A DNA stretch of 64,000 nt from Thermoplasmata archaeon (GTDB lineage Archaea > Thermoplasmatota > Thermoplasmata > Lutacidiplasmatales > UBA184). This document shows, piece after piece, positions 1 through 64,000 of this stretch. A program made the translations under genes and the position numbers. Under the pieces are notes generated by a model. The model did not search any database. It saw only the letters and a program-made list of their open reading frames with translations, and was not told the origin of the DNA. Within the stretch, counting starts at the first letter, position 1, and each line of letters starts with the position of its first letter. The stretch covers positions 157,683-221,682 of the forward strand of contig JAKASE010000001.1 of assembly GCA_021819135.1 (NCBI GenBank). The letters run 5' to 3'.

Positions 1-227
1 ATGAGCGGCTCGCCCCCGGTGAACTTCACGGAACGGACACCGAACTCCCGGGCGACGCGGACGATCCGCTCGACCTCGGCGGGCGTCATCTCCTCCCCGT
101 GCGGCGAGCGGGGCCGGGACACCGGGCCGAGCCCCTCGTCGTGGCAATAGATACAGCCGAAATTGCAGCGCTTCGTGACACTGATGCGGATGTCGGTGAC
201 CTCGCGGCCGAACGCATCCGACAGCAT
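1..227 (-). CDS. moaA: GTP 3',8-cyclase MoaA, N-terminal part (truncated by window edge)
   Basis: Reverse-strand translation [32 protein letters not shown]...VKFTGGEPL contains the radical SAM CxxxCxxC motif and the MoaA GGEPL motif. Confidence 0.9.
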
Positions 228-335
228 CACCCGTTCTCCACGGTGTACCCCCATATATGGTCCCGGCACGCGCCCCGAGGGCCCCACGCGACGCCTTCAT
301 AGACCCGGCGCCCCTCGGTGTTTCCAGGGGCAAGA

Positions 336-800
336 ATGGTCGTCGACTTCCAGATCGCCCGGTCCCCCGGTTATCGTGTCGCCGCGGTCCGCTGGAAGGG
401 CCCCTGGAGCGACGCGCGGATCCATCGACAGTTCCTCTCGGTTCTGGCATGGGCCCGCCGAGAGGGGCTCCGCACCGGCGCATGGGTCTTCCGCGAGCCC
501 GCGGAACGCACCTGGGAAGTGGCGATCGAGGTCCGGGGAAAGGCCCGCTCCGAGGGAACGATCCGGATCCGGACGTACCCGGCGAGCGAGGTCGCCCGGG
601 TGGTCTTCGATCCGGACGTCGTGTCGCCCCGTGTCATCCACCATGGTCTCGCCGACTGGCTCCGCTGACGCCGTCGCGACCGGACGATCCGGTCCGTCGG
701 GGCCTACCGCGAGATCTACCGTGGCGACCCATGGAACGATCGGAAGGCCTACGCGCGCACCGAAGTGCAGTTCCTCGTGCGTCGCCGAAAGTCCCGGTGA
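336..800 (+). pseudogene. GyrI-like small-molecule-binding domain protein interrupted by in-frame TGA at 666-668
   Basis: ORF MVVDFQIARSPGYRVAAVRWKGPW...GLADWLR ends at TGA; the same frame continues RRRDRTIRSVGAYREIYRGDPWNDRKAYARTEVQFLVRR to TGA at 798-800, completing the family C-terminus. Confidence 0.7.
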
Positions 801-891
801 TCGCGTCGAGGCCCGCGCCCCGACGTCGCCGTGTGCGACGGGACGACGCTTCAAATCCCCCTAAAGGGTGAGAGCGACCCGTCCTGCCCCC

Positions 892-1629
892 ATGAGCTCG
901 ACCCGAACCCTTCGATGGTCCGAGGAGGACCGGGTCGGCGCCGGCCGTCTGCGATGGGGCGCCTGGGTCGGTCTCGTCGCCGCCGCGCTCGGCCTGCTTC
1001 TGCCGTCGTTCAGCCTCTTTCTCGCCGGGCAGGGTAGCCTGCGTACGCTGGCGTTCGGGACGGCACTCCTCCGGGCGACCGGTCTCTTCGTCCTGATCGG
1101 CGCGGCGTTCTTCGTCCTGTCGTTGTTCCTGTATCGGCGGGCCTTTGCGCATCTCCGACAATCCTCGCCCGAGTTCGCGCTCGCCTCCGCTCTCTGCCTG
1201 CTCGGCTCCGTGGGATTCCTCCTCATACTGGTGGCCGCCGCGTACCTCACCGGGTCTGCCTCGAACCTCGGGTCCTGCCTCCAGGGGCATCCTTCGAACG
1301 CGCTTTCCTGCATGGAGACGAACCAACCGCTCGGGGCGTACACCGCGATCGTCGGGTTCGTCCTCGGTTGGCTCGGGGGCATCGGCATCGTGCTCGGTCT
1401 GTGGCTCGCGAGCGACCATTTCGAGGAGCGTACGATCGCGCTGGGATCGGCCCTGTACCTCCTGCTTCTCCTCCTCGCCCTCGCTCCGTTCCTCGAGCTC
1501 CTCTTTACCGTCCCGGGCGGAGGTTATCTCCTGCTGCTCCTCCCGCTGGTCGGCGTGGGCGCTCCGACGATGGTCCTCTTCGGCATCCTCCCCCGGACAC
1601 GGCCCTCTCGCCCGGCGGCCTCGGCATGA
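892..1629 (+). CDS. multi-pass membrane protein, hypothetical
   Basis: ORF with several hydrophobic segments; ATGA overlap with msrA. Confidence 0.7.
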   Translation: MSSTRTLRWSEEDRVGAGRLRWGAWVGLVAAALGLLLPSFSLFLAGQGSLRTLAFGTALLRATGLFVLIGAAFFVLSLFLYRRAFAHLRQSSPEFALASALCLLGSVGFLLILVAAAYLTGSASNLGSCLQGHPSNALSCMETNQPLGAYTAIVGFVLGWLGGIGIVLGLWLASDHFEERTIALGSALYLLLLLLALAPFLELLFTVPGGGYLLLLLPLVGVGAPTMVLFGILPRTRPSRPAASA

Positions 1630-2201
1630 GCGAACACGGGAGCGCCCAGGAACCCTTGCCGCCCGGCACCGAGCGGGTGACCCTCGCTGGCGGCTGCTTC
1701 TGGTGCACGGAGGCGGTGTTCTCCGAGCTCGTCGGTATCCGATCCGTGGTCCCCGGGTACTCCGGTGGGAAGGTCGAGCGCCCTTCCTACGAAGCGGTGT
1801 GTTCCGGACGGACCGGCCATGCGGAGGTGGTCGACGTGACGTTCGACCCGTCCGTCCTCCCGCTGCGGGACCTCCTCGGGATCTTCTTCACGACGCACGA
1901 CCCGACCACGAGGGACCGTCAGGGGAACGACGTCGGCCCCCAGTACCGGTCGGCGGTCTTCTATCGGGACGCCGCCCAGAAGGCGACCGCCGAGTCCGTG
2001 CTCCGGGAGATAGAGGCCACCGGGGTCTGGAGCCGGAAGATCGTGACCGAGATCACCCCGTTCAAGGCGTTCTATCCTGCGGAAGAGTACCACCGGGACT
2101 ACTTCCGCCGCAATCCGGAGAAGGCGTACTGCCAGTTGGTGATCGCGCCCAAGGTCGCGAAGCTCCGTCACCAGTACGCGGAGCGGCTGCGATCCCGGTA
2201 G
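1626..2201 (+). CDS. msrA: peptide-methionine (S)-S-oxide reductase
   Basis: GGCFWCTEAVF active-site motif, YSGG, GHAEVVDVTFDP, FKAFYPAEEYHRDYFRRN. Confidence 0.96.
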   Translation: MSEHGSAQEPLPPGTERVTLAGGCFWCTEAVFSELVGIRSVVPGYSGGKVERPSYEAVCSGRTGHAEVVDVTFDPSVLPLRDLLGIFFTTHDPTTRDRQGNDVGPQYRSAVFYRDAAQKATAESVLREIEATGVWSRKIVTEITPFKAFYPAEEYHRDYFRRNPEKAYCQLVIAPKVAKLRHQYAERLRSR

Positions 2202-2250
2202 GACCGGCACCGGCGGCCCCGTCAGGGGCGCGAGGGGCCTCGTTCCGGGC

Positions 2251-2826
2251 TTAGGCGGAGAGGATGGCGAAGTACGCGGCGAACACCAGCAGGATCCCCG
2301 CCGAGACGTACGTGACCCAACGCTCGAACGCCGGGAACCGTTCGACCCCCCGGCGGAGGGCCCAGGGAAACACCACGATCCAGATCGCGATCGCCCCGAA
2401 GAGACCGAGGAAGATCACGGCCCCTCCGAAGTACGCGAACGCGAGACCGGCGGTGAGCCACCAGAGGATCTGGAACGGGTTCGAGACGCCGAGCCCCAGG
2501 GCGGTCGTGTAGATCCGCGCGTCCCCGAACTCCTGCTCCGAGGGCCGTTGGCGGGCGAGGAGGAGACGGAGGCCGAAGTAGGCCATGACGACCGCGCCGA
2601 CCAGGTAGATGACCCGCACGTATTCGTGGAGGTCGACGAGCTCGGAGAGGGCGTAGACGACCAGCGCGAGGAAGGCGTCCGCGCTCATTGCGCCGAAGCC
2701 GGTGAGGATCCCCCGGCGCAGCGAGCGGACCGCCTGCGACGCGATGAACGCGTTCATAGGTCCGGGAGGGATCGTGAGCGAGAATCCGAGGACGAGGCCG
2801 AAGAGGAGCTCGTAGCCGACGTTCAT
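2251..2826 (-). CDS. LysE family translocator
   Basis: PPGPMNAFIASQAVRSLRRGILTGFGAMSADAF; LysE/RhtB-type TM pattern. Confidence 0.85.
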   Translation of the reverse strand: MNVGYELLFGLVLGFSLTIPPGPMNAFIASQAVRSLRRGILTGFGAMSADAFLALVVYALSELVDLHEYVRVIYLVGAVVMAYFGLRLLLARQRPSEQEFGDARIYTTALGLGVSNPFQILWWLTAGLAFAYFGGAVIFLGLFGAIAIWIVVFPWALRRGVERFPAFERWVTYVSAGILLVFAAYFAILSA

Positions 2827-2882
2827 TGACGCGATGGATGCGGCCCGGTCGGCATCGTCGACCGGCGGCTCGTCCCCTCCCG

Positions 2883-3260
2883 CTACGAGGACGGGGGCAC
2901 AACGTGGCCGTCCACCGTGATGAGGCGCGAGGGGGGCGGGGGGTGCCAGGCCATCGCCAGAAGTCCCCCGAGCACCGCGAGCACGAAGCCGAGGATGAGC
3001 CCGGCGAGCGCGAACGGGATGCTCACCAGCGCCAGGACGATCGCGAGGATCCCCCAGATCGTGTGCCCCCGAGGTATGGCGAGCATCAGGACCCCTGCGA
3101 GGAGGGTCAGGAGCCCCAGGAGGATCCCCACTCCGAACAGGGGACTGAACACGCCAAAGATCGCGAAGACGGCGCCGATCAGCGCGAAGACCGTCCCGCC
3201 GACGAGGATGAACAGTCCGCCGAGGATCGTCAGGATCCCCGCGACGATGGGTCGCGACAC
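2883..3260 (-). CDS. small multi-pass membrane protein
   Basis: Continuous hydrophobic segments; hypothetical. Confidence 0.6.
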   Translation of the reverse strand: MSRPIVAGILTILGGLFILVGGTVFALIGAVFAIFGVFSPLFGVGILLGLLTLLAGVLMLAIPRGHTIWGILAIVLALVSIPFALAGLILGFVLAVLGGLLAMAWHPPPPSRLITVDGHVVPPSS

Positions 3261-3375
3261 CGGTCCGGTTCGCGCGAACCCTCCTCGGCTATTTTGCCCT
3301 GACGCACGTCCCGGGGAGAAGGGGCCGAGCTCAGCCTCGCTCGAAAGCTATTACAAGTCCCGGTATCCCGGTACC

Positions 3376-3603
3376 GTGTCCCCGAAGTGGATCAGCGAGC
3401 GGCGGGTCATCAAGGTCCTCGTGGAGCCCCAGGGGGCGATCGTCGCCATCACCACGAAGACCTACTCGCATCTGTTCATCGTTTCTCGTGCGTTCATCGG
3501 GCGCAAGAAGATCCTGACCCGGGACCGTATCGTAGCTCGGGCGGGATACAGCACCCCCCGGGTGCTCTCCCTCATCGAGGAGACGTACCCGAACGGTGCC
3601 TGA
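3376..3603 (+). CDS. small hypothetical protein (75 aa)
   Basis: Basic ORF from a GTG at 3376 with CTATTA box about 28 nt upstream, consistent with leaderless archaeal transcription. Confidence 0.55.
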   Translation: MSPKWISERRVIKVLVEPQGAIVAITTKTYSHLFIVSRAFIGRKKILTRDRIVARAGYSTPRVLSLIEETYPNGA

Positions 3604-3672
3604 GGAGCGCCCCGAGCGCTCCCCTCGTTCCCCCGAGCGGTCCGGACCGAGGGACGGCATAGGGGCGGGGCG

Positions 3673-4845
3673 ATGGGAGGCGAGGAACGGGGGACGCTCG
3701 AGCTGCGGACCGACGGGCGCCGTGCCCCGGTCCGACTGCTCTTCGTCGAGGATCGGGGAGGCTGGTCCGTGGTCCCGTCCGTCCGGGATGCCGAGTGGTT
3801 CTCCCGTGCGGTGCGGGACGGCGGGGTGACGGTGCGTCCGCCGGGAGGAGCGGAGCAGGTCTGCCGGACCGAAGTCGTTCCGGCCGGGCCGGAGTTCGAG
3901 CGGGTGCGGCGGCTCTTCCAGGAAAAGTACGGAGCTTCGATATGGCCGTCCTACTTCGGCCGCGCGACCCTTGCGCTCGCGCTCGATCCCAGCCATCCTC
4001 CGGCTCCGCCCTCCCCGGACCGCCGGCTGGTGGAGGAGTTCGACGCGGCGGCGGGCGGGTACGATGCAGGGGTCGCCTCTCGCCCGGTCGAGCGATACCT
4101 GAAGGAGCGCGTGGCCGAGGTCGTGGAGCGCGCCTTCGTCGATGAGGACCCGATCCTCGAGGTCGGTCCGGGAACGGGGTTCCACACGCTGCGGCTCTTG
4201 GATGCAGGCCATCGTGTCCTTGCGGTCGATGTCTCCCGGAAGATGCTCGAACGGCTCCAGCGCCACGCCGCGGAACGCGGGTCCGACGGACGCCTGGAAG
4301 TGCGCGAAGGCCGCCTCAGGGACCTCAGCGCGCTGCTCGCGGACCGCCCCCCGGGTGCGTTCGGCGGTGCGTTCTCCGCGTTCGGTCCGTTCAACCTCGA
4401 GCCGGAGCTCCGGGAGGCATGCGCCGCGCTCACCCGCCTTGTCGGTCCGAAAGGTCACCTGATCTTCACTTCCCTCAACCGGCCGGGTCTCTTCCCCATG
4501 GTCTGGGAGATCGCCTCCGGGAGCCTCTCGGGGGCATTCCGGCGCACGGCTGCCATGATTCCGGTGGGCGGGGTCCGATATCCTCTCTCCCTCTACGTGC
4601 CGACGATAAAGGGCTGGGACACCTCCCTCTCTCCGGGATTCCGTCGGGAGGCGGTTGGGGCCGTCTCGGTCCTGGCCCCGCCCTTCGACTCCGAGCGATC
4701 GATTCGGTGGCTCGGAACGCGTGGCCTCAGCCGGCTCGGCCGGCTCGACCGTCGCCTTGCCGGTATTCCCGGCTCCTGGGTCGGGGCCGAGTGGATCTTG
4801 CTTCGTTACGTCCGGGGAGACCGATCGGATGTCCATCAGGACTAG
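3673..4845 (+). CDS. SAM-dependent methyltransferase with extra N-terminal domain
   Basis: C-terminal ILEVGPGTGFHTLRLLDAGHRVLAVDVSRKML; N-terminal ~110 aa resembles a split-barrel (FERVRRLFQEKYG). Confidence 0.8.
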   Translation: MGGEERGTLELRTDGRRAPVRLLFVEDRGGWSVVPSVRDAEWFSRAVRDGGVTVRPPGGAEQVCRTEVVPAGPEFERVRRLFQEKYGASIWPSYFGRATLALALDPSHPPAPPSPDRRLVEEFDAAAGGYDAGVASRPVERYLKERVAEVVERAFVDEDPILEVGPGTGFHTLRLLDAGHRVLAVDVSRKMLERLQRHAAERGSDGRLEVREGRLRDLSALLADRPPGAFGGAFSAFGPFNLEPELREACAALTRLVGPKGHLIFTSLNRPGLFPMVWEIASGSLSGAFRRTAAMIPVGGVRYPLSLYVPTIKGWDTSLSPGFRREAVGAVSVLAPPFDSERSIRWLGTRGLSRLGRLDRRLAGIPGSWVGAEWILLRYVRGDRSDVHQD

Positions 4846-5000
4846 CGTACCGGATTACGATCGCAACGTGCCGACTCAAGGGTCGTCGGGTCTCCGAGCC
4901 CACGGGAGGTGCCCCACGGAGAGCTCACGCGGCCCCGCCATGCGGAGACGCGATACCCCCGGGGCTCCGTTCCGAACGGCCGGGTAGCGAGGGAAGCCGG

Positions 5001-6029
5001 ATGGATCGGTCGGTCGCCCTTCTGACGTTCGCGCGAAACGACGTGGACGCGGTCATCGACCTGATCGAGGGTCTGCGGGGGGACGTCGACGGGTGCGTGG
5101 TCATCGACAGCTCCTACCCGGAGCAACGGGCGAAACTCCTCCGAGCCCTGCGGGAGCCGCACGAACGGCTCCACGAAGCGCCGCCTGTCGGGGACGTCGA
5201 CCTGCTACGCCCGTACGGGCTTTCGAAGGCGGAGTCGGACTGGGTGCTCCTCCTCGAGAGCGATGAGGCACCCTCACCCGGCCTGCGCGCCCGGCTCCAC
5301 GACCTGGGGAACGTGAATGGCTACATCATCCCCCGGTATGAACGCTCGGCCCGGGGGTACACGTATCACCTCCGTCTCTTTTCCCGGACGGCGGCGACCT
5401 ACTCCGGTCCGAGCCACGCGTACCCGGTCATCCGGGGCCCCACCGGCCGGCTCCCCCGCGAAGAGCATATCGAGCATCGGGCGCCGTCCGGCGCCGAGTT
5501 CTGGTCGAGCGCCGATCGCGCCCGTCGCTACCTCCTCCCCGACACGCTCGAGCGGCCGTACGATGTCTCGTACCTCCGCAACACATTCGGACTCGGACCC
5601 GGTACGTTGGCGACGTACCGTTCCGGTGGGCTGCCGGCGCCGTTGAGGCCCTTGCCCGACCCGATGGTCCGCGTCATGCTCGCGGCCGAGGCGGTTCGGG
5701 AGATACTGACCACGGGCTCCGGGGGGCTCGCCCGGTCCCGATGGGAGCAGGGTAAGGCGCGGCGGCAGTACTGGGCCGCGCTTCCTTCCCCGGAACGTGC
5801 CCGGCTCGCCGCGTGGGCCGCCCGGGTCCGAGAGGAAGGCGGCCTCACCCGGTTCCTCGGCTTCGACCGCCCGGAATACGTCGCGCGCCTCTCGACCCTG
5901 CTGCCCGCCACGCTCGATGGACCGTCCGTGCTCCGCGCCCTCGTGGAATACCGAGCCGGGAGCGGCCGTCCGTGGGACGGAGGGGATGACCTTCCGCTTC
6001 TCCCCGAGTACCGGACGCCCCGTGCGTGA
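5001..6029 (+). CDS. glycosyltransferase, GT2-like
   Basis: VALLTFARNDVDAVIDLIEGLRGDVDGCVVIDSS...WVLLLESDEAPSPGLR. Confidence 0.75.
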   Translation: MDRSVALLTFARNDVDAVIDLIEGLRGDVDGCVVIDSSYPEQRAKLLRALREPHERLHEAPPVGDVDLLRPYGLSKAESDWVLLLESDEAPSPGLRARLHDLGNVNGYIIPRYERSARGYTYHLRLFSRTAATYSGPSHAYPVIRGPTGRLPREEHIEHRAPSGAEFWSSADRARRYLLPDTLERPYDVSYLRNTFGLGPGTLATYRSGGLPAPLRPLPDPMVRVMLAAEAVREILTTGSGGLARSRWEQGKARRQYWAALPSPERARLAAWAARVREEGGLTRFLGFDRPEYVARLSTLLPATLDGPSVLRALVEYRAGSGRPWDGGDDLPLLPEYRTPRA

Positions 6030-6755
6030 GGATCCCGGGCCCCCGGGCGACCGCCGAACCGTAAACGCGAGAGGAACCAGCAATGACCCCGACACCTCGG
6101 CCCACGTGTTGATGGGATACACGAGCGGGTTCGTCTCGAACGGCGGAAAGCCGAGGTTCAAGGTGAGTTTCCAAGCGACCATCGCGACAACGAAGCTGCC
6201 AAGGGCCGCGGCCGTGCCGCGGTCGAATCCCAGAGAACTCCAGCGATACATCGCGAGGCTCGCGACCAGCGCCTCGAGCATCACCCAGGAGGCGAGTCCC
6301 GCCCAACCGGTCACCGGCAGGCCCGGCTGAGGGACGAGATACCCCGGCACACCGGCGAGGAGGACGTACAGTACCCCGTACGCGGCTTGGAAGCCTGCGA
6401 CGCCGAGGATACCCAGTACCACCCCGTCCCACCACGCGCCACGGCGCCAGAGCACGACGACGAACGACGTGGCGAAGCTCAGTGCGGTGTAGAAGTAGAT
6501 CCCATACACCGCGACCGGCCATCCACCGTAGAGCTCGATTGGACCGAAGTCGAGGCCCTGGCGCGCGGCGAGCAGCCGAGGGGTCTCGTAGGCGATGAGC
6601 GCAAGCACGGCAACCAGGTAGGCGCTGACGACCCGGTGGGTCCAGGACGTTTCCAAGAGCTCCCACCACCCGCGCTTCCCGGACCGGGAAGCTACGGGCT
6701 CGAGGGAGGGCAGGACCCCCGACGTAGCGACCCCGGTCGGTGACATCCTCCCCAC
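5274..6755 (-). CDS. integral membrane protein (true 3' end uncertain)
   Basis: First ~240 aa strongly hydrophobic with several TM helices; remaining frame runs antisense through the neighbouring glycosyltransferase without a stop. Confidence 0.5.
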   Translation of the reverse strand: MGRMSPTGVATSGVLPSLEPVASRSGKRGWWELLETSWTHRVVSAYLVAVLALIAYETPRLLAARQGLDFGPIELYGGWPVAVYGIYFYTALSFATSFVVVLWRRGAWWDGVVLGILGVAGFQAAYGVLYVLLAGVPGYLVPQPGLPVTGWAGLASWVMLEALVASLAMYRWSSLGFDRGTAAALGSFVVAMVAWKLTLNLGFPPFETNPLVYPINTWAEVSGSLLVPLAFTVRRSPGGPGSSRTGRPVLGEKRKVIPSVPRTAAPGSVFHEGAEHGRSIERGGQQGREARDVFRAVEAEEPGEAAFLSDPGGPRGEPGTFRGRKRGPVLPPRLTLLPSGPGEPPGARGQYLPNRLGREHDADHRVGQGPQRRRQPTGTVRRQRTGSESECVAEVRDIVRPLERVGEEVATGAIGARPELGAGRRPMLDMLFAGEPAGGAPDDRVRVARTGVGRRRPGKETEVIRVPPGRAFIPGDDVAIHVPQVVEPGAQAG

Positions 6756-6903
6756 ATCGGGGGAGCCGATTTACTCCTTTGACCCAGGGCGCCGGCCCCG
6801 GCCGGGGGTCGCTGCCGGTCTCGGCACAGAACGGGGGACAGCCCCCCGTTGTCATCTCCCGGCGAACGGGCAAGTCTTTCTCTCTCCCGTACCTCGCGAC
6901 TGC

Positions 6904-7848
6904 GTGGGCGGCCGGGCTCGCATCGACATCGTCATCCCGACCCGAGACCGCCCCGCGAAGCTCGAGGCACTGCTGGGCGACCTGGAGGCCCAGACCCTCC
7001 CTCCAGCGTCGACCGTGGTCGTCGACGACAGTCGGGGGGGAGGACCGGTCATGTCCGACCACCCCGAGCTCTCGCTCCGCACAGTGCACCTGCCCGAGCG
7101 CGGGTTCATCACCCGGGCGAAGAACCGGGGCGCCCGAGAGGGAACCTCGGAGTTCCTGGCCTTTATCGACGACGACAACCGGGTCCCGCCGAACCTCCTC
7201 GAGTCGCTGGCCCGCTCCCTTGCGGACCGTCCTCGCCGGGTCGCCGTCATGCCGGGCGTGCTCTACCACGCTCGGCCCGACCTCGTCTGGGTCTACGCCG
7301 CGCCGTTCCGACCGGATCGGTGGGAGTTCGAGCTGATCGGCCGGAACCGCCCGAGGGACCCCCGGTGGGAGGGCCGGATCCTCGGGACCGATGCACTCCC
7401 GAACCTCTCCCTCGTGCGCCGCGAGGCGTTCGCGAACGTCGGGGGCTTCGATGAATCGTTCCCGGTGAACAGCTCGGGGGACCTCTGCCAGCGCCTGAAG
7501 CGGGCCGGCGGCGAGGTCGTGGCGGATACGGGAGTCCTCACCCGCCACGACGTCGAGCCGCCCGGGAGCCGTGCGTTCTGGGGGGCGCATTCGGTCCCGG
7601 ACCCGGGACGTACCCGCTACGAGGTCGCGGACTGGTTCCGCTTTCATCGACGCTGGGGACCCCGTCCTCGGGGATTCTCCGCCCTCGCGACCTACCATGC
7701 CCTCGACTTCCTCGTGCCGCTTCTGATCGCGATGATGGTGCGCCCGAGTCCCTCGCTCCGCTCGCTCCTAGGCGCCATCGGCCGGGGGTATCTCGAAGGG
7801 CTCGTGGGCCCTTTCGTCGACGCGCCGACCGCCCCGTTCCGTGCGTGA
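6904..7848 (+). CDS. glycosyltransferase family 2
   Basis: GTG start; IDIVIPTRDRPAKLEALLGDLEAQ...FLAFIDDDNRVPPNLLE. Confidence 0.88.
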   Translation: MGGRARIDIVIPTRDRPAKLEALLGDLEAQTLPPASTVVVDDSRGGGPVMSDHPELSLRTVHLPERGFITRAKNRGAREGTSEFLAFIDDDNRVPPNLLESLARSLADRPRRVAVMPGVLYHARPDLVWVYAAPFRPDRWEFELIGRNRPRDPRWEGRILGTDALPNLSLVRREAFANVGGFDESFPVNSSGDLCQRLKRAGGEVVADTGVLTRHDVEPPGSRAFWGAHSVPDPGRTRYEVADWFRFHRRWGPRPRGFSALATYHALDFLVPLLIAMMVRPSPSLRSLLGAIGRGYLEGLVGPFVDAPTAPFRA

Positions 7849-7906
7849 TCCCTTTCGGGGATCTCCGGGTCACGCAGGACCCGGGTCCCTCTCCGGTGGG
7901 ACCCGC

Positions 7907-8959
7907 TCACGCGTCCTGCGACCTCGGAGGTCCGGAAGGGCGGGAACCAGGGCCCCGGAACTCGGCCGTCGGCGAAACGTACCGAAGGTCCAGAACCCCC
8001 TCTACACCGTTGCCGCGGAAGCCGCACCGCGCGCACACCGGGTCGTGGTTCTCCTCCCACCCGGAGATCGGAGTCCGGCAGACCGGGCACGCGAAGCGTT
8101 CGGCGTCCCCCTCGGGATCCGGACCCGACCGGCCCGGCTTCTCCAGCACGGCGAAGCGGGCGGGAAAGCCGGGGGCCCGGTGAAGGCCCATGCCCAGTCG
8201 CAGAAAGAACGCCGCGGGGGCCCGGCGCAGCACACGGTACTCCTCGAACCCGGTGCCGAACTCCCCCACCGGACGCAGTCCGGCGCTTCGGGCCACGCCC
8301 TCAAAATCGCACCGCGGCGCGGCGAACAGCGGAAAGGCGTCATGGTCTACCGCGACCCGCCGCCGGGCCCGCGTGACCGGGAACCATCGTTCGTGCGTCC
8401 CGTTCCGCAAGGCGAGTCCGAGGTCGTTCACGATCGTACCCACGGATGGCGTCGGGTTGTACGACACGAGGAAGCGGCCCCCGGGCCGGAGCACCCGTGC
8501 GATCTCCGAGAGCGCCGCCTCCGGTTGGGCGAGGTGGTGATAGACCCTCACCATGGCTCCTCCGGAGAACGATTCCGAGGGGAACGGGAGGTGGAAGAGG
8601 TTCGCGGCGACCCGGGTGAGGGGGACCGGAACCTCCCTCGGGTCCATGCATCGGAGGGCCGAGATATCGAGATCCACCACCGTGACGTGCGATGCGATAC
8701 TCCCCAGGGCCCCGACCAGGCGTCCGTAGCTCGACCCGATGTCGAGCACACGGTCGAGCCGAACTCCGTCGAAGGCACGGGCCACCACGGCCCGTTCGAC
8801 CTCCGTGACCCGGTCCCGTCCCGACCACCGGGACCGGAAATCGTACCGAGAATAGTCGCTCAGCAGCTCCGGTACCTCGGAATGGACGCGGGTGTCCCGC
8901 GTCGGGGCCGCTCCTGGGCTCGGTCCGTCGCTTGCGAACGCGGAGCGATCCGTCGCCAC
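7907..8959 (-). CDS. class I SAM methyltransferase with C-terminal zinc ribbon
   Basis: VLDIGSSYGRLVGALG...LRPGGRFLVSYNP; C-terminal CPVCRTP..CARCGF. Confidence 0.85.
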   Translation of the reverse strand: MATDRSAFASDGPSPGAAPTRDTRVHSEVPELLSDYSRYDFRSRWSGRDRVTEVERAVVARAFDGVRLDRVLDIGSSYGRLVGALGSIASHVTVVDLDISALRCMDPREVPVPLTRVAANLFHLPFPSESFSGGAMVRVYHHLAQPEAALSEIARVLRPGGRFLVSYNPTPSVGTIVNDLGLALRNGTHERWFPVTRARRRVAVDHDAFPLFAAPRCDFEGVARSAGLRPVGEFGTGFEEYRVLRRAPAAFFLRLGMGLHRAPGFPARFAVLEKPGRSGPDPEGDAERFACPVCRTPISGWEENHDPVCARCGFRGNGVEGVLDLRYVSPTAEFRGPGSRPSGPPRSQDA

Positions 8960-8982
8960 CTACGGTACTCCCTCCGGTCCGA

Positions 8983-10962
8983 TCATCGGTCGACCGGGAT
9001 CCGGGACCCCCGGCGCGAGCCCCCCGCGCTCCCGGGCACGCGGCCATCGAAGTCGTACCCGACCCGCAGCGTATCGAACCGACGGGATTGGAGGGCGAAA
9101 CGATGGAACCCGGTCTGCGTGCGGAACCTCGCGGAGTCGGCGCTCGTCCGCCGGTAGCGCGCGTCCCGGCGTAGACCCGCCAGGTGGAGATAGGTCGCAA
9201 GGAACGGGAAGATGAGCGCGTTCAACGCGCGTATCGCGAGCGGCGCCCGGGTCGGCTCGCAGGGTCCCGGGAACTGCGTGCGCGCGGCGTAGAGGCGGGG
9301 GATCTCGCGACCGATCCAGGGCGTGCGAGCGAGGATCCCCCGGAAGTACGGGTCTCCCTCGAGCATCCGAATCGAAAGGGACTCCCGGGCGAACAGGAAT
9401 CCGGACCCTTCCGTGAACTCCCGATGGGCGGTGGCGTCGTCGAGGACGTAGTTGAAGCAGGGTTCGGGCCGATCCCGGTCCCGGCCGGAGAGCCGGCGAA
9501 GCCGCAGGGTCGCGAAGGCGACCGCGAGGAACCACCAGAGAGCCCCGGTGCGGGTCACGACGAAGAAGTCGAGGTCGTCGTCGACCTCGGGCTCGCCGTA
9601 CGCGGTGGACCCCGTGATCCCGATGCACCGCAGCCAGGGCCGGGTCCGGGCGAGGTCCGCATGCACGAGCCGATGCGCGGACTCTCGGTACCGGAGCGCC
9701 CGGCTCCGTCGTGGATCCACCGACACGGGCCCGAGGTCCGGAGAGACCAGCCGTCCGTTCACCAGCTGCCCCGCCTCGGGGTGATCGGAGATCCACCGGA
9801 CGAGCTCCCCCGGTGTGCGCGGGGCCTCCGGTGGCAGCAGTTCCACCAGCTCTTCGACCGCGACCCCGGTCCCGAACCAACGCGCCGCCTCCACGAGAGT
9901 GCGCAGGCGGCGCTCAAAGGTCGTCGGCGCCGGAGCGGGCGGCGGGACAGGAGGCACTTCCGGGTGCGTCCCCGGACGGTCCGGTGCGGACGAGCCGGTC
10001 CGCTCGATCCGTTCCCAGCGGACGTGGTCCTTGGCGGGCGGGATCCGGTCCCAGCCCGCCAGGGCCCGGGACGCGAGCTCCGCCGCGGCGAGGCTGGCGA
10101 AGCGAAGGAGGCCAGCGGGCTCGCGGGAAACCGACCGTCGGATCACGGCTCCGGCGGCCCGCGGCTGGCGTAGCGCGTAGTCGGCGAGAGTGCTCGGGGA
10201 CGCTCCCAGCAACGCGGTCACCTGCCGGTTCCCGACGTGGATCCGTCGTCGCTGGCGCAGATGGTCGCGCAGGTTCGATGGGACCTCGATCGTGACCTGG
10301 GCGTCCTCCGCGTACAGCCGCGGGCAGCCGCGCTGCGCCAGCCAGACGGCAAGGTACGAGCCGTCATTGATGACCCCTTCCGGGAGGGGTGGGGCGGGCC
10401 CGAGACTGACGAGGAGGAGCTCGTCGGAGAGATGGGCGCCGCCCCCCTCCTGCTGAAGCTGTCGGTGGAAATCATGGTGGAGCTGCCACATCAGCTCGAG
10501 CGGGCCGTTCCATCGTGCCTTCCCGGCCGGGCCGGGGACCGGACGGGCCATGACCGCGTACGGTGCCGGGCGGTCGCGCGCGACGTCGAGGAGTTCCCGC
10601 ACCGCTCCGGGCTCGGCCCGGGCGTCCCCGTTCAGGAGCGCGAGCGCCTGCCCCCTCGCGGTCCGTACCACCGTCCGGATCGCCTCGGACTTTCCGTGAC
10701 GGTCGAGTTCCTCGACGACCGCCACCCTCGGGTCTTCCCGCGCGAGCCGCCGGGCGTTCTCCGCCGTGCGGTCGGTGCACCCGCTCGCGACGACCCAGAT
10801 CCGGCTCCAGCGGACCCCGTCGGGGAGGTCCTGGTCGAGGAGGGACCGAACGGCGCTCTCGATCGTCCGCTCCTCGTTGTGGGCGACCACTCCGCCGGCG
10901 AGCTCGAACTCCGCGGGGCCGGAGGCCGGGACCGTCTGAAGCATCCCCGGTTCTCCCCGCAT
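8983..10962 (-). CDS. fusion protein: GT2 glycosyltransferase - linker - nucleotidyltransferase domain
   Basis: N-term GGVVAHNEERTIESAVRSLLDQ...LLNGDARAEPGAV; C-term GITGSTAYGEPEVDDDLDFFVV (NTase GS...DxD). Confidence 0.82.
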   Translation of the reverse strand: MRGEPGMLQTVPASGPAEFELAGGVVAHNEERTIESAVRSLLDQDLPDGVRWSRIWVVASGCTDRTAENARRLAREDPRVAVVEELDRHGKSEAIRTVVRTARGQALALLNGDARAEPGAVRELLDVARDRPAPYAVMARPVPGPAGKARWNGPLELMWQLHHDFHRQLQQEGGGAHLSDELLLVSLGPAPPLPEGVINDGSYLAVWLAQRGCPRLYAEDAQVTIEVPSNLRDHLRQRRRIHVGNRQVTALLGASPSTLADYALRQPRAAGAVIRRSVSREPAGLLRFASLAAAELASRALAGWDRIPPAKDHVRWERIERTGSSAPDRPGTHPEVPPVPPPAPAPTTFERRLRTLVEAARWFGTGVAVEELVELLPPEAPRTPGELVRWISDHPEAGQLVNGRLVSPDLGPVSVDPRRSRALRYRESAHRLVHADLARTRPWLRCIGITGSTAYGEPEVDDDLDFFVVTRTGALWWFLAVAFATLRLRRLSGRDRDRPEPCFNYVLDDATAHREFTEGSGFLFARESLSIRMLEGDPYFRGILARTPWIGREIPRLYAARTQFPGPCEPTRAPLAIRALNALIFPFLATYLHLAGLRRDARYRRTSADSARFRTQTGFHRFALQSRRFDTLRVGYDFDGRVPGSAGGSRRGSRIPVDR

Positions 10963-11005
10963 GCGGTTCCCGCGGACCCCTACCGTCTCGGACGACTACC
11001 GAGGA

Positions 11006-12115
11006 TCACGTCGGGAACGAGGACGGAGCCCCCGACTGGACCGAGTAGGGTTCGTAGAGGTTCGTGTTGAGCCCCGAACCGGGACCGCCCGGCGCGAGCG
11101 AGCCGGGCGACGGGACGTAGACCTGCGCGCACGGCGAGACGTGGTCCTCGTGCGTCAGGACCCACCAGATCGGGTTGTTGGCGGCCGAGTTGTAATCCTG
11201 CGCCGCGCTCGAGCAGGTCGTCGCCGCCGCGTAGATCGCGGCGGTGGAGTTGAGGCAGTTCCCGAGGGGCGCCGAGAGATTGGAGGGCACGACCACGGGG
11301 GCGCAGACGCCCGTCGCCCGGTCCGGAAGGATGTTGGGATCCAGGACGAAGACGACGGAGGTCCCCCAGGGAACGATCGGGAAGCTCGTGTAGTTCTCGA
11401 CCATATCGTGGGCGGGGAACGGCAGCACCCCGACCGGCAGCCCTTCGACCCCCGAGGAGAGGCCGGCGTGGACCTCGAACTGGGCAAAGAACGGGGAGAA
11501 CGCATCGGCCGGATGATCCACGCAGGCCGTCGGGGTCGCGCCCGCCCCGCAGTCGGTCAGCACCGCCGAACCGTTCACGGTCGGGAACCCTCGGGTCGTA
11601 GCGTTATAGCCGGTGAGTCCGAACGCCGACAGCCCCGCGTACGCGGGGATGAGGTACCACTCGGGCACCTGCCCGGGCACGGCCGATTGGCTCGCGTTGC
11701 CTGCCCCGCAGGACGTCGTTCCCGACGCGCCCGAGGCATTCGGGTCGTGCGGGAAGAGGGCCGTCAGGGACGGCGTGCACTCGAAGGTGGCCGAACCGTT
11801 GTACACGAACGTCACCACCTGGCCGCTCGAGAACGCGCCCGCCGTGAAGCTCGGCGACTGGCTCGAGGTCGACGACGGACGATAGTAGGAGTAGTATACG
11901 CCGAAACCGCCGGCGGCGATGAGAATCACCGCGATCACCACGGCGATCCAGACCCCTCGGTGGGATCCTCGGGGTGGGGTCGCGGCCGTATCCGGTCGGA
12001 GCGCCGGTGGGGGCGGTCGGGAGGGACCCGGTTCCGGGCCCCCCGATGCCGGTCGGGCTCGGAGCGGCGGCGCGCCGAGCCGTGCTACGATCGGGACCTC
12101 TCTCGCCTCGGCCAT
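11006..12115 (-). CDS. membrane-anchored extracellular protein
   Basis: Pro-rich cytoplasmic N-terminus, single TM (GVWIAVVIAVILIAAGGFGVYY), N-x-S/T-rich ectodomain; start MAEAREVP. Confidence 0.75.
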   Translation of the reverse strand: MAEAREVPIVARLGAPPLRARPASGGPEPGPSRPPPPALRPDTAATPPRGSHRGVWIAVVIAVILIAAGGFGVYYSYYRPSSTSSQSPSFTAGAFSSGQVVTFVYNGSATFECTPSLTALFPHDPNASGASGTTSCGAGNASQSAVPGQVPEWYLIPAYAGLSAFGLTGYNATTRGFPTVNGSAVLTDCGAGATPTACVDHPADAFSPFFAQFEVHAGLSSGVEGLPVGVLPFPAHDMVENYTSFPIVPWGTSVVFVLDPNILPDRATGVCAPVVVPSNLSAPLGNCLNSTAAIYAAATTCSSAAQDYNSAANNPIWWVLTHEDHVSPCAQVYVPSPGSLAPGGPGSGLNTNLYEPYSVQSGAPSSFPT

Positions 12116-12179
12116 GCTCCCCTTCACCGCTCCTCCTTTCGTTCGTCCGCGAACGCGCGCGCGGCTCGACTCCTCGTTC

Positions 12180-13088
12180 TCATTCTTCCTCCGTATCGAA
12201 CACCAGGTCGGACGGTCGCTTCCGGATCCATCGGGCCCCGTAGGCCACGGCGGCGCTGAGCCCGGCCCCGGCACCGACCACCAGGACATAGTCGATCAGC
12301 GGCAGGGAAGCGGGAACCGGTGGGATCGTAACCGCGAAGTACCCGGAGTACGCGAGCGAGAGGACCTCTGGGGACGAGGAAGCGATCATGATCCCAATGG
12401 TCGCGTTCGACGGAGTGACCCGCATCGAGGAGGTCGTGTCCACGGTCGTCCGGGTCCCGTTGTCCCAACCGACCTCGGCGGTCGAGGACGGGATCCACGA
12501 CTCCAGGATCCCCTCGTTCACGTTGGACCGGCTCGCGACCGTCGGGTCCGAGGTGGACCCTCCGCTCAGATGCTCCGCGCTGGGGTGGCTGGGCCAGAGG
12601 GAAAGGTCGAAACCGAGCGAGTCGCCGGGGGCGACCCGCGACCAGTTCGAAAGCAGGACAGACAGCGTGACCTCGTTCGACGGGGCACCGCCGGAGGGGC
12701 TCTCCTCCCCGAGGTCAAAGTCCACGCGGACATCGACCGACCCGTTCCGGGCGTCGACGCCCCCGGCCGCGACGAGCGACGCGTGGGCCGTGTATCCCTC
12801 GTCGTAGCCGGCCCCCCCGCTCGCGTTCTCCACGGTCCAGGTCAATGGAGCGCCCTGGGTCGTCCCGACCACCGTGCCGCCCGGCGAGCGCTCCGCGATG
12901 GTCCCGAGGAGCCCGGCGAGCCCGGAGTCGGGCCGTGCCAGTGCGGAGACATCGACCCCTGGACTGCTCGCGCTGAAGCGGCAGAGCACGACGCCGTTCG
13001 TCCACGACGCCCCTGGGGTGCTCCAGCCGGCCACGGAAGCGGCCCCGACGGCGGGGGCGAATGGGAGCAGGATCAGGGCCAGGGCCAC
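12180..13088 (-). CDS. secreted/C-terminally anchored surface protein
   Basis: Hydrophobic N-terminus, many N-x-S/T sequons, C-terminal TM (YVLVVGAGAGLSAAVAYGARWIRKR). Confidence 0.75.
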   Translation of the reverse strand: MALALILLPFAPAVGAASVAGWSTPGASWTNGVVLCRFSASSPGVDVSALARPDSGLAGLLGTIAERSPGGTVVGTTQGAPLTWTVENASGGAGYDEGYTAHASLVAAGGVDARNGSVDVRVDFDLGEESPSGGAPSNEVTLSVLLSNWSRVAPGDSLGFDLSLWPSHPSAEHLSGGSTSDPTVASRSNVNEGILESWIPSSTAEVGWDNGTRTTVDTTSSMRVTPSNATIGIMIASSSPEVLSLAYSGYFAVTIPPVPASLPLIDYVLVVGAGAGLSAAVAYGARWIRKRPSDLVFDTEEE

Positions 13089-13235
13089 CGCCCCGGCGAG
13101 GACCAGGGCCGCGTTCCACGATGGGCCGGGGGCCGTCCAGCGCTGCGAACCGTGCGACGTGAACGCCGAAATGGAACGCTCGGTATGCCGCTTTTTGGTC
13201 CAAGAGCGGAAGGGAAGCAGGCCCCTTGCCCACGG

Positions 13236-13763
13236 TCACACGCGGAAGATCTCCGACCAGGTGCTCAGGAATCGCTCGATCCACTCGTCGGAGAAGCGCG
13301 GGCGGCTGGCGACGACCCATCGAGCGATGCGTTCCGGGTCCACCGGATGGAACGTCCGCAATCGGCCCCGTCGCTTTCCGCAGATCACCCCGGCCGCGAG
13401 CAAGCGACGCAGGTGTACGGAGAGACGGCCCGCGCTCAGGCCGGTCCGCGCCTCGAGGTCCGGCACGGTGAGGCCCGGGGTTTCGAGGAGCGCGACCAGG
13501 AGCCGTCGGGCCGAGGCCGAACGCGTGATCCCGAGCAGCCGGCGGTCGACGGGAGGGACCTCCGAGGCGAAATAGCGGTCCTGGTGAGATCCCCGCTCCC
13601 GGAACACGAGCTGGGCGTGGGTGAGCCGGTCCAGGTGGTAGACCGTCTCTCCCCAGCCGGTTCCCGCGGCGCGTTGGGCCTCCCGCGCGCCCAGGCCCGG
13701 GGCCCGTCGGACCGCCTCGTAGATCCGGCGCCGGGTCTCGAGCGACAGGAGGTCGTCGGCCAT
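13236..13763 (-). CDS. winged-helix transcriptional regulator with two wHTH domains
   Basis: LETRRRIYEAVRRAPGLGAREAQRAAG... and SARRLLVALLETPGLTVPDLEARTGLSAGRLSVHLRRLLAAGVI. Confidence 0.82.
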   Translation of the reverse strand: MADDLLSLETRRRIYEAVRRAPGLGAREAQRAAGTGWGETVYHLDRLTHAQLVFRERGSHQDRYFASEVPPVDRRLLGITRSASARRLLVALLETPGLTVPDLEARTGLSAGRLSVHLRRLLAAGVICGKRRGRLRTFHPVDPERIARWVVASRPRFSDEWIERFLSTWSEIFRV

Positions 13764-13766
13764 CGG

Positions 13767-14045
13767 TCACACCTTGCGCGGCCAGAGCGACGAGACGAGG
13801 AGGAGGAGGACGGCGACGAACGCGAGCAGAAGGACCGGAAGATCGGCCTCGGCGTACGCCGGCGGACCGAGGGGCAATGTGCCCCAGGCCCAGATCGACC
13901 CGAGCAGGACGAAGGCGAGGCTCGCCCCGCAGAGCAGAAGGAATCGTCCGTCCCCCGCCCGACGCCAGGCGGCGAGGGGAACGGCCGCGTTGATGGCCGA
14001 GATCCCGACGATCAGGACCGCCACGAAGAGCTCGAGGAGCCCCAC
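13767..14045 (-). CDS. small membrane protein (about 3 TM) upstream of wHTH gene
   Basis: VGLLELFVAVLIVGISAINAAVPLAAWRR...PVLLLAFVAVLLLLVSSLWPRKV; start codon uncertain. Confidence 0.6.
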   Translation of the reverse strand: MGLLELFVAVLIVGISAINAAVPLAAWRRAGDGRFLLLCGASLAFVLLGSIWAWGTLPLGPPAYAEADLPVLLLAFVAVLLLLVSSLWPRKV

Positions 14046-14187
14046 GAACAGGGCAGGGGAAACGGGTACATCTTTTCGAGGGGGTCCCGGGACCCGGCCG
14101 ATCGGGGGAGGAATCCCCCCTTCCTCCATCCCGCCGAGAACCGGGAGAAAAGCTGAACCGCACGGGAGGTCCTGCTTCCGATGGTTC

Positions 14188-15099
14188 ATGGGCGTAGAGG
14201 GTACCGAGACGGCACCGACCGCCCCCTCCGCGTCTCGCTCGACACCCACCGGGCCACCGGCCCCCTCGCTCCTCCCTCCCCTCCGCCCGACGCGGACCCG
14301 CCGGACATGGGCCGCGATCGCGGTCATCGTGGTCGCCATCATCGTCCTCGGGTTCCTCGCGTTCACCTTCCTGCTCGGTTTCGGGTCCACCGGGGCCGGC
14401 GGGCCGGTCTCGGTGACGTACCTGAACGCGGCGGCCGCGTCGGATCCGCTCGCCGGATCCACGGCCGGAGGGAACTGGTCGCTGGTCGTCGCGGCCGGCG
14501 TCGAGCTCTCCGAGGCGGCCGTCGCATCCACGTCGGCGACCGTCGGAGGCGGATGCACGTACGCTTCGCCCGGAGGGGGTCCCCCTCCTCCGACCGTGTA
14601 CGTGCCGAACTACGCGGGCTCCTTCGAGTCTGGGAAGTCCCCCTGGTGGGCGATGGCGTACTACCGTTCCGCGACGCAGCAGGTCCTGCTCGTCGAGGTC
14701 GTGAACGGGACCGCGAACGCGCTTCTGGTCGCCTCGGGCAACTGCACGGCGTCGTTCGCGAGCCTTACGGCGATCCCCTCCTCGGGGCTGGCCGACAGCC
14801 CCGCGAGCGCGAGCGCGGTCTGGAACGGCGGGGGCTCCGCCTTCGTCGCCGCGCACGCGAACCTCACCTACAACGCGGAGTTCGCGCTCCTGGGCGGGGG
14901 CTCGGCGTGCCTGAACTCGCTCGGGGTCTGCTGGGGGTACCTCTACACCCCCTGCAACCCGCTCGTCCCCTCCTCCTCCAGTCTCTCCTACCCCGTGTTC
15001 GAGGCCCTGGTCAATCCGGTGAACGGCGGTCTCTTCACCCGGGCGACGAGCATGAACTGCAGCGCGTCGTCCCTACCGGGGCTCGGCGGGCTCCCCTAG
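14188..15099 (+). CDS. membrane-anchored extracellular protein
   Basis: Pro-rich N-terminus, TM (TWAAIAVIVVAIIVLGFLAFTFLLG), sequon-rich ectodomain. Confidence 0.75.
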   Translation: MGVEGTETAPTAPSASRSTPTGPPAPSLLPPLRPTRTRRTWAAIAVIVVAIIVLGFLAFTFLLGFGSTGAGGPVSVTYLNAAAASDPLAGSTAGGNWSLVVAAGVELSEAAVASTSATVGGGCTYASPGGGPPPPTVYVPNYAGSFESGKSPWWAMAYYRSATQQVLLVEVVNGTANALLVASGNCTASFASLTAIPSSGLADSPASASAVWNGGGSAFVAAHANLTYNAEFALLGGGSACLNSLGVCWGYLYTPCNPLVPSSSSLSYPVFEALVNPVNGGLFTRATSMNCSASSLPGLGGLP

Positions 15100-15268
15100 A
15101 CCCACGCGGCCGGTCCCTCATCCCGGGGGCATCGCCTTCGGGGCGGCCGGAGGGGTACGGGCCAGGCGACCCCGAGCGCATCCGCCCGGAGGGGAACGAT
15201 CTGCCCGAAACCTCGGGGTCACGCAGCGGCTTGATAGCAGGACCGTTGCTGGGGCGGGGCGAAGCGCG

Positions 15269-15772
15269 ATGCTCGAGCGGATCCTGGTCGCCTACGACGG
15301 GTCCCATCACTCGAGGCATGCCTGCGACCTGGGGGTCGAGGTTGCGGGCCGGTTCGCGGCCTCCCTCACGATGGTGGTCGTCCGGCCGCCGAACCCGGAC
15401 GGGGTCGACGACACCCTGGAGGACCTCGTGCCCGCCGCGGAGGGGGGGAGGACCTTCGCCGACGCGATCGACGAGATCCGCCGGCGGGCCACGGCCCGGG
15501 GGGCCCGGCGGGTCGATGTGGTCTACCTGCGAGGGGAGGCGCTCGAACAGATCTTAGGATGGCTGCGGACCCACCCCCAGGACCTCGTCGTGGTCGGCTC
15601 CCGGGGACTCTCGCGCGGTCGTCGTATCCTGATGGGCAGCGTTTCCTCCGGCCTCGTGAGCGACGCTCCATGCCCCGTGCTGGTGGTCCGGGGCCATGCG
15701 GGGGCCCGCGCCCACGGCAAGATGCCGTCCCCCCCGGCGCCGGCCGCCCCCCCAACAGTGCCGAATCCGTGA
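15269..15772 (+). CDS. universal stress protein, UspA family
   Basis: ILVAYDGSHHSRHACDLGVEVA...LVVVGSRGLSRGRRILMGSVSSGLVSDAPCPVLVVRG. Confidence 0.93.
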   Translation: MLERILVAYDGSHHSRHACDLGVEVAGRFAASLTMVVVRPPNPDGVDDTLEDLVPAAEGGRTFADAIDEIRRRATARGARRVDVVYLRGEALEQILGWLRTHPQDLVVVGSRGLSRGRRILMGSVSSGLVSDAPCPVLVVRGHAGARAHGKMPSPPAPAAPPTVPNP

Positions 15773-15805
15773 GACGGCTCGGACCCGGGACCGCGTCCGC
15801 AACCG

Positions 15806-16090
15806 ATGCTCTATCTAGGGGGTCCGCGCTCTTTCCGGAGCGTGCGCAGCGGGATGGCCGTCTACGTCATCGGGCTGATCCTGGTCACGGCCGCGGTCGA
15901 GCTGCTCATCGCCTACGTCATCGCGACCCGAGCGAACGACGTGGCCCAATCCTCCACGCTCTGGCCGACCTACTTCGGGGCCGTGATCGGGCTCGCGGTG
16001 AGCGGAGGGGTCCTCATCCCCCGGGGCCTCTCGGCATTGCGGTCCCCCCGGCGACCGACCGAGCCCGGGGGCGGCGCGGCCGCTCCCTAG
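15806..16090 (+). CDS. small 2-TM protein
   Basis: Short ORF with two hydrophobic segments. Confidence 0.5.
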   Translation: MLYLGGPRSFRSVRSGMAVYVIGLILVTAAVELLIAYVIATRANDVAQSSTLWPTYFGAVIGLAVSGGVLIPRGLSALRSPRRPTEPGGGAAAP

Positions 16091-16091
16091 G

Positions 16092-17996
16092 TCAGGGTGG
16101 GTCCCCGCGGGGGGAATCCCCCGCCGTTCCGCCTCGCGGCGCCCGGGACCCATTGCCCGGTGGGGGCGGTGGCGGACGCCGTCGTGCCGTGAACAGGAGC
16201 ACCGGAAGGACCCCTGCCAGGACCACCACGCCCGCGACGGCGCCGGCGAGGACGTATCCCTCGAACGGTGTCAGCGTGGGCGGTGAGGGGGTCGGGGGGT
16301 TCATCACCGTGATCGTGATCGAGTTCGACGTCTGGACCCCGACGCTGTCCTCGACCGTCACCTCGATCGCGAACGTCCCGGTCACTCCGGGAAGGCAGGT
16401 GAGGGTGGCGGTGTCGTGGTTCGGGCACCCGGGCGGCAGCCCGGCGTAGCTGTAGAGGAACGGCGAGGTCCCTCCGGTGACATTCACGATCAGGTTGAGA
16501 CCCGAGCCGATATCGATCGTCGACGGCACCGCCTGGAAGAGGAGGATCGTGAGGTCCGCGTTGACCCGGAACGGTATCGTATCCGACCCGACCGCCCCCA
16601 GCGGCCCGGAGACCGTGCAGGTCGCCGAATACGTCCCGGCGTGGGAGAACGCGTGGGCGACCACCCGTCCCGAGGCATAGCCTCCGTCCGAGAAGTTCCA
16701 CGCGTACGAGGGCGACGTCACGGAAGTGGACGTCGTGCACGTGAACGCGCTCGGGAGTCCCGGGTCGCTCGCCGGGAGGACGGAGGCCACCACTACCCCG
16801 GCCGGGGCGAACGCCTCGTTCGAGACCACCGGCATCGGGTCCGGCGACGAGCGGACCCGGGTCCAGGCCACCGACCAGGTCGGGCAGGTGGCATTGCATA
16901 CCGCGCCGAGTCCATAGGCGACCAGCGGGCCGTTGGTGGCGTTGATCTGGGAGATGAACGGCACGTAGTTCACGCTCCCCACCTCGCTCGCGTTCGCCGC
17001 GCGCCAGGTGAGCCCGACCACGTGGAGGCTCTGGGCGAAGTCCGTGGGCGCGTTGACGACGGCGACGTGCTGGACCGGGATCCCGTCGGCCCCGCTGGTG
17101 AGGAGGCCGCCGGTCGAGTTCCCGTTGACCCCGGGTTCGAGCGCGTAGGCGTTCGGGAAGAACTGGCTGCCGGTGCGGATGCCGGTGGCCCCCGCGACAA
17201 AGAGGACGAGCGGACCGCCGGACCCGCTCGTCCGCGACTCGGCCTCGACCGTCAGCGTGGAGGAGTACGACGAAGGCAGGATATCCTCGACGGCCCCGGT
17301 CGCCGACGACGAGGCCACGGTGAGGCCATCCCGGACGGTGCCGACCCAGCTGCCGAGCGGTGACCAGTCCGCGGGCAACGACGTTCCCGAGAAGTTCGCA
17401 TAGGCATCGAAGACCCTCCAGCCGTTGTCGAACTCGGCATACGGGGTGCTCAGGAGGGGATTCTCCCCCATGTACCCGTTCTCCGACAGGTTGGTCGAGT
17501 TCTTGGGCCAGAACCAGAGCGAGACGTTCGTCGACCCGCTAGCGGGGATGGAGTTGAGGCGCAGCCAGAGGACCGTGTCCCACGAGGTGTTCGAGGCGCC
17601 CGACTCGATCCACCCGTAGATGGGCGTGCCGTTCGCGGTGTATTCCGCGATGCCGTTGCTCCAGTCCGTGTTGATGAGGGAAGCGTATTCGGAGCTGTTG
17701 ATCCCGATCGGCTGGTCGTAGGTCCCGGTCGCGTTGGTTCCTGGGTTCTGTATCGTGATGTTGAGCCCGCCGATCGCCCCCGGGTGAGCCACGGAGCTTC
17801 GGACGGTCCCCGGAGCCGACACCGACGCCGCCGGAAGGCCGGGGAGCCCCGCGGACCCGACGTCGGCCGCGTGGGGGACCGGCCCGGATGGGCCCCCCAA
17901 GGGCACCTGGAGGAGCGAGACCAGCACACAGGCCGCGATGGCGATCCCCCAGCCGACGGTCGAAGGGCCCGATCGCAGGGGGATGGACACGGCCAT
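16092..17996 (-). CDS. large surface protein: DUF2341-like, PKD-type repeats, C-terminal TM
   Basis: Signal-like N-terminus; YAWNFSDGGYASGRVVAHAFSHAGTYSATCTV (PKD); C-terminal TM plus basic Pro-rich tail; TATA-like box upstream. Confidence 0.82.
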   Translation of the reverse strand: MAVSIPLRSGPSTVGWGIAIAACVLVSLLQVPLGGPSGPVPHAADVGSAGLPGLPAASVSAPGTVRSSVAHPGAIGGLNITIQNPGTNATGTYDQPIGINSSEYASLINTDWSNGIAEYTANGTPIYGWIESGASNTSWDTVLWLRLNSIPASGSTNVSLWFWPKNSTNLSENGYMGENPLLSTPYAEFDNGWRVFDAYANFSGTSLPADWSPLGSWVGTVRDGLTVASSSATGAVEDILPSSYSSTLTVEAESRTSGSGGPLVLFVAGATGIRTGSQFFPNAYALEPGVNGNSTGGLLTSGADGIPVQHVAVVNAPTDFAQSLHVVGLTWRAANASEVGSVNYVPFISQINATNGPLVAYGLGAVCNATCPTWSVAWTRVRSSPDPMPVVSNEAFAPAGVVVASVLPASDPGLPSAFTCTTSTSVTSPSYAWNFSDGGYASGRVVAHAFSHAGTYSATCTVSGPLGAVGSDTIPFRVNADLTILLFQAVPSTIDIGSGLNLIVNVTGGTSPFLYSYAGLPPGCPNHDTATLTCLPGVTGTFAIEVTVEDSVGVQTSNSITITVMNPPTPSPPTLTPFEGYVLAGAVAGVVVLAGVLPVLLFTARRRPPPPPPGNGSRAPRGGTAGDSPRGDPP

Positions 17997-18093
17997 GGTT
18001 GACCCGAAGGGTCTCCACGATGCCTCGGACCTGTCTTATACCCCCGGTAGGAGCCGGCAAATCGCGGAGGCGGGGTGGAACGCGACCCCGCCG

Positions 18094-18501
18094 CTAGGCG
18101 TGGTGTGCCTCCCGCAGCGTCCGTATGGGTCGGTCGTCGAAGTACACCTGCCACTCCTCCACGCGGCCGTCGCGAACGACCGCGCGCCAGGCCGCGTTCA
18201 TCGACCAGCGGGTCGCCGGGGCGTTCTCCCCACCGTCCGTCGCGGTGCCACTCGCGACGCCGAAGAGGCCGACCACCGGTCCGAGAGTAAGGTGGTCCCG
18301 GATCACGATGTGGAGATCGGGGAACCGACCGAAGAGGGCCGACCAGACCTCAGCCATCCGCTCCTTGCCCCGCACCTCCTGACCCAGATGGTCGATGTAC
18401 CGGATGTCCGGGGCCATCAGCTCGAGGAGCACCGTGACATCGTGGCGATTGATCTCGTTGACGAACCGCAGTGCCGTCCGATCCGGGTCCGACTCAACCA
18501 T
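18094..18501 (-). CDS. SnoaL-like/nuclear transport factor 2-fold protein
   Basis: FVNEINRHDVTVLLELMAPDIRYIDHLGQEVRGKERMAEVWSALFGRFPDLHIVI. Confidence 0.8.
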   Translation of the reverse strand: MVESDPDRTALRFVNEINRHDVTVLLELMAPDIRYIDHLGQEVRGKERMAEVWSALFGRFPDLHIVIRDHLTLGPVVGLFGVASGTATDGGENAPATRWSMNAAWRAVVRDGRVEEWQVYFDDRPIRTLREAHHA

Positions 18502-18757
18502 CGGGAGGACCGCCGCCCACGCCGTGACACCGGGGCTCGCCCACCGGCATGCGGTTCCGGGATAAGCCACTCTCGTCGGGGGAACCGGGCCGCCGCGGTC
18601 CTTCCCCCGGCCCGCGCGAGTGGAGAGACGGTGCTCCGTCTTCCGCTCCTCGCCCGATACCCCTCGGAGAGCCCGTTCGTCAATCCGTTCTTACTCCCGG
18701 TCTAAGTACTGTAAATCCCGGGTACCCCCCCGGCGGGCGAAAGTCCGCAGGGACTCC

Positions 18758-19225
18758 ATGGCCTCGGCGGTCATCGTCTACGACTCGTGGTACGGGTGCA
18801 CCAAGGCGGTCGCCGACGAGATCGCCCGCGGGCTCTCCGGTGAGGGACGGATCCCGACGGTGGTCGCCCACGTCAAGGATACCTCCCCCGAGCAGCTCTT
18901 GCGGCACGACGTGATCGTGATCGGTTCCCCCTGCCACTTCGGCGCCCCCACGCCCCGGATCCGGGACCTCCTGCAGAAGATGCGTACGCTCGATCTCCGG
19001 GGGAAGCGGCTCGCGTTCTTCGACACCTGTTTCTCCTCCGATCGGGGCCGGGTGACCGCGCGCATGGAGACCATGCTGCGCAACCGGAACCCGTTCGTCT
19101 CGCCGCCGTTCCTCGGCCTCTCGGTCATGGTGGAGGAGACGCGGGGACCGGTCGCCCCGGGCGAGATGGGGAAGGCGCGCGATCTCGGGCGCACGATTCG
19201 CACCTCGCTGCTCCTGTCCCCCTAG
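18758..19225 (+). CDS. flavodoxin domain protein
   Basis: SAVIVYDSWYGCTKAVADEIARGL...DVIVIGSPCHFGAPTP...KRLAFFDTC. Confidence 0.88.
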   Translation: MASAVIVYDSWYGCTKAVADEIARGLSGEGRIPTVVAHVKDTSPEQLLRHDVIVIGSPCHFGAPTPRIRDLLQKMRTLDLRGKRLAFFDTCFSSDRGRVTARMETMLRNRNPFVSPPFLGLSVMVEETRGPVAPGEMGKARDLGRTIRTSLLLSP

Positions 19226-19299
19226 CCCGATCGACCCGAACTGGCGTGTCGGCGACCCGGACCCGGTCGCACCGGGGCCCGAGCGCGGGTGCCCCGCGA

Positions 19300-20016
19300 T
19301 CAGGCCCGCCGCTTCGCGTTCCGACGAGGCGCGCGACGGCGGCGGGCGACGTACCGCGCCAGGAAGCGCCGGGTCTCCCCCTCCTCCCGTCGCAGGATCC
19401 GGCCGAGCTCGGCGACCGGCCGCTCATGCTGGTCGACCCGAAGATCGACCCACCGGTCCCCCCAGGCCGGATCGAACCGCGCCTCCCGGTGGACGACCAG
19501 GATCGCCGCCGACTCCATCCCTCGGCGGTCCCCGCCGGCGCGTTCCCCTGCGACCAACGCTCGGAAGAGCCGGTTCGCGAGCGTCCCCTTCGCCCGCTCG
19601 AACTCGCGGGCCATCGCCGGGACCACGCGCTCGTTCGCGAGCAGGTTCCCCTGGCACGCAAAGCCGTCGCCGGTCACCTGGCCGGCCCAGTCGTGGCACT
19701 TCGCGCCGGTCCACGCCGCCGCGTCGCCGCGACGGTCGACGACCCCGAGCTGGCGGGTGTCGCGTCCGGGATCGGTCCGCGTGAGGCGGCGAACGACCTC
19801 GTCGGCGGACCGACCCCGTCGCAATGCCTCGAGGCCGAGGGGACCGTAGCGGACGTTCGACTGGGCTTGGGTCGCGAGCGCCCCCACCCGCCACTCCGCC
19901 CAGGGGACCACGGCCCCCACGGCCATCGGCTTCGTGGCGACCACGACCCCCCAGTACTGGCGCTCGTCGTCCGTGGCGACCAGCGAGAACGTCCCCCCCG
20001 CACCGCGACCGTACAT
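19300..20016 (-). CDS. DUF1028 domain-containing protein
   Basis: TFSLVATDDERQYWGVVVATKPMAVGAVVPWAEWRVGALATQAQSNVRYGPLGLEALRRG...CQGNLLA. Confidence 0.87.
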   Translation of the reverse strand: MYGRGAGGTFSLVATDDERQYWGVVVATKPMAVGAVVPWAEWRVGALATQAQSNVRYGPLGLEALRRGRSADEVVRRLTRTDPGRDTRQLGVVDRRGDAAAWTGAKCHDWAGQVTGDGFACQGNLLANERVVPAMAREFERAKGTLANRLFRALVAGERAGGDRRGMESAAILVVHREARFDPAWGDRWVDLRVDQHERPVAELGRILRREEGETRRFLARYVARRRRAPRRNAKRRA

Positions 20017-20026
20017 CGGCCCTCGG

Positions 20027-20407
20027 CTACGGCTCCGGGGTGAAGACGAGGGAGAGCGAGTTCACGCAGTGCCGGATGTCCTTCGGGGTGAACCCTTCGC
20101 CCTCGAAGACGTGGCCGAGATGCGCGCCGCAGGCTTCGCACCGGATCTCCGTGCGGAGGCCATCGGGATCCGGGACCCGGCGGACCGAACCCGGCACCTC
20201 CTCGTCGAAGCTCGGCCAGCCGCACCCCGCGTCGAACTTGGTCTCCGACCGGTACAACAGGGCGCCGCAGCGTTTGCAGGAGTACGCGCCCCGGGCGAAG
20301 GTCGCCTCGTACTCTCCCGAGAACGGCGCCTCGGTGCCCTTGCGGACGATCACCCGCTCCTCGGCGGGCGTGAGCTTCCTCCAGGCGGCCGGAGGCCCCG
20401 TCGACAC
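20027..20407 (-). CDS. msrB: peptide-methionine (R)-S-oxide reductase
   Basis: GAYSCKRCGALLYRSETKFDAGCGWPSF...RTEIRCEACGAHLGHVFEGEG...RHCVNSLSL. Confidence 0.96.
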   Translation of the reverse strand: MSTGPPAAWRKLTPAEERVIVRKGTEAPFSGEYEATFARGAYSCKRCGALLYRSETKFDAGCGWPSFDEEVPGSVRRVPDPDGLRTEIRCEACGAHLGHVFEGEGFTPKDIRHCVNSLSLVFTPEP

Positions 20408-20595
20408 GACCGGGCATCCCGCCTTGGCTCTTTACCCCTGCCCGCTCCGACCCCGCGGGCGGACGCTCCGGGCTCCCCCATCCGCGATCGCCGGTTCCGT
20501 GCGAGGCCGTAGCATGTAGCGACGCGGTCCACGCGTGATTTATCCGTCCGGGGCGATTGGTTTGAGTAGCTCCAGAGGTACCAAGAGGCCACACC

Positions 20596-22029
20596 ATGAC
20601 CGATGCCGAGTCCCGATACGAGCGCATCGAGATCCCCGAAGAACACCCGGAGGACCGGGTGAACGATTTCCGCGAGGTCCTGCACTCCTACACGCGCGAA
20701 GAGGCGATGCTGGAAGCGCAGCGGTGCCTCCAGTGCGCGCTCCCGTTCTGCGTCGAGGCGTGCCCGATCACGCAGGACTGCCGCGGGTACATCGGACTGG
20801 TCGCGCACGGGCAGTTCGATGCGGCGGCCCGGCTGACGCTGAGGGAGAACCCGCTCGCGACGACGCTGTGCAAGGTCTGCTACCACTACTGCGAGGACGC
20901 GTGCATCATGCGGGGTCGCGGCGTCCCGATCGCGATCCGCCACATCAAACGGGCCGCCCTCGAGCACGGGAACTCGAACCTCGAGTACCGCCACAGCGCC
21001 CCGAAACACGAGCGGATCGCGATCATCGGGGCCGGGCCCGCGGGCATCATGGCCGCCTGGGAGCTCTGCCTGCGCGGATACTCGGTCACGATCTTCGAGA
21101 AGCAGTCGGCGGTCGGCGGGCAGGCGGGGGCGATCCCGCACTACCGGATGCCCCACCACGAGCTGCTGATCGACCTGCAGCGGTTCCGGGACTTCGACCT
21201 CACGTTCTCCGAGGGGAAGACCGCCGGGGTCGACTACACTCCCGAGAGCCTCCTTGCCGAAGGGTACCGGGCGGTCTTCGTCGCGATCGGCGCGTCGAAG
21301 GCGAGCTACCCCGGCATACCGGGCGAGAACCTTCCCTGCGTCCTCCCGGCCCTCGACTTCCTCTACGACGTGAACCAGGGCCGGCCCGTGGTCCTTGGGA
21401 AGAGGATCGTCGTGATCGGGGGCGGGGACGTCGCGGTGGACGCGGTGCGGACCGCCCGCCGGATCTCTCCGGGCGCCGAGGTCACCATGGCCTATCGACG
21501 GACCCGGGGCGAGTCCCCCGCCGGCGAGGAGGAGCTTCGGGAGACGGAGCCGGAGGGGATCGCGTTCCGCTGGCTTCTCTCTCCCCTCAAGGTCCTCGGC
21601 ACCGACCGCGTCGAGGGAGTGGTCTTCCAGGAGATGGAGTTGAGCGCTCCCGATGCCTCCGGACGGCGGGCGGTCCGGCCCGTCGAGGGGCGGACCGTCA
21701 CCCTCGGGTGCGACACGGTCATCATGGCGATCGGCGAGAAGGCCGACCTCACCGGCTTCCGGCCGGAGCTCGGGCTCAAGATCGGGAACAAGGGCTGGCC
21801 CGAGGGGCGGCCCGCGGACTACATGACCGCGGTGGAGGGGATCTTCGCCGCGGGGGGTCGGTCGGTCGTGCACGCGATGGCCGCGGGGACCCGGGCCGCC
21901 GATGCGATCGACGCCTATCTGGCCCGGAAGGCGGGCCGTCCGGCCACCCCCAAGCCCGACCCGTACGGTGAGGGGGCCAGCCCACCTCAGGTACCGGACG
22001 GCTACTCCTCCCCCGTCTGGAAGCCGTAG
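20596..22029 (+). CDS. gltD: NAD(P)-dependent glutamate synthase small-subunit-like oxidoreductase
   Basis: N-terminal Cys clusters (CLQCALPFCVEACPI; CKVCYHYCEDACI), IIGAGPAGIMAAWEL, VIGGGDVAVDA. Confidence 0.88.
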   Translation: MTDAESRYERIEIPEEHPEDRVNDFREVLHSYTREEAMLEAQRCLQCALPFCVEACPITQDCRGYIGLVAHGQFDAAARLTLRENPLATTLCKVCYHYCEDACIMRGRGVPIAIRHIKRAALEHGNSNLEYRHSAPKHERIAIIGAGPAGIMAAWELCLRGYSVTIFEKQSAVGGQAGAIPHYRMPHHELLIDLQRFRDFDLTFSEGKTAGVDYTPESLLAEGYRAVFVAIGASKASYPGIPGENLPCVLPALDFLYDVNQGRPVVLGKRIVVIGGGDVAVDAVRTARRISPGAEVTMAYRRTRGESPAGEEELRETEPEGIAFRWLLSPLKVLGTDRVEGVVFQEMELSAPDASGRRAVRPVEGRTVTLGCDTVIMAIGEKADLTGFRPELGLKIGNKGWPEGRPADYMTAVEGIFAAGGRSVVHAMAAGTRAADAIDAYLARKAGRPATPKPDPYGEGASPPQVPDGYSSPVWKP

Positions 22030-22171
22030 GCGTCCCGATCTCTGAGCTGCCCGCGGGTTGTGCGCCTTGGAAAGCGATCCGGTCCGGAAGAAGGTCAAGG
22101 TCGATGCACCCCGGTGATATAGACCCCTTTCTGCTCCGCACCGCGGCCACGGGGCAGGTGCTCGGGAGCGG

Positions 22172-22762
22172 ATGATGGGACCAGCGACCGCGAGTTGGTG
22201 GGCGGAACATGCCGGGGGCCTCAAGACCGTCTTTCGGCTCTTGCTCGGCGTCGTCTGGCTCGTGGACGGGGTGCTGAAGTTCACCTCCGGATTCGTCGAC
22301 GGTTTCCCCGGGGCCGTGCAGTTGGCTCAGTCCAACGCCCCCAGCTGGCTATCGGGCTGGTTCTCGTTCTGGTCGACCCAGGCGAGCGCGAACCCGTCTC
22401 TGATCGTCTACACGGTCGGCACGCTCGAGCTCCTCCTCGGGATCGCGCTGATCCTCGGCCTCATGCGCAAGGTCGCCTACGCCGGCGGGGTCGTCCTCAG
22501 CCTGCTCATCTGGGCGGTCCCCGAGGGGTTTGGCGGACCGTACCAGACCGGGGCGGGGGGCACGGACGTCGGGACCGGGATCATCTACGCGATCGCCTTC
22601 CTCGGGCTGATCGTCATCAACGCGACGTACGGGACGAGCCGGTGGAGCCTCGACGGCCTGATCGAGAAGCGGTTCCCCGGCTGGGCCCGGGTCGCCGAGT
22701 TCTCCGGAGGGGGTCCGGGGGCCTCCGGGTCGTCGGCGAGCGCGAAGGCCCCGTCCCACTGA
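22172..22762 (+). CDS. DoxX/TQO small subunit-like membrane protein
   Basis: LLLGVVWLVDGVLKFTSGF...ELLLGIALILGLMRKVAYAGGVVLSLLIWAVPEGFGGPY. Confidence 0.75.
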   Translation: MMGPATASWWAEHAGGLKTVFRLLLGVVWLVDGVLKFTSGFVDGFPGAVQLAQSNAPSWLSGWFSFWSTQASANPSLIVYTVGTLELLLGIALILGLMRKVAYAGGVVLSLLIWAVPEGFGGPYQTGAGGTDVGTGIIYAIAFLGLIVINATYGTSRWSLDGLIEKRFPGWARVAEFSGGGPGASGSSASAKAPSH

Positions 22763-22810
22763 GCGCTCTCGGTCGGCCCCGGGGGGCCGGCCCGTTCGGG
22801 GCGGCCGGGA

Positions 22811-24433
22811 TCAGTGGGCGAGGAACGGGCGCCGCCAGTCGTCGGGCAGCACCGCGGTCTCCTTGATGTTCCGCGGGGTCAGCCACCGCAGGAGATTGAC
22901 GATCGACCCGGCCTTGTCGTTCGTGCCCGATCGTCGGGCGCCGCCGAACGGCTGTCGGCCGACGATCGCTCCCGTCGGCTTGTCGTTGATGTAGAAGTTC
23001 CCGGCGCTCCAGCGTAGGGCACGCTCGGCGGCAGCGACCGCGTCGCGGTCCTGGGCGAAAATCGACCCCGTGAGCGCGTACGGGGACGTGCGGTCGCAGA
23101 GGCGCAGCGTCTCCTCGAACTTCGCGTCCGGGTAGACGTACACCGTGAGGATCGGTCCGAAGATCTCCTCCGACATGAGGATCCCCTGAGGGTCCGTCGT
23201 GCGGACGACCGTCGGCCGGACGAACCAGCCCTGGGAGCGGTCGACTTCGCCCCCCACCACCACCTCGTAGTGCTCGGGATCCTCCCGCGCGCGGGCGAGG
23301 TACCCACCGATGTTCGTGAACGATCCTTCATCGATCACCGCTCCCATCCAGTGGCCGAGATCGTCCACCGGCCCGACGGGCAACCGGGGCACCTCCTCGC
23401 GCAGGATCCGGGCGACCTCGGGCCACCGGCTCTCGGGGATGTACGCCCGGGAACAGGCCGAGCACTTCTGTCCCTGGTACTCGAACGCGCCCCGGATCAG
23501 GTTGATCGCCGTGCCGCGGACGTCGGCGGAGGGATGCATGAAGATGAAGTCCTTCCCGCCGGTCTCTCCCACGATCCGGGGGAAGTTGCGGTACCGCTCG
23601 ACGTTCTGCCCCACGCGCTTCCAGATCTGGACCAGCGACGCGTAGCTTCCCGTGAAGTGGATGCCGGCGAGCGCCGGGTGGTCGAGCAACACTGTCGCGT
23701 CGCGGCTCGAGAACGGCACGAAGTTCACGACGCCCGCCGGGAGGCCTGCCTCCTGGAGCACTCGGAAGATCTCGTAGTTCGCCGCGATGACCGCACGGGC
23801 CGGCTTCCAGATCGTGACGTTCCCCACGATCGCCGGGGCGGTGGGGAGGTTCCCCCCGATCGAGTAGAAGTTGAACGGCGGGATCGCGAGGACGAACCCC
23901 TCGAGCGGCCGCCAGTCGAACCGGTTCGCCTCGCCCGGGTACTGGTCGGGCTGCATGTCGTAGATCTGGCGTGCGAAGAACGCGTTGAAGTTCCAGAAGT
24001 CGACCAGCTCGGCCAGGTCGATCTCGGCCTCGTAGGGGTTCTTCGACTGATTGAGCATGATCGCGGCGATGTTCCGTAGTCGGCGCGGCCCCGCGAGGAG
24101 GGTCGCCGCCTTCTGGAAGATCGCGATGCGGGAGGCCCAGTCCCGGTTCGCCCAGGCGTCGTGGGCCGCGAGCGCGCTCTCGGCACCCGCGGCGAGCTCC
24201 GCGGGTCCGGCGACGTGCGCCTTCGCGAGGACGACCGAACGGTCGTGGGGCGATACGACGTCGACCGTCTCCGCGCCGCGAACCTCCCGGCCGCCGATCA
24301 CGAGCGGAATGTCGAGGGGGCTTCGCTTCGCTCGCTCGATCTCGGCTTGGAGCGCCCGACGTTCGGCGGAATCCGGCAGGTACTGGCGGATCGAGTTGAC
24401 ATCGTTGACCGGATGGTCGATCTTCGCGATCAT
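22811..24433 (-). CDS. pruA: L-glutamate gamma-semialdehyde dehydrogenase (1-pyrroline-5-carboxylate dehydrogenase)
   Basis: ALDH fold; GETGGKDF, GQKCSACSRAYI, EEIFGPILTVYVYPD, INDKPTGAIVGRQPFGGARRSGTNDKAG. Confidence 0.93.
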   Translation of the reverse strand: MIAKIDHPVNDVNSIRQYLPDSAERRALQAEIERAKRSPLDIPLVIGGREVRGAETVDVVSPHDRSVVLAKAHVAGPAELAAGAESALAAHDAWANRDWASRIAIFQKAATLLAGPRRLRNIAAIMLNQSKNPYEAEIDLAELVDFWNFNAFFARQIYDMQPDQYPGEANRFDWRPLEGFVLAIPPFNFYSIGGNLPTAPAIVGNVTIWKPARAVIAANYEIFRVLQEAGLPAGVVNFVPFSSRDATVLLDHPALAGIHFTGSYASLVQIWKRVGQNVERYRNFPRIVGETGGKDFIFMHPSADVRGTAINLIRGAFEYQGQKCSACSRAYIPESRWPEVARILREEVPRLPVGPVDDLGHWMGAVIDEGSFTNIGGYLARAREDPEHYEVVVGGEVDRSQGWFVRPTVVRTTDPQGILMSEEIFGPILTVYVYPDAKFEETLRLCDRTSPYALTGSIFAQDRDAVAAAERALRWSAGNFYINDKPTGAIVGRQPFGGARRSGTNDKAGSIVNLLRWLTPRNIKETAVLPDDWRRPFLAH

Positions 24434-24901
24434 GGGACCGTCGACCGGGGAGGGGCTCGTAACGCTTTCGCGCGCCCGTGAGGAAGTCGCTCGCGGGGAG
24501 CGCTCCTGCGACGAGATCCCGGAGCGGAGACGAGGGCATCCCGCCAGTCCCGATCGTCGGGACCGATCCCCCGGGCGCTGCCGGTATGAAGAGGGGGCGG
24601 GGTGGGCGGGCTCCCAGGGTATCCCTCCGCCAGCCCCCCGCCCGGCCGCTCGGAGCGCGGTCGGATACGGAGGAACATCGCGCCAGAGAGGAACTCGGGT
24701 TGACGCATGCGTCCCCCCGTCCCAAGAGGTATCACCCTTGAGATACCCCGGAAAGCCTCGATCCAGTAACACGGCTCGCGGGAGCCCATTTATCAACGGC
24801 CGGTCGGTTCGCTGGCCGATGATCGCTCCCGTCCCGGGACGAACCCTCCACCCACCGGTGGAACGCCCGGAGACGAGGACACGATCGGATGGAGGCGAGG
24901 T

Positions 24902-25585
24902 GTGACCGAAGCGGTCGTGGTCGGTCAGGACGTGTGGAAGGTCTACGGCAGCGGCAACACCGCGGTCCCGGCGCTCCAGGGGATCTCGGTCCAGATCCTC
25001 CGCGGGGAGATGCTCGCAGTGATGGGCCCCTCCGGGTGCGGGAAGACGACGTTTCTGAACTGTTTCAGCGGGCTCGATGACATCTCACGAGGCACCGTCA
25101 CGATCGAAGGCACGAACATCCATGCGATGAGCGACGCGAAGAAGAGCGAGTACCGCGCGCTCCGCACCGGGTTCGTCTTCCAGTCGTACAACCTCCTCCC
25201 GATCCTCAGTGCCGAGGAGAACGTCGAGCTCCCCCTCCTCATCGCAGGTCGCAGCGCCCGGGAGGCTCGGGCCGAGGCCCGGGGAATCCTGAACCGGCTG
25301 GGTCTCGGGGACCGGAGGGCCCATCGGCCGGCCGAGCTCTCCGGCGGCCAGCAGCAACGGGTCTCCCTCGCGCGGGCGCTGGTGGCGAAGCCCGCGATCG
25401 TCTGGGCGGACGAACCGACCGGCAACCTGGACGCCGAAGGCTCGCGAGACGTGACGACGTTGCTGCGCGAGCTCAATCGGGAGTACGGTCAAACGATGGT
25501 GGTCGTCACGCACGACGGCGAGGTCGCCTCCCAGTGCGATCGGACCCTGCGCATGCGGGATGGAAAGTTCGTCGACGGAGCGTGA
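24902..25585 (+). CDS. ABC transporter ATP-binding protein (LolD/MacB type)
   Basis: MGPSGCGKTTFLNCFSGLD, ELSGGQQQRVSLARALVAKP, VWADEPTGNLD. Confidence 0.93.
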   Translation: MTEAVVVGQDVWKVYGSGNTAVPALQGISVQILRGEMLAVMGPSGCGKTTFLNCFSGLDDISRGTVTIEGTNIHAMSDAKKSEYRALRTGFVFQSYNLLPILSAEENVELPLLIAGRSAREARAEARGILNRLGLGDRRAHRPAELSGGQQQRVSLARALVAKPAIVWADEPTGNLDAEGSRDVTTLLRELNREYGQTMVVVTHDGEVASQCDRTLRMRDGKFVDGA

Positions 25586-25591
25586 CCCCGC

Positions 25592-28555
25592 ATGGCGTCG
25601 GTCTCGGTCGTAGGCGCCGTCCTTCTCCTCCTGGTCCTCGTCGGGCTCATCACCGTCGCGCTCGCGCTTCGGCACCGCCTCGCCTTCCGTCTCGCGATCC
25701 GGAACGTGCGTCGGGGCCGGACGAGGACCGTGCTCCTGGTCGCGGGCCTGCTGGTCGCGACGACCATCGTTTCCGGGAGCCTGATCGTGGGCGATACGGT
25801 CGATCAGCTCGTCGTGCACTACTCGTACCTCGGTGCGGGGTTCAACGATGAGGCGATCTCCGCGCCCTCGGCCACGGGCGGGAACGTCTTCTACAACTAC
25901 TCGGTCTACACTCAGACCGTCTCGCTGGCCGGCGCGCACCCGGGGATCGCCGGCATCGCCCCCGAGATCATCTCCGGGGCCTCGGCGTATGATCTCGAGA
26001 GCAGGGTTCCCGAGACCGGACTCAACCTCATCGGCGTGAACGGCAACCAGAGCACCGCCCTCGGTGCGTTCGTCGCCGACAGCGGCACCTCGCTCGCGGG
26101 CGCGGCACCAGGGATGGTGCTGGTCGACGACCAGGCGGCGTCCGCGCTGAACGCGACCGCCGGGCAGACCCTGGTGGTCTACGGGATCCGGAGCGCGCCC
26201 CTCACGATCGAGGCGGTCGTCCAGGACAACGTCCGGGGGGCGTTCATCACGGGGGGACTGACCCCGGGCAACCTCTTCGTCGACCTCGCGACGGCCCAGT
26301 ACCTCGAGAACGCCACCGGGTCGATCAATTACATCAGCCTCACGAACACGGGCACCCAGATCGAAGGCGCGGACGCGTCGCCGGGGATCGCGGCGTACCT
26401 CAACACGACGCTCGCCCCGGTGCTCGAGCCGTACGGTCTGACCGTGCAAACCCCCCTCAAGACCTCGCTCGACGCCTCCACCCAGAGCGGCACCAGCCTC
26501 GTCACCCTGTTCCTCGCCCTCGGACTCTTCTCGATCGTCGCGGGCGCGGTGCTGATCGTCGGACTCTTCGTGATGCTCGCCGAGGAACGCAAGGGCGAGA
26601 TGGGCATGCTTCGGGCGATCGGACTGCGACGTCGGGAGCTGGTGTATGCGTTCTTCTTCGAAGGGGTGATCTACTCCGCGGGGAGCGCCTTCGCCGGGAC
26701 CGCGCTCGGGGTGGGGGTCGGCTACCTGCTCGTCTACCTCGCGGGGCAGATCCTCGCCTTTGAGATCCCGCCCGCCGTGTTCCTGCAATCGTTCACGGTG
26801 ACCGGCGAGAGCCTCGTGATCGCGTACGTCGTGGGGTTCCTCCTGACGCTCGCCACCGTGATCGTCGCCTGCCGTCGGGCGAGCCGGCTGAACATCGTTC
26901 GGGCGATCCGGGACACTCCCGAGCCTCCCCCACGCCTCCGGACGTACACGTTCCTCGCATACCTCGGCGTGCTCTGCGCGGTCGCGGGGTTCCTTCTGTT
27001 CTTCGGGACCTACCGGGGGTCGGCCGACATCTCCTACCCGATCATCGGAGGCAGCCTCGCGATCCTCGGGATGGGCCTCGTGGCCGCGCGCTTCCTGAAG
27101 AACCGCCTGGTGTTCACCACCGCGGGTTTCGGCCTCGTGGTCTGGGCGGGCTTCGAGCCCCTCCATACTGACCTCTTGGGCACCTCCCACACGGGTGGAA
27201 TCTTCGTTCTCTTCGTGACGGGGATCGTCCTGATCACGGGGGTCCTCCTCGTTTTCGTCTTCAACGCCCCCACGATCGCCCGGGCGCTCTCTCACCTGTT
27301 TGGCCGTCGCACGGATTCGAGCCCGGTCGTCCGGATCGGGCTCGCGTACCCGACGCGTCAGGCGACGCGGACGGCGGTCAGCCTGACGATCTTTGCCCTT
27401 GTGGTCTTCACGATGGTCGCGACGGCCACGTTCGGGTCGATCGCCTCCGCAAGCCTCGACAGCACGGTCCAGGACCAGACCGGCGGGTACAGCCTCTTCG
27501 GCTACTCCCAGACGCCGATACCGGACCTCTGGGGGATGATCTCCTCGAACGCGACCCTCGCCCCCCTCTTCTCTGCCGGAGTGTCGGTCGTGACCGCCTC
27601 GATCGACGTGAACGTGACCGGCTTCGCGGGGAACCCGTATCGGGACCAGATGTACGCGCCCCCGCCGAACACGACCGGTCCTTCGAGCTTCTACGCCACC
27701 GAGCAGTTCTCGTTCGCCGCGCTGTGGCGGGGAATGACCGCCTCCGAGACCTGGAGCGACCTCGCGACCAACTCTTCGGTCGCGATCGTGGACCAGACCT
27801 ACGGACCGAGCTCCACGGCTTCCTCCGTGACCGGAACGACCGCGGGGCCGGCCCACCCCAGCGTACACGTGGGGGACACGATCCGGATCGCCACGATCCG
27901 CGGGGCGCAGCCCACCGCGTTGACCGTCATCGGGATCCTGACCACCTCCTCGGTGCGCGGGGTGTGGGTGAACCCGGGCGTGGCGGCCTCCCTCGGATAC
28001 GGCGAGGCCACCGGGTACGCCCTGACGATCGCCCCGGGGGTCGACGTGACGCACGCCGAGCAGCAGGCCAAGATCGCGTTCTTCCCGTGGGGGCTCGTTC
28101 TCATCGACCTGAAGGCGATCCTCCAGACCTCCATCAGTACGACCGAGGGGTTCATCGGACTCCTCGAGATCTTCGTCGGCCTCGGCCTCGCCGTCGGGAT
28201 CGCGGCCATGGGGATCCTCGCCCTGCGGGCCGTGGTCGAGCGTCGGCGCGAGATCGGCATGCTCCGGGCCTCCGGCTTCACGCAGCGGATGGTCCTGCAA
28301 GCCCTGGCGCTCGAGTACTCGTTCGTCACCCTTGCCGGCATCGTCATCGGCGTGGGTTTGGGCCTCCTGGTCGCCTACAACCTCACGGTGAGCGCCGGCG
28401 CGGTGTCGGCCGGCTTCGGGACCTTTGCGGTCCCCTGGGTCACGGTCCTCGAGATCGCCGGGATCGCCTACGCGCTCGTCCTCGTGGCGATCGCCACTCC
28501 GTCGCTCCGCGCGGCCCGGCTCTCTCCGGCAGACGCTGTACGCTCGACCGAATGA
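25592..28555 (+). CDS. ABC transporter permease, FtsX-like
   Basis: Two FtsX-type TM blocks, e.g. EERKGEMGMLRAIGLRRRELVYAFFFEGV and ERRREIGMLRASGFTQRMVLQALALEYS. Confidence 0.9.
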   Translation: MASVSVVGAVLLLLVLVGLITVALALRHRLAFRLAIRNVRRGRTRTVLLVAGLLVATTIVSGSLIVGDTVDQLVVHYSYLGAGFNDEAISAPSATGGNVFYNYSVYTQTVSLAGAHPGIAGIAPEIISGASAYDLESRVPETGLNLIGVNGNQSTALGAFVADSGTSLAGAAPGMVLVDDQAASALNATAGQTLVVYGIRSAPLTIEAVVQDNVRGAFITGGLTPGNLFVDLATAQYLENATGSINYISLTNTGTQIEGADASPGIAAYLNTTLAPVLEPYGLTVQTPLKTSLDASTQSGTSLVTLFLALGLFSIVAGAVLIVGLFVMLAEERKGEMGMLRAIGLRRRELVYAFFFEGVIYSAGSAFAGTALGVGVGYLLVYLAGQILAFEIPPAVFLQSFTVTGESLVIAYVVGFLLTLATVIVACRRASRLNIVRAIRDTPEPPPRLRTYTFLAYLGVLCAVAGFLLFFGTYRGSADISYPIIGGSLAILGMGLVAARFLKNRLVFTTAGFGLVVWAGFEPLHTDLLGTSHTGGIFVLFVTGIVLITGVLLVFVFNAPTIARALSHLFGRRTDSSPVVRIGLAYPTRQATRTAVSLTIFALVVFTMVATATFGSIASASLDSTVQDQTGGYSLFGYSQTPIPDLWGMISSNATLAPLFSAGVSVVTASIDVNVTGFAGNPYRDQMYAPPPNTTGPSSFYATEQFSFAALWRGMTASETWSDLATNSSVAIVDQTYGPSSTASSVTGTTAGPAHPSVHVGDTIRIATIRGAQPTALTVIGILTTSSVRGVWVNPGVAASLGYGEATGYALTIAPGVDVTHAEQQAKIAFFPWGLVLIDLKAILQTSISTTEGFIGLLEIFVGLGLAVGIAAMGILALRAVVERRREIGMLRASGFTQRMVLQALALEYSFVTLAGIVIGVGLGLLVAYNLTVSAGAVSAGFGTFAVPWVTVLEIAGIAYALVLVAIATPSLRAARLSPADAVRSTE

Positions 28556-28603
28556 AGCGGGACCGACGGCCGGACCGCGGAGGGGTCCGACCCCACCGGC
28601 CGA

Positions 28604-28924
28604 CTAGAGCTCCTTGATGATCCGGTCGATCTCGTGCGCCGCCTCGTCGAGCTCCTTTGCGACGCGTTGCGCGGCCTTCTTGGCCGAGCCGGAAGGGTTC
28701 TTCGCGGCCACCTGCGCCTTCTCCACGAGCCGCTTCGACAGGCGGGCCGTCGCCCGCCCCAGGTCCTGGGCCGCCCGCCGCGTCTCATGGAGCACGGACT
28801 CCAGCGTGTCCCCCCCTCCGACCGTGCCGGCGGAGGGCGGCGGGGTCCAAGGCAGCGCAGCGCCGCAGGCGGGACAGCTCGTCGCGCCCGATGGGGCTTC
28901 ACGACCGCAGTGGGGACAGAACAT
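28604..28924 (-). CDS. zinc-ribbon protein with helical C-terminus
   Basis: MFCPHCGREAPSGATSCPACGAALPW followed by Ala/Lys-rich helix. Confidence 0.7.
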   Translation of the reverse strand: MFCPHCGREAPSGATSCPACGAALPWTPPPSAGTVGGGDTLESVLHETRRAAQDLGRATARLSKRLVEKAQVAAKNPSGSAKKAAQRVAKELDEAAHEIDRIIKEL

Positions 28925-29059
28925 GGGCTCTTCCTCGAGGTCTCACGAGGACAGACGCCTACTTACGGCTTCGTCCGACGGGTCGGAGCCCCCCCGGGCG
29001 GATTCTGTCGGGGGGTACGAAAGGTTCGTGGCCCGCCGAGCCCTTCTTTGGGACGAACC

Positions 29060-29581
29060 ATGATCCCGACCCCTTCCGCGGACGGCACGAACGTCTCGGT
29101 CGTCACGCTCGGAACGGGGGACCGGGAACTCGCCGTCCCGATCCTGCGGGAGGGGTTCGAGGGGATCTACCGATGGCACGCAAAGCGGACCCTCCGCACG
29201 GTCTCCGTGGTGCGGGCCGCGCTCGTGGGGGGCGAGCTCGCGGGCGTCTCGTTGCTCGAGCGGCTGGGCCCCGAGGTGGGGTACGTCTACTACCTCGCGG
29301 TCGGGGCGAGGCACCGGCGCACGGGGATCGGCGGACTCCTCCTCGACGACGCCCTCGAGCGGTTCCGGTCTGAGGGCGTCGTGGTCGTCTACGGCGCGGT
29401 CGAGGAAGAGAATCGGTCCTCCCGTCGATTGTTCGAGTCCCGGCGTTTCCGGCTGGTGGATCGGAACGAGACCAGCTATCGGCTCGGGGGCCTCGGAGCC
29501 CAGGGCCTCCGGACCCGGATGTGGATCGTCCACGGCGAGGTCCTCTACGGTCTTCGTCTCATCGGATCGGATCCGCGGTGA
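29060..29581 (+). CDS. GNAT family N-acetyltransferase
   Basis: YYLAVGARHRRTGIGGLLLDDALERFRSEGVVVVYGAVEEENRSSRRLFESRRF. Confidence 0.87.
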   Translation: MIPTPSADGTNVSVVTLGTGDRELAVPILREGFEGIYRWHAKRTLRTVSVVRAALVGGELAGVSLLERLGPEVGYVYYLAVGARHRRTGIGGLLLDDALERFRSEGVVVVYGAVEEENRSSRRLFESRRFRLVDRNETSYRLGGLGAQGLRTRMWIVHGEVLYGLRLIGSDPR

Positions 29582-29658
29582 CCCCTCCGAGCGTCCGACT
29601 GCCGGAGGGACGGCGCACGGGATCGTCGGCGATCCGTGCCTCGTTCGCAGACGGCCGG

Positions 29659-30360
29659 CTAGGGCCCGAGGAGCCACCGGTCGAGGTCGAGGTCGATCCA
29701 CGCCTCCCGCAGGGGCCGGGGCCGGCGTCGGTCGCTGTCGACGGGTCCGTGCTCCGCCCATACCTGGGCGTCGGACCAGTGCAATCCCCCGGAGTCCTCG
29801 ATCCGGAAGACCCGCGCGAACGCCTGACGCAGCGACGCCTCCGGTGCGCCGTCGAACGTCGCCACGATCGGGATTCCGGACTCCCGAAGCGAGGGGGGAA
29901 CCGCCGGCTCGGTGAGGGCGGCCCGCAGGACCCCGGGCGGGAGCCGCTCGACGTGGGAGAGCAGGAGCGGGGGCCGGTCGCCCGCCGGTGTCCCCGGTGG
30001 GCCGGCCAGCATCTGGAGGAGCGGCGGGAGTCGAAGCAGAGAGAGCAAGCGCGCGCGTTCCGCGGGTGGCCCGGAGGCGACGAACGTATCGAGCTGCGCA
30101 TGGGGTATGGCCTGCGGCTCTAGGTCGGAGGGCGACACCGAGTCGAACCGGAGACCTGCGCCGTCCGCGAGCCACATCGCGCGCGCCGCCCCCGAGAGGG
30201 CGTCGGCGGCGCCCACGCAACGGCCCCACGCAAAGTAGGGAGCGATCCGCCGCGCGAGTCCGAGGGCCAGCATCGAGATCGCCGGCTCTCCCCGCCCGTA
30301 GACGAGGGCCGATCGGGGGTCTGGCGCGACGGGTCCGGGGACCGGTGGTGGCGGGTGCAT
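29659..30360 (-). CDS. hypothetical protein
   Basis: Full-length ORF, no recognised motif. Confidence 0.55.
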   Translation of the reverse strand: MHPPPPVPGPVAPDPRSALVYGRGEPAISMLALGLARRIAPYFAWGRCVGAADALSGAARAMWLADGAGLRFDSVSPSDLEPQAIPHAQLDTFVASGPPAERARLLSLLRLPPLLQMLAGPPGTPAGDRPPLLLSHVERLPPGVLRAALTEPAVPPSLRESGIPIVATFDGAPEASLRQAFARVFRIEDSGGLHWSDAQVWAEHGPVDSDRRRPRPLREAWIDLDLDRWLLGP

Positions 30361-30468
30361 AGCAGCGGGCGGGGCCGACCTCGTACGCGGGAGGTCCGGT
30401 CGACCGATGACGCTGGCCCGAACCGCTTCGGGGACCCGAACGGGTTCGGGTCGCGCGGGAGTGCTCCG

Positions 30469-31302
30469 TCAGGACCTATAGAACGCGGAGGAGGGGGTCA
30501 GGGCCGACTCGAGCAGCTTTCGCTCGATCACCGCGATGGACTGTGAGAGCCCCGAAAGACTTCGGCCGAGCGTGCGGGCGAGCTCGGTCAACGTGACTCT
30601 GCGGGGAACGGCGAAGTACCCGAGAGCTAGCGCGCGATGGAGGAGCTCCTGCTGGTTCGGTCGGAGCTCCGGCAGGTGGCTCCTCAGCGGGCCCTTTCGG
30701 ATCGGTATGACCTCCATCCTCGGGTCCGCCGCCCGCGCGAACTCGGTGATCCGACGGATCTGCCGGAGGCGGCCGACGACCTCGATCCACCCCAGCCCGG
30801 CTTGGATCGATATGGGGAACTGAAGAGGTACACCGAGCTTCTGAAGGAAGGCGAACAGGGGCGGGTCGTGGTACAGGACCCGATAGAGGCACCCGTCCCC
30901 GACTTCCGCAAGGCCCCGCGCGTCGATCACGTCCGGCAGCGTCCGAATGTCCTGGGCCCAGCCTCCGGGAGAGCCTCCGGACACCCAGCAGTCCGAGACC
31001 GAAATCCCGGGCCGGGCCTCGCCTCGGTTCAGTACCTCCAGGCGCAACGTCGGATGGCGCTCGGAGAACGGACCCACCCAGACCCGGGCGGGGATCCGGA
31101 AGCGGAACGTCGCGAGGACCACGTCGTTCGAGAGCCGGGAGTCGACAGTGCGGCGGAGCGCCCGAAGGCGGGCCGCGGAACCCTTTGGGTCGCGTGCGGC
31201 CTCCGGGGGGCGGGCATCGCCCGGAACGGCTCGCGACCTGCCGGGTCGGGACCGGACGTGGGACCTCGGACGATCTCGCGCGGAAACCCTGCGTCCTCCC
31301 AT
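30469..31302 (-). CDS. HTH-10 (bacterio-opsin activator-like) transcriptional regulator
   Basis: C-terminal LRPNQQELLHRALALGYFAVPRRVTLTELARTLGRSLSGLSQSIAVIERKLL; start uncertain. Confidence 0.82.
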   Translation of the reverse strand: MGGRRVSARDRPRSHVRSRPGRSRAVPGDARPPEAARDPKGSAARLRALRRTVDSRLSNDVVLATFRFRIPARVWVGPFSERHPTLRLEVLNRGEARPGISVSDCWVSGGSPGGWAQDIRTLPDVIDARGLAEVGDGCLYRVLYHDPPLFAFLQKLGVPLQFPISIQAGLGWIEVVGRLRQIRRITEFARAADPRMEVIPIRKGPLRSHLPELRPNQQELLHRALALGYFAVPRRVTLTELARTLGRSLSGLSQSIAVIERKLLESALTPSSAFYRS

Positions 31303-31314
31303 CCGGCCCGCTCC

Positions 31315-32088
31315 TCAGGGAAAGCTCCCGGACGGCGGCAGGATCGATTCGAGCAATCGCTTCTCGATGAGGGCGATCGACTCGGAGACGCTCGACTTGC
31401 TGCGGTTCAGTTTCCGGGCCAGCGCGGTCAGGGTGATCCCACGGGGGACGGCAAAGTACCCGGCGGCCATCGCTTGGGCGAGGAGCGACTGCTGGGTCTC
31501 CGTGAGGGGCGGAAGGTGGCTGCGCAGCGGTCGCCGTCGGATCGAGACGATGCGCGCCGCCGGGTCCGCGATCCGCGCGTGCCGCAGGATCTCCTGGAAC
31601 TCCGAGTACCGGGCCACGACCTCCCAGTCGATGGACCCCGCCAGCATCCGCAGGGGGAACTGGAGCGGTAGCCTCAGCCGCCGGTAGAGATAGACCACGG
31701 GAGGATTCCGATACGTGATCCGGTAGAGGGAACCCTCGCCCATCTGTGTCAGGCTCTCGACCTTGAGCACGTCCGGGTAGCCCGCGATCTCCCGGGCCCA
31801 GACACCGGGAGGGCCCCCACTGAACCAGTAATCCGAGACCGATACTTCGGGGGTGACCTCGCCACGGTTCAGTGCCTCGAATCGGACCGTGGGGTGGGCG
31901 GCGGAGAAACGCCCGGTCCAGAGGTCTTTCGGCATCCGGAGTCGAAGGGTCGCGATGAACAGCCGATCGGGCGCCTCCTCGTCCGGGCCCGCCGGGCGTT
32001 CGTTTCTCCCTCCTACCCGACCTTGGGTGGAGTCGAGTCCCGCGTCGGGCGGGTGGGAGACGCGACGCCCCGGTCGGCCCGCCGGCAT
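31315..32088 (-). CDS. HTH-10 (bacterio-opsin activator-like) transcriptional regulator, paralogue of adjacent gene
   Basis: LTETQQSLLAQAMAAGYFAVPRGITLTALARKLNRSKSSVSESIALIEKRLLESIL; co-linear with previous ORF. Confidence 0.82.
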   Translation of the reverse strand: MPAGRPGRRVSHPPDAGLDSTQGRVGGRNERPAGPDEEAPDRLFIATLRLRMPKDLWTGRFSAAHPTVRFEALNRGEVTPEVSVSDYWFSGGPPGVWAREIAGYPDVLKVESLTQMGEGSLYRITYRNPPVVYLYRRLRLPLQFPLRMLAGSIDWEVVARYSEFQEILRHARIADPAARIVSIRRRPLRSHLPPLTETQQSLLAQAMAAGYFAVPRGITLTALARKLNRSKSSVSESIALIEKRLLESILPPSGSFP

Positions 32089-32247
32089 CCCTTCCCGAAG
32101 GGAGAGCGGGGAGAAAAAACCCCCACGCTCCCGGCGGCCTCTTCTGTGGACTCCGGGCCAGGGGAGGGCCGCCGTCGCTGTACCGGGCCGTCGTCCCGGG
32201 ACCCGCCGGGCCAAAGGGTATGCGCCGGTGCCCGCTCGGGACCACGT

Positions 32248-32730
32248 ATGAGCCCTCCGCGGCCCCTTCGGATCGGGGCGGCCGTCGACGAGCGCTCGGT
32301 ATCGGCTGCGCGCGTGCTGTTCCGGGAGTACGCCGAAGGGCTCGACTTCGCCTTGGATTTCCAGGATTTCGAGCACGAGCTCGCAAGCCTGCCCGGTGAG
32401 TACCGGGCCCCCCACGGGATCCTGCTCCTCGCCTGGTCCGGCGGGTCGCCGGCCGGTTGCGTCGGGGTGCGGCGTCTCGGGGAGGAGACTTGTGAGATGA
32501 AGCGGCTCTACGTTCGACCGGCGTACCGAGCCGGCGGGATCGGCCGCCGACTGGCCGAGGAGGCCCTCCGGGCCGGGCGGTCCCTGGGGTACCGCCGAAT
32601 GCGTCTCGACACGGTCCCCTCGATGGGCGCGGCGATCGCGCTCTACCGATCGCTGGGGTTCGTTGACATTCCGGCCTACCGGTTCAATCCGATCCCGGGC
32701 GCGGTGTACCTCGAGGTCGATCTCCAGTAG
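32248..32730 (+). CDS. GNAT family N-acetyltransferase
   Basis: CEMKRLYVRPAYRAGGIGRRLAEEALRAGRSLGYRRMRLDTVPSMGAAIALYRSLGF. Confidence 0.92.
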   Translation: MSPPRPLRIGAAVDERSVSAARVLFREYAEGLDFALDFQDFEHELASLPGEYRAPHGILLLAWSGGSPAGCVGVRRLGEETCEMKRLYVRPAYRAGGIGRRLAEEALRAGRSLGYRRMRLDTVPSMGAAIALYRSLGFVDIPAYRFNPIPGAVYLEVDLQ

Positions 32731-32782
32731 GTATGGGGCCCCGGAGGGGGCCCGGGGACCATCCGAAGACGGTGGCGAAGCG

Positions 32783-33184
32783 TCAGGTCGGCGAGCGGTC
32801 GGATCCCGAACGACGGGACCGAGCCGCCTGCTCGAGCACGAACCGGACCTCCTCCGCCGGGGTCTCTCTCGGCAGTCGGAAGGCGTGCCCGTCGATCGCG
32901 ATACCGGGGATCACCACGCGATCCCCGTAGCCGATCCGCATCTGGAACGGGCGGGCCTCGATCTGTCGGATCGACTCGAGCGGGAGCGTCACATCGGGGG
33001 ACTCGGCGTCCTGGGCCCGGGCGCGCCACCCGCCCCGGCGCACGAAGAGCAGGCGCCGATCGGTGAGGATGAGCCAACCCGACCGGTCCGCTTCGCCGTC
33101 CGCTCGCGCCGATTCGGCCGGCCAGTGCCGGACCACGCGCTCCGAGCGGTCGCGGAGGATTCGGTCCCACGGAGGCTCCGACAT
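32783..33184 (-). CDS. PH-like domain protein, hypothetical
   Basis: GWLILTDRRLLFVRRGGW...LPLESIRQIEARPFQMRIGYGDRVVIPG. Confidence 0.6.
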   Translation of the reverse strand: MSEPPWDRILRDRSERVVRHWPAESARADGEADRSGWLILTDRRLLFVRRGGWRARAQDAESPDVTLPLESIRQIEARPFQMRIGYGDRVVIPGIAIDGHAFRLPRETPAEEVRFVLEQAARSRRSGSDRSPT

Positions 33185-33388
33185 TCCGACGGCCCATGAC
33201 ATGCCGAGGCAAGAGCGCACCCCTATCCCCGGCCGCCCCGTCGACCGGCCGTCGGGCTCGACGCGCCGGACGCCATGATCCGGGTCGCGGGCGTAGCCGG
33301 TCCCGCCCGTCGCGAGGTTCTCGGATTCTCTCCCCGCGCCCAATCGCTTATGCGGCCCGAGACGATGCCCGTTCGGGCGGGCGAGGGT

Positions 33389-33607
33389 ATGCCGTACGTC
33401 GAGTACGACGAGGTTCAGGCGATCTGCTCCGATTGCGGGCGGGTCTTCCGTTCCGAGGAGGACCTCGCGGAGCACCAGGCGGAAGCACATTCGGGGCAGG
33501 AAAAGGCCCCGATCCCCGCCACGACCGTTCGGTGCTCGCTCTGCAAGAAGATGTTCCACTCCACGGCCGCTCTGAGGACGCACAACGCCCACGAGCACAC
33601 GGGCTGA
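33389..33607 (+). CDS. two-finger C2H2 zinc finger protein
   Basis: CSDCGRVFRSEEDLAEHQAEAH and CSLCKKMFHSTAALRTHNAHEH: both CX2CX12HX4H. Confidence 0.82.
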   Translation: MPYVEYDEVQAICSDCGRVFRSEEDLAEHQAEAHSGQEKAPIPATTVRCSLCKKMFHSTAALRTHNAHEHTG

Positions 33608-33683
33608 CCGGCGCGTACCGGCCTTCGGCGCCCCCAGCACTCGGTTTATCAGGCCGGGTTCCGTGACCGGACCCAGGTTCCCC

Positions 33684-34235
33684 ATGCCGCGACCGCGTGC
33701 CCGGCCCAAGCGCGCGACGAAACGTGCCTCCTCGACCGGTCCGATTCCTCGGGGGTATCCCACCCTGGTGCCGTACCTCGCGGTGCAGGACGGGGTCGCC
33801 GCGTTGGCCTTTTACGAGAAGGCGTTCGGCGCGAAGGTGCTGGCGCGGGAGACGACCCCCGATGGCAAGCTCATCCACGGGCGGCTGCGGATCGGCTCCT
33901 CTCTCCTCATGCTGTCGGACGTGTTCCCCGGAGCCGGTGTCGCGGCCCCCACCTCCGTCGGCACCACGACCGCGACGATCCACCTCTACTCGAAGGACGT
34001 CGACGCCCTCTGGGACCGGGCGGTGGCGGCGGGAGCCAAGGTCACGATGCCGCTCGAGAACCGGTACTGGGGAGAACGGTACGGACACCTGCTGGACCCG
34101 TTCGGGCATCACTGGTCGCTCTCGATGCGCGTACGGATGTCGCCGAAGGAAAAGGCGGAGAAGCGGCGCGAGGCCGAGGCGGCGTTCGCGCGCGGCGAGC
34201 ACCCTGGACGCGAACCGTCGGACGTCGACGCGTAA
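33684..34235 (+). CDS. VOC/PhnB-like glyoxalase-fold protein
   Basis: LVPYLAVQDGVAALAFYEKAFGAKVLAR...MLSDVFP...DPFGHHWSLSMRV. Confidence 0.88.
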   Translation: MPRPRARPKRATKRASSTGPIPRGYPTLVPYLAVQDGVAALAFYEKAFGAKVLARETTPDGKLIHGRLRIGSSLLMLSDVFPGAGVAAPTSVGTTTATIHLYSKDVDALWDRAVAAGAKVTMPLENRYWGERYGHLLDPFGHHWSLSMRVRMSPKEKAEKRREAEAAFARGEHPGREPSDVDA

Positions 34236-34381
34236 GGGTTCGCGCACGGGATTCCCCGACGGTTCCCGCGGCCCGGAGCGGGTCCCTGCCCCGAACCATC
34301 CGGTAGGTCATAGAATCGGGGTTAACCTCCTTTGACCTCGCCATTATCGCTCGCGGGCCGGTCCAAGAACGGGAGGCGCCC

Positions 34382-36007
34382 ATGCTGGCGGGTACTCCGG
34401 TCATTCTGCTGAAAGAAGGGGCGGAACGCGCCGAGGGAGCGGACGCGCGGGAACGGATCATCAAGGCCGCCAGTGCCTTGGCGGAGTCGGTACGATCGAC
34501 GCTGGGGCCTCGCGGACGGGACAAGATGCTCGTCGACTCGCTCGGTGACGTCGTGATCACGAACGATGGGGTCACGATCCTCCAGAAGATGGAGGTCGAC
34601 CATCCGGCCGCGCGCATGCTGGTCGAGGTCGCGAAGGCCCAAGACCAGGAGTGCGGCGACGGGACGAAGACCTCGGTGATCCTCACCGGGGAGCTCCTCC
34701 ATCGGGCCCAGGCGCTGATCGAACAGAAGATCCATCCGACGGTGATCGTCCAGGGGTTCCAGATCGCCTCGGGCAAGGCGCTGGAGCGCCTCGCGGCGAT
34801 CGCCCGGCCCGTCGGTCCGGCCGACTCGGCCATCCTCGAGGGGATCGCGATGACCTCGATGATCTCGAAGGGCGTCGGCGGGTTCCGCTCGGGGCTCGCC
34901 CGCCTCGCCGTCCGGGCGGTCACCGAGGTCGTGGATACCGTCGACGGCCGGGTCCGCTTCGACCGGAAGAACATCCAGATCGTGAAGCGTCCCGGAGGAG
35001 AGGTCCAGGACTCCGAGCTGATCGATGGCCATATCGTCGAGCAGTCCGCGGTCCACCCGGACTGTCCGAAGCGGGTCGGCCCGGCCCGCATCGCCCTGGT
35101 CGAGGGGGCATTCGAGTTCCGCAAGACCGAGTACACCGCAGAGATCCGGATCTCTGAGGCCTCCCAGATCGAGGCGTTCCGGGCCGAGGAGGAGCGGAGC
35201 GTGCAAACGATGGTCGACGCGGTCGTACGGTCCGGGGCGAACGCGGTCTTCTGCGAGAAGGGGATCGACGACGTCGCCGCCGAGCACCTCGCCCGGGCGC
35301 ACATCCTGGCGGTCCGCCGGGCCAAACGCAGCGATCTCGAGCTCCTCGCCCGGGCGACCGGGGGACGGCTGGTCGCGCGTCCGGCCGATATCACCCCGGC
35401 CGACCTCGGCACGGCCGCATGGGTGGAGGAGCGCAAGATCGGGGACGACCGCCTCACGGTGGTGCTCGGTTCCCCGCATGCGAAGGCCGTCACCCTCCTG
35501 GTCCGAGGAGGGACCGAGCATGTCGTGGACGAGGTCGAGCGGTCGCTCACCGACGCGGTCATGACCGTCGGGATCGCGCTCGAGGACGGTCGGATCGTCA
35601 CGGGCGCCGGCGCCGCCGCGATGGAGCTGAGCCGGTCGCTCCACGACTTCGCGCCGTCGCTCGGCGGTCGGGCGCAGATGGCCGTGGACGCGTTCGCGAC
35701 CGCGCTCGAGATCGTACCATCGACCCTCGCCGAGAACGCCGGGATGGACACGATCGACGCGCTGATCGAGATGCGCCGTCGGCACAAGGCCGGGGCGATC
35801 CACGCCGGCATCGATGTGCTCGGGGGCCGCGTCGCGGACATGGAGACCGTCGCGGTCGAGCCGATGCGGGTGGACCGGCAGATCATCCTCGGGGCGACCG
35901 AGGCGAGCACGATGCTCTTGCGGATCGACGATATCATCGCATCGAAGCGATCGGCCTCGGGGGCCCCTCCGGGAGGACACCCACCGGTCGGAGAGTTCGG
36001 CGCCTGA
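34382..36007 (+). CDS. thermosome (group II chaperonin) subunit
   Basis: STLGPRGRDKMLVDSLGDVVITNDGVTIL, GDGTKTSVILTGELL, LAENAGMDTIDALIEMR, ATEASTMLLRIDDIIA. Confidence 0.96.
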   Translation: MLAGTPVILLKEGAERAEGADARERIIKAASALAESVRSTLGPRGRDKMLVDSLGDVVITNDGVTILQKMEVDHPAARMLVEVAKAQDQECGDGTKTSVILTGELLHRAQALIEQKIHPTVIVQGFQIASGKALERLAAIARPVGPADSAILEGIAMTSMISKGVGGFRSGLARLAVRAVTEVVDTVDGRVRFDRKNIQIVKRPGGEVQDSELIDGHIVEQSAVHPDCPKRVGPARIALVEGAFEFRKTEYTAEIRISEASQIEAFRAEEERSVQTMVDAVVRSGANAVFCEKGIDDVAAEHLARAHILAVRRAKRSDLELLARATGGRLVARPADITPADLGTAAWVEERKIGDDRLTVVLGSPHAKAVTLLVRGGTEHVVDEVERSLTDAVMTVGIALEDGRIVTGAGAAAMELSRSLHDFAPSLGGRAQMAVDAFATALEIVPSTLAENAGMDTIDALIEMRRRHKAGAIHAGIDVLGGRVADMETVAVEPMRVDRQIILGATEASTMLLRIDDIIASKRSASGAPPGGHPPVGEFGA

Positions 36008-36059
36008 CCGCCGTGGACTCGTTCGCGGGATCGGAGGGACCGCGTCCCCGGAGCGCACC

Positions 36060-36776
36060 ATGACGACCGAGGGGGGGACGAACGCGCCGTTGCCGGCCCG
36101 ATCCCCGAACGGGGGCGGGTCGGTCCGCTTCGAGGTCCCCGGGGGCGCGATCACGGGCGACCTCACCGTGCCGGTGGGGGCGATCGGGATCGTCGTCTTC
36201 GCCCACGGGAGCGGGAGCGGACGGACGAGCCCGCGGAACACCCGTGTCGCCCGTGAGCTCGAACGATCGCGGATCGCCACCCTCCTGCTCGACCTGCTCA
36301 CCGGGGAGGAGTCGACGGTCGACGCCGAGACCCGCCGCTACCGGTTCGACGTGCCCCGGCTCGCCACCCGGCTCGTGGCCGTCATCGACGCCCTTTCCCA
36401 GTGGGGGAACACGGCCGAGCTGCCGGTGGGGCTCTACGGTGCGAGCACCGGGGGGGCGGCCGCCCTCGACGCGGCGGCCGCCCGTCCCCTCCGGGTCGCG
36501 GCGCTCGTCCTCCGGGGGGCCCGCAGTGACCTCGCCGGCCCGACGGTCTACGCGGTCCGGGCCCCGACGCTCTTCCTCGTGGGGGAGCTCGACCCCGAGG
36601 TCCGCCGGTGGAACGAAGAGACCCGGTCGGCGATGTCGGCCCCGACGGAGCTTCAGGTGCTGCGGGGTGCCGGCCACCTGTTCGAGGAGGCGGGGGCGCT
36701 CGACGAGGTGGCCGCCCGGACCAACGCGTTCTTCCGGACCTGGCTCACCCGGTCTCGATGGGAGGTCCCCCGATGA
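36060..36776 (+). CDS. alpha/beta hydrolase (dienelactone hydrolase-like)
   Basis: GIVVFAHGSGSGRTSPRN, GLYGASTGGAAAL, GAGHLFEE. Confidence 0.87.
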   Translation: MTTEGGTNAPLPARSPNGGGSVRFEVPGGAITGDLTVPVGAIGIVVFAHGSGSGRTSPRNTRVARELERSRIATLLLDLLTGEESTVDAETRRYRFDVPRLATRLVAVIDALSQWGNTAELPVGLYGASTGGAAALDAAAARPLRVAALVLRGARSDLAGPTVYAVRAPTLFLVGELDPEVRRWNEETRSAMSAPTELQVLRGAGHLFEEAGALDEVAARTNAFFRTWLTRSRWEVPR

Positions 36777-37519
36777 TGCTCCGGGACCCGCGGCCATCGC
36801 CCCGGGCCTCGTCCGTGGACCGGGAAGAGTGGAGCCTCGATGCCGCCGCCGTGCTCGAGCGACGGACCCGGGTCGCGGGCATCGGCTGGCGACTGCGGGC
36901 GCCCGATGGAAGCGGCTCGGTACGGACGGGCACCCTCCGTCACGGGCGGACCCTGATCTACTCGGAGTTCGCCGCGCTGCGGCGCGGCCTCGCGCAGGCC
37001 CAGCGGTCCGGCTGCCGACGCCTGGTCGTCCGATTCAGTGACCCTCATGCCGCCCGCCTGTTGACCGCGGCGCCGACCCCACGATGGCGGGGGGCCCATC
37101 GCTCGGCGCTCGAGATCGTGCCGCAGCTCCGACGGTTCGACCAGGTTCGGTTCGAGTCGGGTGCCCCGACCGACCCCGAGCTCACCCGGGCGGTGGGGGA
37201 GGCGCTCGATTCAGGGCTGCGCACGGCAACGGACCGGGAGGAGGAGCAGACCCGCTCTCTGGAGGCGGTCGTGGCCCGCGCCCGCGCCGTGACCCTCGAG
37301 GAGGGAAGCGAGGGCTGGGTTGCGAACGGCCGGTACCGTGTCTCGCTCGATCCGATGCGCTGCGACTGCCCGTCTTGGACCGCGCGGTGGGCCGGGGTGC
37401 CGATCGCCGGGCGGCGGGCCGGGCGACTGCCGTGCAAGCACCTCGTCGCGCTCGCCCTCCGCGTGGGAGGCACGGTCCCATCGGACTGGGTGGCGATGGC
37501 TCGACGGGCTCCCCCCTGA
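36773..37519 (+). CDS. RNase H-like domain protein with C-terminal SWIM zinc finger
   Basis: YSEFAALRRGLAQAQRSGCRRLVVRFSD (RNase HI-like) and CDCPSWTARW...RLPCKHLVALAL (SWIM CxCx(n)CxH); ATGA overlap with previous gene. Confidence 0.7.
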   Translation: MMLRDPRPSPRASSVDREEWSLDAAAVLERRTRVAGIGWRLRAPDGSGSVRTGTLRHGRTLIYSEFAALRRGLAQAQRSGCRRLVVRFSDPHAARLLTAAPTPRWRGAHRSALEIVPQLRRFDQVRFESGAPTDPELTRAVGEALDSGLRTATDREEEQTRSLEAVVARARAVTLEEGSEGWVANGRYRVSLDPMRCDCPSWTARWAGVPIAGRRAGRLPCKHLVALALRVGGTVPSDWVAMARRAPP

Positions 37520-37562
37520 CCCGGACCGCTCGGGCGGGGCCAGGGGCGACCCCGGAGGGGCC

Positions 37563-38750
37563 TCACTCGAGGACGAAGATGTTCTTCCGGGCGCTGATCT
37601 GCTTGAGGATCCTCGGCCAGACCGTCACGCTGACCTCGCCGATGTGCGCCTTGCGCAGGAGCAGCATCTGGGTGCGCGACTGACCGATCCCCCCGCCGAT
37701 GCTGAGCGGGATCTCCCCGTTCATGATCGCCCGGTGGTAGGGGAATTCGAGGAACGACAGCTGTCCGGAGAGCGTGAGCTGTTGCCGGAGGCTGGCCGGG
37801 ACCACCCGGATGCCGCCAGACATGAGCTCGTGCCGTCGACGCGTCACCGGGTTCCAGACCAGGATGTCGCCGTTGAGGCCATGGAACGTGCGGCCGTCCG
37901 CCTCCCGCGTCTCGGTCACCCAGTCATCGTAGTCCGCGGCCCGCATCTCGTGCGGAAACCCGTCGCGCAGCGGCCAGCCGATGCCGAGGATGAAGACCGC
38001 CGGGTACTTCTGGACGAGAAGCGTCTCCCGCTGCTTGCGGGGCAGGTCCGGATACATGTCGAGGATCTCCTCGGCATGGAGGAACCGGATCTCCTCGGGC
38101 AGCGGCGGGTATCTCGGGTCCCGGAGCGCGGGAAAGAGCGACTCCACGTGCTTCTGGGCCCCGGTCAGGACCTTCCAGATCTTCCCGACCGTGTCCTTGA
38201 GGTAGTCGAGCGTGCGGTCCCGCTCGGTGATCACGCGCTCCCAGTCCCACTGGTCGACGTAGGCACTGTGGTCGTGGTCGAGGAAGTAGTCCTTCCGCAC
38301 GGCCCGCATGTCGGTGATCAGTCCCTCGCCGGGCCCGAGCCCGAACTGCCGCAGGGCCATCCGCTTCCATTTCGTGGCCGCCTGCACGACCTGGGCGTTG
38401 ATCGGGTGCTCGTCCCGGTCGTTCGAGATATGGAACTGGACGGGAGTGCGGGAGCCGTCCCGGTCCAGCATGTCGTTGACCCCGCTCTCCGAGTCGACGA
38501 TGAGCGGCACCTGGACCATCATCAGGTTGAGCTCCTTCGCAAGGTGCTCCTCGATGTACGCCTTGACCGCATAGATCGCCCGCTGAGTGTCGCGGAGCGA
38601 GAGCAACGAGTGGTAGTCGCTGGGCAGTGCCTTCTCCACGTCGGAGTAGTTCCCGATCCCCGGGCCCGCCAGGTCGGCCTGCTTGGACGCCTGCATGAGC
38701 TTCCGTCCCCCGCGCGGGTCCGGTCCGGGAAACGATAAGGGGTCCGTCAA
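37563..38750 (-). CDS. asnA: aspartate--ammonia ligase-like asparagine synthetase A
   Basis: VQVPLIVDSESGVNDMLDRDGSRTPVQFHI, ALRQFGLGPGEGLITDMRAVRKDY, LSIGGGIGQSRTQMLLL. Confidence 0.88.
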   Translation of the reverse strand: MTDPLSFPGPDPRGGRKLMQASKQADLAGPGIGNYSDVEKALPSDYHSLLSLRDTQRAIYAVKAYIEEHLAKELNLMMVQVPLIVDSESGVNDMLDRDGSRTPVQFHISNDRDEHPINAQVVQAATKWKRMALRQFGLGPGEGLITDMRAVRKDYFLDHDHSAYVDQWDWERVITERDRTLDYLKDTVGKIWKVLTGAQKHVESLFPALRDPRYPPLPEEIRFLHAEEILDMYPDLPRKQRETLLVQKYPAVFILGIGWPLRDGFPHEMRAADYDDWVTETREADGRTFHGLNGDILVWNPVTRRRHELMSGGIRVVPASLRQQLTLSGQLSFLEFPYHRAIMNGEIPLSIGGGIGQSRTQMLLLRKAHIGEVSVTVWPRILKQISARKNIFVLE

Positions 38751-38922
38751 CCGACCTGCACCGAATCGTCCCGGGCCTTCCGGGGACCGGCGCGTGCGGG
38801 GCGGAAGCGGGAGCGCCCCCCCGCAAGGGATAGTTTTTCCTTCCCTCGCGTATGGAACCGCGGCGGGGCCGGCACCGGTCGCCTACCCCGCACCGCACAC
38901 GGAGGACGGAGATCCGGGGCCC

Positions 38923-39462
38923 ATGGTCGACTGGTTCAGCATCGCGGTCTGGACGCTGGTAGGCACGTGGGTGCTGCTGATCGGCACGATCGTCCTCATG
39001 TACTGGCAGACCCGGCAGAACCAGCACATCAACTCCGCCAACGCGGTCATGAACCTTCGGGAGCGCTTCGACTCGGCCCGGATGCGAGCCGCGCGCCGCC
39101 ACCTCGCGGACCGGCTCCTCCGGGGAGCCCACCAGGACATCGCGAGCGTCGAGGTCGTGACGTTCTTCGAGCTCATGGGGACCCTGACCCACCGCAAGGT
39201 GCTCCACGATGACCTCGTGTGGGAGGCGTTCGGGTCATGGATCGAGGCCTACTACTGGTCGCTCCGTCATCCGGTCGATATGATCGACCAGCTTAGGACG
39301 AACCTCCACGACCCGCTCATCTTCCACGAGTTCGAGTGGCTCCATGACCGGATCCTCGCGCTCAACCGGCGACACCTCGGTCCCCAGGCCCCCGCGTCCC
39401 CTCGACCCGAGGAGGACTTCCAGAGCCTGCTCCGACGGGAGACGGCCCTCGAATCGATCTGA
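38923..39462 (+). CDS. hypothetical protein with N-terminal TM (DUF4760-like)
   Basis: TM VWTLVGTWVLLIGTIVLMYW followed by helical domain. Confidence 0.6.
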   Translation: MVDWFSIAVWTLVGTWVLLIGTIVLMYWQTRQNQHINSANAVMNLRERFDSARMRAARRHLADRLLRGAHQDIASVEVVTFFELMGTLTHRKVLHDDLVWEAFGSWIEAYYWSLRHPVDMIDQLRTNLHDPLIFHEFEWLHDRILALNRRHLGPQAPASPRPEEDFQSLLRRETALESI

Positions 39463-39620
39463 CGCCTCCCCGCGCGGGTCTCGCGGCCCCATCCCCCGAC
39501 CCCGGGCAGCCGCTCGGTGGCTCCGGGGCTCGAGGAACGTGGGGCCACTTCTCGCGACCCGTCAAGTCGGGTAGACCTGAGGTCTTTCGGCGTTGTCGAC
39601 CTACCGGTCATGAGCCGGCC

Positions 39621-40298
39621 ATGTTCTTTCCCCCCGCGCCCGCCGGTGCTCTGCGCGACCGGACCGAGGCGGGAGTGCGCTTGGCCGAACGTCTCGCCCG
39701 ATACCGCGACGAGCACCCGGTCGTGCTCGCGCTCCCGCGCGGAGGGGTACCGGTCGCGTTCGAGATCGCCCGCCGACTCCAAGCCCCCCTGGACGTCCTC
39801 ATCGTCCGGAAGATCGGAGCGCCGATGAACCCCGAGTACGGCCTCGGGGCCCTGGTGGAGGATGGCACGCGCTACCTGGACGAGCGACGGGTGCGCGAGG
39901 CCGGATACACGGTGCACGACCTCGACCGGACGATCACGACCGAGCTTGAGGAGGTCCGTCGCCGGGCCCGGGAGTACCGGCGGAGTCTACCACCGCTCGA
40001 CATCCGGGGTCGATGCGTGATCCTCGTCGATGATGGGGTCGCCACCGGGGGCACGCTCCGCGCGGCGATCCGCTCGGTGCGCTCGCGGCAGCCACGACGC
40101 GTGGTGGTCACGCTGGGGGTCTGCCCGCGCGACACCCTCCGGGATCTTCAGGCGGAGGCCGATGAGGTGATCGCCATCGTCGTGCCCGAGGTGTTCTTCG
40201 CCGTGGGCGAGTGGTACTCCCGGTTCGACCAGGTGAGCGATGCCGAGGTCCTGCGGCTCCTGGACCGGGTCCCCCGCCCTCCGGCCGGTTCGGGGTAG
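39621..40298 (+). CDS. phosphoribosyltransferase domain protein
   Basis: VVLALPRGGVPVAFEIARRLQAPLDVLIVRKIGAPMNPEYGLGAL...CVILVDDGVATGGTLRAAIRSV. Confidence 0.92.
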   Translation: MFFPPAPAGALRDRTEAGVRLAERLARYRDEHPVVLALPRGGVPVAFEIARRLQAPLDVLIVRKIGAPMNPEYGLGALVEDGTRYLDERRVREAGYTVHDLDRTITTELEEVRRRAREYRRSLPPLDIRGRCVILVDDGVATGGTLRAAIRSVRSRQPRRVVVTLGVCPRDTLRDLQAEADEVIAIVVPEVFFAVGEWYSRFDQVSDAEVLRLLDRVPRPPAGSG

Positions 40299-40333
40299 GG
40301 TCCCATCTCAGGTCCGACGGTCCCGGACCGTCT

Positions 40334-40801
40334 TCACTCGAGGGGGTCGCGAACGCCGCCTTCCGCCACGGCGGCGGCGGCCTCGGGGGACTGAGGCGGG
40401 ACGACGACCACCGCGACCTCCACCGGTATCTGGGCCCGACGGAAGATCATCCCGACCCCGCACGTGGCGAGCGCGGCTCGCAGGACCCGCGAGACCTCCG
40501 CGAACTCGACCCGGCTGCGGAGCCGGAGCGTCCCATGCACTCGCTCGAACGGACCGTTCCGTCCTCCCGGGTCCGCCTCGAGCGCGAGGTGGAGGCCGTA
40601 GTAGGCGAGGTGGTGCTTCTCGGCCAGTTCCGCGAACCTCGTCGCGATCGATCCGGCGAGCGCCACCAGCGCTAGGTCGACCGGCGTGGGTCCGATGCTC
40701 CGGCCGCCTAGGTCCACGGGGAGATCGACCTCCACGTCGTGGGCCCGCCCGTCCTCGACCCGGAACTCGAAGCCTCCTTTCCAGGTGGCGAACGCCTGCA
40801 T
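40334..40801 (-). CDS. OsmC family protein
   Basis: TPVDLALVALAGSIATRFAELAEKHHLAYYGLHLALEAD. Confidence 0.75.
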   Translation of the reverse strand: MQAFATWKGGFEFRVEDGRAHDVEVDLPVDLGGRSIGPTPVDLALVALAGSIATRFAELAEKHHLAYYGLHLALEADPGGRNGPFERVHGTLRLRSRVEFAEVSRVLRAALATCGVGMIFRRAQIPVEVAVVVVPPQSPEAAAAVAEGGVRDPLE

Positions 40802-40921
40802 TCTCCGCCGAATGCCCCGATGCGAGGGATGGTTTGTCGGTGGAGCCGACTTGACCGTGAGCGAGCGGCACGGAAGCCCGCGAACGCGCCCCCGCCCGCT
40901 CCGTTACGAGCGGCCCTCCCC

Positions 40922-41395
40922 CTAGTACCAGGTCGCGACGAGGATCTCGGCCTGGAAGGATGCGGTGATCCCCCCGACCCACGCCGCACCAAACCCGTAA
41001 TCAGGGGCCAGGAAGAGCAGGACGTGGGTGCCGTTCGGCAAGGGATTCCCGAGCGCGAAAGAGTACGCGGTCCCGTTCGGTTCGGTCCCGATGCCGTTCA
41101 CCACTCCCCCGAGCAGCGGGTTCCAGTTCGAGAGCCAAAGCCGGAACGTCACGTTCCGGAACGTGACGTTCCAAGGGGCGGTGTGGTCCGAGAACAACGG
41201 TGCATGGAGAGGAGTGTAGGTGGCGTCGAACGTGTGGCCGTTGACCGTGGTCGTCCAAGTGCTGGGGATCGACGCCTTCACTCCGGTCAGGTACCCCCCG
41301 AACAGCGCGACCCCGATCCCTGCCATGACCACGAGCCCGATCACCATCACGATGGCGGCCCGACGGGTCATCGGATAGTCCTGGTCCATCACCAT
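40922..41395 (-). CDS. small membrane-anchored extracellular protein
   Basis: N-terminal TM (AAIVMVIGLVVMAGIGVALFGGYLTG) and sequons NVT, NGT. Confidence 0.65.
   Translation of the reverse strand: MVMDQDYPMTRRAAIVMVIGLVVMAGIGVALFGGYLTGVKASIPSTWTTTVNGHTFDATYTPLHAPLFSDHTAPWNVTFRNVTFRLWLSNWNPLLGGVVNGIGTEPNGTAYSFALGNPLPNGTHVLLFLAPDYGFGAAWVGGITASFQAEILVATWY
41143..41172. repeat. 30-nt perfect palindrome within CDS
   Basis: GGAACGTCACGTTCC|GGAACGTGACGTTCC; the two 15-nt arms are exact reverse complements. Confidence 0.95.
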
Positions 41396-41482
41396 GGTAC
41401 GTCCGCGACGACAGCGGCGGGGCCTATGACCCTAGCCGGTTCCCTGTCCGGGAGCCTGCCACCCGTTTCATACCGACCGGAC

Positions 41483-42442
41483 ATGACCCCTTCCGTGCAA
41501 GCCGTCGCGGTCCTGCAGTTCGGGGAACCCCCGTCCGTCATGGAGGTTCCTGCCCCGATGCCCGGGCCGGGGGAGCTCCTCGTTCGGATGACCGCGGTGG
41601 GGATGAACCCCTACGATGCGAAGATCCTGGATGGCATTCTCCGTCCGCGCCCCCACGTGTTCCCGCTCATCGCGGGCGTGGATGGCGCAGGGGTCGTGAC
41701 GTCGGTCGGCGAAGGGGTCCGTCGCTTCCGGGCGGGGGACCGGGTCTTCGGACAGTTCCTGCATGACCCGGTAGGTACCGGGACCTACGCCGAGCTCGCT
41801 CCGGTTCCGGAGCGGATAGGGGTCGCCCGCGTCCCCGCCGAGGTCACTGACGCCGAGGCTGCGGCGATCCCGACCGCCGGCATGACGGCCCGCGACGCCC
41901 TCGACCGGCTCGCCCTTCGCCCGGGGGCCACGCTGCTCGTCGTCGGCGCGTCCGGGGGCATCGGATCGTTCGCCGTGCCGTTCGCCGTCGCCGAAGGGGT
42001 GCACGTGATCGCAGCGGCCCGCCCTCGCTCGTTCGATCGGCTCCGCGCTCTCGGGGCCGGGGAGACCGTGGATGTCTCCGCGCCCGATTGGGAGGAGGGT
42101 CTCCTCCGGGGCCATCCGGGCGGCGTCGATGGGCTCCTCGACCTCATGAGCGACCGCGAGCGGTTCGCCCGCCGGATCTCGCTCCTTCGAATCGGGGGCC
42201 GGGCGGCCACGACGGTGTACGCGGCCGATCCCGAGCATCCTCCGTCCCACTCGGTCGAGGCCTTCAACATCGATCTCCAGCCCTCCGCCCCCCTTCTCGA
42301 GCGGACGGTCGGTACGATCCAACGGCACCGCACTCCCGTATCGATCGAGCGGTCGATCGGTCTCGCGGAGGCACCGGCGGCGCTCGTCGAGATCCGGGCC
42401 GGCCGCGCGGTCGGAAAGTCGATCATCCGGTTTCCGGAGTGA
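41483..42442 (+). CDS. zinc-type alcohol dehydrogenase/quinone oxidoreductase family (MDR)
   Basis: GELLVRMTAVGMNPYDAKILDG, AGVDGAGVVTSVGEGVRRFRAGDRVFG, LLVVGASGGIGSFAV. Confidence 0.9.
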   Translation: MTPSVQAVAVLQFGEPPSVMEVPAPMPGPGELLVRMTAVGMNPYDAKILDGILRPRPHVFPLIAGVDGAGVVTSVGEGVRRFRAGDRVFGQFLHDPVGTGTYAELAPVPERIGVARVPAEVTDAEAAAIPTAGMTARDALDRLALRPGATLLVVGASGGIGSFAVPFAVAEGVHVIAAARPRSFDRLRALGAGETVDVSAPDWEEGLLRGHPGGVDGLLDLMSDRERFARRISLLRIGGRAATTVYAADPEHPPSHSVEAFNIDLQPSAPLLERTVGTIQRHRTPVSIERSIGLAEAPAALVEIRAGRAVGKSIIRFPE

Positions 42443-42521
42443 GGCGGCCGGCCTCCGTGGCGGCCGTTCCTGGTTCCGCCGGGTCGGCAAGGCTCATGAG
42501 AACCGATCCCTCGCGAGGACG

Positions 42522-43331
42522 ATGACCCTCCGCCCCGCGCCGGCATACGCGATCTCCGCCGCGGTGTACGACCGGGTCTACTCCTGGAAGGATTACGGGG
42601 CAGAGGCGCGCCGGGTGCGCGCGCTCATCCGCCGCTACGGACCTCCGGACGCCCACACGCTCCTCGATGTCGCCTGCGGCACGGGGGAGCACCTCGAGAC
42701 CCTCTCCCGCTGGTTCGAGACGGCGGGGGTCGACGCGAGCGCCGCCATGCTGGCGGTCGCCCGGAAGAAGCTCCCCCGCGTCCGGTTCGTGCGGTCGACG
42801 ATGCAGACGTTCCGTTTCGACCGGCAGTTCGACGCGATCACGTGCCTCTTCTCGGCCATCGGCTACGTCCGCACTCCCTCCGAGCTGCGCCGAACCCTCC
42901 GGAACTTCGCGGGCCACCTCCGCCCCGGAGGCGTGGTCCTGGTGGAACCCTGGATCGCGCCGGAGGACTACCGGCCGGGGGCGGTCCATCTCGGGAAGTA
43001 CGGGACGGCCGAATCACCGATCGCGCGGATGAACATCTCCGAGCGGCGAGGCGGCCGCTCGATCATGGACATGCACTATCTCATGCCGTACCGTGGCCGC
43101 GTTCGACACTGGGTGGAGCGGCACGAGATGGGCTTGTTCGACGACGCGACGATGCGCGACGCGTTCGTCCGGGCCGGCCTGACCGTCCGCCGCGTACCGA
43201 GCCGCTTCACCACGAATCGAGGGCTCTACGTAGGGGTGAAGCCGTGGGGGCACGATCGGCGGAGTTCGACCCACGCACCGGGACGTAGACGGGCCGCCCC
43301 CGGCCGACCCCGCCGACGGATGCCGCGCTGA
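42522..43331 (+). CDS. class I SAM-dependent methyltransferase
   Basis: HTLLDVACGTGEHLETLSRWFETAGVDASAAMLAVA...LRPGGVVLVEPWI. Confidence 0.92.
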   Translation: MTLRPAPAYAISAAVYDRVYSWKDYGAEARRVRALIRRYGPPDAHTLLDVACGTGEHLETLSRWFETAGVDASAAMLAVARKKLPRVRFVRSTMQTFRFDRQFDAITCLFSAIGYVRTPSELRRTLRNFAGHLRPGGVVLVEPWIAPEDYRPGAVHLGKYGTAESPIARMNISERRGGRSIMDMHYLMPYRGRVRHWVERHEMGLFDDATMRDAFVRAGLTVRRVPSRFTTNRGLYVGVKPWGHDRRSSTHAPGRRRAAPGRPRRRMPR

Positions 43332-43350
43332 GCGTGGAACGACCCGCGGG

Positions 43351-43527
43351 TCACTTGAGGACGACCGTCTCGACCCGGGGCGCCCGGAACCCGACCTTCT
43401 GGTGGGTCCCATCGCAGAACGGCTTGTGCGCCGATTGCCCGCACCGACAGAAGGCGTACCGCACTTTCCCGTCGATCATCACGAGGTTGGGTCCGTTCTC
43501 GGACGAGAGCACTACGACCTTCGGCAT
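43351..43527 (-). CDS. CDGSH iron-sulfur domain protein
   Basis: YAFCRCGQSAHKPFCDGTHQKVGF. Confidence 0.93.
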   Translation of the reverse strand: MPKVVVLSSENGPNLVMIDGKVRYAFCRCGQSAHKPFCDGTHQKVGFRAPRVETVVLK

Positions 43528-43771
43528 GGTGGCCTCTTCCGAACCGTAGGGGACGGATAAGCCCACTAGGCGGACGATCTCCGCGTCTTCCCCCGCAGCC
43601 ATCGGTATCTGATGGGAGGGACGGGCACCCCGGCACGGCGGGTACTCCCAGGCCCGGGTGCGGCGGCGCCCCCGGAGAAGGGGAATGGCCCGGCAGCGGA
43701 ACTGGGGTACCGGTCCGCGGTAAAGGTCGGTTTACGAACGTGTCAAGGCCTTCGCCAGGGACCGGGCGACG

Positions 43772-44464
43772 ATGGCGATGGATTCCGTCGGCTACGCTAC
43801 CGATGCCTCCCTGTGGATGCTCGGGGGGCTGCTGGCCTACCTTGCCGTACGCAACGTGATCCGGTACCGGACCGAGCCCCGGGGCGCCCTCCTCTGGTGG
43901 GCGACCGGGCTCGGGGCGGCGGCAGCGGCCATGATGCTCGAAGCGGTCGTCTTCGTCGGGATCTCGGCGCCCGGTCTTCTCGACGCGTACTTCTTCCTGA
44001 CCGCCGCGACGGTCGCCGCGCTCTCGATCGGCGCGACGGGGGTGCTCGGACATCGCCGGATCGAACTCGGCTACGAAGGGTACATCCTCGCCGTGACCGC
44101 CGCCGTCGGGGTCGCCTCGTTCAGCCTGCCCCTGCCCGACGGGATCGTGTCGAACGGGGTGATCTCGGGCAGTCCGTCCGTGTGGGTGGTGGTCCTCTCC
44201 TCGCTGGTCACGTTCCCGGCGACGATCCTCCTCTTGGCCGCCACGGCGCTCGCGATCCGGAGCTCGCGCCAATGGAGACCGGGGCTCATCGTGGTCGGTG
44301 TGGGGGTCCTCGCTGCGGGGGGGACCCTGTACATCGCGTCGCTCCCGGCCGCGCTCTACTACGCCGAGTTCCTCGGGATCCTCCTGCTCTTCCTGGGCCT
44401 GGTCAGCCTTCCGCACGCTCGTCCGGCGAAGGCCCCGAGCCCCGCGGGTCGTCCCGCCCCGTGA
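43772..44464 (+). CDS. multi-pass membrane protein
   Basis: About seven hydrophobic segments; no assigned family. Confidence 0.65.
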   Translation: MAMDSVGYATDASLWMLGGLLAYLAVRNVIRYRTEPRGALLWWATGLGAAAAAMMLEAVVFVGISAPGLLDAYFFLTAATVAALSIGATGVLGHRRIELGYEGYILAVTAAVGVASFSLPLPDGIVSNGVISGSPSVWVVVLSSLVTFPATILLLAATALAIRSSRQWRPGLIVVGVGVLAAGGTLYIASLPAALYYAEFLGILLLFLGLVSLPHARPAKAPSPAGRPAP

Positions 44465-44610
44465 CCGGCGATCGGTGCGGCCGACACCGCGATGCGCGGC
44501 CGACCGGACCTCCTCCTGAGGGGCGTACGGACCGGCGAGCTCCCCCGTGAAGTTCCGTTGACTGACCCTGTATTAGGGTTCGAGAATGGTGAGCGAGAGG
44601 GTTCTCGGCC

Positions 44611-45966
44611 ATGGGAATCTCGATGGTGGATTTCGACCGGTTCCTCTTCGCGTTCACGATCGGGTCGCACATCCTGCTCGTCTCCGTGAGCATCGCTCTC
44701 GCGCTGCTCCTCTCGGTGTTCGAGTTCCTCTCGGCCCGCACGTCGGACCGGTACTACGCCGCGTTCGCCCGTCGGCTGATCCGGCCCTTCGTAGTTTCCT
44801 TCGGGGTCGGGACCGCGAGCGGGATCGTGATGGCGGTAGAGCTGGTGAACCTCTTCCCGAAGTTCATGACGCTCGTCTCGGAGACCGGCGTGATCGGGGT
44901 CTTCTACGTCGAGGTCTTCGCGTTCTTCGCTGAGACGATCTTCCTCGTCGTCTACGTCTACTTCGGTCGGTCGTTCACGCGCCGGTACGCGCGGTGGTGG
45001 CTCACGGTACCGATCGTGATCGGGACCCTCCTCTCCGCCGTGCTGATCACCATGGTCAATGCCTGGATGAACACCCCGAACGGCTTCGACATCGGGGCGT
45101 TCATGGCCACCGGGGCGGTGACCGGCGTGAACCCCTGGGCCCCGTTCCTCACCACTTCGACCGGCTACGAGGTCTTCCAGGTCACGGTCGGGGTGCCCCT
45201 CGCGGGCATCATGCTGATCGGCGGATACTTCGCCCTGCGGCATCTCCGGGCGCGCGACCCGGACGAGCGGACGTTGTTCCGGAAGGGGCTTCGGGTCACG
45301 GTGGCGCTCGCGCTCATCCTCGTGGTTCTGACGATACTCGCCGGTATCCTCGAGATCGAGGGGCTCTACACCTACCAACCGCTCAAGTACGCCGCCATCG
45401 AGCTCAACCCGTATCCCGGGACCGGACTATCGGAGAACCTCTTCGGCTGGCTCTCGGGCATGAGCGTCGTGGGGGCGCTCCAGATCCCGGGTCTGCAGGG
45501 GGCTCTCGGCCATGGCGCGTACCTTCCCGGCCTCTCCCAGTACCCGAGCTCCGAATGGCCCCCCCTGATCATCCACGATCTCTTCGATGCCATGGTCCTC
45601 GGCGGGGTCCTCATCGGTCTCTTCCTCCTCGTGTTCGCGGCGCTCTGGGTGACCCACCGCCGACCGTTCGACAAGCGCTCCCTCGCGTACGGGTTCGCGT
45701 TCTTCGGGGTCCTGACCGAGCTCGTCATGGAGCTCGGATGGGCGACCGACGAGATCGGCCGGCAGCCGTGGATCATCTATCAGGTGATGCCGGTCGCCAG
45801 CGCGGCGAACTACAGCTCCGCGCTCCTCGTTCCCGGGATCCTCATCATCGCGTTCTACTTCCTCCTCGTCCCGCTCACGTTCTACTTCATGGTCCGGGTA
45901 TTCAACGGACGGCCCCTCGACCTCGATCTGAAGGGACCGCCGGCGGGGCACGATGCCAACTACTAA
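44611..45966 (+). CDS. cydA: cytochrome bd-type ubiquinol oxidase subunit I
   Basis: DRFLFAFTIGSHILLVSVSIALALLLSVFEF, YQPLKYAAIE, GWATDEIGRQPWIIYQVM. Confidence 0.94.
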   Translation: MGISMVDFDRFLFAFTIGSHILLVSVSIALALLLSVFEFLSARTSDRYYAAFARRLIRPFVVSFGVGTASGIVMAVELVNLFPKFMTLVSETGVIGVFYVEVFAFFAETIFLVVYVYFGRSFTRRYARWWLTVPIVIGTLLSAVLITMVNAWMNTPNGFDIGAFMATGAVTGVNPWAPFLTTSTGYEVFQVTVGVPLAGIMLIGGYFALRHLRARDPDERTLFRKGLRVTVALALILVVLTILAGILEIEGLYTYQPLKYAAIELNPYPGTGLSENLFGWLSGMSVVGALQIPGLQGALGHGAYLPGLSQYPSSEWPPLIIHDLFDAMVLGGVLIGLFLLVFAALWVTHRRPFDKRSLAYGFAFFGVLTELVMELGWATDEIGRQPWIIYQVMPVASAANYSSALLVPGILIIAFYFLLVPLTFYFMVRVFNGRPLDLDLKGPPAGHDANY

Positions 45967-46918
45967 CGGGATCTTCTACGTCAACTTCGCGATCTTCGCG
46001 GTCTTCCTCACGCTCTTCATCACCGAGCTGATGGGGGCCTTCCTGCTCCTCTTCTGGTACGAGAAGGCGAAGCGGCGGGTACTCGAGTACGTTGTCCCGA
46101 TCTGGGAGGTGACCGGCACCTTCGCGGTCCTGTGGGTGGTGACCGCGGATTTCGCCTACCCATCGATGCTCTTCCCGGTCGCGAGCCTGCTCGCGGCGTA
46201 CATCGTCCTATTCCTCATCTTCCTGGTCGCCCGGAACGCCTCGATCTCGTTCGCTGAGTTCATCATCAAGCGGCGCTGGCTCGATGAGAAGAAGCTCTAC
46301 CAGGCGTACGCGGTCTCCACCCTGCTCCTCGGGATCGTGGTCGTGATCATGCTCTCCGCGATCGTGAGCGGAGCGGGCGTCGACCTCACGGCGCTCACCT
46401 TCTCGTTCACCGGGTGGGTCACCGACCCGGGGAGCATACCGTACCTTCTCGGGGTCCTGATCCTCGGGGTCGGCCTCGCGCCCGTGTTCTACGACATCTC
46501 CGAGCTCCGGCGATGGACGCTCCCGCTCACGACGCTCGGGGTCGTGATCGAAGCGGTCGCCCTCGACCTCTACGCGAGCAGTTTCCTGACCTGGGTCTTC
46601 CTGGTCCCGGCGGGGCTCACGGTGCTTCCGGCGGCCGCCTACCAGCACCCGGGCCTCGCGAAGGCGGTGACGAACAAGGTCTTGCTCGGCTTCGTGGGTA
46701 CGGTGGTCCTCTTCTCACAGAGCTACCTTGTCTACCCGACGGCGTTCCACGGGGGGATCACCGTGGACTCGGTCACGACGACCGGGCCGATGGTCGGTGC
46801 CTATCTGGTCCTGTCCGCGGCGGGCGTAGTGATCGTCGGCGCGCTCATGGGGTTCTATCTCTACGTCGCCTATCGGTCGCGTTCGCCGCCGGCGGCCGGA
46901 ACGCCCGGGCCGGCGTAG
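45953..46918 (+). CDS. cydB: cytochrome bd-type ubiquinol oxidase subunit II
   Basis: Overlaps cydA by 14 nt; multi-TM protein with CydB-like C-terminus (YLVYPTAFHGGITVDSVTT). Confidence 0.88.
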   Translation: MPTTNGIFYVNFAIFAVFLTLFITELMGAFLLLFWYEKAKRRVLEYVVPIWEVTGTFAVLWVVTADFAYPSMLFPVASLLAAYIVLFLIFLVARNASISFAEFIIKRRWLDEKKLYQAYAVSTLLLGIVVVIMLSAIVSGAGVDLTALTFSFTGWVTDPGSIPYLLGVLILGVGLAPVFYDISELRRWTLPLTTLGVVIEAVALDLYASSFLTWVFLVPAGLTVLPAAAYQHPGLAKAVTNKVLLGFVGTVVLFSQSYLVYPTAFHGGITVDSVTTTGPMVGAYLVLSAAGVVIVGALMGFYLYVAYRSRSPPAAGTPGPA

Positions 46919-47053
46919 CGCATCGCGGGTCGTTCCTATCCCGCGGGCACAACGCCGGGGATACCTCCTCCCCGGCCCGGAGCATGACCGCCGGGTCAAG
47001 GCCGGCTCACCCCGTGTTCTTGAGACCGGTTCCGCTCCGAGGTCGCGATCGTC

Positions 47054-47404
47054 ATGACGGAGGAGAACCCCATCGACTGGCTCGAGGCGCTGCCCTGTTC
47101 CGTAACGGTGTGCGACCGGGACTACACGGTCCTCTACCTGAACGACCGGTCCGCGACCGTGAACGCGAAGGACGGAGGGAAGGCCCTCCGGGGCCGGAAC
47201 CTGCGGGAGTGCCACCCTCCCCTCGCCTTCGACAAGCTCGAGCAGGTGATGGCCTCCGAGGGGCCGAACGTCTATACGATCGAGAAGAACGGCGTCCGGA
47301 AGATCGTCTTCCAGGCACACTGGAAGCGGGAGGGCCGGGACGCCGGACTGGTCGAGATCACCTTCGAGATCCCCCCGAACACCCCGCACTTCGTCCGGAC
47401 CTGA
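47054..47404 (+). CDS. single PAS domain protein
   Basis: CSVTVCDRDYTVLYLNDRSATVNAKDGGKALRGRNLRECHP. Confidence 0.82.
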   Translation: MTEENPIDWLEALPCSVTVCDRDYTVLYLNDRSATVNAKDGGKALRGRNLRECHPPLAFDKLEQVMASEGPNVYTIEKNGVRKIVFQAHWKREGRDAGLVEITFEIPPNTPHFVRT

Positions 47405-47479
47405 GCGCGGCGGCCACGGGCCGGTCTCCGCGGGGTGTGGCCATCGAGAGTGTCTCCCGAGCGGCGCCTGCGCCGGGGG

Positions 47480-47709
47480 GATCCCCTCGGCCGCCAGCCT
47501 TGTGCGCCCGTATCCGAGCACTTTCCGCCTCACCGAGTAATTTCGGAGGGCTTGCCCCGAGCGGGCCCATTCGAGGGCGATCTCCCGGGCGAGACGCAGG
47601 CGATGCGCGAACGACTCGAGGAGTCTATCATCGACGGTTCGGATCGCATGTCGCAGCGATTTGACGGTCCTCGATGCCGCCTTGGTCGGCGCCCATCTCG
47701 CCGGCATAG
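47480..47709 (-). pseudogene. chorismate mutase (AroQ)-like fragment, 3' end unclear
   Basis: Frame reads TVKSLRHAIRTVDDRLLESFAHRLRLAREIALEWARSGQALRNYSVRRKVLGYGRTRLAAEGIPPAQ, then loses homology while staying open antisense to the PAS gene. Confidence 0.4.
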
Positions 47710-47773
47710 ATAAGGCCCTGCTAGAGTGTAGCACGGCCTCGTCCGGGAGGGAGCCCGGGTCGGGCGTGCGGTG

Positions 47774-48139
47774 CTACAGATCGACCTCGAGCAGTCCGTC
47801 CCGTTCGGTCACTCGATAGGTCCGGAGCGGAACCTGGAGCGCTTCCATCTCGCAGGGGATCTCGGGCTTGATCCTCGGCGGCTCGAGGAGCTGACCGGTG
47901 CGGACGTCGTAGCGGGCCTCATGGGCGGGGCAGACCGCGGTGTGACCCTGGGCCTCGGACAAGAGCGCGCAGCCCATGTGGGCGCAGACGGCATCCATCG
48001 CATACAACTTGCCCTCGACACGCGCCAGGAGGACCGGTCGCCCCCCGACCCAGGTGAGGACCGAGCTCCGATGCTCGAACAGGCGGGTGGAGATCGCGAC
48101 CCGACGGGGTGTCATACACGGTGGCATCGGGGATCGCAT
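47774..48139 (-). CDS. Rieske [2Fe-2S] ferredoxin-like protein
   Basis: CAHMGCALLSEAQGHTAVCPAHEARYDVRTGQ. Confidence 0.9.
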   Translation of the reverse strand: MRSPMPPCMTPRRVAISTRLFEHRSSVLTWVGGRPVLLARVEGKLYAMDAVCAHMGCALLSEAQGHTAVCPAHEARYDVRTGQLLEPPRIKPEIPCEMEALQVPLRTYRVTERDGLLEVDL

Positions 48140-48630
48140 CATCAACCCTTCGCGAGTCCGGGGATTTTCCCCTTCCCCTGCCCTGCAGGGCACCCCGCCC
48201 GAAGACGGGTCACGAGATGCCGATCGGACCCAGCGGGAGGACATTCGCGCAGAGCGGCTCGAGGTCGGGCCGCAGTGGTCCGGGAAAGTGGTCAGGTGCG
48301 GTTCCGGACGATCCCCCAGGGAATACGTCGTGCGACCCGAGCTCCTCGATCGATGAGGCCTTCGATCGAGAGGGATCGGGAACGACAGCCTTGTCCACCG
48401 AAGGGAGGGTCCGTTAGATTGCCCCTGTCCCCCATTACCGGACGGCTAGTCCACCCAGCTCGTGCCGCATGGTCTCCTCGGGCCGGGAGAGGTCGCTTGC
48501 GCGGGACGGGTATCTCACGATAGAGACCGGGACGGCAACTCCCTGTGGGTTCGTGAGATCACGGACCTCGCCGGTGGTCGTGCTTGCGGGTGGGCTCTTA
48601 AGCCGCCTGAGGCTCGCAACCCGATAGGTC

Positions 48631-49617
48631 ATGAACGTCGGAGGAAGACCGAACTCGGTCCGCACCTCCCGACCGGCCTTCCCACGTGCTCTCGGACCCC
48701 GACTGGACTGGAGCGACGTTCCGGAACCGGTTCGGCTCGCGATCGAAGTCCGTCTCGGGGCCAAGATCACGGACACCCAGACACGACGCGATGGGTTCAC
48801 GCGGGCGTTCGCCGGGATCGTGACGGACGCGTCCGGTGCGAAGACGTTCCTGAAGACCGTCGGCCCGATACCGAACCCGTCCGCGCCCGAGGTCCACCGG
48901 CGGGAGATTCGGTACATGTCGCAGCTACCGCCCGGTCTCCCCGTGCCCAGGTTGCTCTGGAGTCACGAGCAGGATGGATGGGTCACGCTGGCCCTCGAGC
49001 CGATCGACGGCCACTCACCGCGCCTTCCCTGGCACTCGTCCGATCTCGAGCGAGTCTTTGCGGCGTGGAAAGGGCTCTCCGAGCGGTTGACCCCCGCGCC
49101 ATCGGGATTCCCGGCCCTCGCCGACGACGAACAGTTTGGATGGAGATCGTTGCAGGCGAGGGCGAAGTCCCACGAGAGCGACCTGGCCGGACGACTCCCG
49201 CCTTGGGTACGCGTTCACCTTCAGGAGCTCGTGGACGTGGAGGCCGAGTGGCACCAGGCCACGGTCGGGCGCAGTCTCCTGCATGGTGACCTTAGGGCGG
49301 AGAACATCCTGCTCACGAAGGACGACGTGTTCTTCGTAGATTGGCCCAATGCGTCCGTGGGCGCCCGGTGGGTCGACATCCTGTGCATGTTGCCGAGCGT
49401 GGCCGTGCAGGGTGGGCCCCCTCCCTGGAAGCTCTGGGGTCGCGTCCCGGGTACTGAGGACGTGCCCGTTCACGAAGCCCGGGCGATGCTGGCCGCGATC
49501 TCCGGGTACTGGGCCGAGAGTTCGCTCAAGGCCGCTCCGCCGGACCGTCGGACACTGAGAGCGTATCAGAAAGCTCAAGGAGACTGGGCCGTCGCCTGGC
49601 TGCGGAAGTTGATATAA
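48631..49617 (+). CDS. aminoglycoside phosphotransferase (APH)-fold protein
   Basis: RSLLHGDLRAENILLTKDDVFFVDWPNASVGARWVDI; CTTAAG box about 30 nt upstream. Confidence 0.87.
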   Translation: MNVGGRPNSVRTSRPAFPRALGPRLDWSDVPEPVRLAIEVRLGAKITDTQTRRDGFTRAFAGIVTDASGAKTFLKTVGPIPNPSAPEVHRREIRYMSQLPPGLPVPRLLWSHEQDGWVTLALEPIDGHSPRLPWHSSDLERVFAAWKGLSERLTPAPSGFPALADDEQFGWRSLQARAKSHESDLAGRLPPWVRVHLQELVDVEAEWHQATVGRSLLHGDLRAENILLTKDDVFFVDWPNASVGARWVDILCMLPSVAVQGGPPPWKLWGRVPGTEDVPVHEARAMLAAISGYWAESSLKAAPPDRRTLRAYQKAQGDWAVAWLRKLI

Positions 49618-49655
49618 ACCGGCCATTTGCGCTCGTAGGCGCATCAGCCAGGATC

Positions 49656-49671
49656 GAGGTGGACACGGGGG
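49656..49671. repeat. att-like direct repeat, distal copy
   Basis: GAGGTGGACACGGGGG, identical to 51268-51283 overlapping the tRNA-Ala 3' end. Confidence 0.6.
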
Positions 49672-49703
49672 TGTCTCTCTGGTCTGCAAGCTGGACACGA
49701 ATC

Positions 49704-49927
49704 TCAGAGGAGCTCGAGGAACTCTTCCGTGCTGAGTCCCGCCTGCCGAAGTATGGCCCGCGACGTACCTGGCCGCAAGTCCTCGCCGTGAATCGGCACG
49801 GTGACCACGCGGGGGGTACCTCCTTGCCCAAGTGGACATGGCTCCCGCGTTGCCGGAGGGCGGTCCAGCCGCCCCGGGTCAGCGCCTTCACGGTCTCGCG
49901 ACCGGTCACTTGGGGAAGGCGCGGCAT
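49704..49927 (-). pseudogene. hicA: HicA-family toxin, frameshifted
   Basis: MPRLPQVTGRETVKALTRGGWTALRQRGSHVHLGKEVP in one frame, RVVTVPIHGEDLRPGTSRAILRQAGLSTEEFLELL in another; switch at G6 run 49811-49816. Confidence 0.75.
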
Positions 49928-50167
49928 TCAAACTGGAGTGGCGGATACCTCGTATCGGAAAGTGCCTACAACGACCTGGTTCCTCGAAGGTCTGCCGTGT
50001 TTGGCGCGAAGCTCGGCCAGAGCCTCCACGTGACCCTCCAGAGCCTCTGAGAAGCGGGAACGTACCTGATTCAATGTCCGACCCTGGGTCACGACCCCCG
50101 GGAGCTCCTTGCACTGGGCGATGTACCAACCGTCCTCATCGCGAGTAGTCACCGCCGTGAGCGGCAT
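49928..50167 (-). CDS. hicB: HicB-family antitoxin
   Basis: LTAVTTRDEDGWYIAQCKELPGVVTQGRTLNQVRSRFSEALEGHVEAL; stop codon abuts hicA start. Confidence 0.87.
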   Translation of the reverse strand: MPLTAVTTRDEDGWYIAQCKELPGVVTQGRTLNQVRSRFSEALEGHVEALAELRAKHGRPSRNQVVVGTFRYEVSATPV

Positions 50168-50404
50168 CGCAATGCGACTACTGTTGCCGAGGATAAGCGT
50201 TCGCTAATGGTTGGAGCTCGGTGGGCTGAGAGAAACTGCGACGCAACTCTCCCTCGTATCGCTGGTGCGTGCAACACCGAAACCCCCAGTGCGGGTCCGA
50301 AGTGCTGCCACACGACGCGATGTCGGGCGATGCCCGACTTCATGGAGGTGGCAGGCGAGTCGCGAGCAACCATTTTGGCCCGGACGATTTCATGCTCGCC
50401 TAGG

Positions 50405-51154
50405 ATGCCCGTTCGACTCTGGAGTAAGAAGCAATCGTCCCGGAACGTCGCGGTGCTCTGGACGGGGGGCAAAGATTCGGCCCTTGCCCTTCACGAGGTC
50501 TGTGCCAAGGGACGGTCGGTCCCCACTCTAGTCACGTTTGCACCACGCCGAGGAACCTTTCGAGCACACCCGGTGCGCGTCATGCGCCTACAGGCCAAGG
50601 CCCTCGGGGTCCGTCATCGCGTCTTCCATCTTGGACCTCCCTATCGCGCCGCCTATCAACGGGTTTTCCGGCGGCTCCTCCGCGAAGGGATTACGGCGGT
50701 TGCCACCGGGGACATTGACCGAATCGAGAACCGCACGAACTGGGTGCGCTCAATCGCTGCGCCGATGGGCCTCGAGGTACTCATGCCACTCTGGCATCGT
50801 AGCCGAACCGGTATCCTCCGTCGACTCCGCGCGCTCGAGTTCGACGTGGTTGTCTCGTATGTAGATACCACTCGGCTCCCCGAAGATTGGGTGGGACGGC
50901 GTTTGGATTGGTCCGCGGCCAAGGAATTGGAAACGGCGTTCAGTTCCCGGGGGGTTGATCCCGCGGGTGAGAATGGAGAGTATCACACCTGGGTGCTCAA
51001 CGCGCCCCTCTTTCGTGCGCGACTCTCACTCGAGAGGCTCTCGATTGAGCGGCGTCCGAAGAGCTGCTGGCTCCGACCCGGAAGGGTAGCGCTTGCCTCA
51101 AAGCTTCCGAGGCAGAGAGGCACGAAGCACAGCAGCGGTGGCCGTCGGAAGTGA
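50405..51154 (+). CDS. PP-loop ATPase related to diphthine--ammonia ligase (Dph6-like)
   Basis: VAVLWTGGKDSALALHE...GVDPAGENGEYHTWVLNAPLFRARL. Confidence 0.85.
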   Translation: MPVRLWSKKQSSRNVAVLWTGGKDSALALHEVCAKGRSVPTLVTFAPRRGTFRAHPVRVMRLQAKALGVRHRVFHLGPPYRAAYQRVFRRLLREGITAVATGDIDRIENRTNWVRSIAAPMGLEVLMPLWHRSRTGILRRLRALEFDVVVSYVDTTRLPEDWVGRRLDWSAAKELETAFSSRGVDPAGENGEYHTWVLNAPLFRARLSLERLSIERRPKSCWLRPGRVALASKLPRQRGTKHSSGGRRK

Positions 51155-51267
51155 GCGCGCCGATGTGTCCGAATCGAGTAGTTTCGACGCACCCCCAGGG
51201 GTAGCGGTATGTCGTGCCCCTCAAGGAGACTCCCTGATCGTACCTCGCGCACGCGGGTCTGGTGATG

Positions 51268-51283
51268 GAGGTGGACACGGGGG
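51268..51283. repeat. att-like direct repeat, tRNA-proximal copy
   Basis: GAGGTGGACACGGGGG; includes the last nucleotides of tRNA-Ala. Confidence 0.6.
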
Positions 51284-51343
51284 GATTTGAACCCCCGACC
51301 TCTGCTTTGCGAAAGCAGCGATCTTCCGCTGATCTACGTGCCC
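51272..51343 (-). tRNA. tRNA-Ala(CGC)
   Basis: GGGCACGTAGATCAGCGGAAGATCGCTGCTTTCGCAAAGCAGAGGTCGGGGGTTCAAATCCCCCCGTGTCCA; anticodon CGC; G3:U70 pair. Confidence 0.95.
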
Positions 51344-51492
51344 AGCGGCGCGGGCACAGGATGTCCCGCTTATCCTCTTTCCTCTCCGGACCGGCTCCCG
51401 GAGTCAGCGCGCCGCGCGCCTGGCAGTCCTTGCCCGGGACGGAAGAGGAACCGGCGGGCCGAGATGCGGTCGGTCTGGGCCACGACGAGGGA

Positions 51493-52107
51493 CTACGACG
51501 TGGCGGCTGCGGTCCCCGGGGGCGGGGGGTCGGAGGCCGCCGTCGCGCTCTTGGACCCGGTGGGGACTCCGCTTCTCGCCGGGTCCCGCGGAGTGCCGGG
51601 CGGCGGGGGGCGGTTCATCCCCGACCGCGGGCCGGCCGTACGACGGACCATGACGAGGCGGTGCTGGACCGAGTCGTAGCGGAAGAGGTCGGCGTAGCGC
51701 CCCCAGTTGACGATGTTCTGCACCGCGGCGTCGATCGGCGCGGTCGTCAGGGAGACGATCTGGTTCAGCTCCTCGTCCGACAGGCAGTGGTCGGGCGAGC
51801 CCTCGAGGGCCCGCAGGAGGGTCCGGAACAGGGTCGTCCGCTTGAGCTGGTCGCGGATGATCGACTTGCGCTCGCGAATGCTCGCCTGGACGACCCGCTT
51901 CCCGAGGTCCGAGAACGACACCCGGCCGTCCTTCACGAGGACGAGCTGGAGGACCGCGGCGAACTCGAGCGACGGCAGGATCTCGTCGATCTCAAGGTCC
52001 AGATCGTCGGCGAGGAGGGCCACGTCCTCGTCTCCCTTGTGAGAGTTCAGGAGCACGAGGAGCCCCATCATCTCGGTGGGGCTCGCTTTGGGAAAGGTGG
52101 TCGGCAC
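51493..52107 (-). CDS. AAA-associated C-terminal domain protein of NitT/TauT ABC systems
   Basis: GLLVLLNSHKGDEDVALLADDLDLEIDEILPSLEFAAVLQLVLVKDGRVSFSDLGKRVV...; directly downstream of the ABC genes. Confidence 0.78.
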   Translation of the reverse strand: MPTTFPKASPTEMMGLLVLLNSHKGDEDVALLADDLDLEIDEILPSLEFAAVLQLVLVKDGRVSFSDLGKRVVQASIRERKSIIRDQLKRTTLFRTLLRALEGSPDHCLSDEELNQIVSLTTAPIDAAVQNIVNWGRYADLFRYDSVQHRLVMVRRTAGPRSGMNRPPPPGTPRDPARSGVPTGSKSATAASDPPPPGTAAATS

Positions 52108-52144
52108 GGTCTTCCGCGGTGCGGCTCCCTACGCGAGGTGGAGC

Positions 52145-52957
52145 CTATAAGGGTTTATCCAGCGCCGGAGCACCGTTCGCCCCGGCGGAGGCCGCGGACG
52201 GCGCCCCCTCGGTGATGAGCGAGAAGACCCGGTCGGTGAGATCGTAGAACGCGGTCGACTTGCGGTCCCGGGGACGGGGGAGGTCGACCGGTACCTCCGC
52301 GAGGATGTGACCCGGGCGCCGCGAGAGCACGATCACCCGGTCCGCGAGCTCGATCGCCTCCTCGATGTTGTGCGATATGAGGAGGACCGCTTCCGGCGGG
52401 AGGGCCGGGTCCCTCCAGAGCTGGAGGACCTCGTCGCGAAGGTTGGCCGCGGTGAGGGGGTCGAGCGCGCTGAACGGCTCGTCCATGAGCAAGACGGCCG
52501 GCTCCACCGCGAGCGCCCGAGCGAGCCCGACGCGCTGGCGCATCCCGCCGGAGAGCTCCCTCGGGTACGCCTCCTGGAAGCCGTCGAGCCCGATGACGGA
52601 GATGTACCGCTCCACCTGGGGTCCGATCCGACCGGGCGACCAGCCGAGCGCCTCGAGGCCGAACGCCACGTTCTCGGACACCGTAAGCCACGGGTAGAGG
52701 GCGAAGCTCTGGAAGACCATCGCCATCTGGCGGCAGACCCCGTCGACCGGCGCGTCCCGGAAGTAGATCTGGCCGCCGGAGGGGCGGTCCAGGCCCTGGA
52801 TCAGCCGGAGCAGGGTCGACTTGCCGCATCCGGACGGCCCGACGATGGCGAGGAAGTCGGCATCCTTCACCTCGAAGGAGATGTCCTGCATGATCGCGAT
52901 CGAGCCGTGGCGCGAGGCGAAGTTCTTGTCGACGTGCTCGACCCGGATCAGCGCCAC
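52145..52957 (-). CDS. ABC transporter ATP-binding protein (nitrate/sulfonate/bicarbonate type)
   Basis: VGPSGCGKSTLLRLIQGLDRPSGG, ELSGGMRQRVGLARALAVEPAVLLMDEPFSALD; probable GTG start. Confidence 0.92.
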   Translation of the reverse strand: MALIRVEHVDKNFASRHGSIAIMQDISFEVKDADFLAIVGPSGCGKSTLLRLIQGLDRPSGGQIYFRDAPVDGVCRQMAMVFQSFALYPWLTVSENVAFGLEALGWSPGRIGPQVERYISVIGLDGFQEAYPRELSGGMRQRVGLARALAVEPAVLLMDEPFSALDPLTAANLRDEVLQLWRDPALPPEAVLLISHNIEEAIELADRVIVLSRRPGHILAEVPVDLPRPRDRKSTAFYDLTDRVFSLITEGAPSAASAGANGAPALDKPL

Positions 52958-52989
52958 CTTGCCCTCCCGACCGCGGACCGCGACCCCGG

Positions 52990-54630
52990 TCAGTCGTACC
53001 GGTACTGGGTGACCGCTCGGCGGTAGAGCGGCTTCCATATGAGCTCGTTGATGGCGACGACCGTGCCGACGAGCGTCAGGAGGGCGACCGCGAGGAGCGC
53101 GTACCCCGACGCCCCCAGGTTGGTGCCGATGTCGATCAATTGACCGATCCCGAGGACGCTCAGCTGCTCGTGCTGCCCGAGACTGAGGTACTCGGCCACG
53201 ATCAGCGTGTTCCAGCCTCCGCCGAACGCCGTGATCGAACCGGTGATGAGCGCGGGGAACGTCGCGGGCAGGAGCACGCGCCGCAGGAACCGGGGGCCGC
53301 GCACCCCGTAAGCGTGGGCGGCCTCGACCAGGTCCGGCGGGACCGCGCGGATCCCGGAAAGGAGATTGAAGAACAGGTACCAGATCATGCCGGTGAGCAG
53401 CATCAGGATGGCGGCGCCTTCCGGGGTGAGGAACGGCACAAGGCCGAAGATGATCACCGGGAAGAGGGCGGTCGCGGGGAACGAGGCGACCACTTCGATG
53501 ACCGGAAGCCCGACGCGGCCCGCGAGGGAGCTGCGGGCGACCTGGATCGCGAGGGGCAGGGCGATCGCAAGGCAGATCGCATAGGCCGCGACGACCCGCA
53601 GGATCGAGGCGCCCATCGCGAGCGGGACGAGCGCGATGTCGTGCTGCTCGGTGCTCGCGATCGGCCCCCGGAAGACGTCGAAGATCGCCACGCCGAGCGC
53701 GATGAGAAGGAGCCAGAGGAGCACCAGGATCGCTCCGAGCGACAGATAGTACACGAGGGATCGGGTGCGGGCGCTGGCGGTATGACCGGGACGGGCCCGG
53801 ATCAGCGCGAGCTGGACGAACGGGGTGCTCAGTCGAGCCATCCCGGTGCGCACTCCGCGCGTGACGAACATCGTGGCCCGTCGGATCCGGCCCGAGGCAT
53901 CCCGGCCGGGGAGCGCCTCCGAGGCCTCGCCCGCCGGGGTCGTGTCATAGCGGAACCGCTCGGCCCACCGGCCGAGCGGTCGCCACACCGCGAAGTCGAG
54001 GATCGCGATGACGAGGACCAGGACGAGGATCCCCGCCAGGAACTCGGCACTGTTCCCGTCGCTCGCCGCGTAGGAGAGGTAGCTCCCGATCCCGGAGAGC
54101 GAGGTGGAGGTGCCCGTGGTGAAGATCTCCGCCTCGACCAGGAAGAACCAGCCGGCGGTCCAGGAAAGGACCGAGTTGTAGACGAGCCGGTTGACCGTCG
54201 CTGGGAACAGGACGCGCCGGAAGAGGAGGATCCCCCGGAGGCCGAAGGTGTCGGCGGCCTCCTTGAGGTCCGCCGGCAGGGTCTTCAGCGACTCGTAGAC
54301 GCCGAAGACCATGTTCCAGGCCATGGACGTGAAGATTAGGAAGACGGACGCGAAGTTCGGGCCGACGAAGCTCCCGGGGGTCGCCATCGCGAGCACGGCG
54401 ATCGCGAACGGGAAGAACCCGAGGATCGGGACGGACTGGAGGATATCGAGGACCGGGATCATGACGCGTTCGCCGCCGCGGTGGGTGGCGGCATAGTAGC
54501 CGTATCCGAGCGCGAAGCCGAGCGAGAGCGCGTAGGCGATCAGCATCCGGACGAAGGAGTACGACGTGTCGAGCACGGCGGTCGGCAGATAGGCGCCGAT
54601 CCCGCCGAGGCCACCGCCGGCGGAGACCAC
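52990..54630 (-). CDS. ABC transporter permease, duplicated BPD_transp_1 domains
   Basis: Two permease halves with EAA-like loops (DLKEAADTFGLRGILLFRRVLFPATV; DLVEAAHAYGVRGPRFLRRVLLPATFPAL); start may lie upstream. Confidence 0.88.
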   Translation of the reverse strand: MVSAGGGLGGIGAYLPTAVLDTSYSFVRMLIAYALSLGFALGYGYYAATHRGGERVMIPVLDILQSVPILGFFPFAIAVLAMATPGSFVGPNFASVFLIFTSMAWNMVFGVYESLKTLPADLKEAADTFGLRGILLFRRVLFPATVNRLVYNSVLSWTAGWFFLVEAEIFTTGTSTSLSGIGSYLSYAASDGNSAEFLAGILVLVLVIAILDFAVWRPLGRWAERFRYDTTPAGEASEALPGRDASGRIRRATMFVTRGVRTGMARLSTPFVQLALIRARPGHTASARTRSLVYYLSLGAILVLLWLLLIALGVAIFDVFRGPIASTEQHDIALVPLAMGASILRVVAAYAICLAIALPLAIQVARSSLAGRVGLPVIEVVASFPATALFPVIIFGLVPFLTPEGAAILMLLTGMIWYLFFNLLSGIRAVPPDLVEAAHAYGVRGPRFLRRVLLPATFPALITGSITAFGGGWNTLIVAEYLSLGQHEQLSVLGIGQLIDIGTNLGASGYALLAVALLTLVGTVVAINELIWKPLYRRAVTQYRYD

Positions 54631-54969
54631 GAGGAGGGCCGTGGTCCCGAGGGGGATCGCTACATAGAGGGCCGCGGCCCGGCCGCGGCCGGGGAGCGGC
54701 GCGCGAGCGCCGGAGGACCGCCGGAGCCCCCGCGAAGAGGTCCGACCCGATTGTGCGTGCGCCGTCGCGTCCTCGGAACCATAGCCTGGGCGGACCGTAC
54801 CTCGCCTCCCCCATGCGGAACCCGGAGCATGGACCGATGCGCCACTCTCCGCGTCTATTTGTCGCTATGGTCGGAACCCGGGACCACCCCGGGCCAGGGA
54901 GGAAAGCAGAGGGCCAGCCGGCCGTCCGTGCGGCAACTTTTATCAACGGTCCGACGCTGGGATTGGCGT

Positions 54970-55076
54970 AGCCCCGTGGTGTAGTGGCCAATCATGCGAG
55001 ACTCTGGATCTCGCGACGCAGGTTCGAACGCCGCGGGGGAGGCGAACCCCGACGACCGAGACTCCTGCCGGGGCTA
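54970..55076 (+). tRNA. tRNA-Gln(CTG) with noncanonical intron at 55029-55062
   Basis: Acceptor AGCCCCG/CGGGGCT, anticodon loop CTCTGGA, T-stem GCAGG/CCTGC; removing 34 nt gives T-loop TTCGAAT. Confidence 0.9.
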
Positions 55077-55280
55077 CTCCGATCGCGTGAACGAGGTCAC
55101 TGTGCGGGGGTGCTCCAGCTCGGCCAAACCGTCCTTCGCGGACGGGGCTCGCGAGGCAGGGCTTAGGACCCTGTTGCCTAGGGCATGCGCCGGTTCAAAA
55201 CACCGGGCGGCGAACGTCGCCGCCGGTCGGAAACTCCGGCCCCCCGCATTCCGCCCCGCGACGGGGCGAGGTCGCCTCCG

Positions 55281-56180
55281 ATGGGCGCGTTCGTGAGCCC
55301 GACCCCGGCGGAGATCCTCGCCCTCGAGCCCGAGGCCGCCGACGAGCTCCTCGAGGAGCTCGAGCGGAACGTGCCGGTGCAGCCTTCGCTCCTCCCCCTG
55401 CGAGGCGCCGAGGAGGCGTTCGTCTTCGGGGACTCGCACGGAGATTGGCGTTCGACCCAGGAACTCGTCACGCGCTGGCTCACCCTCGACCCCCCGGCGC
55501 TCCTGGTCGGGTTAGGGGACTACGTCGACCGTCATCCGGACGACTGCCCGAACGGCTCGGTGGCGAACGCCCTGTACCTGCTCAGCCTGGCCGCCCGATT
55601 CCCCCAGCGGGTCGTACTGATCCAGGGCAACCACGAGACCGCCCGCCGGCTCCCGGTCCTCCCGCGATCCCTGCCTGAGGAGATCGATGACCTCTGGGGA
55701 CCCCGCGACGACCGGTACGAGCGGCTGGTCGGACTCCTCGAGCGGGGACCGGTCGCCGCCACCACCGAGAGCGGGGTCTACCTCGCTCACGCCGGTTTCC
55801 CGCGGGAGCGGCCGCCGGGGCGCTGGGCGGGGGCGTTCGAGCGCCCGGACGACGACGCGCTCGCCGACATCGTGTGGGCCGAATGCGATGCCTCGCGCAA
55901 CCGGCGGGGAGCGGCGCCCGCTTGGGGTCGGGCGGATCTCGATCGGTTCCGGCAGGATTCCGGGCTCGGCGTCTTCCTCCGGGGACATGACCCGGATGTG
56001 GTCGGCCGACCGCTCTACGACGACCGGTGCCTCACGCTCCACACGACGCGGATCTACGAGCGCTACGGAGGGGTCATCGCGGCCCGGGTCCCCCTCGGGA
56101 GCCGGATCGATTCGGTCCGCTCCCTGTCGGTGGAGCACCTCCCCAGCGAGGGGCGATCGTACCGGTCAGCGGTCGACTAG
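55281..56180 (+). CDS. PPP-family serine/threonine phosphatase/metallophosphoesterase
   Basis: FVFGDSHGDW, VGLGDYVDRHP, IQGNHE. Confidence 0.9.
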   Translation: MGAFVSPTPAEILALEPEAADELLEELERNVPVQPSLLPLRGAEEAFVFGDSHGDWRSTQELVTRWLTLDPPALLVGLGDYVDRHPDDCPNGSVANALYLLSLAARFPQRVVLIQGNHETARRLPVLPRSLPEEIDDLWGPRDDRYERLVGLLERGPVAATTESGVYLAHAGFPRERPPGRWAGAFERPDDDALADIVWAECDASRNRRGAAPAWGRADLDRFRQDSGLGVFLRGHDPDVVGRPLYDDRCLTLHTTRIYERYGGVIAARVPLGSRIDSVRSLSVEHLPSEGRSYRSAVD

Positions 56181-56803
56181 TTCCGCCGCTCCCGCGGGCG
56201 GCTCCCGGGGTCCGGACCGGCAGTCGACGGCTCGGCGCCGAAGAGCGTTCGTTCCGCCCGGAGCACCGCGTCGGGGTCACCGGCCTCCTCGTAGGCCCGG
56301 ATCCGTTCCCGGTTCACCTCGAAGAACGACCGCCCGCCGGCGAACCCGTCCAGGAGCGCACGCCCCTCGTCCTCGTGCCCGAGGATCGCGAGCGCCGCGC
56401 CGAGGGCCTCGGCCGTGTTGAGCTCGCCGACTCGGCCGTAGTGCTGGGGGTTCGTGGCGACCAGGAGGGGAAGCCTTCGCCCGTGTCCCCCGCGCGCGGA
56501 CCCGAGGCTCCTCGGGGCGAGGTGCCCTTCGGCCGAGAGGCGGTTCCAGGAGCAATCGACCGCCAGGAGGCCTCCCTGCTCCGCGACCGTCCGGTCGACC
56601 CGGGAGAGGGGCCTCGCCGCGAACGGATCGAGCACGATCGGCGCGACGCCGGCCGAGCTCCTTCGGGGCGGCTCGCTCGCCCAACCGAACCGCAGCAGGC
56701 GAGCCCCGGTGCACGCACGGGGGTGGTCGTCCCCCACCCGGATCACGTACCGTCGGATCGGAGGCCTATCCGGGAGGTTGGGCGTACTCCCGGAAGATCT
56801 CAT
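56177..56803 (-). CDS. DUF367/Tsr3-like rRNA aminocarboxypropyltransferase
   Basis: [32 protein letters not shown]...[29 protein letters not shown]. Confidence 0.9.
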
Positions 56804-57740
56804 GGAGCTCGCGCGTCAGGCGAAGGGCGTCCGCCTTCGGGCGCTGCCATAGGTTGCGCCCGAAGATGATCCCGGTCGCCCCGGCGTCCATCGACGATCG
56901 TACCTTCTTCAGGAGCTCGGGGTCCCCCATCTTCTCCCCGCCGGAGACCAGGACGAGGGCGCGGCCGGCGCTCTCCACGACCTTGCGGAACGCCTCGTCC
57001 GGCGTGAGCCGCAGCGTGTTGTACGGGGACGGGCTGTCGGCGTCCTTCTCGGAGGCGACCGGATAGTTCAGCTTCACGATGTCCGCGCCGAGCTCGAGGG
57101 CGACCCGGGCGGCGTAGTCGACCGCGTAGAGGCTCTCCTTGCCCCCCTTCTTCGCGATCGCCTCGCCCCGCGGGTAGGCCCAGACGATCACCGGCATCCC
57201 GAACCGCTCCGCGTCCCGGCGGACCTCGAGGAACTGACGGAAGTCCCGGTCCTGGGCCGGGGAGCCGACGTAGACGGTGTATCCCACGGCGTCCGCGCCG
57301 AGCCGTACCGCGTCCTCGACCGTGCCCGTGAGCGGACTGAACGCCTGCGCGTCGGACGGTACCGCGGTCTTGCCGTTGAGCTTCAGGATGAGCGGAACGT
57401 CCCCCGCGTACTCGTGAAAGTACTTCTCGGCGAGGCCGATGTGCAGCGCGATCGCGCTGAACCGCCCCTCATGCGCGAGCTCGTACTGGTACTGCGGGTC
57501 GAGGGAGTCCGGGTTCGCAAAGAAGTCGACCGGACCGTGCTCGAGCCCCTGGTCGATCGGGAGGACGAGGAGCGTCCCGCCCCCGGGACCGTGCTCGTAG
57601 AGGAGCCGCTTGAGGCGGGTCCTCTTGCCCGGAGAGAGCCCGAGCCGGTGGAGCGGGGGTCGGGGGAACCGATGGGCCACGGTCCCGGGACCGGAAGGAT
57701 CGGACGGAACGCTCGGGGGCCGGACGCGGGCGTCGTTCAT
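56766..57740 (-). CDS. class I fructose-bisphosphate aldolase (DhnA type)
   Basis: [65 protein letters not shown]. Confidence 0.94.
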
Positions 57741-57882
57741 CGAAGCGCCTCGGCCCGAGCAGCGGCCGGCGCGATTTAAGGGTTGGTTCCCGGCCATCCG
57801 GACCGCACGTGCGGGGGGGACCGAGGCTTTATCCCGCGCGGACCGGTTTGTACCGGGACCCGGAGAACGGCTCCCGTCACCG

Positions 57883-58767
57883 ATGCGCACCCAGGTCGTC
57901 ATCGTCGCAACCGTCCTGCTCAACGGGGTGCTGTTCGCGGCGAACTTCCTCGTCGCGGAGCTCTCGGGCAGCCGCGCGGTCCTCGCCCAGGCGATCTACA
58001 CCGTGACCGACCTGGTCGGGTCGGTCCTCCTGCTCTGGGGGCTCTACGTTTCCCGGCGTCCCGCCGACTACCAGTATCCGTTCGGGCGCGGCAAGGAGCG
58101 TTTCTTCTGGGCGTTCGTCTCGATCCTCATCACGTTCACGACCGCCGGGATGCTCGCGCTCGTGACCGGAGTCGAGCAGGCGGTCTCCCCCGAGCCGATC
58201 TCGCACATCAACATCTCGCTCCTGGTCGTTGCCATCTCGGCCCTGGTCAGCCTGGGTGGGATCTGGATCACCCTGCGCGAGCTACGGATCGGCCGACAGA
58301 CCCTCCAGGCCCTCCTCGAGTCGGCGAACCAGGGGTTGAAGTCGATCTTCTTCCAGGACCTCGTCACCGTCGCAGGATGCATCGTGGCCCTCGCCGGGCT
58401 CGCGATCGTCTACCGCACCCACGCCGACGCGATCGACGGAGTGACGGCCGCGATCGAGGGGATCCTCCTGATCTCGACCGGCTTCATCCTGACCGCGGAG
58501 AGCCGCGAGTACCTCATCGGCCGCGCGCTCGCGCCCGACGTGGCCCGGCGCGTGCTCGGCCTGGTCGAAACGGACCCGCGCGTGGCCCGGGTTCGGAGCC
58601 TGCAGTCGATGCTTCTCGGCCCGGAGGATGCCCTCCTCGCCCTCCGGATCAACTTCCGCGACGGGCTGACCACCGACCAGATCGAGCGGGCGATCGACGA
58701 TGTGAGCCTGATCCTGAAGGGCCACTACCCGATGCTGCGGCACATCGTCATCGAGCCGGAGTCCTGA
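57883..58767 (+). CDS. cation diffusion facilitator family transporter
   Basis: [45 protein letters not shown]. Confidence 0.92.
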
Positions 58768-59998
58768 GGGCCCCGCCGGCCCGGAGCCCCGGGTCGCGGT
58801 ACCGCGCGACCGTCAGGAGGACGAGCGCCCCCGCGATGGAGCCGAAGAAGACGTAGAGCCCCGGGTTCCCGAACAGCGCGAACAGCCCGGTCGAGGAGAC
58901 CAGGCCGAGGACCATGCCGGCGCTGATCAGGAGCGAGTAGATCGCCATCGTCGTCGCGCGGCTGATCTCGACCGACAGGTCCGCGAGCGCGGCGAGCGCC
59001 GCCGGGCCGTAGGCGAGCGCCGGGAGGACGCTCGCCCCGAGGCCCACCAGGAGCTCGACCCGCGCCCCGAACGCGACGACCAGGGAGGCGAAGACCATCA
59101 GGGACACGAAGCCGATGGCGCCGGACGTCATCAGGCGGTTCCGGCCCCAGCGGTCGGAGAGCCGACCGAAGTACGGCTGCGTCAGGACCAGGAGGAGGCC
59201 ACCGATCGCGATGATGCCGGCGAGGAGCTCGGTGGAGACCCCGACCCCGTTCGCGGCCGAGCCGAGGAAGATGAGCGCGGTCCCGATGAGCATGTAGATC
59301 ACGAGCCAGGGGAGGGTGACGAGGAGGACGCTCCGGCGGAAGACCTGCCGCAGGACCTCTCGGAAGACGTAGCTCGAGCCGGCGGCGTGAACGGGGAGCC
59401 CCCGGATGAGGCGTCGGGCCGAGAAGAGCCCGACCGTGAGCACCCCCGCTCCCACCACGAAGACGAACCAGAGGGTCGCGTTGTCCACGAGCCCGAGGGC
59501 GGCGAAACCGAACGCGAACCCGCCGACCCAGCCGGAGAGGTTCATCGCGTCGAACCGACCCATCTCGAGGCCCCGCTCGTCGGCCCCCGACCAGTCCCCG
59601 ATCAGGCCGAGGCTGGCGGCGAGGATCGCCCCGCTCGCCACCCCGAAGAGAAGGTTCAACCCGCCGAGCGCGACCGGCGCGCGGGTCGTCGACTTCAGGG
59701 CGAAGATCACCGCGGACGCCCCGATGCCCGAGAACAGGACCGGGAAGCGCCCGTACCGGTCGGCGAGCGCCCCCGACAGGAGGACGGTCGCGAGCTCGCC
59801 CGCGGGCGCCATGGCGCTCACGATCCCGACGACCCCCGCCTCCCCCTGGCCGATCCCGGCGGTCGACCGGGTGATGTAGCTCGCGAAGACCGCGGTCGTG
59901 ATCCCGAAGGCGAACCGGACGAAGAACGTCGAGGAGAACACCGCGAGGAGCGCCCGCCGCTGCGCGGAGGCGGCCGGGATCGCCGGGGCGCCGGTCAC
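58748..59998 (-). CDS. MFS transporter
   Basis: Twelve-TM pattern; ADRYGRFPVL and GRLSDRWGRNRLM loops. Confidence 0.92.
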   Translation of the reverse strand: MTGAPAIPAASAQRRALLAVFSSTFFVRFAFGITTAVFASYITRSTAGIGQGEAGVVGIVSAMAPAGELATVLLSGALADRYGRFPVLFSGIGASAVIFALKSTTRAPVALGGLNLLFGVASGAILAASLGLIGDWSGADERGLEMGRFDAMNLSGWVGGFAFGFAALGLVDNATLWFVFVVGAGVLTVGLFSARRLIRGLPVHAAGSSYVFREVLRQVFRRSVLLVTLPWLVIYMLIGTALIFLGSAANGVGVSTELLAGIIAIGGLLLVLTQPYFGRLSDRWGRNRLMTSGAIGFVSLMVFASLVVAFGARVELLVGLGASVLPALAYGPAALAALADLSVEISRATTMAIYSLLISAGMVLGLVSSTGLFALFGNPGLYVFFGSIAGALVLLTVARYRDPGLRAGGALRTPAR

Positions 59999-60008
59999 AG
60001 CGGATCCG

Positions 60009-60398
60009 CTAGCCGCGGGTCGGCGCCCGTTCGATCAGCTCGATCCAGACGTCGTTCGGGTCGAGGATGAAGGCGATCCGGGAGGACCCTCCCGACAGGC
60101 GATACGGCTCCTTCGCGACCCGTACCTCCTTCGCGCGAACCTTCAGCAGGAACCGGTCGAGGTCATCGACCTCGAAGGCGAGGTGATCGAGCTGCTCGCC
60201 CGCCTCGAACGACTCCTTGCCGTCCCAGTGGGTCAGTTCGACGCGCGCGCCGCTCTCGGGGTCCCGGACGAAGGCGATCTCCGCATGGTTCTCCGGGATC
60301 GTGCGCCGCCGCTCGAACTCGAGCCCCAGGACCTCGGTGTAGAAGCGGAGGCTCTCCTCCATGCGCCGCACCGTGATCGACGTGTGAAGGAACTTCAT
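60009..60398 (-). CDS. VOC/glyoxalase I-like protein
   Basis: MKFLHTSITVRRMEESLRFYTEVLGLEFERRR...DHLAFEVDDLD...DPNDVWIELIE. Confidence 0.92.
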   Translation of the reverse strand: MKFLHTSITVRRMEESLRFYTEVLGLEFERRRTIPENHAEIAFVRDPESGARVELTHWDGKESFEAGEQLDHLAFEVDDLDRFLLKVRAKEVRVAKEPYRLSGGSSRIAFILDPNDVWIELIERAPTRG

Positions 60399-60450
60399 GG
60401 CCCCTCGGCCGGAGGGAGCGTCCGCGGAGGATTCTAAGGTTTCGGCGCGC

Positions 60451-62181
60451 CTACGGGTGTCCGTAGACGACCCGCAGCGGCGCCGTCCCTGGGGCCCAGT
60501 CCCGCTCGACCCGGACGAATCCGACCCGCTCGAACTGGTAGGTGTCGGCCGGGTGGGCGTCCGCGAGCGACGCCTCGCCCATCCCCGAGCCGTGCCGCCC
60601 GTCCACCTCGAGCACATCCACGGGGAACGCGGCGGACGCGCCGACCCACTGGAGGCGCGCGAGCTTCTGGTTCGCCCGGCTCGTGAACTCGGCCCGCAAC
60701 GTGCCCCCGGGCGGGGGGATCGACTCGGGGAGCCGCACGTTCGCGAGATCCTTCAGCCGGACCTCCGCCCCGGCGCGTGGCACGAGATCGCGGTGCGCGA
60801 GGTAGAAGTGCGGCCCGGCCGGGACGCGGCGGGTGCCGAGCTCGGGGCGGTCCGGGTGGTTCGGGAGCGTGACCTCGGTGAGGTCCATCGGGAACCCGTC
60901 CACTTCGACGCGGACCGGGTCGTACACGAACGATCGGCGAAACGTCGTGGCATCGATCCGCTGGCGGTTCTCGGCGTAAAGCGTCTCCGCCGGGACCTCG
61001 ATGTCCGCGAGCGAGAGCCCGAAGGAGAGCGTGAACTCCCGGACCGCGTCCATCGAGATCCCCCGGCGGTCGAGCGAGCGGAGCGACCAGGTCCGGGGGT
61101 CGGCCCATCCGTCGTAGAGCCCGCCCTTGACCTCGGCGTAGGACTTGCTCTTCGAGACCTTCGCCTCCCGCACCCGCAGGATCCCCCAGTGGAGGAACGG
61201 CGGCCCCCGGATCCCGAGGAGGTCCCAGATGTACTGCTGCATCCGGTCCTCGATGACGAGGTCCTTGCCCCGAACGATGTGGGTGACGCCAAGCTCGATG
61301 TCGTCCACGGCCCAGGAGAACTCGAGCAGTGGCCAGACGCGGTAGCGGTGACCGACCCGCGGGTGGTCGAGGTCGCTGATGCGGAAGAGGACCCGGTCCC
61401 GGAACGCCGGGTCCGGATCCTGAAGGTCGGTCCGGAGCCGCAGGACCGCCTCCCCCGGGCCGTACCGGTTCCCGAGCATGCCGTCCCACGCCTCGAGGGT
61501 CTCCGTGATCGACTGCGACCGCTCCGGGCAGGCGACGCCGTGGGCCCGGTTCTCTCGCAGCTGGTCAGGCGGGCAATGGCAGACGTAAGCGGCGCCTTTC
61601 TCGATGACCCGGCGCGCCCAGGGATAGTGGTTCGCGATCCGGTCGGACTTGTAATAGACCGCGTCGGGTCGGATGCCCGCCAGCTCGAGGTCTCCGAGGA
61701 TCAGGTCGAAGAACTCGGTCTCGACGCGCTTCTTCTCGGTCCCGACCGTGTCGTCGAAGACGAGGATGAGCTTCCCCCGGTAGCGCTGCCGGTAGTACTC
61801 GTTGACGAAGAGCATCCGGCCGCTCCCGATGTGCAAGGCTCCGCTCGGGAACGGGGCCATCCGGAGGACCACCCCGCCGGGAACCGCTCCGGAAAGCTCG
61901 GGGAAGACGGCCTCGTCGCTCCGGGCGGCCCTCGGCCGCTCCGGTTCCGGCCCTCCGAGGGCCGTCAGGCGGTCCTCGAGCTCGGCCACCGGCAGCGATC
62001 GGATCTCCGCCACGACGTTCGACACGAGATCCCGGAGCTCCCCGGCAAGGGGGCGTAGGGTCGGGTCCGTCGCGAGGAGCCGGGAGACGACCGGTCCCGC
62101 CTGGGCGGACCCCTCGTGCGCGATCGCGTTCTCGAGCGCCACCCGGCGGGCCCGTCGCTCTACCTCGGGGGAAAGTGTCAC
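60451..62181 (-). CDS. gltX: glutamyl-tRNA synthetase, archaeal type
   Basis: MAPFPSGALHIGSGRMLFVNEYYRQRYRGKLILVFDDT, HIVRGKDLVIEDRMQQYI, VSKSKS. Confidence 0.95.
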   Translation of the reverse strand: MTLSPEVERRARRVALENAIAHEGSAQAGPVVSRLLATDPTLRPLAGELRDLVSNVVAEIRSLPVAELEDRLTALGGPEPERPRAARSDEAVFPELSGAVPGGVVLRMAPFPSGALHIGSGRMLFVNEYYRQRYRGKLILVFDDTVGTEKKRVETEFFDLILGDLELAGIRPDAVYYKSDRIANHYPWARRVIEKGAAYVCHCPPDQLRENRAHGVACPERSQSITETLEAWDGMLGNRYGPGEAVLRLRTDLQDPDPAFRDRVLFRISDLDHPRVGHRYRVWPLLEFSWAVDDIELGVTHIVRGKDLVIEDRMQQYIWDLLGIRGPPFLHWGILRVREAKVSKSKSYAEVKGGLYDGWADPRTWSLRSLDRRGISMDAVREFTLSFGLSLADIEVPAETLYAENRQRIDATTFRRSFVYDPVRVEVDGFPMDLTEVTLPNHPDRPELGTRRVPAGPHFYLAHRDLVPRAGAEVRLKDLANVRLPESIPPPGGTLRAEFTSRANQKLARLQWVGASAAFPVDVLEVDGRHGSGMGEASLADAHPADTYQFERVGFVRVERDWAPGTAPLRVVYGHP

Positions 62182-62204
62182 GTACCGGCCGACCCGGGTC
62201 GAGA

Positions 62205-63017
62205 TTAAAGCGGTTCTCGGCCTCGAACCGGGGACGACGGGGAGGCCCGCGGCGGACGCCGCTGCATGGTCTCGTCCACTGCTTGGGCCAGCGTGAGCTC
62301 CCCGCGAAGGACCCGGTGGGCGCTCGATCGGGAGATCGTCACTCGTCCCTCGCTCCCCTCACGACTGAGGCGCTGGAGGTTGGCGACCTCCCCGGGGGTG
62401 AACGTCGCCTCGAGCGGCTCACGGACCGACGGGCCCGGAGTACCCGCGATCGTTCGAGCGGCCGCGGCGTCCCGGGGCCGACGGCTTCCCCGCGGGGTAC
62501 TGCCCCGCTCGTTGACGAGCTCGACGCTGCGCTGGTGCGCGAGGAGGGCATTCACGATGCGGTTCCGAGCGGGAGGATCTCCCGCGCCCACCCGGAAGAG
62601 GACATGGCGTGAGGAGAACCGGTGCCGCAGGTGGTTTGCGAACGGGCCGGCTGCTTCGGGCGATTCAAGAATCCCCTCGCCGATCACCGACGACCCGACC
62701 AGCACGGCGTATCCGGGGCGCGGACCGGGATCGATCCCGACGATGATCTCGCCCTGCGAGTCCCCCGAATCGAGCGCGTGGCGCACGGCCGCACCCAGTG
62801 CGCGGCGGTCGACCTCCTCCCCGACCGTGAGAATGTTCGGATGGTTGATCGCGGGGGCTTCACCGGGAGAGGTCAGGACCACCGCCACCCGGTCCGGGAT
62901 CCGTTCCCCCGGAAGAAGACTGAGGGTCGGCCATCGTCGCTCCCGCAGAAAACCCGCGAGCTCGTGGTAGAGCGCCGGGTCTCGGGTGACGAGCGCTACC
63001 GACCGGGGTCTCACCAT
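62205..63017 (-). CDS. RuvC/RNase H-fold-like conserved hypothetical protein
   Basis: EIIVGIDPGPRPGYAVLVGSSVI... and C-terminal SRRPRDAAAARTIA. Confidence 0.65.
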   Translation of the reverse strand: MVRPRSVALVTRDPALYHELAGFLRERRWPTLSLLPGERIPDRVAVVLTSPGEAPAINHPNILTVGEEVDRRALGAAVRHALDSGDSQGEIIVGIDPGPRPGYAVLVGSSVIGEGILESPEAAGPFANHLRHRFSSRHVLFRVGAGDPPARNRIVNALLAHQRSVELVNERGSTPRGSRRPRDAAAARTIAGTPGPSVREPLEATFTPGEVANLQRLSREGSEGRVTISRSSAHRVLRGELTLAQAVDETMQRRPPRASPSSPVRGREPL

Positions 63018-63061
63018 GGTCCCTGACGATGATATACGGCATTAACCTTGCCCCCCACGGC

Positions 63062-63442
63062 ATGCCGGTCTGTCTCCATTGTGGCGAGCTCGGGCCCGAC
63101 GGGGCCCTCTTCTGCCCGAAGTGCGGCTTCACGCTCCCTCAGGTACAGCCTCCCTCCCCCGCCGGGTCCGCGGCTCCGACCCCGTCGGCGGCCGTTCCGG
63201 GATCCGCGCCCGCCACCGCGCCGTCTACCGGGTTCGCTCCCACGGCGCCGCCGTCTCCACCTTTGGCCCGCCCGTACGCGTACCCGGTCCCGGTGCCGCC
63301 GACGACCTACATCATGCCGACCCCGGCGGGCGCGGCCGGGCCGATCCCTCCCCCACCGAGCGCGAAGTACTGCAACCGATGCGGCACGCTGATCTCCCGG
63401 GTCGCGGTCTACTGCCCCGTATGCCAGCAGCCCCAGTCGTAA
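63062..63442 (+). CDS. double zinc-ribbon protein with Pro-rich linker
   Basis: CLHCGELGPDGALFCPKCGF ... CNRCGTLISRVAVYCPVCQQ. Confidence 0.75.
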   Translation: MPVCLHCGELGPDGALFCPKCGFTLPQVQPPSPAGSAAPTPSAAVPGSAPATAPSTGFAPTAPPSPPLARPYAYPVPVPPTTYIMPTPAGAAGPIPPPPSAKYCNRCGTLISRVAVYCPVCQQPQS

Positions 63443-63477
63443 GACGCGGCGGCCGGCGGGGCCGTCGCACCGGTACG

Positions 63478-63891
63478 ATGGTCCGACTTGCGGGGGAGCG
63501 GATCGCCGACCTGTTCGCGCTCGCGGAGCGGGAAGCGGTCACGGGAGACCCTGCCCGGGCGGACCGGTACGTCGCGCTCGCCCGCCGGATCGGCATGCGC
63601 TACAATGTCCGCCTGATGCCCGAGTATCGGGAGCTCTACTGCCGGGGGTGCTCACGGTTCTGGGTCGAGGGGCGAACGGTTCGAACCCGGATCCGGAGCG
63701 GTCGTCGGATCCGGACCTGTCTCGCCTGCGGTCGTGAGCGCCGCACGATCCTCCGCCCCGGCTCGTGGTCTTCGCGGCGGACGGGGTGGGGCACCCCCAC
63801 CGCCACGCCCCGAGACCAGGGGGTGCTCACCGGCCCGCTCTCGGAGGAAGAGCCCGAGTCGGAGTCCGAGGATGAGACCGAAGAATCTTAA
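63478..63891 (+). CDS. RNase P protein component 4 (Rpr2/Rpp21)
   Basis: RIADLFALAEREAV...DRYVALARRIGMRYNVRLMPEYRELYCRGCSRFW...RTCLACGRERR. Confidence 0.93.
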   Translation: MVRLAGERIADLFALAEREAVTGDPARADRYVALARRIGMRYNVRLMPEYRELYCRGCSRFWVEGRTVRTRIRSGRRIRTCLACGRERRTILRPGSWSSRRTGWGTPTATPRDQGVLTGPLSEEEPESESEDETEES

Positions 63892-63917
63892 CGCAGCGCG
63901 ACCCCTGCGACCGTTGC

Positions 63918-64000
63918 GCCGGGGTGGCCGAGCGGCCAAAGGCGGCAGACTCAAGATCTGCTCTCGCAGGAGTTCCCAGGTTCGAATCCTGGCCCCGGCA
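63918..64000 (+). tRNA. tRNA-Leu(CAA)
   Basis: GCCGGGG...CCCCGGCA acceptor, anticodon loop CTCAAGA, long variable arm, T-arm CCAGGTTCGAATCCTGG. Confidence 0.95.

Follow-up and report, generated by a model that had tools for sequence, protein, structure and literature searches.

Introns at position 59/60 of tRNA have been described before, and Crenarchaeota and Nanoarchaeota are the groups with the most noncanonical introns (PMC4090602); the noncanonical positions of Crenarchaeota and their Thermoproteales include 59/60, according to what PMC4090602 and PMC4033280 relate of Sugahara 2008 and Fujishima 2010. Surveys link such introns to splicing endonucleases (EndA) of the (alpha-beta)2 and epsilon2 types, which carry a specificity loop (PMC6379350, PMC12397907), and Euryarchaeota with alpha4 or alpha2 EndA are described as having a single, canonically placed intron per tRNA (PMC4090602). 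A 2014 review names Korarchaeum as the sole alpha2 archaeon with noncanonical introns, and places no Thermoplasmata among the multi-intron archaea (PMC4033280). Open-access full texts yielded no account of such introns in the T-loop for Thermoplasmata, although some of those described here may already be listed elsewhere, for example in tRNAscan-SE 2.0 tables.

The thermoplasmatal genome described here resembles Thermoproteales and other Crenarchaeota in having short bulge-helix-bulge (BHB) introns off the anticodon loop, in many isotypes and several per tRNA. It differs from them in its enzyme, an alpha2 EndA without a loop where Crenarchaeota have an (alpha-beta)2 EndA with the crenarchaeal loop, and in the layout of its introns: Crenarchaeota insert introns at diverse points and share similar ones among tRNAs, whereas here 59/60 dominates and no near-copies were found between isotypes. 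Korarchaeum cryptofilum likewise combines an alpha2 EndA with noncanonical introns (PMC4033280), but its EndA carries a specificity loop and the one here does not. The 37/38 introns of Euryarchaeota with alpha2 EndA share the BHB motif and the homodimeric enzyme, yet sit in the anticodon loop rather than at T-loop 59/60. Very many tRNA introns, often at noncanonical positions, are also known from metagenome-assembled genomes (MAGs) of Atabeyarchaeia and Freyarchaeia; these are Asgard archaea, and the available sections of the source describe neither a T-loop-specific design nor an EndA type (PMC11291895). The kind of intron is known; what sets this case apart is the lineage, the number and the enzyme.

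The tRNA-Gln(CUG) gene and its T-loop intron

The window, the whole 64,000-nt stretch of DNA that was analysed (G000:C35:157683-221682), comes from a 2.20-Mb assembly that is 91% complete. In it an earlier note had placed a tRNA-Gln(CUG) gene split by a 34-nt intron at 59/60, and sequence and coordinates are as it claimed:

54938..54943, + strand: putative TATA-like TTTTAT, about 30 nt 5' of tRNA-Gln(CUG), read from the sequence
54970-55076, + strand: tRNA-Gln(CUG) gene with interrupted T-loop; 107-nt precursor, 73 nt once spliced
54970..55028, + strand: exon 1, positions 1-59 (acceptor, D-arm, anticodon arm, 5' T-stem, T-loop TTCGAA), from ARAGORN on the spliced form
55018..55022, + strand: 5' T-stem GCAGG, the BHB outer helix; partner 55064-55068, paired in 30/30 distinct orthologues
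55023..55026, + strand: TTCG, 5' strand of the 4-bp central helix; partner 55057-55060, in 30/30 distinct orthologues
55027..55029, + strand: 5' bulge AA/C, predicted cut after 55028, at a conservation boundary
55029..55062, + strand: T-loop intron (59/60), 34 nt, CGCCGCGGGGGAGGCGAACCCCGACGACCGAGAC; low identity between invariant exons, 54.5-bit match to R1, a covariance model of the T-loop-intron arm
55057..55060, + strand: CGAG, 3' strand of the central helix, from pairing across orthologues
55061..55063, + strand: 3' bulge AC/T, predicted cut after 55062, at a conservation boundary
55063..55076, + strand: exon 2 (T60, 3' T-stem CCTGC, acceptor CGGGGCT, A73), pairing with exon 1

Removal of 55029-55062 leaves 73 nt in which ARAGORN recognises an entire tRNA-Gln(CUG), paired 7/7 in the acceptor and 5/5 in the T-stem. 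Unspliced, the gene draws from ARAGORN a distorted call, with a poor T-arm and acceptor forced upon it, and from the Rfam tRNA model no report at its cut-off. The 12-nt exon-2 match CCTGCCGGGGCT occurs once in the window, with 0.03 occurrences expected by chance.

Comparison of orthologues supports the boundaries. R2, a covariance model of the Gln precursor, was searched in 71 family genomes of at least 80% completeness and found full-length matches of at least 99 bits in 61 (counted by score, with the anticodon checked in 32 aligned copies). Among 27 distinct orthologues of equal length, mean pairwise identity is 99.3% in exon 1 and 100% in exon 2, but falls to 57% (0.573) over the intron and 41% over the intron's loop; the step from invariant to variable falls exactly at 55028/55029 and the return step exactly at 55062/55063. 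Since these steps coincide with the predicted cuts, the boundaries of the intron should lie where the earlier note drew them. The proposed structure forms 96.6% of its pairs in 30 distinct orthologues (shuffles, 92.7%), with seven pairs changed on both sides, and sliding the register by 1-3 columns leaves at most 53% paired every time. The helix of TTCG with CGAG and the 3-nt bulges AAC and ACT, also claimed before, are there, and each of the 30 distinct orthologues forms the full set of four central pairs, with U-A/U-G alternation; five of the six inner pairs vary on both sides and 83% of inner-helix cells are paired.

One detail needs correction. The CGGGG/CCCCG hairpin of the intron exists, but it does not stack directly on the bulge as had been proposed: GCCG/ACGAC intervenes, with a C.A mismatch and a bulged A, and thermodynamic folding of the single sequence favours a 2x2 internal loop at this place. 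This copy thus has an untidier inner helix than most homologues. As far as sequence can reveal, the intron is real in every respect: a 34-nt BHB intron at T-loop 59/60, boundaries included, is strongly supported, and its splicing is predicted.

Noncanonical introns in the genome, the family and the class

The earlier note had treated a single such intron in this lineage as the noteworthy event, which understates the case. R1 finds at least 12 T-loop introns in this genome alone, in Gln(CUG), Leu(UAG), Gly(UCC), Glu(CUC), Arg(UCU), Arg(UCG), Ser(GCU), Ser(GGA), Ala(GGC), Lys(UUU) and Asp(GUC), and in His(GUG) at only 32 bits. Isotypes were checked by in silico splicing and ARAGORN, which for Leu(UAG) and Lys(UUU) required removal of a D-arm intron as well; at C44:5168 a reading as Pro(CGG) was rejected, the spliced form being Arg(UCG). 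Eleven precursors of the genome align as T-stem, TTCR, AA/N, hairpin, 4-nt TTCR partner, NN/T and T-stem, with 90.9% of cells paired against 65.4% in shuffles and 36-61% in slid registers, and with both-side changes in all six inner pairs.

The nearest example starts 27 nt downstream of tRNA-Gln(CUG) and carries two noncanonical introns:

55104..55248, + strand: tRNA-Leu(UAG) precursor; ARAGORN accepts the doubly spliced form only
55128..55151, + strand: D-loop intron of tRNA-Leu(UAG), 24 nt, read from the sequence, splice checked in silico
55200..55234, + strand: T-loop (59/60) intron of tRNA-Leu(UAG), 35 nt; R1 match of 55.7 bits, splice checked in silico

Unspliced, this gene escapes ARAGORN, and at the cut-off of the Rfam model it escapes Rfam as well. 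Its D-loop intron has a central helix GGCC/GGCT with bulges AAA and CGC, an inner helix CCGTCC/GGACGG and an outer helix CTC/GAG. Another leucine tRNA of the window, tRNA-Leu(CAA) at 63918-64000, ends exactly at the contig end. Further D-arm introns were recognised by eye and by in silico splicing at three loci of the genome:

G000:C16:7900-8260 (L029): initiator Met
G000:C46:4080-4420 (L030): Arg(GCG)
G000:C13:84280-84640 (L033): Lys(UUU)

In the initiator Met and Lys genes the 3' bulge is bordered on its outer side by a weak helix or by none, which gives the BHB a relaxed look. Canonical 37/38 introns are present in the genome too, for example in Tyr and Leu(UAA). About a dozen tRNAs of this genome are missed or misread by the tools used, and tRNA-based estimates of completeness and claims of 'missing tRNAs' therefore call for care in Thermoplasmata; no tRNA for Trp, Pro, Asn or Arg(CCG) was recovered from this assembly, where introns outside R1's model may hide them.

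Judged by its EndA relatives, the host family belongs to Thermoplasmata, Ca. Lutacidiplasmatales. Those relatives lie, in named records, in Thermoplasmata MAGs that include UBA184 and AcS/SubAcS genomes, and Sheridan et al. assigned UBA184 and 35 acidic-soil genomes to Ca. Lutacidiplasmatales (PMC9287336). Archaeal SSU rRNA gave no match at threshold in the assembly. Every sampled member of the family (103/103 genomes) has 5-15 R1 matches, genomes from two further families of the order hold 0-2 at E <=0.001, with as many as 3 weaker matches, and outside the order 85 of 276 genomes of the class have 1-3, all of these counts being lower bounds because few candidates were scored per genome. Of the matches examined from outside the order, most yield a recognisable tRNA once spliced, Lys(UUU), Arg(UCU), Arg(CCG) and Leu(UAA) in particular. 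In several other Thermoplasmata families Lys(UUU) has insertions in both the T-arm and the D-arm, and in some a third in the anticodon loop:

L244, L247, L253, L258, L260, L261, L262, L165, L166, L167: Lys(UUU) loci with multiple insertions

This tRNA is probably an old multi-intron tRNA of the class.

The strictness of the motif varies with position 57. In the T-loop introns collected, G57 stands opposite C in 58/58, and A57 has G as its partner 78 times, U 15 times and something else twice. Among 116 family introns the T-stem is complete (5/5) in all and the inner helix has at least five of its six pairs in 103 (shuffled interiors, 5.7%), and the fourth central pair is A57.G in 71, Gln(CUG) not being one of them; in those 71 the central helix comes down to 3 bp plus A57.G, and the motif is thus not always strictly canonical. 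Glu(CUC) has a sibling intron of this A57.G type. Pair counts on R1 matches lean towards structure, as R1 searches favour sequences that fit the model.

Splicing endonuclease, mechanism and alternatives

From the T-arm position the earlier note had deduced a splicing endonuclease of broad specificity and had asked that EndA be classified. The classification gives a different enzyme. EndA is encoded at one locus (C24) as a 354-aa chain with two PF01974 repeats, and a search of the 91%-complete assembly up to E = 1 gave no second PF01974 locus; neither a beta subunit on its own nor a chain of three units was found. The catalytic Tyr, His and Lys lie in the C-terminal repeat (Y292, H300 and K331 in the numbering of a close relative, L039) and are invariant in 33 relatives, none of which has a loop insertion of the CSL/ASL kind, whose hallmark is a conserved Lys close to the active site. 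The specificity-loop site of the catalytic domain spans 6 residues, a length shared with A. fulgidus, M. jannaschii and M. kandleri, where A. pernix has 16. The predicted structure of L039 (pLDDT 91.7) is closest to the fused enzyme of M. kandleri and the alpha2 enzyme of A. fulgidus, matching 1r11 and 2gjw, and the epsilon2 enzyme fits much worse. The genome's EndA is thus an ordinary alpha2 (alpha prime 2) enzyme without a specificity loop, and many named Thermoplasmata genomes encode full-length alpha2 relatives. The idea of a broad-specificity EndA was rejected on the layout of the chain and the length of the loop; an epsilon2-type enzyme had been suggested by a 421-aa open frame, of which the alignable protein is the 354-aa alpha2 chain. 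RtcB, the ligase, is present in the genome.

We consider it about 90% probable that the 34 nt are a protein-spliced BHB intron at 59/60, cut by the alpha2 EndA and joined by RtcB. The tRNA itself would supply half of the splice motif, with the T-stem as outer helix, TTCG (54-57) as a strand of the central helix, and A58-A59 together with the intron's first base as 5' bulge; the intron would supply the other half, namely the inner hairpin, the CGAG opposite TTCG and the AC/T that serves as 3' bulge. A homodimeric EndA would then cut at AA/C and AC/T, and RtcB would restore TTCGAAT, giving mature tRNA-Gln(CUG) the predicted junction TTCGAATCCTGC. As nearly every tRNA has a T-stem and TTCRAA, one design of intron could fit many isotypes, a presumed route of spread that would explain why introns of one kind recur in at least 12 tRNAs of this genome and across the family. 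Cleavage and ligation in vivo, and this route, we infer from the pieces in place. The Ferroplasma alpha2 EndA, from the same class, cleaves minimal BHB substrates (PMC8707768), and a near-strict T-loop BHB such as this one should accordingly need no special enzyme.

It could be objected that the tRNA has no intron and finishes around 55043, built with a different T-arm and acceptor, since ARAGORN calls an uninterrupted tRNA-Gln at 54969-55043. That call was rejected on orthologue conservation: its T-arm and acceptor are mismatched, and the bases it requires are among the fastest to change in orthologues, in which CCTGCCGGGGCTA is invariant, so that this structure is hardly credible. A dead gene, broken by an insertion and never spliced, is scarcely more probable. 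Single-sequence folding is unexceptional (z = -1.5), which speaks for it, but the exons are 99-100% identical over six genera and the intron drifts yet keeps its pairs. Moreover, an intact second tRNA-Gln(CUG), which the earlier note had named as evidence against an intron, was not found in the 91%-complete assembly; Gln(UUG) is a separate gene there and intronless.

The more serious challenge concerns the enzyme. Splicing of the Gln(CUG) intron might depend on an extra endonuclease or accessory factor of broad specificity, rather than on alpha2 EndA alone, that is absent from the 91%-complete assembly. The surveys cited above tie noncanonical introns to loop-bearing enzymes, and the A57.G mismatch of many sibling introns points to a degree of relaxation in recognition. 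Against such a factor stand the single PF01974 locus, the full-length alpha2 relatives across named Thermoplasmata genomes, 33 of them without the loop insertion, and the competence of the Ferroplasma enzyme on minimal substrates, and we regard it as unlikely. Splicing by the alpha2 EndA, followed by joining through RtcB, is the reading that we prefer.

Gain, loss and wider meaning

The T-loop intron of Gln(CUG) is present in six of the seven genera. In genus g4 the gene is intronless (L301, L303, L304), and its last 23 nt are those of that genus's intronless Gln(UUG) (L301 compared with L302); the shared end suggests that the intron was lost in g4 through gene conversion from Gln(UUG). No pair of introns within the genome exceeds an alignment score of 0.6, and mean scores are 0.41 for introns of the same genome, 0.43 for the same isotype and 0.34 for neither. 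Copy-and-paste spread of one intron is not supported in this genome, where the lack of near-copies gives no sign of recent transposition.

More broadly, we lean towards the view that a whole class with loop-less alpha2 EndA bears T-loop introns, with a burst in one family, TTCRAA serving as half of the BHB and A57.G often tolerated. If that is true, the rule that calls for a loop-bearing endonuclease would concern the strictness of the motif and not its location within the tRNA; and if EndA does cut A57.G introns, this mismatch is tolerated without a specificity loop. The genomes of the family form a large, conserved exception to the rule given in reviews, and a natural check on the model in which tRNA introns and EndA specificity co-evolve. 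Sister genera with and without the Gln intron make its gain and loss testable, and in a sister family Gln(CUG) (L305, G001:C24:62350-62600) has an insertion in the anticodon loop together with a 14-nt T-loop insertion that shows no clear BHB.
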